Shown here in pieces: positions 1 to 64,000 of a stretch of DNA of 64,000 nt (position 1 is the stretch's first letter; each line of letters opens with the position of its first letter). The DNA is from a bacterium (GTDB lineage: Bacteria; Patescibacteriota; Gracilibacteria; BD1-5; UBA6164): positions 1 through 64,000 of the forward strand of contig JAGXIW010000003.1 in NCBI GenBank assembly GCA_024635475.1, given 5' to 3'. The position numbers and the translations under genes are program-made. The notes under the pieces were generated by a model. The model made no database searches, was not told where the DNA came from, and saw only the letters and a program-made list of their open reading frames with translations.

Positions 1-105
1 AAACAAAGCTGATCAAACTGAAAACAAAGCTGATCAAACTGAAAACAAAGCTGATCAAACTGAAAACAAAGCTGATCAAACTGAAAACAAAGCTGATCAA
101 ACTGA
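1..105 (+). repeat. 21-bp tandem repeat, about 5 copies (aacaaagctgatcaaactgaa), in frame
   Basis: Near-identical 21-nt units directly visible; may continue upstream of the window. Confidence 0.95.
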
Positions 106-1564
106 ATCAATAGATCAAAAAGAATTAGAAAAAAATAAGACTACACTTGAAAAAATAAAAACAGAGTATAAGGAAATAATAGATATATTAGAAAAACATT
201 CAATAAATAATCCCAAATTAAAAGAAATTATTAATGAGATTATTAATGCAGAAAAATCTATTGATAGTATAGATAAAATAAAATCAAGTAAGGATTTTGA
301 TCCGATTAAAAAAGTATTAGCAAAATATGAACAACAAATCTTCGCTACTTTACACGAAGAAGCAATTAAAACTAACAACACAAAAGACCTAAAAAAAGTT
401 GCAGATAATTTCAAAGAATTATGAGTAATCAGTGAAGATAGATACAATGAGATATATAATTGGGTTGATGAAATAGATAAAAAGAAAATTCCAACAATAA
501 AAACTGCTATTCCAGAACTTACTCCTGAATATACCGCTAGATGAGATACTCTATATAAAAAGACAGAAGATGCTAGTATAGTCATCAAAGATGGCAAAAT
601 GATATGTAAATCAAATGAATCTGGCTTGAAGCTAGTAGATTATAACTCTCTTGATGAAGAGTGAAAAGCACTAGCTGATAAGATGAAATTAGACCTAAAA
701 ATAAAAGAATTGAAAAGTGATTTAGGTGATAATAAAACTAAAGAAGAGATTTTAGATATCGTAAAAAGATTAATTCAAAGTAAATCTCTAGATTCAATTG
801 AAAAATCAGATATAGATTATATCGTTTATGATTTTTCAAAGAAATTACCTATATTTAAAGACAGTTTAGACAAAATCTGATCTAATACAAATTTAAAAAA
901 TGAAGATAAATTAAAACAAATTGTAAATATTTTTTATCAAAACATTACTTGAAATATTAACTATAATGAAATTGATAATCAAGATATCAGTTATATGATT
1001 TCTAAATCTAATCAAAAACTTACTGATTCAGACAATGAAACAACTAATTTACTAAAACAAAAAGAAACAAAATTACAAGAACTAAAAAAGAGATTCCCCA
1101 ACCTAGATGAAAAAGCAATTGCAGAAAAAATACAAAATCAAGAAAACAGAATGCAAGACACAATCAAATTTTGTGATAATTATTGACTTAGTTCTCTCGG
1201 ACATATCGCATATATCAAAAAAGTTATTATAGAGTTCAATAAAAAAGAAGTAGATAATCAAATACCTCTTGATATATGAACATGAACAGAATTTATGAAA
1301 AAAGATAATTTGGATATATACCGTAAACATATGACTAAATTATTTGGGAGAAAAGAAAATGAGATTTATAAATCTGATTGAACAGGCTTACTTGATTATG
1401 ACAAGACTAATCAAGAACCAACAACAAAAAAATATCTAGAAAATCTACTGAAAGAAAATGGAGTATTAAAACAAAACTGAGAACTCAATATAAATAAAGT
1501 ACAATATTTACTAAATAAATGACAAGATGAAGCAGAAGCTGACGAATTAATAGAAAATATTTAA
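2..1564 (+). CDS. Low-complexity, coiled-coil-like protein with N-terminal NKADQTE heptapeptide repeats (5' end outside window)
   Basis: Open in frame 2 with UGA=Gly from the window edge to TAA at 1562-1564; Lys/Glu-rich; repeats (NKADQTE)n at start. Confidence 0.75.
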
Positions 1565-1598
1565 ATGAATTATACAAAAAAAGCTAGATAAATTGGAA

Positions 1599-1625
1599 GT
1601 GGAAAATAGAATTTGTATTTTCCAC
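1599..1625. terminator. Hairpin gtggaaaata...tattttccac
   Basis: Inverted repeat downstream of the TAA at 1562. Confidence 0.4.
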
Positions 1626-1698
1626 AAAATTGGGTAAAATTGGAAAATAGAATTTAAATAATCAAATTTAAATTAGATTATTTTTTAATTAATTCAAT

Positions 1699-1920
1699 AT
1701 GTACGATATAAGAATATTTATAGAGAATAATTGAGATTTTTGAGGCAGAGTAAATGCCTGAAAAGAAATAATATATTGAGTTTGAAAAAACCATGATGAA
1801 CTTATAACAAATTTAAGAGATTGATTAACTTTGGCATTTCAAGAAAATAAACTCACAAAAAATACTAACAGATTAGTATCTTTTTTAGAATGTAACAAAA
1901 AAGATACTATATGCCACTAA
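1699..1920 (+). CDS. HicB-like antitoxin (short)
   Basis: MYDIRIFIENNGDFGGRVNAWKEIIYGVGKNHDELITNLRDGLTLAFQ...; HicB-like fold pattern, directly upstream of and overlapping a HicA-like ORF. Confidence 0.6.
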
Positions 1921-2138
1921 CATATAAACAAGTACAATTAATACTAGATGATTTTGATTTTATATTATCAAGAAGTAATTGAAGTCATTTTAGATATGAA
2001 AAACAATGATTTTGAGTAACAGTTCCCTTTCACAAAGAATTTGCTACAAAAACTGCAAAAAGTATACTATCGGATATATCAAAAATCTGATGAGTAGATT
2101 ATAAACAATTAATAGAAAAATATAATATCAAGATATAA
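1911..2138 (+). CDS. HicA-like mRNA interferase toxin
   Basis: MPLTYKQVQLILDDFDFILSRSNGSHFRYEKQGFGVTVPFHKEFATKTAKSILSDI...; G-SH--Y and V-VPxHxE pattern of HicA; overlaps the upstream ORF by 10 bp. Confidence 0.75.
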
Positions 2139-2150
2139 ATATAAAAAAAT

Positions 2151-2573
2151 ATGTTAAATATTGAAAATGGATGGTACAGAATAAGTGCTAAAGCTTTAAT
2201 ATATAATGAAAAAGGAGAAATCTTGTTGTGTAAAGAAAATAACTGAGTATGGGATATTCCTTGAGGATGACTTGATCACTGAGAAAACCCTTTAGAATGT
2301 ATAAAAAGAGAGTTAAAGGAAGAAATGTGATTAGAAATAATTACAATTGAAAATACTCCAAAATATTTTATAACGGCTCATAAACCAGAAAGTAAAACAA
2401 GACCATGGATAGCAAATATATGCTATGTTGTGAAAGTTAAAGATTTAAATTTCACTCCAAGTGATGAATGTACTGAAATATGATTTTTTTCTCCAAATAA
2501 TATAAAAAATTTAAAAACTATTATAAATGTACTTGAATTATCTAAGCAAATGTTAATAAATGATAACATTTAA
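2151..2573 (+). CDS. NUDIX hydrolase
   Basis: Nudix box GGLDHGENPLECIKRELKEEMGL in the UGA=Gly translation. Confidence 0.85.
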
Positions 2574-2589
2574 AAATAACTTTTTTATT

Positions 2590-2829
2590 ATGCAAACAAC
2601 TTCTCATTTTATAGGAATAGAATTAAAAACTAATTTATTTTCAGATATATTTGTTAAAGTTTATAATTATTTAAAAGAAAATCAAGTCATCCTATAAAGT
2701 GTCAATCTCCTAGATAAGTCATATTTTCATTTTATGATATATATACTAGAACTTCCGAAAAATACTATTTTTATTTCAAATTTACAGTCAAATGCAAATT
2801 TTAGTTATTTTTTTTATGGTGTAATGTAA
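2590..2829 (+). pseudogene. Truncated 2'-5' RNA ligase/LigT-like (2H phosphoesterase) remnant
   Basis: MQTTSHFIGIELKTNLFSDIFVKVYNYLKENQVIL*(TAA 2695) resembles the N-terminus of the LigT-like gene at 14784-15350; the frame continues with SYFHFMIYILE, resembling THITLYYLE, to a second TAA at 2827. Confidence 0.5.
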
Positions 2830-2931
2830 AATACATATAGTTCAAAAAATGGTGGAGAAAATAAAAATATTTGACAAAGAAATATATATTATTAAATTAA
2901 TAGCTAATGTTTTATATATTATTATTATTAT

Positions 2932-3414
2932 ATGAAAAAAATAGATCTTATACTTTTAGAAGAAGCCAATAGGCTATTAGCTTTAAATGAACAAGAAGTA
3001 CTTTTTAATATAGTAAAAGAATTAATAGAAGATATTAGTTCATTTGTAAAAGAAATATTAAATTGAAATGTTAATGAAAAGGAACTAGAAGAAAATTTTC
3101 TTACAAAAACAATTGTATTTTTATGAAAATTAGAAAAAATTCGTAATACAGTAACATCAAAAAAATTAGGCCAAATAATTATTCCTATAGATTTCAATTT
3201 AATTGATTATAATGATTTTATAGAATACTATAGATTCTTAGAAATACAATCTGATGAGTGAATAACAGGAGTAATGTGAAACACTACAAGTGTGTTTAAT
3301 AAATTACAGAAATCTGATAATTATAAATGAGTTTACCTTTTACAACAAGAAGTTTATGAACATGAAAATGATGTTGATGATTCAAGATATTATGTAATTC
3401 TTAAATGATTATAA
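2932..3414 (+). CDS. Hypothetical protein
   Basis: 160-aa ORF with UGA=Gly, MKKIDLILLEEANRLLALNEQE...; 7-bp gap to next CDS. Confidence 0.7.
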
Positions 3415-3420
3415 TTCTTT

Positions 3421-4467
3421 ATGAAATTTATATTACCCGATGATAGTAACCTTACACCTTCAGATAAAGCAATAATTCAAAATTCAATTCTTTTATCTGT
3501 ATATGATGAAACATATCCACTTTGAAATATTGATAAAGCAACTGAACAAGTAAAAAATTGAACCCAAAGAATACTTTTTTGGTGAAATTCTGTAAATGAT
3601 ATAAATTTATGAAAATGATGAACTATAGCATTAATAAAAGATTCCTCAAAATGAGACTCTACAGTTGAAATGTGTAGAGCTTGATCAAGTGTGAATAATT
3701 GAGGTTGATTGCAAGCTGTTTCAAAATTATTTAATGATTTCTTAAATTCTACATTTAATCAATTATTTGCAACTCCTAGAAATTGTTTAGACAGAATAAA
3801 TTCTAATTGAGAATTAATACCATGAGGAAAGCCTATATCAGCAATTTATTCAAGACTTAAAGATGTGCAATTTTGGTGAATAGCACCATGGTATATTATG
3901 CCTTGAAATTCATTAGAATTATTGGATTTAAGAATATATACTAAATATGATGTATGTTTACATAGAATTAAAAAATGAGATAAACTATATATTTATTCAG
4001 ATTTCAATAAGAAAATTTTTTCTAAAATGTTAGAAAATAATTATTGAATAGCAGATTTTTTATGAGATAATACTACGATTGCAAATCCAGTTTCATCTTC
4101 TGATTTTTCAGTTAGATATGAAAAAAATGATGCTTTGAGGAAATATAACTATTCTATGTATGAAGTTTGTGATAAATGATGTATTACATGAGATACTATT
4201 GATTTACATATGAATACTATATGAAGTTGAGTTAATTTAGTTAAATTAGATTTATTTGATAAAAATAATCTAGAATTACAAAGAAAAATAGAATTACTAT
4301 GATTTAAGATGGTTTCATTATTTCCTGAATGAAATAAAATGATGTGATATTGGTTTTATAGTGAAAATAAAAACTATGCAATTCCTCATTATTTTAATGA
4401 AGAAAGTTTAAAAGAATCTTCTTCTCTTTCGATACAAAAAGAAATTATTAATTCTATTATATATTAA
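3421..4467 (+). CDS. Hypothetical protein, weak GNAT-acyltransferase-like signature
   Basis: 348-aa ORF; VEMCRAGSSVNNGGGLQAVSKLF segment resembles a GNAT core but not conclusively. Confidence 0.6.
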
Positions 4468-4476
4468 CAAATAAAT

Positions 4477-7050
4477 ATGTCATTTGATCAAGAAAAGTTA
4501 GATAATCTTAATTTAGAAATATTAAAGGCTTATGATATTGTTAGTAAAATTTGTATTAATACTAGTGTTAGGAAATTAAATTGGATATCTAAATTAACAG
4601 GTCAAAATGTATATTGAAAATTTGAAAGTGATCAATTAACTTGATCTTTTAAAATCAGATGAGCATATTACAAATTAAATAAAATTAAAAGTAATAATAA
4701 GTCAGTCATTGCGGCTTCTGCCTGAAATCATTGATTAGCCGTTGCTGAAGCATGAAAAATTCTTTGAATAAATACTAGCATATGCATTCCAATTAATGCT
4801 AGTACAATTAAAAAAGAAAGATTATCTTATTATAATCATTCAATTATTCAATATTGAAATTCATTAGAAGAATCTACAAATTATGCTAGAAAAATAGCAA
4901 AAGAAAAAGATTTAGAATTTATTTCTCCTTTTAATGATTTAGATATTATTTGTTGACAATGAACACTTGCTATAGATATGTTAAAACAGATAAATAATAT
5001 TGATACTATTATTATTCCAGTTTGAGGGGGTGGATTAATAGCTTGAATGGCTGTATATACGAAGAAAAATCATCCAAATATTAAAATTATATGAGTCGAA
5101 CCTGAAAACTACAATTCGGTAAGTTCCTCATTAAAAAATTGAGAAATAACGAGAGTTACAAATATTCCTACTTTTGCTGATTGATTATCTGTCAATTTAG
5201 AAAAAAATTCTTTAACATATGAAATTATAAGGGATTTAGTTGATGAAATAATAGAAGTATCTGAAGAAGAAATAGCGGCAGCTACTTTATGAATTTTGTA
5301 TCATGAAAGTAAATTAGTTGAACCGTCATGAGCTATTTCTATTAGTCCTATATTATCATGAAGAATTTGATTAAAATATTGAAAAATTGCAGTAGTATTT
5401 TCTTGATGAAATGTTTCAACATCAAATATTACTAAAATTTCAAATTACCCTTTTAAAAATATAAACTTAGCAAAATTTACAAATTATATTTACCCTATTG
5501 TAGAGAATGAAATAAAAATAAAATGAATAAATACGATATCAATTGTAAAAAATAATAAATTAGATGATGATTATGACTATGATATTAAATATATTAATTC
5601 AAGATTTTCTGATATTAGAAATAAATTAGATTCTTTTAAAGCTAAATTTAATGAATATCTAGATTATTGTAATAAAAAATGAATTTATATTGATAATTCT
5701 TCAATAGAAAAAATAAATAGTATAGTTGATATTATTGAAAAATGACTTCAAAAGAATAATAAAATAATCTTAAATATTAATAATGTTATAGATTATAATA
5801 GAGAAATTACTAAATATTTACAAGATTATAGATCATTTCTTCATCTCATAATGATAATTGAAATTATGTTAGATTATAGGTCTGCATCTTATGAACAAAG
5901 TATTGATTCAATGTTTTTTTCATTAGATTCACAAGATAGTCCAAATGTAAATTATAATAGGTATGAAAGCAAATATATATTGAATTTAGAAAATCAATTA
6001 TCTGATATTTTATGAATAAATAATGAAAAAAATAGTTTAATTGTTACTTCATCATGAATGGCTGCTTTTAATTTGATTGAAAATTATTTAGTAAAATATA
6101 TTTTATCTCAATGAGATACTATATTAGTGCCAAATTATATTTATTTTGAATCTGAAGAACAAATAAAAAAATTATATTGAATTAATTTTGTAAAATGAGA
6201 TACCTACGATACAAATGAAATCATAACATTAATTTTAAAAAATAAGCCTAAGGTTGTTTTTCTAGATCCAATGACAAATACTCTGGAATTAAATATGATT
6301 GATATAAAAACAATTATTGAAAAAATTTCAAGAAAAATAGATTATAAAATTTCATTTGTAATTGATTGAACTATGGTTTCATGAGCTATTAATCCATTTA
6401 ATTTTAATATAAATTCAAATATAGATATATTTTATTATGAAAGTTGTAGTAAATATTTACAACTATGACTAGATATGTCTATGTGATGATTGGTTGTTAC
6501 AAATATTGACTACAAAAATCATTTTATTAGATTAAGAAGAAATGTATGATGAATAATGTATGACACTTCAGTTCATATGTTTCCAATTTTTTCTAGAAAA
6601 GAACATATTCTTAGAATGAAAAGATTTTCTAGAAATTGATTATTAGTAGCAAATTTAATTAATAATGATAAAAAGCTTATATGAAAAGTTAAAGCTATTT
6701 TTCCTTTGGAAAAATCTCATAATGCCAATACTATTGCTGAAAAATATGAGTTTATTTGATGAGTAATTACTTTTAAATTTAATAATGTTTTTCTAAATCA
6801 AAGAGATATTTTAAATGCTGTAATTGATAGAATTATAAAAAAATCAAAAGATAGGTGAATTTCTATAACAAAATGAGTTAGTTTTTGATTTTCACTACCA
6901 AGAATTTCAGCTGCAGCTGCAATGAATGAGTTGGAACCTCCTTTTCTGAGACTATCAGTTTGAGATAGATCAAAAATTGAAACAGAATTATTAGCAAATG
7001 TAATTTCTGACTCATTTTTTGAACATGTTAAAGTTAACACTGATTTATAA
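4477..7050 (+). CDS. Bifunctional-looking fusion: threonine dehydratase-like (PLP fold II) + Cys/Met metabolism-like (PLP fold I)
   Basis: 857 aa. N-term: GSFKIRGAYYKL, SAGNHGLAVAEAGK, PVGGGGLIAG, EPSGAISISP, VVFSGGNVS. C-term: YNRYESKYILNLENQLSDI, TSSGMAAFNLIENYL, SQGDTILVPNYIY, SFVIDGTMVSGAINP, ESCSKYLQLGLDMSMGG. Confidence 0.85.
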
Positions 7051-7104
7051 TTATAAAGAATTATTGACCAATCACCTATATTAAAAAATAATTAATATTT
7101 CCCC

Positions 7105-7650
7105 CTACTTCTTCTCCTTATAAGCAACAAAATTATCTTCTCCGCTTTTATATCTTCAAGTATTTTTATAATCTTTTGATGGAGAACTAGATATCTTAGA
7201 AAAAAGTATTTGTGCTATCTCCATTTTTGGTCTCAAGATTATAGGAACACTATTCAAATTACACAACTCAAATGTGATATTTAAAAAATGCCCAGGATTT
7301 ATAATTCAAGCAGTATTATGAACAAGTAATCAGATTCTAGCTAAAGAACTTTTTCAACTTAATTGTACTAAGTATTTATCTGATCAAAAATAATCAACAG
7401 AAATTCACAATATACTTACTCAAGGATGTAATACAAAAGTTTCATCATCTTGAAGAATGATTTCTTTATATTTTGGTAATATCTTTTTAACTGGGTCAAT
7501 AAAAGGAGTACTATGTCTTCAAAATACTAAAAATTTATTTCATAGAAGTATATCATAACTTGCAGGTTGCAATCTACTCGGATCAAAATCTGATATCACA
7601 ATATCTTTGGCTTCCAAAGCCTTTTTTATATCCACGTCTGATAAATACAT
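7105..7650 (-). CDS. dcd: dCTP deaminase
   Basis: MYLSDVDIKKAL...DPSRLQPASYDILLG...HPGVSILG...GKSSLARIGLLVHNTAGIINPGH... Confidence 0.9.
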
Positions 7651-7996
7651 AAATCTAAAAATAAAATAATAAAATATCGTTGCCCTTATGTTATTTATAT
7701 GTATAAAAAAATCAAATTAAAATAATTTGCATATATACCGTATATAGATATAATCATTTTTAATTATTTACTAAACTCTAAAAACTTTTAGAAATATGGG
7801 GTCTTAGGGGGTGAGATTCTAGTGAGCAGTAACAGAAAGCACAAAACACTAATTCTGAAATTCGAAGCCCCCTAAATCTTTTGCTTACTTTTGGATTCAA
7901 AAGTAAAACTTAATTGTTTTTAAAAAAGGAAAACTGTTTTTATGATTCTGAAAATTTGCTTCAGAATGACAATTTATTCTTTAATCTTTAACCTCT

Positions 7997-9520
7997 ATGT
8001 TCTCACTCGTAAAATCAATAGCCATAAACTGATTATCTTGAACTATAATCGATGTAGAAGTAGATATCAATTTTGGGATGACAAGCTTCACGATAGTATG
8101 ACTTCCCGATCAATGAATCCAAGAAAGTAAAGAAAGGATAAGAAGTGCCTTAAAATCAAGTTATGCCAAACTTCCAACTACTAGAATTACTGTAAACCTA
8201 GCTCCAGCTGATATAAGAAAAGTTGGTCCAAGTTTTGACCTACCTATAGCTATTTGAATCCTTATATCAGATGAAGTAATTATTGAACAAAAATTGATAG
8301 AGTGAAGTATCTTCTTATGAGAATTGGCCCTAGATTGAAAACTTAGAAAAGTGTCAGGAATACTTCCTGCGACTATTTGAGCTCGCGAAAACTGATTTAA
8401 AAGAGTATTTATCCCAAAAGAAAATGTAAAAGAAGCATCAATAGTAGATTGAATAGAAGTAGTTTGAATAGAAAGTTTACATGATTTGATAGATATACTA
8501 AACCTAAAAAAAGAATATGAAGTTGCAGAAAAAATAGATTTAAAAAGTCTGAGAAAAGAAAAAGTTGAAAAATACGATTTTTCTTATGTAATCGGTCAAG
8601 AATTTGCAAAAAGAGCATTGATAGTTTCAGCAGTATGATGACACAATATAATAATGAGCTGACCTCCTTGAAGTGGTAAAACTATGCTTGCAAAAGCTCT
8701 TAAGACAATACTTCCCGATTTATCAATAGAAGAATCAATAGAGATATCAAAAATATATAGTATTTCAGGGCTTTTAACGATAGATAATCCAATAATCATA
8801 GAAAGACCTTTTAGAACAGTACACCACACAGCAAGTAGTATAAGTATAATAGGATGATGAAGAAATGCTAAGCCCGGAGAGATAAGTCTCGCTCATAAAT
8901 GAGTGTTATTTTTTGATGAAGTATTAGAATTTCAAAAGACAGTTTTGGAAGTTCTTAGGCAACCTCTTGAAGATGGTAATATAACAGTTAACAGAGTAAA
9001 CTCTACATACACTTACCCTGCTAAATTTATGTTTGTAGGAGCTATGAATCCTTGTCCTTGTGGATTTATGACTGATCCCAAAAAACAATGTATCTGCAGT
9101 GCAAAAGATATAGAAAAATACAGATCAAGACTTTCTGGACCACTAGTTGATAGAATAGATATATTTATAGAAGTACCAAAAGTAGAAACTGATAAATTTG
9201 GTAAAAATAGCCAAAAATGAGAAACCTCAAAAGAAATAAAAGAAAAAGTAGAAAAAGCCAGACTTATGCAATTAAAGAGATTTAGCTGAACAAAACACAC
9301 TTTCAACTCTGAGATGTGATCAAAAGAAATAGAAAAATATTGCAAGTTAAGTGATGAATCAGAAACTATACTGAAACAAGCTGTTAATAATCTAGACTTA
9401 TCAGCAAGAAGCTATTACAAGATACTAAAACTTTCTCGCACAATAGCTGACATAGAGTGAAGTGAAGATATCAAGACTCCTCATATACTTGAGGCTTTGG
9501 GATTTAGGAAGAAGAATTAA
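7997..9520 (+). CDS. YifB/ComM-family Mg chelatase-like AAA ATPase
   Basis: 507 aa; Walker A SGPPGSGKT (two Gly encoded by UGA), LFFDEVLEF, AMNPCPCG, RYRSRLSGPLVDRID-type signatures. Confidence 0.95.
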
Positions 9521-9630
9521 TCCTCTTTCATTATGAGTTTTTACGAAGAATGACAATATAATAAATATTCATTTACTTTTTCATATTTTTCATTAAAATC
9601 ATGTAAAGAACTATATTTAAGAGTAAACTT

Positions 9631-10218
9631 ATGAAAGCACTTATTTTTGATTTTGATTGAGTAATTCACGATACATTTGATTTTCATAGAAATAAAATCT
9701 GAGAATTTTTTAATATTGATTTTTCTGCAGAAGATCTTAAGGATATGCAAAATTGAAATATTTTTTCTGCTGATAATATAAAAATAGATACATTATGATG
9801 GGAAGGTTATAGAGACTATATTTATTCTGAGTATTCTATTCTAGAAATTGATAAAAATATCCAAAATATAATCTTAGAATTAAGTAAAAATTATTCTTTA
9901 CATATAATAAGTTCTGGCTGAACAAAAAATGTAACAGAATATTTAAAAAATAATCAAATCCACAATGTTTTTTGAGATATTTTATGTTATGAATTTCATA
10001 AATCAAAAGTAGTTAAATTTGAACATATTTTTTCTAAATATAAATTAAATTCCGATGAGTGTTTATTTGTAACCGACACTTTATGAGATATACTTGAAGC
10101 AAATGAAGTCTGAATTAAAACTATTGCCGTTGATTTTGGATATCATGATAGAGAAAGACTAGAAAAATGAAATCCCTATAAAATTATTTCTAGTTTTAAT
10201 GAGCTTTTGAACATATAA
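9631..10218 (+). CDS. HAD-superfamily hydrolase
   Basis: MKALIFDFDGVIHDT; HIISSGG; LFVTDTLGDILEA. Confidence 0.9.
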
Positions 10219-10226
10219 TTATATTT

Positions 10227-10315
10227 GTCATTCTGAATTTTTATGAAGAATCCCTTAAACAATGTCTTTTATATTTATTCAAGTTAAAGGGATACTTCGT
10301 TTCACTCAGTATGAC
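10227..10315. repeat. 89-bp palindromic element (gtcattctga ... ctcagtatgac)
   Basis: Inverted-repeat ends; closely similar 89-bp copy at 26165-26253. Confidence 0.8.
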
Positions 10316-10362
10316 AATATAGTAAATTTATACTTCTATCTACACATACTAACCATAAACTT

Positions 10363-11355
10363 ATGAAACAATTTAAAATTACTGAAAATGATGCAAACCA
10401 GAGACTTGATAAATTTCTAAAAAAGCTTTTACCTCTAGCGACTAGAGGACTTTTGTATAAACTAAACAGGACTAACAAGATAAAAGTTAATACAAAAAGA
10501 GAGGACAACGAGTATAAATTGCAGACTTGAGATGAAGTAAAGATATTTTTACTTGATGATGATTTTGATAAATTATCTAAAGAAATAGAAAAAAGACCAG
10601 TCTCTTTTTCAGAAACCGGTCTTAGGAGTCTATTAGACAAAAAAGATATAGTTTTTGAGGATAGTTTCTTGCTTGTAGTAAACAAACCTTCCTGAATCAA
10701 TGTACATCCAGGAGATCATAAGACAAAGGAAACAAATCTAATTAGCCAAGTACAAGATTATCTATGAGATAAATTAAATAGTCTTACATTTAAGCCAAGT
10801 CTAGCTCATAGAATAGATAGGGATACTTCTGGAATAGTGATAATCGCAAAGAAAAAAGATATACTAACTAGACTGGTTGAAGACTTTAAAAATCATAAAA
10901 ACATAAGAAAATATTATATGGCTTTAGTTTCTGGAAGTCTAGACAAAAAAGAATGAATAATAGATAAAAAGCTTGAAAGAATAGAAAATGCTAAAAATGA
11001 AAATAAAGTTCAAATCTCTGAAAATGGGTTAAAAGCAATAACTCATTATAAAGTTTTAGAAGAATTAAAATTTCAAAATGAGATTTTTTCCCTACTTGAA
11101 GTAGAAATAAAAACAGGTAGAATGCATCAGATAAGAGTACACTTGACTTATATATGACATCCTGTAATCTGAGATAAGACTTATGGTAACAAATCTCTAA
11201 ATCATTATCTACAAAAAGAGCTTTGAATAAATAGACAATTTCTTCATGCTTCTAGAATAGAATTCACCCATTACTGAACTTGAAAAAAGATAACTTTGGA
11301 AGCCAGATTAAAAGATGATATGAAAAATGTTTTCGAGAAAATAAAAAAGATTTAG
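10363..11355 (+). CDS. RluC/RluD-family pseudouridine synthase
   Basis: S4-like N-terminus, LLVVNKPSGINVHPG, LAHRIDRDTSGIVIIAK, TGRMHQIRVHL. Confidence 0.92.
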
Positions 11356-11378
11356 TTTTTAAAAACTAAATCTTTTTT
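11343..11378. terminator. Bidirectional hairpin terminator aaaaagatttagtttttaaaaactaaatctttttt
   Basis: Perfect inverted repeat between convergent genes with T tract. Confidence 0.85.
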
Positions 11379-11842
11379 ATTACTTTATCAACAAACAGCA
11401 CTCCATCAAGGTGATCTATCTCGTGTTGAACTATACGAGCAGAAAGTCAACTTAGATATAGTACAACTTCCTTTTTTTTATCATCAATAAAACTTATTTT
11501 TATACTTTTAAATCTTAGTACTTCTCATTTTTTACCTGGAACTGAGAGGCATCATTCTCTCTCTGTACATGTTTCTTTTGAATTTTCAATAATCACAGGA
11601 TTTACCATCATAATTGTTGGAAATTTTTCATCTTCCCAATCTTTGATTAGACTTACAACAATAAGTCTATTATTATACCCTACTTGAGGAGCAGCAAGTC
11701 ATACTCAACCATTTTTAGGATTTTTTATATATTTTATCATCTCTTTTCCAAGCTTTAAATAAGTATTAAACTCTGTAGGTTTAATTTCTTCACTGACTTT
11801 TCTAAGGATTTCATTATCTGTTCAAGTTTGGATTTTTAACAT
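11366..11842 (-). CDS. def: Peptide deformylase
   Basis: GGVGLAAPQVG, EGCLSVPG, QHEIDHLDGVLF motifs. Confidence 0.95.
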
Positions 11843-11872
11843 AAGGAGTTATTAGTTTTATTTTTAAAAGTT

Positions 11873-12011
11873 GTCATTCCTGGCTTGACCAGGAATCTAT
11901 CAATTCACTAAACTTTTTTAATTCTCTTAATAGAAATAAAATATGTTTGTTTCTTAAGTTAGTTTAAATCCTCTTTACCTTAGGGATCCCCGGGTCAAGC
12001 CCGAGGATGAC
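11873..12011. repeat. Palindromic element with gtcattcctggcttgaccaggaatc ... gatccccgggtcaagcccgaggatgac ends
   Basis: Terminal inverted repeats; intergenic between def and clpB. Confidence 0.7.
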
Positions 12012-12061
12012 AAAAGAAGAGGTTTTACAATGACAGTTCCTACATATTATATCTCAAATTC

Positions 12062-14683
12062 TTATTTTTTCAAAATTTTTAGTTTATCATTTTCTATACT
12101 TAAAGTTACATTATCTCAATCTACTATTTCTCACTTCAATAAATAATTTGATAATTCATTTAAAACTATGCTTGTAATTGCTCTTTTCATAGGTCTAGCT
12201 CCAAATTCTTTATCAAATCAAACAAGTATTAAATAATTTTTAAGCTTCTTATCAAAACTTACTTCTATATGTTTTTCGCTTAATATTTTTGTTACATTTG
12301 CTAATAGTAAATCAACTATTTTTTCAAGCATCTCTTTGTTTAGCGAGTTATAGACAATTATATCATCAATCCTATTTATAAACTCTGGCCTAAAGTAGTT
12401 TTTCAATTCTCATAAAACTTCTTTATTTATTTCTTCATAAGTTTTATTTTTTTCAATCATCTCTTGTATTTTCTGACTACCTATGTTTGAAGTCAAAATA
12501 ATAATTGCATTTCTAAAATCAACTGTTTTTCATTTACTATCTGTCAATCTACCATCATCAAGCACTTGAAGTAATGTATTAAATACATCAGGATGAGCCT
12601 TTTCTATCTCATCAAAAAGTATTACCGAAAATGGTTTTCTCCTAACGGCTTCCGTTAATTGTCATCATTCTTCATACCCTACATATCCAGGAGGAGCTCA
12701 GATAAGCCTCTGAACTGAGAATTTTTCCATATATTCACTCATATCAATCCTTATAAAAGCATCACGAGAATTAAATAAATTCAAAGCAAGTGCTTTAGCT
12801 GTTTCAGTTTTACCAACTCAAGTAGGTCATAAAAACAAGAAACTTCAAATTGGCTTTCATTCTTCTGAAAGCCCAGCTCTTGACCTCCTGATAGCATTTG
12901 ATATAGCTATAATTGCCTTATCTTGTCATATAACAGTTTGTTTTAATATATCTTCAAGTTTCAATAACTTTTCTTTTTCTGATTCAATAAGTTTAGTCAC
13001 AGGAATTCCTGTCCATTTTGATACTATTTCACCTATATCTTCTATTTCAACCTTATCTCTAAGATATGACTTACCAGATTTTTTTATTTCTTCCAGTTTA
13101 TTATCTATTTCTAAAATTTCTTTTTCTAAAGCTGGTATTTCACCATAATTAATTTTAGCAACTTCAGCAAAATTGGCTTCTCTTTCAAAATCTTTAGATT
13201 TTTGTTTTAATATTTCTATTTTTTCTCTAATTTCTTTAGATCAATTTATCAAATCTTTTTCTTTTCTCCATGTTGATTCTAATCTTGTATATTCTTCTTT
13301 TTTTGAAGCTATTTCTTGTCTTAGTTTATCTAAATTATCACCTTTTATGCCCCCCTTAATAAGGGGGATGCCAACGGCAGGGGGATTTTCACCCTTCTTA
13401 GCTTCTAATTCTATCTCTAAACTTCTGATTTTCTTATCTAAAATATCTAAATCAACTGGTTTTGAAATAGTTTTAAGTTTTACTGAAGATAGAGCTTCAT
13501 CAATGAGATCAATTGCTTTATCTGGTAATTTTCTATCTGGAATATATTTTACACTAAGTTCAACTGATGCAACAATTGCTGAATCAGATATTTTTATACC
13601 ATGATGAGTTTCATATTTATCTTTGATTCATCTCAAAATAGCCAGAGTATCTTCCACACTTGGTTCATCAACAAGCACTGAAGCAAATCTCCTTTCTAAT
13701 GCAGCATCTTTTTCTATATATTTTCTATATTCATTTATAGTTGTGGCTCAAATCATATGCAAAGCTCATCTTGCTAGAGATGGTTTAAGTAGATTTCAAG
13801 CATCAGCTTGTCATTCTGAAGCTCAAGCTCCCACTATAGTATGAAGCTCATCTATAAAAAGTATTATATTTCCATTTGATTTTTCTACTTCCTTGATTAC
13901 TGCTTTCAATCTCTCTTCAAATTCTCATCTGTATTTTGCTCAAGCAAGTAATGACCCCATATCTAGCGATATTATTTTTTTTTGTAACAGGTTATCTGGC
14001 ACTTCTTTTTCAACTATTTTTCTTGCAATTCATTCTATAATTGCAGTTTTACCAACTCCAGGATCTCAAATCAAAACTGGATTATTTTTTGTTCTTCTTG
14101 ATAATATTTGCAGGGTTCTTCTTATCTCTTCTTCTCTTCATATCACTGGATCTATTTTTCACTTACGAGCCAAATCGACTAAATCAATTCAATATTTTTT
14201 CAGAGCATTTAATTTATTTTCTCAGTCATTATCAGTTATTTTTTCCCCATTTCTAAATTTTTCTATTACTTTTAAAACTTCATCATAAGTTATATTAAAT
14301 GATTTTAAAATAGATTTAATTTTATCGCTTCAATTTTTGATAGTAGATAATAGTAAATGTTCTTCAGTAGCAAATTCATCTTTGTTTTTCTCTGCAATAC
14401 TTTGAGCTTCATTTAAGATGTTGTTTAATTCATGACTTAAATTTAGATTATAATTTCACTCTATTTTTGATAAATTATCAAGTTCTTTTTTTATATTTGC
14501 ATTCAATATCATCAAATCAACTCATAAATCAAGCAATATCTCTTTTACTATACTATCTTCACTTTGTAACATAGAGTAAAATAGATGAATTCCAGTAATT
14601 TCTGGATTTTTATTTCTATTAGCCAAATCTTGACTTTCTGCGATTCTAGAACTAGCATTGATTGTAAATTTTTCGATATTCAT
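12062..14683 (-). CDS. clpB: ATP-dependent Clp protease ATP-binding subunit / ClpB-type disaggregase
   Basis: 874 aa on minus strand with UGA=Gly; two AAA modules (region 14060 and 12830 Walker A), middle coiled-coil, ends ...YLIL. Confidence 0.9.
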
Positions 14684-14783
14684 AATTTTTTAAAATTAAG
14701 AAATAAAGAGCTATTTAGCACCCTTTTATTATATGTGCTAGTATTTAAAAGTCAAAAGATTTCTGAAATTAAAAAGAATCTAA

Positions 14784-15350
14784 TTAAATTTTTATTTGAA
14801 TTTCTTCTTTAAATTTTGAATTAACGGCATATACAAATATTTTTCTCAAGTTTATATCAATATTTTTAATATTATCAATTTCTTCATTCAATATATTTTC
14901 TATATTTAATCTATGATTTTCAAAAATCTCTGAATTATTTATTTTTAAAAGAGTTATATGTGGAAAAAAATTATATTTATTATCTTCTATATAATTTCTA
15001 TTATATTTATTATGAAAAATATCTCTATAATCTTTAAAAGGAATTTTTGATTCTGATTTTAAATATAAAACAAATCTATTTCATTCTCATCTATAAAAAT
15101 AATCAAATCATGTTAATTTAATTTCATTATTTAAATCAAAAGATGATATAAAATCTTTTATTTGATTTTTTACATTTAAATCAATATCATTTTCTAAATA
15201 ATACAATGTTATATGTGTTGATAATGGATTTTGAAATGATATATAATTTTCAATATTATGATCTTTAGTATATTCATATATTTTTATAAATATATTAGAT
15301 AATATATAGGAATTTAAATCAATTCAGATAAAATGAGAAGTTGTTTTCAT
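14784..15350 (-). CDS. 2'-5' RNA ligase/LigT-like 2H phosphoesterase
   Basis: MKTTSHFIGIDLN...; two HxT motifs: STHITLYYLEN and FFPHITLLKI. Confidence 0.75.
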
Positions 15351-15371
15351 ATATATTTATTAATTATAAAA

Positions 15372-16544
15372 CTAATTAAGACCTTTAGATGAAAGTAATC
15401 CTTTTAATCTACTTACAGCTTCTGGAATATCTTTTTTAGATATTTGTGCATAAGCAATTCTTAATGAATCATTATATTCATTTTGTATTCAATATATTTT
15501 TCAAGGAACAAAAGTAACTCAATGATTTAATGCTTCTTGTTGTAAATCAGTAGTGTTTACTCAATTATTGAATCTTCACCATAAATAAAATCATCATTTA
15601 CTATTTGAAAAATCTATTATACTATTATCTGACATAATTCAATTTTTTCTCATCTCAGATATTATTATTCATGACTTTTCTGCTATTGTTTGAGTATAAT
15701 GAGCTATTGATTTATCTATTTCTCCTCTTTCAAATGCTTCTATAGTTACTCACTGCATAATTAGATTTGGACTAGATGTAGAATATTTTTGTAACTCAGA
15801 AATTCATCTAATAAATTCAGGATTTGAAACTAGAAATCATATTCTAACTCATGGGAAAAAAACTTTTGATACTGAATTTAAATATATTACATTATCTTTT
15901 TTTTCATCCATATCAACTATATTACTTCATAATTCATTATTTTCAAAATTATATAGTTTATATGGATCATCTTCTAATATTACAACTCAATATTTTTTTG
16001 CTAAATCATATAATTTTCTTTTAAAATTCTCATCAAAGATTATTCATGTAGGATTATGAAAATTAGGATTTATGTAAACTAACTTTGTAGTTTCTTGTTT
16101 CATAACTTCTTCTAATTTATACCAATCAATCAATTCTCAGTTTTCTTCTCAAAAAAGATTTAGAGGTAAAGATATAACATCTTTAGAGTTTCTTTTAAGA
16201 CTTTCTAAAGCAGTATCATAAATAGGAGAAAAAACTACAGAATTATATTTTCATTGTAATATATACCTAGATGATAAATCTATTCATGCAGTTGCTCAAT
16301 TTGTAATCATAATTTCATCAAGATTCAAATTTCATAAACCAAAATTATTAACTAAAAAGTTAATTCAATGTAGCCTTAGTTCTTCTAATCATAAAGAATT
16401 ATTATACTGTAGAATTTCATATCATCTCTTTGAAATTGTTGCACTAACTAAGTCAGTAATTACTCAAGGATTAAATGTTTCATCCATATATCCCCATCAT
16501 AGTGATAATATGTTTGATGGTAAAGGTACATTTTTAGGTTGCAT
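15372..16544 (-). CDS. Aminotransferase class I/II (PLP fold I)
   Basis: 391 aa: ITNGATAGIDLSSRYILQG, YINPNFHNPTGIIF, VILEDDPYKLY, NSVSKVFFPGVRIGFL. Confidence 0.9.
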
Positions 16545-16556
16545 AATATAAAAAAA

Positions 16557-18275
16557 TTAACTTGTAAAATATTCTGTTCAATAATTTCTTATTCTTCTAT
16601 TAAATATAGTTTTTCATTCATTTAAATAATCTTGAGCTCTAAAAACAAAATTATGATATTTATTACCTCAATTTTGTAACCTTGAAACTCTGTTTCATGA
16701 AACAACTTTTATATTAGGATTGTTAAATCAGGATAAACATTTTAATATATAATCTGGAGAAAAAACATTTGAACTATTTAAAATAAAAACATAATCAATA
16801 TCTTGAGGTATAAAATTTTGAGTATGTCATATATTAATGTTTCATGGAAATATAAACTCTGAAGTATTAATATTTCATCAACTAGTTATTATAATTACTT
16901 TTATTTGTTTTTCTCAAACTTCATTTAAAATCTTTTCTTTATTATCTGTAAAAGATTTTATTAACTTATCTATTTCTTTAATCAAAGAAAGATAATCAAA
17001 TCATCAATTTTCAAATATATAACTTCAATCAGGATTTAAATCAAATGATAAAAATCAAGTTCTTCATAAGATTTGTTCTGTTTTAAAAACAAAATTATAA
17101 AATGAATCCTTAATATGCTCATCTATATTTCATCAAAATATTTGTAAAAATTTTTGTGTGAATTCTCAATCTGTTATAAAATTTCATGATCTGTGTAATA
17201 GTTCTGATAATATATTCTTTAATGCTAAATATCTATGCAATAATGCTGGTAATTCTAATCATTCTCTTAATAAATTTTCAGAAAAATTTATATTATCTGA
17301 AACTGATGCATAATCTAGAATGGATTTTTTTCATTTTATTATAGAGTTTCTATATAATTCATAATGTTCGTTTAGTTCTTGTCAGCTCATACCTAAGATA
17401 TCAATAAATACTTTTTTAAAATCAAATCTTCAAATAAAGATATTTTTTTCAGTCAGTACTTTTATCATTATATTTATTTTTACTAATTCAAATAAATAAT
17501 AATCATATATTCAACTTCAATTTTCTTGAGCTATTTTTAATATAAATTCTAGTTTAGATTTTAAAAAAATAAGTCTCTCTATAGTTATTTCTGTATTAAA
17601 TTTTTCTGATTCCCAACAAAAAGCTCCAATATAATCAATATTCCTATCCTGTAATAATAATTTTTCTAAATAATTATCATTATCATATAAAATAGCAGAT
17701 GATCTACCTATTGTTTCTAATAAAAAAGGATTATTAACAGATGCATTGTTTAGTTCTTCTCTTGTATAAAAATTAAAAGCAAATAGATTTCTTATTCATA
17801 ATTTATTTAATTTTCTTTTTAATTCTGGTGACTTTTTTTCTCTTTCATAAATGTCGTTATCATTATATCAATTTAGTACTATTATTAAATCATAATCTGA
17901 ATATAATCAATCTTCTCTTGTAATATATGATCAAAATGTTCATATTGAAACCAAATCATTTCAAAATTCATCTTTTAATAAATCAATTATTTCCCTTTTG
18001 CTTACACTATTTAAAACACTATTTTTTTCTAATACAATATATCTTTTTCAATTAATAAATACTACTTGTGTAGTATAATCAAAATCTACAAATTCGTTTT
18101 TTAATATTCTACTTGATAAAACTTTATAAACATCTATTGTACTATCTATAATTCAATTTCAAAACAAAGAACTATTAATATATAAACTATCAGATTCTAT
18201 ATTAAAATCATCATCAATATTATATAATTGGCTTATAGATTCTATAACAACTTTTTTTCAGTTAGGCAAGTTCAT
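16557..18275 (-). CDS. Multidomain protein: MNT-type nucleotidyltransferase domain + C-terminal glycosyltransferase-like segment
   Basis: 573 aa; SIGTFGSYITREDGLYSDYDLIIVLNG (GSxxR...SDxDL nucleotidyltransferase motif); C-term DIDYVFILNSSNVFSPDYILKCL resembles GT-A DxD region (weak). Confidence 0.65.
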
Positions 18276-18279
18276 ATTT

Positions 18280-19341
18280 TTATATTTTTCTTAAAATTGT
18301 ATAATGGTGCGTAGGAGAAATATTCCAAGGAAGAATAATATTTCAATTTTTATCTTCTATATTTACTACTTCTCAAAGTAATTTTGCATGATTACTTTCT
18401 TTTATTGATACATCATGTTGAACTAATTCAAATATTAACTCTTTTAATATACTATTCCATTCATTTACATTTAAAGATCAGTACCATTCTTTTTGTTCAT
18501 CAAAAAATACCTCTCTTTTATATCACCACGGCATATGTCTTGATATTTCTGCTAATAATCATCTTGTTAATTTAATTTTTCAATCATTTAATCTTACAAT
18601 TCAATCTGGGAATTCATTTTTTGCCCAATTAAATCAGTTTATAAATAGAATCATTCTAGCTAAATATGGTAAATTATTTGGTAATTCTACATTTTTCAAA
18701 ATATCTACTTGACTTTGTTGTACCCTTGTTAAGTCAATTTCATTATTACTATCTATTCATAGTGAGTTTAAAAGTTCTCTTGATAATATTAAATCTGAAC
18801 TATTTCTAACAGATAATATTAGTTTTTCTGTATCATTTAATGGTCTAACTGGATCTTTAATTAATAAATATCCTCATTCTCTTAATACTCTTTCTGCAGC
18901 TTTCAATCAGGTTATTATTCATTTATAATATGATTCTTTTGTAAATGGATTAGTTTCACTATCGCTATAATAACTTCATAATTCATGTAAAAAAGATGAA
19001 TATGTTATTATATCCATACTATTATTTTGAAATCAATTCAGATCATATCAATTTCAAACAACAACTTTTCATTTTGGGGCTAACATAACAAGTTTTTCTC
19101 ATATATCAACTCAAATAGTTCTTAATCTATCTCAAAAAAAAGCATCAAAGTTTAATATTAAATTTCAATCACATGCTCAAACATCTAATAAATTAAGAAC
19201 TCTATCAGAATTTTGCTCTGTAATCTGTAATATTGAAGATTTAAAGAAATCAAGTTTTCAATCATTATCTTCTGACATAGAAGTGGCATATTGAACAGCT
19301 CCTCATTGTAATTTATTAGTTTTAGCTGAATTATCTAACAT
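18280..19341 (-). CDS. Class I SAM-dependent methyltransferase
   Basis: 354 aa; VLNLLDVGACDGNLILNF, IGVDIGEKL, AAERVLREGGYLLIKDP. Confidence 0.8.
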
Positions 19342-19505
19342 AAGTTAATAAAAATAATATCTAATTTTTGTAAATTTAAATTTATTATACAATATTATAA
19401 ATTTATGTCAAATAAAATAGCTAATTAAATTGCTTTGATTAGCTATAAAATTTCCTTAATTAAGAAAAGACAGAAAAATTCATTATTTTTAAAAAAATCT
19501 AATTT

Positions 19506-19892
19506 TTATAAATTTACTGATTTTTTCAATATTTCCTTAAAACTCGCAATTATCTCTATCTCTATCTTTGCTCATACTGGAAGTTTAGAAACTTCAATAG
19601 TACTTCTTGCTGGTTTTCATATAAAGTGTTCTCAATATATTTCATTAACTCTTCAATAATCACTCATATCTTCTAGGAAAATAGTTGTTTTAATAACATT
19701 TGTTAAATCAAGTCAGTTTTCACTAAGAACTCATTTTATATTTTTTATAACTTGATGAGTTTCTTGTTCGATTCATCATTCAACTAATTTTCAAGTTTCT
19801 GGATTTATTCAAATTTGTCAGCTACAAAAAAGTAAGTCTCATGTTCTAACATAAGGAGAATAAGGTCAAACTGCTTTTGGATAATTTCACAT
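19506..19892 (-). CDS. RidA/YjgF-family enamine/imine deaminase
   Basis: PKAVGPYSPYVRTGDLLFCSGQIGINPETGKLV...IKNIKGVLSENGLDLTNVIKTTIFLEDM...GKPARSTIEVSKLPVGAKIEIEIIA. Confidence 0.93.
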
Positions 19893-19927
19893 ATGAAAAA
19901 AATTAATAATTAAATTTTTTGTTTGTA

Positions 19928-21184
19928 TTACACAAGTAAACTAAAATATAAATCATTGTCAGTAACATCATTGTATTTAAATCACATTTTTTCCATTTTT
20001 GAAAAAATATGTTCCCAATTTTTAGGATTATTAGTTTTAATTCCTATAAAAACAGGGGCTGTATTTTTTGCTGATTTCTTTAGGTATTCAAATCTTTCTA
20101 TATCATCTCATTCTCATAAACATCCTAAGAATTCTTTCAAAGCACCTGGCCTTTGTGGAAAATTGATTAAAAAATATTTTTTCAATCATTCAAATTTTAA
20201 ACTTCTTTCCTTTACTTCAGGAAGTCTTTCAAAATCAAAATTACCACCAGAAACTATTACTACAACAGTTTTTCATTTGATTTTATCTTTTAAATCTTTC
20301 AAAGCATCTGTCGCTAAAGCTCAAGCTGGTTCTGTAACTATTCAATCTTCTTTTAGATATTCTAAGATAGTTGAACATATTCTATTTTCAGGACAATGAA
20401 TTATCTCAAGTCAGTAATTATTACAAATCTCATAATTTATATCTCATACTCTTCAAACAGCAGCTCCATCAACAAAGACATCTATGGATTCAAGGGTAGA
20501 ATTGATATTACATTCTATAGATTTTTTCATTGAACAAGCTCATGCTGGTTCTGATCATATTATTTTAGTTGATTTATTATCAAGCTTTGTGTATGATATA
20601 AGTCATGAAATAACTCATCCTCATCAAATTGGACAAATTATAAAATCTGGGGCATTTAGTTTTTTTTCTTCAAATTGATTAAATATCTCAAGTCAAATTG
20701 TAGCTTGTCAGATTATTATCCTCTCATCATCAAAAGGATGAATGAAAATGGATTTAATTTTTTTCTCAAATTCTCTAGCTTTTTTCAAAGCTTCATCAAA
20801 AGTATCTCAAAACAAGATTATATCAACATATTTTCATCAAAATTGTTTTGTTTTGTATATTTTTTGTTCTGGAGTTGTAACTGGCATAAATACTGTGCCT
20901 TTGATTTTTAATTTATTACAGCTAAAAGCAAATCATTGAGCATGATTTCCAGCACTAGCACAAACTACTCATTTCTTTTTTTCTTTCTCAGAAAGTGAAT
21001 TTATAACATAAAAAGCACCTCTTATCTTATAACTTCTTACTTGATTTAAATCTTCTCTTTTTAGATATATTTCAGCAGAATATTTTTTACTTAATCTATG
21101 AGAATATTGCATAGGAGTTGTTTGAATAAAATCTGAGAAAACTTTTTTAGCATCACTTATATTTTCTAAATTTATATTTTGCAT
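19928..21184 (-). CDS. ilvA: Threonine dehydratase/ammonia-lyase, IlvA-like with C-terminal ACT-like domain
   Basis: 419 aa; VRSYKIRGAFYVI, CASAGNHAQG, CPIGGGGLFAG, VEPAGALTIAAL, HYFLITFPQRPGALKEFL. Confidence 0.9.
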
Positions 21185-21188
21185 AATT

Positions 21189-21785
21189 TTAAAATGGTAA
21201 ACTCATATTACTATCTTCATCTATCTCTTCTTTTTCATCATCTTCTGATTCATTTATATAAACTTTATTTATATTTTTATAAAAGTCTTTTCTAAGCATA
21301 ATTCAACCAGCTGTTATCATTATTCAAGCACATATTTCTCATATTATTCAAGCTCCATAAATTATATCAGCTGAAAAATGTTGTAATCAAGATACAAAAT
21401 TTAAAGCATTTATAGATACGACTATGATAAAAACTCAGCTCATAATAATTAGAGAGAAATCTTTTATATGTGAATCTATACTCATTTTCAATTTTTCTTT
21501 ATTCTTTTTTGAAAAAATCAAAAAAGTAATAAATATTTGTAATAAAAGAAGTGTTACTCATGTTTTTCAAACAAAATCAGAAAATGAAGAATATACATTT
21601 CAAGAAGTTGTAGATGTAGAATCAACCCAATTTAAAAAAAGTGAAATAAATCAAAACACCACTCAAGCTAAGACAATTTTTTTTGAAGTAGATAAATTAA
21701 ATCACTTGAATTTTATCAAATCAATAGTCTGTAACAATTGTCTTTTGATTTTTCTGCTTTTTGCTCTATCCTTGTAATAGTCCAT
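21189..21785 (-). CDS. Putative membrane protein (transmembrane helices)
   Basis: 199-aa ORF with hydrophobic stretches VTLLLLQIFITFLIF and FSLIIMSGVFIIVVSI. Confidence 0.6.
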
Positions 21786-21873
21786 ATAAAATTATAAAAA
21801 ATAAAAATATGTTTACTAATCAAAAAATATTTTTATAATATCTTTAAAATATTTTTCTTAAGTATATACAAAA

Positions 21874-22125
21874 ATGTATAAAAATAAAATAAAAATAGAA
21901 AATAAATTTTTTGATTTTGTTGGATTTATTTTTAGTTTTTTTTATTCTACAATGAAAAGTCTTAATATATTCTTTTCAAATAAAACAATTAAAATCAAAA
22001 CAATCTTTTTTGACTTTTTTGATTTTATTTTCAGATTATGGCCAAAATACTTTTGGAAAAAACCAACTTTTTACAAAATCTGAAGATTCTTCAAAGATTT
22101 AATTGATTTTTTATTTTATAGGTAA
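21874..22125 (+). CDS. Small Phe-rich hypothetical protein
   Basis: 83-aa ORF with UGA=Gly; no recognised family. Confidence 0.35.
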
Positions 22126-22197
22126 TGGTATTTTAGAAAATTTAAAATACAAAATATAGATAAAATTAAAGAAAATGTTTATTAATAAAAACAATTT

Positions 22198-23424
22198 ATG
22201 CAAAATATAAAAAATAATATAAAGTGTAAAATGCAAAATGCAGGAAATAATAAAATCCTAAGCTCTACATTATATATTCTAAATTCTAGTAAAAAAGCTT
22301 TTTCACTTGTAGAAATATTAATTTGAATTACTCTTTTTTCTGTAATTATAACATCGTGATTTTATGCTTTTTCTGCAGTTTCAATATGAAAAATAAAATT
22401 GATTTGAGAAACAGATATAGAAAAAGAATCTTACTTCTTTTCTGAAAAACTTTTTGAAGAAATAAAAAAATGATGACTTATAGATTATGAAGAGTATTTT
22501 AATAGAAAAGTAATTTGAGATACTACTTATTTAAGCTGACACTATGCAATTCCAACATGATTTTGAAATTTTGGTTCTGGTTGAAATGTAACAACAGGTA
22601 CTTATTGAGATTATTTTTATTTTTGTAGAAGTTGAGATGGAGCTTCTATGTGAACATGATGATGTTATAACACTATTTATAATAACTACTCTTCTGCAAG
22701 TATAGATACAAAACCTCAGAGATTTTGACAATATACATATCAATTTATGGATTATAATTCAAATATGAATAATGATATCCCTATATTATGAGATGAGGAC
22801 TGAATAAATTGATTAATATGAGATGATGATGATGAAAATATATGAATCTGACCTGAGACTTTTGCTAATTCATGAGAGGTTCAAGAACTTTATTTGATAA
22901 GTTGAGATAAAAAAACTAGGACTTTTTTTAGATGGAGAGTTGTAACTGATCCTGATAAACCAACAAGTGTTAATAATTGTGATTTTACTTCTCAAAAAAT
23001 TCCAACTTGAACATGATGTCTTGGAAAAATTGAATTTCTTAAATTGGATTTAAAAGATTGGTGAATAAATCACTCTAAATCAACTTGATCATGAATTTAT
23101 GATTGAAATCCTGATACTTGGATAATTAAGCCAGATTTTGCATGAAGTTGATCAATTATAGCTTGAAGTAATACTTGAAATTATCGGGTTTCATTATTTC
23201 CAAAATCTATAAATGTAAAAAATGTAAAATTTTTTCTTTTTCCAAATAAGGATCTAAATTTATCATGGAAAGATCCTTTAACAAGTTCAAACTTTTCTCC
23301 TTATCTAAGAATAAAATATACTTTAACTCCTAGTCGGATTAATAGAAAATGAATAAAATGAACTATCCCAGAATTGACTTTTTCTACAACAATTACTTTA
23401 AGTGATTTATTTAGTCAGAAATAG
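22198..23424 (+). CDS. Type IV pilin-like/pseudopilin (PilW-like) protein
   Basis: SSKKAFSLVEILIGITLFSVIITSGFYAF prepilin-peptidase motif and hydrophobic N-helix. Confidence 0.8.
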
Positions 23425-23501
23425 AATTTTAGAATATTAGAAATTCAGATTTTTAGAAAAATTTAAAACAAACAACTCTTAATCTCTTATACTTTTAGTT
23501 T

Positions 23502-24395
23502 ATGCAAAATAATAATAAAAAAGCTTTTTCTCTTATAATTGCAATGTTTCTAATGATTATAACTAGTTTACTAGCTTTGTATTTACTAGAATATATAATC
23601 CCTTTCATAAGAAATACTAAATGAATGGAAAACTGAACAAAAGCTTATTATGAAGCTAATAAATGAATAGAAGATGTACTTTTTTCTATGAAAGATAAAG
23701 ATGCTTATTTTGAAACTGGTAAAACAGATATTGTATCATATAGTTCGGGATATTATTATTCTCTAGTATCTACATGATCTAGTATACCTTTAATATGAGA
23801 CTGAACTAGTGAATTTGATACTAATTATAATAAGATTTCAATTTCAAATCCTGTACAACTTTTATTAAAATGAAGTATCTCTATTGCAAATTGGGCTAAT
23901 GTTAAATTTTATTTCAAAGTTCCTCAATTTGATGATAGTTGAAGTGATATTTTATTCTCATGATGAACAAGTATTCCGATTATAAATTGGCAATTATCTT
24001 CAAATACAGAAACCCTAAATTCTAGTTGAAGTCAAGTTATGTATGGTAATATAAATTCTTCAACTTGAAGTCTTACAACATTTCAACTTAGTACTAAAGA
24101 TTGATATACTCTAGCTTGAAGCTGAAAAACTTTTTCACAATTCTATGCTGAGCAAAATTGTAATAATTCTGGATGTATTTTAAAACTTTCAGTTGTAAAT
24201 GAATTAAAAACAAATACTTGAAAAAAAATACCTTATTTAGAATATAAAATAGAATTTCCTGTCTGAATTAAAGTAGCAAATTATTATGGAAAAATAAATT
24301 CTCATTGAAAATCAACTTGATATAGAAAAGATTTAAAATTGTATATTCCACAACAAACAACTATTGAAGCCTTTGATTTTACTGTTTTTCAATAA
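23502..24395 (+). CDS. PilX-like/pilus-assembly-associated protein
   Basis: NNKKAFSLIIAMFLMIITSLLALYLLEYI N-terminal type IV pilin-like helix. Confidence 0.65.
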
Positions 24396-25284
24396 ACTTA
24401 TCATATTTTCTAAACCAAGTTAATTGTCTTTTTGCATAATTTCTTGTATTCTGTGCTATTTGCTGTATAGCCTCGTCTAGTGTAATAATTCAATTTAAGT
24501 GTGAAATAATCTCTTTGTATCATATAGTTTCCATACCAAAATCTGATTCTTTATATCACATTTTCAGTAATTTTTTTACTTCATCTATTAATCACATTTC
24601 GATCATTATATTTACTCTTCTATCTATCCTATCATAAAGAACTTTTCTATTTCCATCATAAGGATTTACAAAAAAAGTATCGTATTTTAACTCTTTTTCT
24701 CATATAAATTCACTTTTTGCAATTCCAGTCATAGTTTTTACTTCTATTGCTCTTATAACATATCTAAGATTATTTGAATGGATAGTTTTTGCATACTCGG
24801 GATCTAGCTTTATAAGTTTTTCGTAAACAAATTCATTTCAATATTTTTTGGCTTCAGTTTCTAATTGCAATCTTAATTCCTTATTTGGCTCAACCTTTGG
24901 AATGGTAAAATCGTAAATCAAACTATCTATATAAAGTCCTGTTCATCAGCATAAAATAGGGATTTTTTTATTATTCCATAAATTTTCCATAATTTTTATA
25001 GCTTCATTTTTAAATTGTCATACAGAATATTGTATGTCTGGAGTTATTATATCTATCATATGATGTCCTACTCATTGCATCTCTTCCTTTGTGATCTTAG
25101 CAGTTCCTATATCCATAAACTTAAAAATCTGTCTACTATCTGTAGATATAATCTCAGTATCTAAAGTTTTTGCAATATCTATACTAATAGCAGTTTTTCA
25201 GCATGCTGTTGGACCATAAATAACTATAAGTTTTTTATCTCATTTTTTATCTAAAAATTTTTGTAATTGTTCTTTTGAAAACAT
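24379..25284 (-). CDS. miaA: tRNA dimethylallyltransferase
   Basis: [58 protein letters not shown]. Confidence 0.95.
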
Positions 25285-25326
25285 AGTTTTTGGAGTTATA
25301 TTTTATCAGTGTATATATTTGTCATT

Positions 25327-25800
25327 CTACATTTTCAAACTCAATGCTCATAAATAACATATAGCAATAGCATCAGCTACATCATCTGGTTTTGGAACTT
25401 CATCTAGTTTAAAAAATATTTTTATAGCATTTTGGATTTGTTGTTTTGTGGCTTTTCCATTTCAAGCTATATACTTTTTAACTTCAAGTGGAGTGTATTC
25501 TATAATTTCTATATTATTTTTCATAAATTCATAAATAATAACTCCTCTTGCTTCAGATACACTTATTCAAGTTTTTATATTATTTGTAAAATATAATTTT
25601 TCTATACATGCTAGATCTGGATTATGTCTTTTTATAAGAGCTTTTAAATCAGTTCATATTTCAAGTAATTTAAGAGCATTGTCTATCTTTGGAATAGTTT
25701 TTATGATACCATAATCAAGTAAAGAAATAGAATTTCATTCTTTTTTACTAATAGCATATCAAACGGTGGTAGTTCATGGATCTATTCAAATAATTATCAT
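25327..25800 (-). CDS. ruvC: Holliday junction resolvase RuvC
   Basis: MIIIGIDPGTTTVGYAIS...; [31 protein letters not shown]. Confidence 0.92.
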
Positions 25801-25933
25801 AAAAACAAAGTATTGACAAATTAAATAAATAATTTAAAACTTAATATATTTGACATTATAATAATAATATGTCATAATATATATGTGTGTAGTTATTATT
25901 TCTTAACCTTTATATTTTATGATATAAATAATA

Positions 25934-26094
25934 TGAAAAATTACAACAAAAAAAGAAAAATCCTTTTTGATAACACTTTGTTAGATAAAATAGTTAATTC
26001 TATAATTATAACGGAACAGGAAAAGCTTAATTTTTTGAAATATCTAGCCTATCTAACAAGTACAGAAAAAAAGGAATTATCTCTATTGATTTAA
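25934..26094 (+). CDS. Small hypothetical protein
   Basis: MKNYNKKRKILFDNTLLDKIVNSIIITEQEKLNFLKYLAYLTSTEKKELSLLI; alternative upstream start at 25885. Confidence 0.45.
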
Positions 26095-26100
26095 GAAATT

Positions 26101-26139
26101 ATAAAAAGCTTGATTAAAAATTTAATCAAGCTTTTTATA
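26101..26139. terminator. Rho-independent-like hairpin aaaaagcttgattaaaaatttaatcaagcttttt
   Basis: Perfect long stem with T tract. Confidence 0.85.
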
Positions 26140-26164
26140 ATATTAAGAAAAAAATGGACTAATT

Positions 26165-26253
26165 GTCATTCTGAGCCTAAGCGAAGAATCCCTTAAACAA
26201 TGTTTTGTGCATTTATTAAGGTTAAAGGGATACTTCGTTTCTCTCAGTATGAC
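26165..26253. repeat. 89-bp palindromic element, second copy
   Basis: gtcattctgagcctaagcgaagaatcccttaaacaatg...ttaaagggatacttcgtttctctcagtatgac; near match to 10227-10315. Confidence 0.85.
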
Positions 26254-26375
26254 AGATAAAAATTATAAATTTCTTTTATACTTTATTTTTAAAACGATAT
26301 CCCAAAAAAACTTGAATTTTTACAAAAAAACATACAATGTTATAGATAAAAAAATATCCTATAAAAATATTTATT

Positions 26376-27554
26376 ATGAAAGCAGTTATATTGGCAGCTT
26401 GAGAATGATCTAGACTTAGACCATTTACTGATACCACTCCAAAACCACTTATCAAGATTTTTTGAAAACCTATTATTGAATATACTTTGGATTCATTGAG
26501 CCAGTATGTAGATGAATTTATAATAGTCGTAAAATATAAACAATCTTTGTTTAGGAATCTCTATAAAGATAAATATAAAGATGTTAAAATAACATATATA
26601 GAACAGTGAGAGGAAAAATGAACTTGAGCAGCAATAAAAAACTTAAATATAAAATGAGATTTTTTGATTTTAAATTGAGATAGTATTTTTGATGATAAAG
26701 ATTTACTTAGATTATATAAACTAGACTGATATGGTTGTCTGGTTAAAAAAGTTACCAATCCTGAAAGATACTGAATTTTTAAATTAAACAAAAAAGATGA
26801 AGTTGTAGCAATTGTAGAAAAACCTGAAAATTATGTATGAGATTTGGCTAGTTTATGAGTTTATAAAGTAAATGATAAAATAATAACTTATTTAAATGAA
26901 GTAAGTCCATCAAAAAGATGAGAAATAGAAATTACAGACTCTCTAAACTTATTTATAAAGAATTTTTCTTTTAGATTAAAAAAAATAAAGTGAGAATTTA
27001 TTGATATATCTTATCCTTGGGACATACTTGGAGCCAATTATTATTTTTTAAATACTATAATAAATTCAGCTTTTGAATGAATTGTAGAAGAAAATGTTAA
27101 AATAAAATGAATTGTAAAACTAGCAAAATGAGCAATACTAAAATCATGAACTTATATAGAATGAAATGTATGTATATGAGAAAATACTATTGTATGACCA
27201 AATGTTTATATAAGATGAAATACTGTAATATGAGATAATTGTAAAATATGAAATGCTTGTGAAATTAAAAATAGTTCTATTTGAGATAATACAAATGTAG
27301 CTCATCTAAGTTATATCTGAGATTCTGTTATTTGAAATAATGTAAATGTGTGAGGTTGATTTATAAGTGCTAACCTAAGACATGATAATAAAAATATACA
27401 AATTCCTATTAAATGAATTTTAACTCAAAGTTGACTTAGAAAATTTTGATGTATAATTGGCGACAATGCGAAGTTATGAATAAATACATCCACTTATCCT
27501 TGAAGAATTATTGAAACTTGAGCATTTACAATGCCTTCGGAAATTATTAAATAA
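26376..27554 (+). CDS. Sugar-phosphate nucleotidyltransferase with left-handed beta-helix repeats (GlmU-like)
   Basis: [36 protein letters not shown]; hexapeptide-like repeats IGENTIVGPNVYIRGNTVIGDNCKIG. Confidence 0.88.
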
Positions 27555-27564
27555 TACAAAAACT

Positions 27565-28734
27565 GTGAAAAAATCCTCGTTTATAAAATATTTCTCTTTA
27601 TTAATAATATTATTAATTGCTTGACTCTCTTTTTTTACTACATTTTGAGCTAGTATCTTTATGCAAGATGTAAAATTGGTATATAAGTTATCAAATAACA
27701 TCTATATTAATTCAGAAACATTAAATAAAGGCCTTTTTGTTTATAAAAGTAGTACAGACATAAGTGATGCATATTTTCAATCATCATGTGAAACTGAAAC
27801 AAAATATATTACTAAAAAAGATGACTTATATTTATTTGAATTATCTGTAATAGATAAAAATTGTTCAAATGATATTTTCTTTTTAAAATCAAAAATATGA
27901 ATTTTAAATGAAACAAAATTAAATCTAGTTTCTGATTCTGAAATTTATGCTTTACTACTTGATTACTCTTCAAAAGACTTAAATAATATATTAAATTCTG
28001 CAAACAAAAAATCTAGTGGATTGAAGATTTTTACTACTTATAAAAATAATGTACTTAATGATAAATATAATTTTTCAAATAAAAAAAGAATTTATGAAGA
28101 ACTTATTTATAAATGAAATATGATAAAAACAATTTTAGAAAAAAGAGAGTTAAAATATTCTATTCCAGTACTTTGATATGAATTACCAACAAAAAATCCT
28201 ATAAAATTTCCTAATGCTTGAAGACCTTATAGAGCCTGATTAACTGATTGAATTCATCATTCTTGGGATATTGATGCTCCTTTTTGAACAAAAGTTGTAG
28301 CACTTGATGATGGAATAATCATTAGAATTGTAAAAAATTGGGATAAAACAGACTTATCAAATTTAAGAAAATCAAAAAATTTAACAAAAGAGGATAAAAT
28401 GAGAAATTTAGATATATATAGATGAAATCAAATATGGATAAAAACTATGAAATGAGAACTTGTTATGTATGCTCATCTTGATAAAGTGGTAGATTCACTT
28501 AAAGAATGAATAATAGTAAGTAAATGAGATTATATAGGTAATATATGAGTTACTTGAGTTCCTGAAGAATGATACAATGATTACCATCTTGATTTCTCGG
28601 TTTCAGAAAATCCTTATAATCTATGAAAAGTATGAAGTTATGATATAGTTGATTATATGTCTTGGCCATGGAAATTTAAATGAAAATCAAAAGACTATAT
28701 TCTTGAAAATCAAAATGATATTTTTGGGAAATAA
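27565..28734 (+). CDS. M23/LytM-type peptidase-domain protein with N-terminal TM
   Basis: GIHHSWDIDAPFGTKVVALDDGIIIRI...VMYAHLDKV...NDYHLDFSV; GTG start chosen upstream of track ATG 27661. Confidence 0.75.
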
Positions 28735-28740
28735 CAAGAG

Positions 28741-29418
28741 CTAAACTCTCCAATCAATTTCTTTTTTACCAAGTTTTTTTAATATTTCGTTTGTCTTACT
28801 AAAAGGTTTGCTTCAAAAAAATCAATTATAAGCTGAAAATGGTGAAGGATGAGCTGATTCAATCACAAAATGCTTAGTAGTATCTATTAAGCTTTTTTTA
28901 TTTTTTGCAAAGTTTCACCACAATATAAATACAATTCAAGTCTTTTTATCTGAAATAGTTTTAATAACTTTGTCTGTAAAAGTCTCCCATCAAATTTTGC
29001 TATGACTTGCTGGAAGTCCAGATTTTACAGTCAATATTGCATTAAGCATAAAAACTCACTCTCTCGTCCATTTTTCTAGATTTCAACTATTTGGAATTTC
29101 TAATCAGATATCCTCTTTAAGTTCCTTAAATATATTTTTAAGTGATGGAGGTAATTTTATAGAATCTTCTACTGAAAAACAAAGTCAGTGTGCTTGAGAC
29201 GGACGATGATATGGATCTTGACCAAGTAAAACTACTTCAATTTTATCAAATGAAGTGTAATTAAAAGCATTAAATATATTTGATAGAGTTGGATAAATTG
29301 TAGTTCATGATTCTATATCTGAATCAATTTGTTTTTTAATTTCTTTAAAATAATCTTTCTCAAATTCACTTTTTAGCACTTCTAGCCAGGAATTATCCAT
29401 TTTTATTTCTTGAGTCAT
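28741..29418 (-). CDS. ung: Uracil-DNA glycosylase
   Basis: [33 protein letters not shown]-type; [16 protein letters not shown]. Confidence 0.95.
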
Positions 29419-29435
29419 AATTTGTGTTAAAAATT

Positions 29436-29467
29436 AAAAAACTTATATTTTAAAATATAAGTTTTTT
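29436..29467. terminator. Hairpin aaaaaacttatattttaaaatataagtttttt
   Basis: Perfect palindrome with T tract between ung and prs. Confidence 0.8.
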
Positions 29468-29487
29468 AATGATTTTTACAAGTTTTA

Positions 29488-30381
29488 TTATACTACTTTC
29501 TCTATTAATTCTTGTATACTCAATATTTTCATATTTAATACATCCTTTGCTCTGTTTATATTTTCTGGGATTGTATCTGTAACCGTTAAGTTATCCAATT
29601 TTTCTGAAAGTCTTATATGTGAATTATTTGGAAAAACTCAATGTGTTGCAAATGCTCATACACTTTTTGCTCATAATTCCCTCAATTTATCTGCAGTTTG
29701 AATTATTGTACCTCAAGTTTGAATTAAATCATCTAATATTATTGTATCTTTTCATTTTGGATTTCATTCTTTTACTGAAATTATTCTTTTATCTCAATCT
29801 CTTACTTTTGAACAAACAATTGTATCATAATCTTTAAAATCTCTTCAAAATCTTTTATAAGCTCATTCATCAGGAAATACTATACTTTTTCATTCTATTT
29901 CATTTTTCAATAAATTCATAGCTGTATGAGTTTCTGTATTTACTTTATGAGAATCAAATAAAAATCTTTCAACCAAAGCATGTATATCAAATATATGAAT
30001 TGATGTTTTTCATTCTCTTCAAGATGGAATATTACTTATTATATCAGCAAAATATCTTGCTGTCGCTATTTGTCATTTTGTATCAATTCTTTCCATAGTT
30101 CAAACTGGAAAATATGGTAAAATTATTCTAACTTTATTTGCACAATAATCTATAATTCACTTAATTGCAGCATAATTTAGAAATAAATCTTCAGGGCGAG
30201 AAAAATCTCATATATAAGTTACTTCTTTATGCTCAATTACTTCTTTAACTTTATTAATAAATATATTTGGCCAAGTATCAGGAAACTTATCGAAACTTAC
30301 ATTAGCATGATTTAAATTTTTTTCTTTTGATATCTTTTCTCATAGATAATTAAAATTTGGATGTGTTACTATTGTATTCAT
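29488..30381 (-). CDS. prs: Ribose-phosphate pyrophosphokinase-like
   Basis: YFPVGTMERIDTKGQIATARYFADI; IFPDEGAYKRFG; KDTIILDDLIQTGGTIIQTADKLRELGAKSVGAFATHGVF. Confidence 0.88.
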
Positions 30382-30398
30382 AATCAAGTAATTAAATA

Positions 30399-31388
30399 TT
30401 AAGAATAAGAAAGCAAGGTATCAATTTTGTATCAATCTAATTTTCTTCTTGATTCTAAAAGAGTAAGTTCTTTTTCATCTAAAGATATAACAAATGATAG
30501 ATTATTTACAACTCATCCTAAACTTTCTACTAAATCAATCGCTGCTTTTATTGTTCATCCTGTTGCCAATAAATCATCTATTAATGATACTTTTTGTAAT
30601 TTTTCTATACTTCATTCTTGAATTTCTAAATTATCTTTTCAGTATTCTAATCAGTAAGAAACTCATTTTGTAATTCAAGGAAGTTTTCATTTTTTTCTAA
30701 GCATTACAAAAGGGATTCACAATTCTTTTGCAACCAAGCTTCAAAATATAAATCCTCTTGCATCAAGTCACCCAATTACATCAGAATCAGTACAATTTTT
30801 AGCCATTTCTTTTACTGCAAATTTTAAAGATTCTTTTGATTTCAACATTGGAGAAATATCTTTGAAATTGATTCAGGCTTTTGGAAATCATTCATAATTT
30901 TCAATGTAATCTCATAAATCAATTTGTGGTTTATACAATTCTTTTCTTGCATCAAATTTCAGAGTATTTCTTTTTATTATCTGACTTAAATCCATAGTTG
31001 GATCGCTGTAATTTAACACTGCTTTTACTAAATCACTTGTTATTTCTTGAACATCTTCGATTTTTACATTTTCTCTTGAGTACCTATTCCTTAATCATTG
31101 AATTTTACTGTTCCATTTTCAAGTTAAAATTGCTAATTTACTTGAATTAATTTCAGTTTTTTCTGAATCTGTATTAATATCTATTCATAATTCTTCACAA
31201 ACTGAAAGTATGTTTATTATTACATCTCAAGCCTCTTTATACATCTCTTCATTATCTCAATTCAAATTTGCTTCAATTAATTCTCCAACTTCTTGTGTAA
31301 CTTTATTTAGTACATCATCTAGACTTATATGTGAATAAGTTTCTATACTTTTATATTCGCTCATTTGTTCATTTAATCTTGTTTTCAT
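30399..31388 (-). CDS. Fusion of MazG-like NTP pyrophosphohydrolase domain and adenine phosphoribosyltransferase
   Basis: N-term QEVGELIEANLNGDNEEMYKEAGDVIINI; C-term [63 protein letters not shown]. Confidence 0.85.
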
Positions 31389-31417
31389 AGTTTTTTAAAT
31401 TAAAAAGTAAATAATTA

Positions 31418-31726
31418 TTAAGGAATTTGAAATTTAATTGTTGTAGTTCAAGTATAATCTTCATTGTATCAAGGAAAATCACTTGTAACTTTTATATCTT
31501 GATATCCTAATCAGTTTAATAAATCTCTGATTTTTTCATCAGCATCAGTGCATGTATCAGCTTTAAGAGTAATATCAATTTTCTTTTTAAAAGCGGCTAC
31601 TGATTTAAGTATTTCACTTTCAAGTGCATTTCTTGTCTTTTCGCTTACTTCATTTTGTAAAGCTTTTAATCTATCTTCTGGAGACATTTTTTCAATCATT
31701 TCTGATGCTTCTTTTGCATTTAACAT
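31418..31726 (-). CDS. Small hypothetical protein
   Basis: 103 aa with two internal UGA=Gly; MLNAKEASEMIEKMSPEDRLKALQNEV... Confidence 0.65.
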
Positions 31727-31886
31727 ATTTCTTTAAATTAGATAATAAATGTAAGCCTAATATAATCTCTTTTTGAAAAAATAATTTTAAATGATACATT
31801 TGTAACAATATTATTTGTATATTTTTATATTTTGTTTATAATAAGAGATATAGTACTTAATATATTTTTGTAACTGTTTGTAACTT

Positions 31887-32621
31887 ATGAAAAACTTTAT
31901 ACCACTTTTAGAGTGAATTTGATTACCAAAAAACTCAGCAATAATTTATCTTGCATTACTCGATCAATGAAAATCGACAATAACAGAGATAACAAACTAC
32001 ACATCCCTTCATAGAGTTCAGATTTATAGATTGCTACCATTTTTGCTTGAATCTTGATTTGTGATATTGTCTAAAAGTTGAAAAAGAAAATATTATTATC
32101 CAAGCTCCCCAGACAAGATAAACGAAGCCTATAAAGAAATGCAAGATAGAAATAAATGAAGTATTTGAAAACTACTTGATATCTATTGAAACTTAAATAA
32201 AAAACCAATAGTTACATACAATGAATGAAAAAAATGAATTACTCATGTATTCAATGATATAATTGATTCATCAAAAAAATGAGATACATTCTTTCGTATC
32301 ACTTCAGAAACTGATGTAGAAAAGATAAATAATGAGTATCTTCCAAAAGATTATAGAGAAAAAAGAGATAAAAAAGATTTGGAAAGATATGTAATTATGT
32401 CTTCAAATGCAGCCAAAATAAAAAGACCTAGACTTGAAAGAGAAATAAAAGTAATTCCTGAAAACTCTGTAGAATTTAAAGATAATGTCCTTATGTCTAT
32501 TTATGCAAACAAAATTGCTTTTATTGATTTCAATACTGAAACCTCTATAATAATAGAAAATAAAGATATAGCCGATTTCCAGAAAAAGATTTTTAAACTT
32601 CTTTATAAAAATCTTAAATAA
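31887..32621 (+). CDS. TrmB-family-like transcriptional regulator (winged HTH)
   Basis: MKNFIPLLEGIGLPKNSAIIYLALLDQGKSTITEITNYTSLHRVQIYRLLPFLLESGFV. Confidence 0.75.
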
Positions 32622-32665
32622 CTTTTGATTTTAGAGATTAATTTTTATAATAAATAAAAAACTTT

Positions 32666-32786
32666 GTCATTCCCGCGAAGGTGGGAATCTTCCTTATATT
32701 GTATCTAATTTCTAAATTCTAGATTATTTTATATTTCAATATTTTTTTAATATAAGGTAGATTATCGGACTAAATCCGATAATGAC
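32666..32786. repeat. Composite palindromic element (gtcattcccgcgaaggtgggaatc ... gattatcggactaaatccgataatgac)
   Basis: Two hairpins bounded by GTCATT/AATGAC ends in intergenic space. Confidence 0.7.
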
Positions 32787-32830
32787 AATTACTTTAATCT
32801 TTAATCTTTATTCTTTAGTCTAAATCACTT

Positions 32831-33661
32831 ATGCAAATCCTATGAATTCCTTTAAATAAGTTATCTTATAAAGATTTTTTTACAGATATAACTCGTCTTG
32901 AAAAAAAATCTATTATATTTACTCCAAATCCAGAGATAATCTTAAAAACTTTGGAAGATGAGGAATTTAAAAAAATGATATTAAAAGCTGATTATCTATT
33001 ACCCGATTGAACTTGACTATTTATTGCATTCCAAATTATAGATTTAAAGAAAAAATACACAAATTCTTTAGTCTCTAATCTTTTGTCTTTTATCTTTCTT
33101 CCTTATTTTATATTTAATGTTATATTTAGAAAAAAATACATTTATGCAAGATATGGAGACAAAATCTGCTGAAGTGATTTAACTCTGGATTTATTAAAAT
33201 TTGCAAATAAAGATAATATAAAAATCACAATTATTGATTTATATAATCCAAATGATGAACAAAAAGTAGCTAGTCAAAAAATATTTACAGATAGATTAAA
33301 ACAAGTTTATACAAATTTAAACTTTGACTATATAATCTATGATGAATCAAAAAAAGGAGAAATAATAGAAAAAATTAAAAACAGCGAGAGTAAAATACTT
33401 TTTTCTACTCTCGGTATGAAAAATCAAGAAAAATCTATAATTGATATAATGGAAATTTGTGATAATATCAAAATAGGAACTTGAATTTGATCAAGTTTTG
33501 ATTATATAATATGATTCCAAAAAAGGGCTCCAAAGATATGGAGATACTTATGATTAGAGTGGATGTATAGACTAATTACTTGACCTAAAAAAATAAATAG
33601 ATTAAAAAGACTTTACAGAGCTATATTTGTTTTTGTATATAAAATAGTATTTTATAAATAA
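32831..33661 (+). CDS. WecG/TagA/CpsF-family glycosyltransferase
   Basis: MQILGIPLNKLSYKDFF...IIFTPNPEIIL...ADYLLPDGTGLFIAF...FSTLGMKNQEK...[29 protein letters not shown]. Confidence 0.9.
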
Positions 33662-33747
33662 GTCAAGCTATATTGATGAAATAAAATTTGTATTTTATCA
33701 CATTTATATATAATTTAATTTACTATTTATATTTTAATATATTTTTT

Positions 33748-34275
33748 ATGAAAAGAATCTGAAATGGAGCCTTTACTCTTATAGAATTATTAGTTGTAAT
33801 TACAATTATAGGTATACTTGCTACTTGATGAGTTACTGTGTTTACTAGTCAAATTCAAAAATCTAGAGATACAAATAGAATCAAGGATTTACAAGTTTGA
33901 ATAAGTTCTGTAGAACAATATTATTGAGATGAATCTAGTTATCCTGATACTATTTCAACTTGAACTGTTTTACCATATATACCATCAATTCCAAGCGATC
34001 CAAAACATTGACAAACTTCAGCAAAATATGGATCATGAGCTACAGCATCATGATCTACTCTTGATTATCAATATTGAGTTTTTGCTGACGATATGACTGG
34101 AGTATCAAAACAAAAATATGAAGTAAATTGTGCATTTGAAAATAAATGAAATGTTGATAATAAAGCTGGCGAGGATAAATGAAGTGATAATGCAAGATTT
34201 GAAATGTGAATATATTGAAGTGGATGAAAATTGAATGTATGATCTACATCATCTTGATCTTGGATAGCTAATTAA
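33748..34275 (+). CDS. Type II/IV pseudopilin
   Basis: GAFTLIELLVVITIIGILATGG prepilin motif. Confidence 0.92.
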
Positions 34276-34284
34276 TAAACAAAT

Positions 34285-34320
34285 AAAAATCTCTAGAAAT
34301 AAATTTCTAGAGATTTTTTT
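34285..34320. terminator. Hairpin aaaaatctctagaaataaatttctagagattttttt
   Basis: Perfect inverted repeat with T tract. Confidence 0.85.
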
Positions 34321-34332
34321 AATATGTTTTTA

Positions 34333-34605
34333 TTAACCAACTGTAACAAAAGTATTTACATAAATTCTTCCATCATACTTTTTACTTTTCTTTTGGAAAA
34401 ATCTTACAGTTCATTCTTTTGTAGCAAATAAAGTAAAATCATGTCACTCCGAAACTCATTCTCATGGCCAAAATTTATTACCTTTTTGTCTAATAATTAT
34501 ATTTCAAGCTATCGCTTTTTGTCATCCATATATTTTTACTCCAAGTCTTTTGGCTTGGGAATCTCTACCGTTGGTTGTAGATCATTGAGCTTTCTTGTGA
34601 GCCAT
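34333..34605 (-). CDS. rpmA: 50S ribosomal protein L27
   Basis: [29 protein letters not shown]. Confidence 0.96.
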
Positions 34606-34650
34606 AATTTTAAGTATTAAATAGTAAGTATTAAATAAATTTTTAGTTTT

Positions 34651-35079
<429 letters not shown>

Positions 35080-35194
35080 TATATTATATTTAACAATTAA
35101 AATTATTTTCTCGTGTATTTTCAGTAATTGCTAACTTACTCCCGAGTAAAATGTAAAATACAAATCTTATCGTTTTTTTACATTTTTTTTATTT

Positions 35195-35620
35195 TTATTT
35201 TTTAGCTTTAGGCCTTTTAGCTCCATAAAGACTTCTTCATTGGTTTCTATTTTTTACTCATTCACAATCTAAAAGTCATCTAACTATATGGTATCTTACT
35301 CAAGGTAAATCTTTAACTCTTCATCCTCTTATATTAACAACAGAATGTTCTTGAAGGTTATGTCATTCTCAACCTATATAAGCATTTACTTCATATCAGT
35401 TAGTAAGTCTTACTTTAGCTACTTTTCTAAGAGCCGAATTAGGTTTCTTAGGAGTCATTGTAGTAACTTTTGTACAAACTCATCTTTTTAAAGGATTTCC
35501 TCTTTTAGAAGTATTTATAACTCAAGCAATTGAATTTTTAGTAACTTGTAAAGCTGGAGCTTTACTTTTTACTACTTTATCTTGTCTGCTTTTTTTAACT
35601 AATTGATTAATAGTAGGCAT
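35195..35620 (-). CDS. rpsL: 30S ribosomal protein S12
   Basis: MPTINQLVKKSR...[23 protein letters not shown]...GRVKDLPGVRYHIVRG. Confidence 0.97.
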
Positions 35621-35627
35621 TTTAATA

Positions 35628-35712
35628 TAATTAATAATTAATAATTAATAATTAATAATTAATAATGATTACAAAAATTATTCATTGTTCATTATTAATT
35701 ATTCATTGTTCA
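35628..35712. repeat. AT-rich intergenic repeat (attaataattaat...ttattcattgttcattattaatt)
   Basis: Recurs in several r-protein intergenic gaps (36936, 38632, 39100, 39557). Confidence 0.75.
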
Positions 35713-36105
35713 CTAACGTTTAGACCATTGTGTTGCTTTTCTAGCTTTATGTAACCCAGGTTTCTTTCTTTCTACAACTCTTGAATCTCTAGTCAAAAGT
35801 CAAGCTGATTTTAAAATCTTTTTGAAAGTCTCTTCTTTTCAAGCTAAAATTCTAGATAATCCATGTCTTATAGCTTGAGCTTGAGCTGATATTCAAGATC
35901 AACTAACTTCAACTTCAAAGAAAAAATTATCTTTAGCTTTGCATAACTTTAAAGGAGAAAAAACTGTATCAAACAAATCTTTTCTAGTTATATATTCCCC
36001 TACATTTTTTCAATTTACAGTAGAGTCTTTATTTCACTCAAAAAGTCTAACCTGAGCTGTTGCTGTTTTTCTTTTTCAAACAGAAAATATATATTTATCA
36101 CTCAT
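35713..36105 (-). CDS. rpsI: 30S ribosomal protein S9
   Basis: SVGKRKTATAQVRL; SGQAQAIRHG-type; RDSRVVERKKPGLHKARKATQWSKR. Confidence 0.95.
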
Positions 36106-36124
36106 AAAAATAATACTTATTAAA

Positions 36125-36556
36125 TTATAATTTTAATTCCTGTGGATTTTGAGCTCCAAACTTATGTTCAACTCAAGTAACTAATTTTAATCTAGAAATC
36201 ATGTCTGCTCTAAGTTTATTTTTTGGTAGCATTCAACTTACAGCTAATTCTAGTGCTTTAGTCGGTTTTTTTTCTAATAAATCAGTCAAATTTGCTTCTT
36301 TTAATCATCCTAAAAACCCCGAATGAGTATAATACATTTTATCATTCATTTTATTTCAAGTTACATTAAATTGATCACAATTTAATACAATAACATAGTC
36401 TCAATTATCAACATAAGTTGCAAAATTAACTTTGTTTTTTCATCTAAGAATAACAGCTATTTTAGTTGCTAATCTACCAAGAGTTTGTCATTTAGCATCA
36501 ACAACATACCATTTTCTTTCTATCGTTTCTAATTGTTTTGGGTTAATTGTTTTCAT
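36125..36556 (-). CDS. rplM: 50S ribosomal protein L13
   Basis: [33 protein letters not shown]. Confidence 0.95.
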
Positions 36557-36575
36557 TTAAAACATTCTTAAAAAA

Positions 36576-36935
36576 CTAAACTAATTCAAGTAATACTACT
36601 TTAGCATTATCTCCATCTCTATATTTTATTGGAGTAATTCTTGTAAAACCAGAAGTTTTACCCTTACATTTTGGGGCTATATTTTTAAATAATTCTACAG
36701 ATGATTCTTTTGTATAAACATAAGTCATAATCTGTCTAATAGCATTCATCTCATCTTTATTATTAGCTACATTAATAAGTTTATCAATCATAGGAACTAT
36801 AAACTTAGCTTTTTTTTCAGTAGTTTTTATAGCTTTATGTAAAAAGAAATTTGTAACTAAACTTCTCTCCATAGCTTTTCTCTGTTGAAAATCTTTTCAA
36901 TTAAATTTAAGATTTTTTCTACATCTATGTCTCAT
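36576..36935 (-). CDS. rplQ: 50S ribosomal protein L17
   Basis: MRHRCRKNLKFNGKDFQQRKAMERSLVTNFFLH. Confidence 0.93.
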
Positions 36936-36970
36936 AACAATTAATAATTAGTAATTAATAATTAACAATT
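36936..36970. repeat. AT-rich intergenic repeat copy
   Basis: caattaataattagtaattaataattaacaatt. Confidence 0.6.
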
Positions 36971-36991
36971 TGGATATACTCCAAATTATTT

Positions 36992-37972
36992 TTACTCATC
37001 TCAAAGTAATTTCAATCATCTTTCCCATAAAGAATCTTTTATTTCTGTCATAGCTTTCTTTCCAAATCATTTTATAGAAGATAACTTAGTTTCAGTACAT
37101 TTTGTTAATTGTTCAACAGAAAGTATACTTCAATTAATAAGTGCATTTAAAGTTCTTGGAGAAAGTCACATAATTTCAATTGGAGTATATGTTTCTTTTT
37201 CTAATTCTTCTTTTATTTCTTTCTTTTCTTTATTTATTAGATCTTTTACACTTCATATAAAATGTCATTCAACTTGTAATGCCTCCTCATTAAATATCGA
37301 GTAATATGAAGTTAACATATCTCAAGAAAATTTAAGTGCATCTACTGGAGAAATTATAGAATTAGTTGTAATAACCAATTCTAAAGAATCTAAATTTAGA
37401 ATGTTTCAAAATCTTGTACTTTGTATATCGTATTTTACATTTAATACTGGAGAAAAATTTGCATCTATATATAATACATCTAAATCAGTTTCTCTTTCTT
37501 TTAAATCTTCTATACTCAAGTATCCAATTCATTTTTCAACTCTTATTTCTATATCTAGAGCTAATCAATCTTTATCTATTTTTGTTATATACAAATCTTT
37601 GTTTACTATTTCAATTCATGCACTAGTTTTTATGTCAGCAGCAGTTACTACTCATGCTTTATTTTTTGTCAATTTCAACCATTCAATTCATGCATCTTTT
37701 TTTTCTATTATAAGATCTTTGAAATTCAACATTATGTCAATTATACTATCATTTATTCATGGAATTGTAGTATATTCGTGACTTATTCATTTAATTTTTA
37801 TTCATGTAACTTTAGTTCAAGGAATGCTAGATAACAAAACTCTTCTTAAGGAATTTCATATAGTTATACCATATCATCTTGGTAACGGTCCTATAACAAA
37901 CTTAGAAGAATTTATTCCAACTTCTTGTTCTAAAATTTTAGGTACTCAAATTTCTTTGTGTATGATATGCAT
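36992..37972 (-). CDS. rpoA: DNA-directed RNA polymerase alpha subunit
   Basis: [28 protein letters not shown]; C-terminal SPRTLNALINGSILSVEQL. Confidence 0.96.
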
Positions 37973-38003
37973 GTTTTTTAGAATTATAAAAATAAAAAGC
38001 TCA

Positions 38004-38627
38004 TTATTTAGAATAGAATTCTATGATTTTTTGTATATCAATAATTTGATCAAAGTCTTGTTTTTCAGGAATAGACTTAACTGTAATTTTTAAATTTTTT
38101 GGATCAACATCTATCCAATTAAAAATAGAAACTTTTCATTTATTTTGTTTAGAAAACTCATCTAATTCTTCTAATAAAGATTTATAAAGAGGGCTTTCTT
38201 TTAATTTATCTCTTAACTCTATAACATCACCTACTTTCAAAGCAATTGAAGGAATATCAATTTTTACTCAATTTAATTTAAAATGAGCATGACCTACAAA
38301 TTGTCTTGATTGCATTCTAGTTCTTGCGAAATTTGCTCTATAAACAACATTATCAATTCTAAGTTCCAACATTTTCAACATTTTTTCTCATGTTGTTCAT
38401 TCTAAATTACTTTTTGTAGCTTTTGTATAATAAGAGAAAAATTGTTTTTCAGATAATCAAAACATTCTTTTTGCTAATTGTTTTTTTCTAAGCTGAACTC
38501 AATATTCACTTGTTTTTCTAGATCTCAATAATGATCTTTTAGATTTATCTAAATCATATTTTTCAGTTCAAAATAGATTTATACCTTCTCTTCTACATAG
38601 TTTTTTCTTTGGTCAAGTATAATGCAT
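38004..38627 (-). CDS. rpsD: 30S ribosomal protein S4
   Basis: [19 protein letters not shown]...[40 protein letters not shown]. Confidence 0.95.
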
Positions 38628-38631
38628 AAAT

Positions 38632-38703
38632 TAAAATTAATAATTAATAATTAATAATTAATATCTAATGAAAAAAATTTCATTATAATTATTCATTGTT
38701 TAT
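38632..38703. repeat. AT-rich intergenic repeat copy
   Basis: attaataattaataattaataattaat ... attattcattgttt. Confidence 0.65.
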
Positions 38704-38705
38704 TT

Positions 38706-39095
38706 TTAAAGACTTCTTGTTTTCTTTGGTCTACATCAATTATGTGGAACTGGAGTTATATCAAATATAGCTTTTAATTCAACTCATCATGAGATAATTC
38801 ATCTTATAGCTTGTTCTCTTCAAGCTCAAATTCATTTTACATAAACATCCACAACTTCCATAGAGTGAAGATTTTTAGCTTTAGAAACAGCTTGCTCAGC
38901 TACAACTTGTGCAGCATAAGGAGTAGCTTCTCTAGCTCATTTAAATCAAGCCAATCAACCACTAGACCATGTTAAAACATTTCATTTTTCATCAGTAACA
39001 CTTACTAAAGTATTATTAAAAGATGCCAAAATATGAACCTGTCATTTTTGAATAATTCTTTTAGTCTTTTTTACTTTCTTTACTTTATTTGCCAT
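38706..39095 (-). CDS. rpsK: 30S ribosomal protein S11
   Basis: [46 protein letters not shown]. Confidence 0.96.
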
Positions 39096-39099
39096 AATT

Positions 39100-39183
39100 T
39101 TAAATTAATAATTAATAATTAATAATTATAATTAGAGATTTTTTCTGTAATTAATAACTGTTAATTGTAAATTGTTCATTATT
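39100..39183. repeat. AT-rich intergenic repeat copy
   Basis: aattaataattaataattaataattat ... aattgttcattatt. Confidence 0.6.
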
Positions 39184-39188
39184 TTATT

Positions 39189-39554
39189 TTATTTTTTCTT
39201 TCATGCAACAGCTAGAGCTTTTCATTTTCTTGTTCTTGCATTTGTTCTTGTTCTTTGTCACCTAACTGGCAATTTCTTAGAATGTCTTTGTCCTCTATAA
39301 CAATTTATTTCTTGTAATCTTTTTATATTTGAAGAAACAAATCTTCTTAAATCTCATTCTATCAAACGAGTTTTTAATTCATCTCTTATTAAATCTAATT
39401 CTTTTTCTTCCAAAGTCTCTATTTTTCTAGTTTTTTCTATTTTTAACTTTTCTAAAATAGTATTTGAAAGAGGTCTTCATACTCAATATATATATGTTAA
39501 AGCTATTTCTACATGTTTACCATTTGGTAAATTCACTCAAGCAATTCTTGCCAT
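39189..39554 (-). CDS. rpsM: 30S ribosomal protein S13
   Basis: [26 protein letters not shown]...[15 protein letters not shown]. Confidence 0.96.
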
Positions 39555-39556
39555 AA

Positions 39557-39672
39557 TTTATAATAATTAACAACTAATAATTAATAATTAACAATTAATA
39601 ATTTAAATGAGAATTTGAATTTAAGATATTTTCCTTAATTATTCAACTATTCATTATGCAACTATTCATTGT
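39557..39672. repeat. AT-rich intergenic repeat copy
   Basis: aattaacaactaataattaataattaacaattaataat ... attcattatgcaactattcattgt. Confidence 0.6.
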
Positions 39673-39674
39673 GT

Positions 39675-39788
39675 TTACCCTTGTCTTTGTTTGTGATTAG
39701 GATGTTTACAAATAATTCTAACAATTCCTTTTCTTTTTATTATCTTACAATCATTACACATTTTTTTCACAGATGGTCTTACTTTCAT
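39675..39788 (-). CDS. rpmJ: 50S ribosomal protein L36
   Basis: [37 protein letters not shown]. Confidence 0.96.
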
Positions 39789-39816
39789 AATATCAAAATA
39801 AAAAATAAACTAAAAT

Positions 39817-40047
39817 TTACTTTTTTCTAAAAACTATTCTTCACTTATTTAAATCATAAGGACTTAACTCCAACAAAACCCTATCTCATTCGATAAGCTT
39901 TATGAAATTATTTCTCATTTTTCAGCTTAGATATCATTTGACAATTTGTCATCAAAAATCTTCAGGTAATTGAACATCAAAAACCAATCCTGGGAGTGAC
40001 TTAATTATAACTCACTCAACCTCAATTTTTTCTTCTTGTTTAGACAT
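39817..40047 (-). CDS. infA: Translation initiation factor IF-1
   Basis: MSKQEEKIEVEGVIIKSLPGLVFDVQL...[33 protein letters not shown]. Confidence 0.95.
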
Positions 40048-40148
40048 AGAAAATACTTTTTATAAAAGTTGTGGGGCTAGTCTATATAAAAAAATCTATA
40101 AGTCAAATCTTTTTAGTAAATTCTTTTAACTATATAATTGCATAAGAA

Positions 40149-40187
40149 ATAAATCCCTGGATTTAGAAAAAAACCAAGGGATTTATT
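40149..40187. terminator. Hairpin ataaatccctggatttagaaaaaaaccaagggatttat
   Basis: Inverted repeat between infA cluster and beta-propeller gene. Confidence 0.6.
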
Positions 40188-40203
40188 AAACTTTGCTATA
40201 CTT

Positions 40204-42507
40204 TTATTTCAACTCAACAACTCAAACGGCATTAAAGTTATTAATATTGTTTGATTTGATTTTACTGTCTGATATTGAATAGAAATTATCTCATATATAT
40301 AATGCTCTTTTTATGAAATAATTACCATATTTCCAACTTTGTTGTGCTACATAATCAGATATACTAGCTCATTCATAACAATATTCTGGAACATATGTTT
40401 GTGGAGGACAGTAAGTAGTTCAATCAATCAGCTTTGTACATTTGTTTCCTGTTTGTATTTGTGTTATATAAGTATCGCATTCTTTTTTTCTAGCCTCTTC
40501 AAACATAGAATCTTCTATATGTGTAGTTCTAAATAATTCTTTAATTCATTTATCCTTATCAATATTGATTACAAATAATCAACTGTAGAAGTCTGTATAT
40601 TTGTAAGTTATTTCATTATAAGATCAGTATATATTAGCTGGTAAGAAAAGAAGTTTTCTTGCTTCGTTCCATATAAACATACGAGGGTTATTTAAAGCTT
40701 CACTATAACTTCATACATCTCATATAGTAAGAGTATGTTGTTGTTTTACAATAATTCATTTATAAGTTCAATCACTACATGATTTTTGTTCTTCTACGGT
40801 TAGATTTGTATTTCCACATTTTTTATCATAATTTATTTCGTACAAATCAACTTTTATTCAAGCATTTTGAGTTCATCAAAATTGACTTGTTTTTGTGTCG
40901 TATCCAAGTCCTATAAGATGATTTTCATCGTAAGGATGTAGATAAGTACTATAACCTGGAATCTTTAATTCTCATAAAATAATTGGTTTTGTTATATCTT
41001 CTAAATCTATTACAAAAAATGGATCAATTTGTTCAAATGTTACTAAAAATAGTTTGTCTTTTATAAATCTACTAGATTGAAAGTTTTCATTTTTTGCAAG
41101 TCATGTTAATGCCGAAACTTTGGTTAGATCTTTATCAAGAACAAATAAGTTTGTTCATCTTTCTGGATACCATGAACTTGTTACAATTCTAAAATTAGAA
41201 TTATACTCATCCATACTATATTGATTTAGTGGATTTCCAGAAACTATAGCACTATTTTTATATGTTAAATCAGCATCATCTTTTATATCAAATTTATGAA
41301 TTAATGTATTTTCACCTCTTGGATACCATATCATTGGACATATAAATCCAGGTCCACATCTAAAATCATAGCTTGTATATAAATAACTTGTCATATATAA
41401 AGCATCTAAACTCATATGAATTTCTCCGATATCTCAAAATACAACTTTATTTTTTATTGGTTTTGTTAAATCAGCAAGATTAACTATTGAGACTATATTA
41501 AAAGAAGGATTAAAACTATATTTTTCAACTGTATCATCATCAGGTAACAGATATTCTACATCACTACAATTAACTGATTCTCAAGAAGAAACCTTATATG
41601 GTAATTCTTTTCATTTAAGTGTTAAATTTTGTTCTTCTGCAAGAGTAGTATAAGTTAAATCAAGTTCATTTGATATAACATCACTTGGATTAACCTTTAA
41701 ATCATCTATATTTTCTACTCAAGAATATAGAGTATAATAATTAAAATATTTACTTCAAATTAAATAAAGGTTGTCTTCTATTAATCTTGATTTAGTATAA
41801 GCTCACTCAGTCATATATAATTTAAGCATTTTCAATTTTTCTATATCAGTAGTATCAAAAACTATTATATATGTTTTTGGATTATATCATCCACCCCAGT
41901 ATTGTTTTTGAAAATCTCTTACAGGAAAACCATTTGCAATAACAATCATTTTTCATTCTTGAATATAAAGTTCTATACTATTAAAATGTTCTGGAAGTTT
42001 AACTTTTTTAACCAAAACCATTTTTCCATTATCATTTTTTACTATATATATTACTTTATTTGCTACATTTTTATTATAATCATATGAATCTACTGCATAG
42101 TAAATATATTTTCAATCAGTTTTAATAATTTCTGACTCATCAACTCAAGCAACTTGAATATTTGTCCTACTATAATCTCAATCATTAGGTGTTGGAGTTG
42201 TTGATTCTGATACAGCAGATTTATCCATAGGAACACTTCATAAATCCATCTCATCAAGCATTATTCATCATCATCTAAAATCTATTGGTCTTTGATTATA
42301 ATACTTTTTCATATAATTAGTTAGCACATTTGACATATCTTCACAACTTTCAAATTTCTTAAGCTTGAAATCAAACTGAAGATCTGTAGTATTTTGATCA
42401 TTTAACTTATCAATAACTTGAGTATCCTCCACTGCTGCAAAAGATGAACCAAAAGATAACACCAAAGATAAAATAAAAAGTAATTTAATTGATTTTTTCA
42501 TATACAA
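40204..42507 (-). CDS. Secreted beta-propeller-domain protein (PF09826-like)
   Basis: 768 aa with signal peptide MKKSIKLLFILSLVLSFGSSFA; DYSRTNIQVAGVDESEIIKTDWKYIYY; KTYIIVFDTTDIEKLKMLKLYMTEGAYTKSRLI. Confidence 0.8.
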
Positions 42508-42682
42508 ATAATTAAAAAATAAAATTTTAAGGCTTATTTACCTTATAACATTTTTTAAAGAAAAAAGTGACAAAATTATTATAAAATAACAAATAAGATT
42601 ACTTTGTAATAATAATCTTTTTTGTGCCTTAGTCAATTTTTTATAGTGAAGTTTTCGTGAATTTTACGAGACTTTTTGTGTT

Positions 42683-43156
42683 TTATAATTCTAATTTATT
42701 TTTTATTTTTTTTATAATTTTTTTTCTATCTAATTCACTTTGATCTTTTCTAAATTCTTCAAAATATGTATCTTTAATAATCTCAAATAATTCAATATCT
42801 ATTTTTGATTTATTTTTTTCTAGTTCTTTGAAAGTCATATTTCTAGCAAAATTTAGACCTTTATATTCTAGGAATTCTCTAAGTAAATCGTTCAATAATG
42901 AATAAAATTCAGATTTATCACAAGAATCACAGTTTATTTGAAGGAGATTTAATTTATCTAAAAAATATTGTTTTTTAGAAATCTCAATATTTTGTTTTTC
43001 CTCATATTCTTGCTGTTTTAATTGTTTTAAATTGTTATAATATCTGAGTAAATAGAAAAATCCTATAAAAAATAAAATAACTCAAAATATAATTATAAAT
43101 CAAAAATTAAAGTTTAGTATATTTTTCGGTCAAATTATATCGTTTATATCCTGCAT
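42683..43156 (-). CDS. Membrane-anchored hypothetical protein in MoxR/DUF58 cluster
   Basis: 158-aa ORF with N-terminal TM IIIFGVILFFIGFFYLL. Confidence 0.65.
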
Positions 43157-43166
43157 TTGTATTTTA

Positions 43167-44045
43167 TTATTTACTAAAAAAATTAAAAAATTCTTTGTAT
43201 ATATTTGTGAGATTATCTATACTTATATATCTGACTTTAATACTATGCAAATATCTTGAAAAATTCTTTATCTTAGTTTTTCTTAAAATAGCATATTCTG
43301 TTTTTTTTTCTTTATCCAAACTATCAATAAACATTCATTTTCACAAATTGGATAGAAATCCTAATACTCCTGATTTTTCATTTTTAGCATTTAGTGTATT
43401 TTCAAAATTATCAAATATATTTACAAAGATCAAATCATTTTTCAAAGCAAGTACTTTTAGATTCTTGTCATTTTCAAATTCCATTTTATCTGTTAAGAAA
43501 AAAAGCAAAGTATTTTTTAGTTTGATTTTTGTTAGAAAAGAAAATGTAGAGTTAAGAGATGAAAGTTGAGAGTTATCAGTAATAACAGAAAGGTTATTCT
43601 CTCTTTCTACTATCGTTTTATATATTTCAAATATATGTCACTTACCTTTTTTTGTATCAAAAAATTTGTAAGAGTTTTCATCAAAGATTAAAGCTCCTAT
43701 ATCATCTCAATTTTCAACCGATGATAAGGCTAGTAAAAAAAATATCTCAAGTAGAGTATCTTTTTTTGTCTTATCAAAACCAAAATTCATACTTTTAGAA
43801 ACATCCATTACAAAAAATACTTTTAAGCTTTTATCTACACTAAATTTCTTAGTTAATAATTTATTTTCACGAGCTGATACAAGCCAATCAATATATTTTG
43901 AGTCTTCTCCTGCTTCATACTCTTTAAATTCATCAAATTCAAGTCATTTTCATCTAAAAGCACTTTTAAAATTTCAAGATAGATTACTTGATATCATTTT
44001 TTTTGTTTTTAAATCTAGTTTTTTGAAATTTTTTAAGTAATCCAT
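43167..44045 (-). CDS. DUF58/vWA-like protein
   Basis: GKGLEFDEFKEYEAGEDSKYIDWLVSARENKLLTKKF...KVFFVMDVSKSM. Confidence 0.88.
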
Positions 44046-44150
44046 AAATTAAAAAGAATTAAAGAATAAATTAATTTTATTTAATTATCTCTTTAATTCA
44101 ATTTTTGTTTTTAAAATATTCAAAATATATAAAAACTACCCATTTCATTT

Positions 44151-45320
44151 TTAACCTCTATGATTTCTAAATAGAAAACTCATCCTTTCCTTATTTTTAT
44201 TATCAGGTTTTTTTAATTCTTTTTTTACTACTTTTCATTCAACTATTTCATAATCAAACTTTTTATCAAACTCTTTATTTCCTTCCTCATCAGATAACTC
44301 ATTTCACTTATCGTCAAAAAATACAAGTCATGATTCAGTTAATAAAATAAAATATTTATTTTGATAATTTCCAATTTTTCATGAAAATCACTTTTTTAAT
44401 ATTGTATTTACCAAGTCATACATAACTGAATCAATGTAATCATGATATCTTTCTTGTCTTTTTTCAGAATCTGATTCAATTTGGTACCAAGTTATTTCGT
44501 TGTCCTTTTTGCTTTCATCTACAAATTTCAAAGTTATTCAACCTAATTCACTAAGTGCTATAGTTTCTGGATCAGATGAATAAACACACTTAAAAGTTTG
44601 AAATTGACTATTTTTTCATCAAATTTCAACTAATTTATTTTCTTTGTCTCTAATTTGTATAGTACCAGTAGTAATAGGACTTCTTCATGAATAATGCAAA
44701 TGCCATCACATCTTTTCTTCAAGTTGTCATAAATCAGAATTAAATAAATCTTTCTTTTCTCTTAATCATGATAATAATTTTTTAATTATTTTTTCATTTT
44801 CTCATATTTCTTGCATAACTAAAGGGTTTTTTAGTGTATTTTCAGGAATAATTGCCAACTCTTGTTCAATTTCTAATAAACTTAATTGTATTTTTTTAAA
44901 TTTTGCAACACTTGAAGCAACTTCTTTAGTAACTCATCATAATTTTAATTGATTATTTATTTGTCTAAGTTTTGGTATTGAAATATCTTTTAATTTTCCA
45001 GTCAAATATCAACCTAAAACTCTGTATAAAACATATTCTAAATCAACAGTAAAATTTATATTTGTTATTTGTTCTCAAGGGTAAATAGTATTAAAATACA
45101 TTTTTAATATTCAACTATCATGAGATAATAATATACTTTCAAATATATCTAAAAATATCTCACCTGAGAATTTATTATGTAAAAAATCTAGTAAATCTAA
45201 TTTTTTTTCGACAGATAATTTATTCAAAGATACTCTTAACATAGTAGAATCTAATGATCTTATTTCTTTTATTAAATCTTCTGTTGATAATTCTTCCGAT
45301 TTATTTACTTCATGTTCCAT
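44151..45320 (-). CDS. Hypothetical protein between MoxR and DUF58 genes
   Basis: 390-aa ORF with UGA=Gly; no family recognised. Confidence 0.7.
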
Positions 45321-45393
45321 AAATAAAGTATTATATATTAAAAATAACTATTTCTATATATAATACTTTATTGTTTTTTGTCAATTTTATTTT

Positions 45394-46347
45394 TTACTTT
45401 ACTTTTACATTATTCAACACTTTTTCTATAAGTTCATCAACCGTTATATTTTCAGCAATGGCTTCATAGTTTAGTATAAGTCTATGTCTTAGCACTTGTT
45501 TTGCTATTTCTTTTATATCTTCTGGAATTACAAAATCTCTATTTGATAAATAAGCAAGTGCCTTTCCGGCTGATAAAAGAGCAATAGAAGCTCTAGGAGA
45601 AGCTCAGTAGAATAAGTATTTTCAAACTTCATTATTTAAATCTCTTGTGTAAGTAACTATATCTTTGATATATTCATAGATATTTTGATCAACAAATATA
45701 TCCTCTATCAATTTTTGAATTGCTAAAATATCTTTTTTTCAAAGTACTTTTTTAATCCCAGACAAATCTGAATTTAGAGAATTATTTTTCATTATTTCTA
45801 TTTCTTCTTGTTCACTTGGATAAGAAACAATTGTCTTAAAAAGAAATCTATCAAGTTGTGCTTCAGGAAGAGTATAAGTCCCATCTTGTTCGATAGGATT
45901 TTGAGTCGCTAATACTATAAATGGTTCATCAAGTTTGATAGTCTTATCAGCAATAGTAACTTGTCTCTCAGCCATAGCCTCCAAAAGTGCTGACTGCACT
46001 TTAGACGGAGCACGATTAATCTCATCAGCTAGTACAAAGTTGGACACTATTGGACCAGTTTTAATGTAGAATTCTTTAGTTTCTGGAGTATAGACACGAG
46101 CTCCAATCAAATCACTTGGAAGTAAATCCGGAGTAAACTGAACTCTTGAGAAATCTAAATCGAGTGCTCTTGATAAACTAGAAACTGTAAGAGTTTTTGC
46201 AAGTCCTGGTACTCATTCAATTAAGATATGCCCTTTACAAAATAAAGTTATAAGCAAATCTCTAACGAGTAAATCTTGTCCAACAACTACTTTTTTGATT
46301 TCTTGTTTTAATTCTTCTATTTTATTTAGATATTCGTTTTGTTTCAT
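45394..46347 (-). CDS. MoxR-family AAA ATPase
   Basis: [85 protein letters not shown]. Confidence 0.95.
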
Positions 46348-46460
46348 TTTTTTATTTCTTAAAAATTAGTCCTAGCAATTATAAAAAGAATTAAAATTTT
46401 TGCAAAAAAATAAAATATATGTTTAAATCTATATATACCTTAACTTTTAATACTAACAAT

Positions 46461-46853
46461 ATGATTAAATTGATAATAATGCCTTTTATTTTATGATATA
46501 TACTAAAAAGAACTGTAAATAATTACAGTACTTTTTATAATAAAATTCCTAAATTAACATACTTAAAAGCTTTATGTGCATCATTTTTATCTTATTTAAT
46601 TCCTATAATTATATTAGCATTATTTAATTACGGTCCTTTTAAAGAATTAGATAACTCAATTAAATCACTATTAAACATACTTGTTCCACTATTATTATTT
46701 TCATGAATCTACATTGTATATGTTAAAAACTTGAAAAATAAAGAAATAGCATTAAATGAAACTGTATTGACTTTCTGTATAAATTTTTTGATTGAAGTTA
46801 TTATCTCATTTTTATTAGCTTTAGTAATCTCAACAATTAGTGTTTTAGCATAA
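46461..46853 (+). CDS. Small membrane protein
   Basis: 130-aa ORF with multiple hydrophobic segments. Confidence 0.6.
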
Positions 46854-46884
46854 TATTAAAGTGTCTAATTTAAATTAAAAAAAT

Positions 46885-46919
46885 AAAAAATACTTTCTTT
46901 TACAAGAAAGTATTTTTTA
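46885..46919. terminator. Hairpin aaaaaatactttcttttacaagaaagtatttttta
   Basis: Stem-loop plus T tract. Confidence 0.8.
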
Positions 46920-46978
46920 TATTGACATACTATTATTTATATTTATTATTATAATAATATCTGTATCAATAAATATTT

Positions 46979-47917
46979 ATGATTAAAGTAGGATATGAGG
47001 TTTATGGTAATAAAAAAATTGACTTTGAAAAATCTATAAAAAAAGTTCAAAAATTCCTATCAGAAAGAAGACCAGAAAAATATGCTAATTTTTTAAAAAA
47101 ACTAGATAAATTAAAGCTACTTTTTCAAATATGATGATTACCAAATATTGAAGAAAGAATAAAATTATTTAAATACCTATATTATGCAATGAGAATTTTG
47201 GATGATATTTGTGATTGAGATACTCCAAAAAAATTGTTTGAAAGAGAAAAAATAGCAATTGCAGAAAATTTTAATAATTGTGAATTATTATCTTGATTAA
47301 TTTCTAAAATAATAAAAATTGCTGAAAATTTATGATATAAAAATGAATTGTCTGAGATTTTAAATTATATTATTTGAAGTGTAAAGTATGATTTATATAG
47401 AACATTATGAGAAAATAATGGAGTTGTATGTAAAGATGATTTAGAAAAAAATTTTCATGAAATGGATATAGTTTGAACTATATGATGAACTGCTTTAATA
47501 TTTTGAATTGATATAAATAAAACTATTGTGTTATTAAAAGAATTAGGAGAGGCCACAAGAGTTTGATATAATTTGGAAGATCTTGTCTCCGATATAAATA
47601 ATAAAATTATAAACATTCCAAGAGAAGATATGGAAGAATATTGAATTACAATTGAAGATTTAAATAACTTTGCAAAGAATTGAATATTATGTAATTGATT
47701 GCAAATATGGTTATATAGCCAAATAGAGAAAATTGATAAATTATTGGATATTTATAAAATTAAAATATTTAAGACAAATTTTAAAACTACTTATATACCT
47801 GAATGGTGATGAAATATAAGAACTAAGTTATATATTTGGTTAATAAAAAAACTTACATTATCTTGATATATTCTTGAGACCCTTAAAACGAGAGAAAAAA
47901 TATTAAAGTTATTATAA
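46979..47917 (+). CDS. Squalene/phytoene synthase-like isoprenoid synthase
   Basis: AMRILDDICDGD (DDxxD) and GYNLEDLVSDINNKIINIPREDMEEYGI (second Asp-rich region plus phytoene-synthase-like IxxPxxxxxxxGI). Confidence 0.7.
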
Positions 47918-47920
47918 TTT

Positions 47921-47964
47921 GACAACAAAAAATACTTTTCATAAGAAAAGTATTTTTTGTTGTC
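47921..47964. terminator. Bidirectional hairpin gacaacaaaaaatacttttcataagaaaagtattttttgttgtc
   Basis: Perfect long palindrome between convergent genes. Confidence 0.85.
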
Positions 47965-48542
47965 TATATTCTACTATCAACAACATCCCAATTAATTACA
48001 TTCCAAAAGTTTTCTATATATTTTGCTCTTTCATTTCTATAATCTATATAATATGCATGTTCCCAAATATCTATTGTCAAAAGTGGTTTACTCTGAGTTT
48101 TAAATGGGTTTTCTGCATTTGAAGTATTAACTATTTCTAAACTTCCGTTTGAGTTTATAGACAGCCAAGTCCACCCAGAACCAAAATTTTTTACAGCCAT
48201 ATCACTAAATTTTATTTTAAAATCATCAAAACTTCAAAAACTTTTATTTATCATTTGAGCTATTCATCACTTAGGTTTATTATTGTCTACATTTCATAAA
48301 CTTTCAAAATAAAATGTATGATTCCAAACTTGAGCAGCATTATTAAAAATTGGACCAGATTCAGATTCAAAAATAATTTCTTCCAAACTCATATTTTCAA
48401 ATTCTGTTCAAATAATTAAATTATTTAAATTATTTACATAAGTTTGATGATGCTTTCAATAATGATATTCCATAGTTTCTCTAGATATATAAGGTTCTAA
48501 AGCATCTAATTCATAAGATAATTTGGGGCATTCAAAAATCAT
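47964..48542 (-). CDS. sodA: Superoxide dismutase [Fe/Mn]
   Basis: [73 protein letters not shown]. Confidence 0.96.
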
Positions 48543-48670
48543 AATAAAAAATTAAATTATAATACTTTATTATATTACACATTTTAGAAAAATATTCAAG
48601 ATTAATAATTCCATTTGATTTATTATCTGATTATGAGTACACTAAAATAAATTATATATAATATAAAATT

Positions 48671-50467
48671 ATGATTAAAACTCATTGTAAATACTGTTTG
48701 TGTGATATGATTTTAGAAGACTCTGATTTTGAAATTTATGAGAAATTGTCTCCTATAATTAATTGAAATAAATATATTTTAAAACCAGTCAATATCTGCC
48801 CCGATTGCTATGAGCAAATAAGATTGAGTTTTAGAAATAAAAGAAATCTATATAAAACAAAATGCGATTTTTCTTGAAAAGATATTATTTCTATTTATTC
48901 TCCAGATAAAAATATCAAGGTTTATGATAAAGATATATGGTGGAGTGATAAATGGAATGCTTTAGATTATGCAATGATATTTGATGAAAATAAATCATTT
49001 TTTGAACAATTAAACGATTTAGTATACAAAGTTCCATTTCCAAATTTGAGTATTGTAAATTCTGAAAATTCTGATTACAATGATAGTCTTCTAGATTCAA
49101 AAAATGCTTATATGTGCTTTTGAAATAACAATATTGAAGATACTTATTACACCGAAGAATCAAGGCTTATCAAAAATTCTTCTGATATATGGTGGTCTGG
49201 AGAAATAGAAAAATCTTATGAATGTATAGATTGTTCAAATATATATAATTCAAAATATTGTTACAATTCAAGTAACTGTTCTAATGTAATTTTTTGCAAA
49301 AAATGTTATAATTGTCACGACTGTTTTATGTGTTACTGACTTGAATCAAAGAAATTTTATATACTTAATAAAGAATATACAGAAGAAGAATACAAAAATA
49401 AGATGAAAGATATTGATTTATCTGATTACGATAAATTATTGGATTATATACAACTCTTTAAGGATTTTGAACTAACTCTTCCACATATGAATTTTCAAAC
49501 TAATAATTCTCTAAATTGTATATGAGATTATGTTTATAACTCAAAAAATTCAAGTAATTGCTTCAATATAGTTTGAGTTCAAGATTCAAAAAATCTATAT
49601 GAATGATGAAGATGTAGTGATGTGTATGATTCAAGTTTTATTTATGATTTAGAATGACCTGTAATTTGATCAGTTACAGTCTTTATGTCTTGTAAAAATG
49701 TGTATTTTTCAGAATATATTTATGATAATTGTTTCAATATATTTTATAGTTTCAATTTAAAATCCTGTAAAAATTGTTTTTGATGTGTATGACTTGTTTG
49801 AAAAGAATATTGTATTTTAAATAAAGAATATAAAAAAGAAGATTATTTCAATGAAGTTGAAAAGATTATTAAATCAATGATGAAAAACAATGTTTGGTGA
49901 AATTTTTTTCCCGCAGAATTATCAAGGTTTTGATACAATGAAACTGAAGCGAATGAGTATTATCCTCTGAGTAGAGAATCTGTCATTGCGAGTGTAACGA
50001 AGCAATCCAGTAAATATTGAATTAATAACAAAACGATGCTTTCTGGATCGCCACACTTCGTTCGCGATGACAATTCTGAAACTTTCATTCAATGACCTAT
50101 TTTTAATTGGTCTACCTACGAAGCTCCTTTTCCAAAAGTAGATAAGATTATTTCTGCTCTAAAACTTCCCAGTAAGACAAAAGATATCCCAGATGATATA
50201 CTAAATCGGGCTATAAAATGTGAAGAAACTTGAAAACTTTTTAAAATTAGTCCTTTTGAATTAAAATTTTATAAAGACAATAATTTATCTATTCCTAGAT
50301 TTCATTATGATACCAGATATAAACATAGGTTATTATTAAAAAATCAGAGGAAAATATATGAAAGAATTTGTGAGAAATGTGGAATAGAAATAAAAACGAC
50401 CTACTCTCCAGAAAGACCAGAAATAGTTTATTGTGAAACTTGCTACAATAATTATATTTACAAATAA
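48671..50467 (+). CDS. Zinc-ribbon/Asn-Cys-repeat protein (type A), carrying an in-frame palindromic insert
   Basis: N-term CKYCLCDM...ICPDCYEQIRLSFRNKR; repeats SKYCYNSSNCSNVIFCKKCYNCHDCFMC; C-term CEKCGIEIKTTYSPERPEIVYCETCYN. Confidence 0.88.
49982..50071. repeat. 90-bp palindromic element inside a coding sequence, in frame
   Basis: gtcattgcgagtgtaacgaagcaatcc ... ggatcgccacacttcgttcgcgatgac terminal inverted repeats. Confidence 0.88.
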
Positions 50468-50562
50468 TTTCAAACACTAATAATTTCAAACTTTGTCAAG
50501 ATTAGATTTGATTTTATAAATATTTTGAATATATTATTTTAAACTATTTTGTATAAACTTAT

Positions 50563-52815
50563 ATGTATAAAACTCACTTAATAAAAATATATCATTCTTA
50601 CACCAAATGAAAAAAGTATGTTGATGACTTTTTGAAGGATGTTTGAAAAACTCTTGAATGAAAAAAAATGATTTTTTGAATCAATTTTTCTGGTGGAGAG
50701 ATATTTTATAGTTATACTTCGTCTGATGAAGTATATTCTGCTTTTGAATCACAATTTTATACATATTTCAATGATTTTCAATTGATTGAAGATAAAAAAT
50801 GAGTTTGGAATTTTGATAAAGATAGGACTGTTATATGAGAATTAACCCTTGAAAATTCTTGGTTTTATCCTTTTAAATATTCAACGACTGATAATACAGA
50901 ATTTGTATTTAATATGTTCAGAAGTTTTGAAAATTTCTCTATTATAAAAGACAAAGTTTGAGTCTTTACTGAAATTAAGCCCCTTCATTGAGAAAGCTTT
51001 AAGTTTTTTGTGAAATCAAAATTTAAATTTATGATGTTTAAATTTAAATTGATTTTTACATTTTTTAAATATATGCTTAATCACAAAATCCAGAAATGAC
51101 GGAAATGATTGTGAGATAAATATTATAAATACAAACTTGAACAAGAATTATTTGAAACCAAATTTTATATAATTGTTCAATGAGAAACCAAAAATCATGC
51201 TGAGTGAAAACTTAAATGACTATTTAATAATTTCTTGGTTTTTAAAAATTATCCTCTAAATCAATTCAAACTAAGAGTTATTAGAAATATTTCTCAAATT
51301 ACCCCTTTTTGAATAAGCGAAATTAAAAATAATTATGTTTGTACACACGAGGAAATCTCATCTATTTTTCATTTCCCAAATAAACCAAGTAGTGAGACTT
51401 CACTATTAAAAGTAACTGCAAAAAAACTTTCTCTTCCTATTTGAGTACCGACTTTTGATTTTGATGTTCTTAAAAATGGTGAGATAATACCAAAAAATTA
51501 TCCATTAGATTTAAATATAGTTTGAACTTCAGATTTTAGAAGTATAAAAGTCCCAGTTTGAATTTATGATGAAGATAGACTTAGACATCTATATATAATT
51601 TGAAAAACTTGAACTTGAAAATCAAAATTTCTGACAAGTATGGTAATCGATGACTTAAAACACGGAAAATGAATCTGATTGATTGATCCTCATGGAGATC
51701 TGATTGAAGAAGTTATCTCTCATATCCCCCCAGAAAGGATGAAAGATGTAATTATCTTTGATCCAACAGATGAACAATTTCCTTTTTGCTTTAACCCACT
51801 TGATATCAAAAAAACTGAGAGTAAACAAATATTAGCTAAATGATTTATTGATATATTTTATAAATTCTTTTGAGCAAACTGGAATGCAAAGCTCGAACAT
51901 GTGCTTAGAATGATATTTTTAGCACTTTTAGATAAACCAAATTCAACTCTGTTTGATATAATTAGAGCTTTAACTGACAAAGATTTTAGATATGATATGA
52001 TTGAACACATAAAAGATGATGTAGTTAGAAATTTCTGGACAAACGAATTTGCTGGATGGAGTCAACAATTCAATACTGAAGCAATTATGCCGATATTGAA
52101 TAAAGTATGACAATTACTTTCGGTTGATATACTTAAAAATATATTTTCAAGTCATGAAAATAAACTTGATTTTGCAGAAATGATGAATGAAAGCAAAATA
52201 TTACTAGTAAAACTTCCAAAATGAAAACTTCAAGCCGAAATAATGTGATTTTTGGGAGCAATTTTTGTAACCAAGATATTTCAAGCTGCGATGTGAAGAC
52301 AATGAATGTCAAAAAATGATAGAACACCTTTCTTCTTGTATGTAGATGAGTTTCAAAACTTTGCTACTGATACTTTTTGAGAGATACTTTCTGAGGCCAG
52401 AAAATACTGATTATCTTTGTCTGTTGCTCACCAATTTATAAAACAAATTCCACCTAATTTAAGTGATGCCTTATTTTGAAATGTATGAACTTTGATAAGT
52501 TTTAGAATTTCAAGTGAGGATGCTATTTATATGGAAAAACACTTTGATCCTTATATAAAAAGCTATGATTTAGCAAACCTAAATCAAAGAGAATTTTACT
52601 GTAAATTACTTGTAAAATGACAAGTAAAAGACCCATTCTCTCTAAAAAGTATTTATGTTCCTGATAGAAAAGTACCTAAAGATTATGTGGAACAATTGTA
52701 CCAATTATCAAGAAATAAATATGCAAGAAGCTTACTTGAAGCAAAAAAGAAAATCATAGAAGAACATAAGGATATAGTTGAGAAATTGGATAGTTTTGCT
52801 GAGCCGATAATTTAG
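50563..52815 (+). CDS. TraD/VirD4/HerA-like type IV secretion-type ATPase
   Basis: 750 aa; LYIIGKTGTGKSKFLTSMVIDDLKHGKGIGLIDPHGDLIEEV; FFLYVDEFQNFATDTFGEILSEARKYGLSLSVAHQFIKQI. Confidence 0.9.
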
Positions 52816-52972
52816 GAGTGGGTAGTGAATTGTACTTAATTATGCAATCTATTTAAAAACTATTTTTTAGAATTTTTATAAAAATTGGATAAAATAAAGT
52901 GAATTTTCTTTGAGTTTTTGGATTTAAATAGTATATTGCAAGTAAAAGTTTTATTTTTAAATGTAAAATTTT

Positions 52973-53608
52973 ATGGTAGATTTTTTTAGAAAAGATTTAG
53001 AACTTAGTAAAAAATGGTGGCATAGGTTATTTAAATTTTTATTTATAATCTTCATATTTTGATTTATTTATAAAACATTTTATATAGATCTCACAGAAGA
53101 ATCTTTTTATCATTATAAAAGAATTGCCAATTTAGAAGACAGATTAACATATAAGGTTTCAAAAATTGAAGATGTACTCAAATATTGAGAAAGATTTGAG
53201 GATTCAAATTGGCAAACAGAAAAAGACTATTGGAATAAAAATATTTATTGTTCAAATAAACTTTATGATATAGAAAATCTAAATTATATTATTAAAGATT
53301 CTTGAATTAATAATTTTGATAGATTTTTTTATGATGAAAGTAGTACAAGTGTAGAGGAATTTTCAAAAGTAATAAAAAATGATAATATAAAGTGTATTAT
53401 AAAAGATAATGCTCAAGTTGATTTTTTAAATCCAATGGAACAATTTAATGATTTTTGATTTTATGAAAAAAGTGTAATTCAATATATTAAAGATGCTTTA
53501 TTTATACAAGAATTTCTTATAAAATTATTTTTATATATGATAGCTATATATATTTTTTACTATTGGATAATTATGTATATTATATATTGAAGAAAATCTG
53601 ATAAATAA
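52973..53608 (+). CDS. Membrane protein, hypothetical
   Basis: 211 aa with N- and C-terminal TM segments. Confidence 0.65.
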
Positions 53609-53651
53609 AAAAATAGGGCTTTTTATAATTTGAATAAGTAAAATTAAGTAA

Positions 53652-54365
53652 ATGAATACAGAAAGTAAAAATCAAATTCATCAAATTATAGATGAACTTA
53701 TAAAATTATCTGAATGAATTAAAGATTGAGTAATAACAAATAAAGAACATGATGAATCATTTTCAAATAATATTCAAAAGATTTATTTAATTTTAGAAAA
53801 AGATTCTTTTGAGTATAGAAAGTTTGATAGTTGGAAAATTTCAAAATATTTATATACTACTAGAACTATTCCATGATATTGTAATAGTGATTTGAAAATA
53901 TTAGATTTAATTTGAATATTAAAAGAAATAACTTGATATAATAATATAGAAAATGAAAAACATTTTAAGGTCTGAGATAATTACGAAATAATAAGATATT
54001 TATCAAAATTATTTCAAAATGTCAAAAATGAAGTTTTAATAGTTGATAGTTATGCTGATTCAACTTTATTTGATTATATTGAGGAAATTGAAAAAAATAT
54101 AAATATAAATATTCTTACATCTTGAAATTATAAAACAAATTTTAAAAATTTATATTTAGTTTACTCTAATTGAAATTTAGAAACAAAAATATCTACAACA
54201 AATATTCATGATAGATATATAATTTTAGACCGAAAAATAATATACTTAGTTTGAATTTCATTTAACTGATTTTGAAAAAGTGATTTTACGATAAAACAAT
54301 TAGATGATATTAATAAAATTAATGATTTGTATGACATTTGGAGTAATTCTTTATATTTAGAATAA
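53652..54365 (+). CDS. PLD-like domain protein, hypothetical
   Basis: EVLIVDSYADSTLFDYIEEIEKNININILTS ... IHDRYIILDRKIIYLVGISFNGFGKSDFTI (H-D-R-Y + GxSxNxxGK signature). Confidence 0.65.
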
Positions 54366-54368
54366 AAA

Positions 54369-54402
54369 AAGATGCCTACTGTGTAATACAGAGAGCATCT
54401 TC
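54369..54402 (-). terminator. Hairpin aagatgctctctgtattacacagtaggcatctttttttatt (minus-strand orientation)
   Basis: Stem-loop followed by T tract on the minus strand, downstream of 54466-54702. Confidence 0.7.
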
Positions 54403-54465
54403 AAAATTTATAAGTCCTTTTTTCTAATCTACTTTTTAGGTAGTAAATCAAAAGTCGTTTTTATT

Positions 54466-54702
54466 TTATCACCTTGGTGGAAAATAGTCATTTCAAAAAG
54501 AATCTTTAATATGAATTTTATGCTCTTTTTTTGTAAAAGCTATTAACTCAAGTCATTGATTTTTTGCTACATTTCTTGCATTTTCCAGTGCCTTCACTTT
54601 AATATTAGATATACTTATAGCTCTTTTAGAATTAGGTTTTTCAACTCTCCAATTTTGATTTTGTTTATCATATTGAACTAATATTTTGTTAGATTTCATC
54701 AT
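54466..54702 (-). CDS. DUF2188-like small protein
   Basis: KILVQYDKQNQNWRVEKPNSKRAISISNIKVKALENARNVAKNQGLELIAFTKKEHKIHIKDSFGNDYFPPRG. Confidence 0.75.
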
Positions 54703-55097
54703 TGTGTTATTTATTAGGATTTAAAAGCTCATTGCAAAGAGGATTTTTAATTTTACTATTCTATTATTGCTCTATAAATTAAAAATTTAATTTTTAGAAT
54801 TTCATCTATTTTATAGTTATTGTATAAATCATTTGCTTTTTGCTTACAAAACCATAAAATCTTTTCACTACAAAAAATCTACATATGGAAAACATCAGCT
54901 CCAAACTAGTTGGTGTTTTTTATTTGCTAAAAATTAGTATCATATTTTATTTTAAGTAATAAATTATTTAGATTATATTTTTAATTATCATAAAGTCAAA
55001 CTTAATCTAACATTAAATGTTCGTTTTTATAAAATCATTTGCTTTTGTGATTTTTTTCACTAAGATATAAGCACTTTTAATAATTAATATTAATTAT

Positions 55098-55910
55098 ATG
55101 AAAGAATCTAAAATAAATGACTTGTTAAAAAAACTTAGAGAAGAGTCTTGATATAGCCAAGAACAACTTGCAAGTATGCTAGACTTATCAAGATCAAGTA
55201 TTGCACATATAGAAATGTGAATTAGAAAAATTAAAGCTGAAGAATTACAAAAATACTCAGAAATATTTGATGTAAATATTGATTTTTTACTTTGAAAAAC
55301 TGATGAATCAAAAGTAAAAAAAGATTATGATAAAAAGAAATTTATAGAATTGCTTTTATATATATTAGAAAAATGTTGAGCAAAATATAATGTTTGAAAA
55401 ACAGTTTTATATAAAATTTTGTATTTTGCTGAATTTGATTTCTTTGAAAGGTATAAAAAAAATTTAAGTTGAGTAAGTTTTGTAAAACTTCCTAGATGAC
55501 CAGCTCCCTTTTGATTTGATTTTATTGTTAATGATCTGATAAAAAAACAAGAGTTAGTTAAAGTAATTGCTCCTTATTATTCAAATTATTTTCAAGAAAG
55601 ATTTATTCCAAATAGAAAAATAAATATTGATATTTTCTCTAAAGAAGAAAAAGAAGTTATTGATGATGTAATAGAAAGATATTCTGACTTTTCTGCATCT
55701 GAAATAAGTGAAAAATCTCATGAAGATTTCCCATGGAAAATAACAAAAGATATGGATGTAATAGATTATAATTTAGTAGATAATAGAAGTTACCCATATT
55801 CACCCCTTGCTAGAGAAAATAAGAAAAAAGAAGTCCAAGAGTTTGCAAAAATGACAGGCTTTTTTAATGATTTAATTAATGAACCAGATTTATATGAAGA
55901 ATACAGATAA
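55098..55910 (+). CDS. HTH + Panacea/SocA-like (DUF4065) antitoxin
   Basis: XRE HTH (LREESGYSQEQLASMLDLSRSSIAHIEMGIRK) followed by VLYKILYFAEFDFFERY...LPRGPAPFGFDF...SASEISEKSHEDFPWK. Confidence 0.78.
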
Positions 55911-56235
55911 TTTTATTTTTTGAGATATAATTCTCGCAGAATATATTTTTAGTGATAATTCTAATTCAAAATTAAGACCTGTTTTAGTGTTATTTAAAGA
56001 AGCTGATGATTACACAGTTTTGAAAATTACATCTCAATGACAAAATATTGATAATTTTACTATTGTTCTAGAACCAAATAATGAAAATAAAATAAAAATC
56101 ACCTCTTATTTAAAAGTAAAAAAGATAAATTCTTTTCATGAAAAATTGTTTAAAGAGAAAAAAATCTGAAATATTTCAAATAAACAAAAAGAAATTCTAA
56201 AAAGTAAATTATCTAATTTATTTAATAACTTATAG
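55894..56235 (+). CDS. MazF/PemK-like putative toxin
   Basis: FIFGDIILAEYIFSDNSNSKLRPVLVLFKEADDYTVLKITSQ; overlaps the antitoxin ORF. Confidence 0.75.
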
Positions 56236-56300
56236 TCTTTTATTTGCAAATCTATACTTTTATCATAAAATACTAAAAATTAATTTTTAGTATTTTATTT

Positions 56301-56954
56301 ATGTCAGAATTAGTTAATGTAATATCTCTTGATAATCCATATATCAGCTTTCCAATGGATAGAAAGGCTTTTTATAGTGAACAAATTGAAGAATTTCAGA
56401 AAAATTGAAAACCAACTAAAGCTGTTGAGATAGTAAATATCTTTTTATTTAACAAAGAATGACAATTAATACTTCAAAAAAGATCAAATTCAAAGACTCA
56501 TAATCCTAACTTAATAGACAAATCAATTTGATGACATATTGATTATGGTAATTCACCAAATTTTACCGTAATGCTTGAAACTGTTCAAGAATTACAAGTT
56601 CCATCAATAGTCTTAAATAATGATGATGATTTTAATAAAACTCTAAATTTATTAAAGGATTATACTGCTACAACTGCAGTAATAAAAAATTTCTGAACTC
56701 AATTGGTACATATTGACAAGATAATTGATTGAAAAAATATTGAAATATCTAATAAAACTCATTTATATATTTGAGTATATGATTGATCTATAAGAAATGT
56801 AGATAAAGAAGCTAAAGGAGTTTTATTTTATTATCTAGATGAACTTGATGATGAAATAAAAAAATTTGAAAGTACATTTACTTGAGATTTGATATATTAT
56901 ATAAAAAAATATAGAGAATATTTTGAAGATTTTGTAAATCAGATTAAAAAGTAG
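56301..56954 (+). CDS. NUDIX-like hydrolase with degenerate Nudix box
   Basis: LFNKEGQLILQKRSNSKTHNPNLIDKSIGGHIDYGNSPNFTVMLETVQELQ. Confidence 0.75.
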
Positions 56955-56982
56955 AGAAAGTATATTAAACTTGTAAAATAAC

Positions 56983-57021
56983 AAAAAACAATTAAATTTA
57001 TATAAATTTAATTGTTTTTTT
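56983..57021. terminator. Hairpin aaaaaacaattaaatttatataaatttaattgttttttt
   Basis: Perfect palindrome plus T tract. Confidence 0.85.
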
Positions 57022-57025
57022 TATT

Positions 57026-58750
57026 ATGAATAAAGAAAAAGTACCTGTGCTTCGTAGTCTTGACGAAGAAGTAGTTGAAACTAAAGTTTGTAAACATTGT
57101 TGAGTTTCTTTTGAAATCACTGATAAAGACTTAGAATTTTTAAATAAACTTTCACCAAAATTTAATGGTGAAAGTTTTCAAATTCCTCCGCCAACACTTT
57201 GTCCAGATTGTAGACAACAAAGAAGACTGAGTTTTAGAAATGAAAAAACAATAGTTTTTAGAACTTGTGATCTGACTTGAAAGAAGATTTTTTCTATGTA
57301 TTCCCCAGATAAGAAATATAAAGTATATCATTATGAAGATTGGTTTACCGACAAATGGGATGCAAAAAGCTATTGAAAAGATTTTGATTTTTCTAAAAGT
57401 TTTTTTGAACAATTTCATGAATTAGATTTAGTTGTACCAAAAATGTCACTTTCAAATTTAAATATGGAAAATAGTGATTTTGTAAGTCAAGCATGACATT
57501 GTAAAAATTGCTACTTGATTTTTAATGCTGATATGGACGAAAATTGTTATTATTGAAAAAATATATTCTTGTCTAAATATTGTGTTGATAGTTTTTGAGT
57601 TTGAGAAAGTGAACAATGTTATAATTGTATAAGATGTATACAATGTTTTGATGTAAAAAACTGAATGTATTCATATAACTGTAGAGAATGTAATTATGTA
57701 TTTTCTTGTATTTGATGTAATAATTGTACTTGATGTGTAAGTCTAAATAATTCTGAATTCAGTATATTTAATATAAAATACTCAAAAGAAGAATATTTTA
57801 AAAAATTAGAAAAATTAACAAAAGAAGATATTGAAAATTGATACCAAAATTTATTTAGAAATTTTCCAAAAAATGCACTAGTTGATGTAAAAAATTCTGA
57901 AGATATATTATGAGATCTTATTTCATGATCTAAAAATATTTATAAAAGTTTTGAAATTGCAAATTCTAGAGATGTAAGGTATTCTACAAATATTGTTAAT
58001 TCTGAAGATATATTTGATGTAAATTATTTTTGAGTATGACTAAGTAAAGCATATGAATGATCTGTTGTGTGATACTGATCAAATTTATATTTTTGTTTTG
58101 ACTGTTGGAATAATGTTGATAATCTAATATATTGTTTTTTCTGTGTAAATTGAGTTAAAAATTGTTTCTGATGTTTTTGACTTCATTCAAACGAACAGTA
58201 TTGCATCCTAAATAAACAATATACAAAAGAAGAGTATGAAGAATTGGTTCCCAAAATCATAGAATATACGAAAAAAACATGAGAGTGGTGAGAATTTTTC
58301 CCTAGTTCTATTTCTCCTTTTGGTTATAATGAAACGGTTGCAATGGAATATTTTCCGATTTCAAAAGAAAAAGCATTAAAAGAAAAATTTAATTGGTATG
58401 ATTATGAAGCCCCATTTCCAAAAGTTGATAAGATTATTCCTGCATCAAAATTACCTCTTGATATTAAATCTATCCCTGATGATATACTTAATTGGGCAAT
58501 TGAGTGCGAAATAACAAAGAAACCTTTTAAAATAATAGCTCAAGAACTTGATTTTTATAGAAAACATAATTTACCTATTCCAAGAAGACATCCTGACCAA
58601 AGGCATTTGGATAAAATGGCTCTGAGAAACCCAAGAAAGTTATTTGATAGAAAGTGTGATAAATGTTGAGTTTTAATAAAAACTACTTATAATCCTGATA
58701 AAAAAGAAATAGTTTATTGTGAAAAGTGCTATAACAAAGAAATTTATTAA
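57026..58750 (+). CDS. Zinc-ribbon/Asn-Cys-repeat protein (type A)
   Basis: 574 aa with UGA=Gly; CKHCGVSFEITDKDLEF, LCPDCRQQRRLSFRNE, NCYY/CYNC repeats, QYCILNKQYTKEEYEELVPKI, CDKCGVLIKTTYNPDKKEIVYCEKCYNKEIY. Confidence 0.9.
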
Positions 58751-58769
58751 TATTTATCTTAAAACACCC

Positions 58770-60494
58770 ATGCAACAAGAAAAAGTACCTGTACTTCGTG
58801 GCTTTAGCGAAGTAGTAGTAGAAACAAAAAAATGTAAATTATGTTCTGTAGATTTTGATATCACAGATAAAGACCTGGGGTTTTACGATAAAATTTCACC
58901 TATTTATAACTGAGTGAAATATAATATTCCAGTACCAACTTTATGTCCAGATTGTAGACAACAAGAAAGACTCACTTTTAGAAATGAAAGAAAACTTTAC
59001 AAAAGAAAATGTGATGCAACTGGAAAAGATATTATTTCGATGTATTCTCCGGATAAAAAATATAAAGTATATTCTCAAGAAAAATGGTGGTCTGATAGTT
59101 GGAATGCTTTAGATTACGGAAAAGAATTTGATTTTTCTAAAAACTTTTTTGAACAATTTGAAGAATTATATAAGGAAGTCCCTTTAGTTTCACTTACCAC
59201 AGATTATACTAAAGATGAAAATTCAGCTTATACAAATTTTGCTTGATCAAACAAAAATTGTTATCTTATTTTTGATTCTGATTTTAATAGAGATTGTATA
59301 AATCTTTCTTCATCTACAAAAAATGATAACTGTATAGATTGTTATTCAACACATAATTCAAATTTTTGTTATCAAACTGTTTGAGTTGAAAATTGTTATA
59401 ATTGTTTTTATCTAGTCAATTCTATAGATTGTAATGAATGTTATGAATGTGATAGTCTTATATGATGCAAAAATTGTTTTTGATGTGCAAATCTCAGTAA
59501 TGCTGAATATCAAATTTATAATAAACAATATACAAAAGAAGAATATGGGAAAGAACTTGCAAAAATTTTAGGAACTAAAAAAATAAAATTCAATAATTTT
59601 CTTGACTATCCAAAAAAATTTATGATTACAAACAGGTCAGAAAATGTTACCGGGAATTATATTTATGACTCAAAAAATATAGATAATTCTTATGAGATTT
59701 ATAATGCAGAAGACTGTAAATATTGTTTTTGAGTTCATGATATTAAATCTTCTTATGATGTTTCTGGTTTTTGAATAGCTGGGCTTGATAGAATCTATAA
59801 TTCACATGTAGTATGAATTTGAGGATATAATGTTTTCTTTTCAAATATTGTAGTACAATGAAGTAATAATATTTATTATTCAAATACAATTTATAATAAT
59901 TCATCTAATCTTTTGGGATGTGTAGGATTGGTTTCAAAACAATACTGCATCCTAAATAAACAATATACAAAAGAAGAATATGAGGAATTAGTGCCAAAAA
60001 TCATAGAACATATGAAAAAAACATGAGAATGGTGAGAATTTTTCCCAAGTTCTATTTCACCATTTTGATACAATGAAACCGTAGCAATGGAGTATTCTCC
60101 ACTTTCTAAAAATGAAGCGATAGAAAAATGATTTATTTGGTCAGATTATGAAACACCCTTTCAAAAAGTAGAAAAAGTAATTCCTGCAAATAAATTACCA
60201 GAAAATATAACTAATATTCCAGATGATATTTTGAATTGGGCAATTGAATGTGAGGTTACAAAAAAACCTTTTAGAATAATTAAACAAGAATTAGAGTTTT
60301 ATAGAAAACATAATTTACCAATTCCAAAAAGACATCATGATCAAAGACATCTTGATAGAATGGCTCTTAGAAATCCTAGAAAATTATTTGATAGAAAGTG
60401 TGATAAATGTGGAGTAGATATAAAAACAACTTATTCTCCAGATAGAAGTGAAATTGTTTATTGTGAAGAGTGTTATAATAAAGAAGTTTATTAA
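58770..60494 (+). CDS. Zinc-ribbon/Asn-Cys-repeat protein (type A)
   Basis: 574 aa; same architecture as upstream gene, near-identical termini. Confidence 0.9.
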
Positions 60495-60512
60495 TTTTTT
60501 ATATAAGAATAT

Positions 60513-62003
60513 ATGAGTAATCTAAAATATTGGCAAGATAAAATAAAAGAAAAAAGAAAACATACTCCATTTGCTGATTTTTTGAAAGAAATAGTTAGTT
60601 GGTCACCAATTGTTTTTTATAAAAATAATTGATTAATTTCAAAATTTCCAGAAACTGATAGAATAAAAAAAGTTATTCATCATAGTGAATTTGAAAAAAA
60701 TATAGAAAATTTAATGGAAAAATGAACACCTTATGATTTTGGAGTAGATTTTTTTGAAAACTATAAAAATTTATTATTAAAAATAGATTTATTTAATTTT
60801 ATATCTTATTGATGAAATGAAAATAGTGATTATTGAGATGTAATTTTAAATTCGAAAAATTGTTATCTAAGCTTTACTGTTATAAATGATTGCGAAAATA
60901 TTTTGTATTCTTATTCTATTAAAGATAATTCTTCAAATGTATTAAATTCAGTTTCTGTGTATCAAAATTCAGATAATATTTACTTTTGAAGATGAATTGT
61001 AGAATCGTACAAAATATATTATTCTTCATTTATAAACAATTCAAATAATATTTGGTTTTCTTCAAATCTAAATTGATGCAGTGAGTGTTTATTTTGTAAC
61101 GATTTAGATAATTGTTCATATTATATTAAAAATAAAAAATATTATAAGCAGGATTACTTAATACAAAAAGAAAAAATACTAAAAGATAAACAAAAATTTT
61201 TCTCATATTATAAAGGGGTGGATAAAGCTTGAAAAAATATTAACTCAACAAATGTAGTTGGAAGTTGATTTTTTAATTCTGAAAATGTAGAAAATGGGTA
61301 TTTTTGATATAATGTAAAAGAATGAAGAAATTTAATGTTTGTTTGATGAATTAATTGAAATCAACAAATGTATGATGTTTTTACAGGTTGATCATGAACT
61401 TCTGACAATTTATACTGAATAGTGTGAGCAAATTGAGATAACTTGTATTCTTGTATGAATATTGTTATGAGTTCAAATTTATATTATTGTTATTTTTTGG
61501 AGAATTGTTCTTTTTGTATAGGTTGTATTTGACTTCGTAATAAATCATACTGTATACTAAATAAACAATATACAAAAGAAGAATGGGAAACATTAGCAGA
61601 TAAAATATTTACTCAAATGGAAAAAAATAAAATATTATGAGATTTTTTTTCAGCAAAACTAAATCCATTTTACTTTAATGACACGATTGCAGGACTATTT
61701 TGAAATTTCAAAAAAGATGAAATAATTGCAGATTGATTTTTATGGAGAGATTGAGAAATAAAAGTAGATATTCCTGAATTAGTAGAAATTATTGATACTA
61801 AAGATTTAAATAACTATCAAGGTTATGATGTAAATTGAAATTGGCAAATTAACCCTGAAATATTAAAAAAAGTAATTAAAGATTCAAACTGAAATATATA
61901 TAAAATAATAAAAATGGAATATGATTTTTTGATGAAACATTCTCTTCCATTACCAGAAATTCACTGGTTGGATAGAATAAAATTGTGACTTATTGGTAGA
62001 TAA
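60513..62003 (+). CDS. Asn/Cys-repeat protein lacking terminal zinc ribbons (type B)
   Basis: 496 aa; NSKNCYLSF, NSNNIWFSSNLNGCSECLFC repeats; SYCILNKQYTKEEWETLADKI shared with type A. Confidence 0.85.
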
Positions 62004-62025
62004 ATAACTTATTAATAAATGAAAT

Positions 62026-63720
62026 ATGTTTGAAAATGAAAAAGTAGTAAAATCAAAATTATGCAAATATTGTAATTCAAGTTTTTTAATTACAGACAAG
62101 GACTTAGAGTTTTACGATAAAGTTTCACCAAAATTTAATGGTGAAGTTTTTCAAATCCCCCTACCAACACTTTGTCCAGATTGTAGAGAACAAAGAAGAC
62201 TTAGTTTTAGAAATGAAAGAAAACTTTACAAAAGAAAATGTGATGCAACTGGGAAAGAAATAGTTTCAATATATTCGCCCGATAAACCTTATAAAGTATA
62301 TAATCAAGACTTCTGGTGGAGTGAAAAATGCGATACTATGGATTATGGAAGGAGTTTTGATTTCTCTAAAAGTTTTTTTGAACAATTTGGAGAGCTTTTA
62401 AGAGATGTACCAAAACAAAATTTAATATGAGCAAATAATCAAAATTCAGCTTATTGTAATCTAACAGCAGACAATAAAAATTGTTATCTAATATTTGAAA
62501 GTTCAAATAATGAGGATTGTCTTTTCTGACATTGGTTACAAAAATGTAATCATTGCACTGATTGTAATTTTATGCATCAATGTGAATTATGTTATGAATC
62601 TTTGGATTGTTATGATTGTTTTAATTCAAAATATTTATTTTCATGTAAAAATTGTTCTGATTCATATTTTTTAGAAGATTGTATTTGATGTAAAAATTGT
62701 TTTTGATGTGTAAATTTACTAAACAAAGAATTTTATATATTCAATAAACAGTATTCGCAAAAAGAATATTTTGAAAAAATTGATAAATATATTGTAAATA
62801 ATGATTTTAAACAAGAATTTTTAAAAATATCACAAAGTTATCCTAAAAAATATTTAAGAATTTTAAATTCAATTAATTGTTTATGAAATCAAATTGAAGA
62901 TTCAAAAAATTGTATTTACTGTAATCATGCTCATGATGCTGAAGATTGTAAATACTCTGAACATGTTTGGAGAAATGCAAAAGATTGTATGGATGTTAGC
63001 ACTGCTTGAAGAGATGCTGAATATATATTTGAATGAATAAATTGTTGAATTTGAGTTTATAATTTTAAATATTGTGTTCAGTGTTGGACTGGATCAGACT
63101 TAATTTATTGTATGTTTGGTAGTAATATACATAATAGCTTTTGATGTGTATGACTTGTAAATAAATCCTATTGTATACTAAACAAAGAGTATTCTAAAGA
63201 AGAATACGAAGAACTGGTTCCAAAAATACTAGAACATATGAAGAAAACCGGAGAGTGGTGAGAGTTTTTTCCTAGTTCTATTTCACCATTTTGATACAAT
63301 GAAACAGTAGCAATAGAGTATTTTCCACTTGTAAAAGAAGAAGCAATAAAAAAATGATTCAACTGGTCTACTTATGAAGCCCCATTTCCAAAAGTAGATA
63401 AAATAATTCCTGCATCAAAACTTCCAGGTGATATAACAAAAATACCTGATGATATACTAAATCGGGCTATTGAGTGTGAAATTACAAAAAAACCATTTAA
63501 AATAATATCCCAAGAACTTGATTTTTATAGAAAATACAATTTACCTATTCCAAAAAGACATCCTGATCAAAGACACTTAGATAGAATGGCTCTTAGAAAT
63601 CCTAGAAAATTATTTGATAGAAAGTGTGATAAATGTTGAATTCAAATAAAAACTACTTATTCATCAGATAAACCTGAAATAGTTTATTGTGAAGAGTGTT
63701 ATAATAAAGAGGTTTATTAA
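62026..63720 (+). CDS. Zinc-ribbon/Asn-Cys-repeat protein (type A)
   Basis: 564 aa; CKYCNSSFLITDKDLEFYDKVSPKFNGE ... CDKCGIQIKTTYSSDKPEIVYCEECYNKEVY. Confidence 0.9.
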
Positions 63721-63734
63721 TTTTTTATTAAAAT

Positions 63735-64000
63735 ATGTCAAATCTAGAAAAATGGGAAAATATAATTAAAGAAAAAAGAAAACAAACTAATTTTAAAGAT
63801 TATTTGAAAGAAATAGTTAGTTGGTATCCTTTTGCTTTTTATAAAAAATGAAGTTTAATAACTAATTTTCCATATTCTAATAGAATTAATGAGAAAATTA
63901 TAACACCTATTGAATTTGATGATAATAGAGATAATTTATTAAACAAATGATTAAATTATGATTTGAATAAATCGTTCTTTTTAAATTTTCAAAAATTATT
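63735..64000 (+). CDS. Type B Asn/Cys-repeat paralog (3' truncated by window)
   Basis: MSNLEKWENIIKEKRKQTNFKDYLKEIVSWYPFAFYKKGSL... matches the N-terminus of 60513-62003. Confidence 0.8.

Follow-up and report, generated by a model that had tools for sequence, protein, structure and literature searches.

In-frame palindromic repeats in protein-coding genes of a gracilibacterium that reads UGA as glycine

The zinc-ribbon gene considered here, from a bacterium of the Gracilibacteria that uses genetic code 25, is interrupted in frame by a 90-bp palindrome that is a TGTC-tagged, REP-like head-to-head dimer and belongs to one of several palindromic families resident in the genome. Our preferred reading, to which we give a probability of roughly 0.78, is that such repeats spread, that most insertions into coding sequence are lost, and that in-frame insertions are kept in tolerant linkers, which have been filled independently by lineage. 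The DNA analysed (‘the window’) is a stretch of 64,000 nucleotides, corresponding to positions 1-64000 of contig C4 in a 1.35-Mb genome of 8 contigs (G000).

Structure of the insert and its host gene

Features of the window are listed by position and strand, with the evidence for each in parentheses.

48671-50467, plus strand: host gene, whose 598-aa product under code 25 is rich in cysteine and bears a zinc ribbon at its C terminus (table 25 ORF, weak Pfam match, 73% identical ortholog in genome G004)
49982-50071, plus strand: palindromic insert, a head-to-head REP-like dimer encoding V438-D467 (fold, absence from paralogs, repeats in the genome)
49981-50010, plus strand: left monomer, with TGTC tag, ATTGC/GCAAT stem and CCAG tail (sequence, monomer scan)
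50043-50072, minus strand: right monomer, with TGTC tag, ATCGC/GCGAT stem and CCAG tail (sequence, monomer scan)
50018-50020, plus strand: UGA codon within the insert, Gly450 (table 25 translation)
57026-58750, plus strand: paralog without insert, 29-aa linker (alignment, linker survey)
58719-60494, plus strand: paralog without insert (alignment)
60513-62003, plus strand: more distant paralog without insert, 27% identical (alignment)
62026-63720, plus strand: paralog without insert, 29-aa linker (alignment, linker survey)

The palindrome (GTCATTGCGAGTGTAACGAAGCAATCC ... GGATCGCCACACTTCGTTCGCGATGAC) has exactly the extent given in a preliminary description of this DNA, with TGTC tags at 49981-49984 and, on the opposite strand, at 50069-50072. 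The stems of the two monomers differ from each other, each being self-paired over a perfect outer stem of 5 bp with GA mismatches beyond; folded as a single strand, the element reaches -27.3 kcal/mol (z = -4.45 relative to dinucleotide shuffles, with 0 of 200 equalling it). A known structured RNA was rejected as an identity for the element, as the sole Rfam match was sub-threshold and located outside it. The insert adds 30 residues without breaking the frame, including VIASVTKQSSKYGINNK and an arm peptide of the ..SEGQ type, and its single UGA is read as glycine, as had been proposed; these residues would presumably be present in the mature protein.

Residues 560-594 of the host protein give a weak match, below cut-off, to the Pfam family zf_Tbcl_2; no homolog was found in the PDB at E 0.1, and a structure model built from the five window paralogs (pLDDT 48) was too weak to show the linker as an exposed loop. 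In comparison with the G004 ortholog, the gene has a dN/dS of 0.11 before the insert and 0.165 after it; both values are approximate, synonymous differences being near saturation. Because of these ratios on either side of the insert, sequence comparison indicates that the gene is under purifying selection rather than decaying, in keeping with the original claim of an insertion that leaves its host gene active. A decaying pseudogene, which the preliminary description had named as a possible objection, or an assembly artefact, is hard to credit given this constraint on both sides, the in-frame linker repeats that orthologs in two other genomes possess in their own right, and the recurrence of the same pattern in many conserved genes.

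With 46 match stretches in this genome, the host family is a large one; alignment confirmed that all four other paralogs in the window lack the insert. The paralogs form a long array of unassigned function, running from 48671 to 63720 in the window and on to approximately position 99621 of contig C4 (loci L113 and L114); between paralogs, their C-terminal part is ∼60% conserved, versus ∼40% for the rest, which might reflect gene conversion.

Palindromic families of the genome

The window element escaped a simple scan for two-arm hairpins, so a monomer scan was adopted; as this yielded many chance matches (99, versus 43-67 in five controls), we retained GC-rich tagged monomers alone and curated the dimers manually. 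Besides the window element, curation gave at least 21 further head-to-head pairs in a 504-kb stretch of contig C4 that was sampled as a proxy for the whole genome. Genome-wide, the exact pattern of the element occurs in 7 copies (reversed control pattern, 0) and a looser spacer gives 11; partial copies are also present, and contig C6 has a copy between genes that matches 92 of the 110 query bases at 79%.

Other families share this layout, including GTCATTCTGAG..GAAGAATC, with 30 matches in the genome and representatives in 60 of the 382 phylum genomes sampled, as well as GTCATCCTGAACTTGTTTCAGGATC and further families recognized by the monomer scan; the ATCCTGAA..TTCAGGAT repeats of the genome have a stem of ∼8 bp. 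Among 156 distinct GA-type monomer sequences, Watson-Crick pairs are kept at variable stem positions in 92% versus 46% with shuffled partners, and at further stem positions in 88% versus 56% and 65% versus 31%, shuffles that ignore the relatedness of the sequences. Plasmid matches were short, weak and mostly alphaproteobacterial (one Novosphingobium record had at least 40 places), and literature searches with the raw motif returned unrelated primers.

The window also harbors four intergenic TGTC-tagged REP-like dimers (10227-10315, 11873-12011, 26165-26253 and 32666-32786) and, at positions 1-127, a tandem array of a 21-bp unit, AAACAAAGCTGATCAAACTGA.

Copies in other genes

A search for further copies within coding sequences, as had been suggested, found ten dimers inside genes by hand curation of the 504-kb sample, and others outside it. 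The ten hosts are two zinc-ribbon paralogs, DnaE, PrmC, QueA, a FemAB-like protein, a glycosyltransferase, UvrD/PcrA, a penicillin-binding-protein-like protein and an unassigned membrane protein; copies elsewhere, or partial copies, lie in ArgS, MurD, an RsmF-like protein, MnmA, TsaE, RnpA, TilS and UvrC. Hosts were named by Pfam or recognisable sequence (TilS, UvrC and the penicillin-binding protein by eye). In the conserved genes the frame is open on both sides of the repeat: QueA aligns with PDB 1yy3 on both sides of its insert (query 70 to 110 against chain 74 to 83), and UvrD likewise with PcrA, 1pjr (query 364 to 400 against 345 to 349).

Sites without an insert are seen in RsmF and MurD orthologs of the same genus. 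The sites in RsmF, MurD and ArgS show no clear target-site duplication, a trait of MITEs, although ortholog divergence could hide a short one. A strict automatic list places 4 of its 17 elements in genes, versus 88% coding sequence (P = 1e-9), a depletion that would follow from the loss of most coding insertions. Separately, a UvrC-like gene (L298, G000:C2:116159-120183) seemingly contains two separate in-frame repeat pieces.

Influence of the genetic code

Each of the ten in-gene dimers includes at least one UGA read as glycine in the code 25 translation, and in nine the right arm peptide ends in GQ, encoded by TGA CAA. Frames open over 22 dimers amount to 35.6% under code 25 versus 12.9% under code 11, an excess that suggested permissiveness and led us to seek a control in Patescibacteria that use code 11. 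There, ORFs contain 18 of the 71 copies of one family, in TGA-free frames, compared with 2 of 9 copies of the same family in the genome studied here; the ORF test is a simple one that could overcount in GC-richer controls, and few copies were sampled. On this control, permissiveness of the code is unsupported as the cause of the many in-gene copies: UGA reassignment alters the frame that is read, while the share of copies in coding sequence is not measurably raised. In standard-code Patescibacteria we also observed in-frame copies in housekeeping-looking genes at eight loci (L232, L234, L235, L236, L246, L254, L261 and L283), with hosts that, by eye only, are apparently UvrD, MiaB-like, TsaD, UvrC, ValS and YchF.

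A linker occupied by many repeats

The insert of the host gene lies in the linker preceding the C-terminal zinc ribbon. The 74 homologous linkers compared, from this genome and its relatives, include 34 of 29-30 aa, which contain no repeat, and 40 of 36-91 aa, mostly with a palindrome other than that of the window gene; the earlier statement that paralogs pass directly over the segment thus describes the four window paralogs but not the wider family. At least ten unrelated kinds of palindromic repeat were recognized by eye at this position, in various paralogs and genera, including several TGTC-tagged families, C-rich palindromes such as CCCTCCCC..GGGGAGG, GACCGGTC repeats and a GATGCGAT-CA-ATCGCATC hairpin. 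The linker is a hot spot shared by diverse repeats, a point beyond what the preliminary description had observed. In G003, two loci on contig C64 (L117 and L118) have nested or tandem repeats in one linker, with up to five successive in-frame REP-like monomers encoding CHPEHQ-type peptides.

The closest orthologs of the host gene, in two other genomes (73% and 66% identical), contain in-frame linker repeats of their own, unlike that of the window gene. In a comparison with orthologs, as had been proposed, empty sites were found for other copies (RsmF, MurD); here the site is filled differently. The linker repeats tested (two TGTC families and one C-rich) are dispersed elsewhere in the same genomes. 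The repeat GTCATTCCTGCGAAGGCAGGAATC has 20 matches in G010, 6 in G003 and none in G004 or G012; GTCATCTCGAGCGAAGTCGAGAGATC has 11 in G003, 10 in G004 and none in G010 or G012; and the C-rich repeat occurs, among the genomes tested, in G000 and G003 only. Because the tested repeats reside elsewhere in the genomes whose linkers they occupy, the distribution points to insertion from a local repeat pool in separate lineages; inserts common to paralogs of one genome are probably due to duplication.

Insertions of at least 15 aa cluster at three junctions of the family (36 of 72 at residue ∼442, 22 at ∼33-36 and 8 at ∼408), and this use of three separate junctions rather than one site supports tolerance. 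The concentration of repeats in the same linker of orthologs, and at the same place in MurD of G000 and G003, where the repeats differ, counts against that reading, since it could also mean targeting, in which the mobilising activity would prefer certain places, such as DNA already containing a REP, so that repeats nest in or replace one another. Such targeting, which would also explain the nested or tandem copies in G003, seems unlikely to us in view of the three junctions hit, the many single insertions scattered over unrelated genes, and flanks that, in the copies examined, share no evident target beyond a T/A next to the tag.

We regard as less probable still that repeat-coded segments are functional and have been favored by positive selection for diversifying the linker of an amplified family. 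Linkers do differ even among close orthologs, and the family is indeed large, but 34 of the 74 homologs retain a short linker free of repeats and similar inserts are found in unrelated housekeeping enzymes.

Discussion

In the reading that we prefer, that of spread, loss and tolerance, the elements would have been distributed by some mobilising activity, a mobility suggested by their dispersal, and most insertions into genes would have been lost. In-frame copies in tolerant linkers would be kept and translated, usually as ∼25-35 extra residues, probably at near-neutral cost. The linker before the C-terminal zinc ribbon, presumably exposed, would be especially tolerant, such that different lineages fill it independently with their own repeats, and reading UGA as glycine would allow translation of arms at which a bacterium with the standard code would stop. 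We consider it rather doubtful, if slightly less so than targeting, that linkers of the amplified family and of some essential enzymes are recurrent landing sites in which each lineage independently places repeats resident in its own genome, and that reassigned UGA codons, by letting these be translated, provide code-25 bacteria with a continuing, directed or selected source of new protein segments.

These observations add a recoded lineage of a candidate phylum to the known hosts of in-frame palindromic insertion, and show such insertion in essential genes. A single linker that holds at least ten kinds of repeat in some homologs and is empty in others offers a natural series for testing the conversion of repeat to protein. 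For annotators, such genes seem broken under code 11, yet are not.

Comparison with known palindromic elements

In-frame palindromes are classically known from Rickettsia, and the preliminary description likened the window insert to them. The likeness stands for a dispersed palindrome that inserts in frame without inactivating its host, but such behavior is not peculiar to Rickettsia, as intragenic REPs are known from many species, in genes that include those for DNA repair and tRNA modification (PMC3733652), and in-frame copies also occur in code-11 Patescibacteria. Rickettsia palindromic elements (RPEs), especially RPE-4 and RPE-6, which correspond to the CGTC-4 and CGTC-1 REPs, respectively (PMC3733652), resemble the present inserts, by description, as short palindromes in frame in intact host genes; they differ in host phylum, and the inserts described here are read via UGA as glycine. 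Wolbachia palindromic elements, compared by description only, are likewise palindromic repeats of an intracellular bacterium and are named beside RPEs, but are reportedly unrelated to CGTC REPs (PMC3733652).

RAYT-linked REPs are also short dispersed palindromes, often in inverted pairs, but have a GTAG tag instead of the TGTC of the window element. Mobilisation by RAYT was rejected: the Y1 transposase (PF01797) was not found in the genome studied here, which is 93% complete, while control genomes gave matches.

The element also resembles the CGTC/TGTC REP superfamily (Di Nocera et al. 2013, PMC3733652), in the TGTC tag, A-T first and second stem pairs, CCA tail, predominance of head-to-head dimers, intragenic copies (in two Xanthomonas recB genes, a REP lies at about the same site; PMC3733652) and lack of a dedicated transposase, as reported for CGTC-type REPs (PMC3733652). 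Superfamily stems of 8-9 bp with loops of 4-5 are not matched by the window monomers, with their 5-bp outer stem, and Patescibacteria are not among the five host phyla in that study. Because the fit extends to the tag, the first stem pairs, the tail and the arrangement as a dimer but not to stem length, we call the element CGTC-REP-like rather than a member of the superfamily. New here, relative to these systems, are the recoded host, a UGA-encoded glycine in each of the in-gene inserts curated from the sample, and a linker hot spot shared by multiple repeat families.
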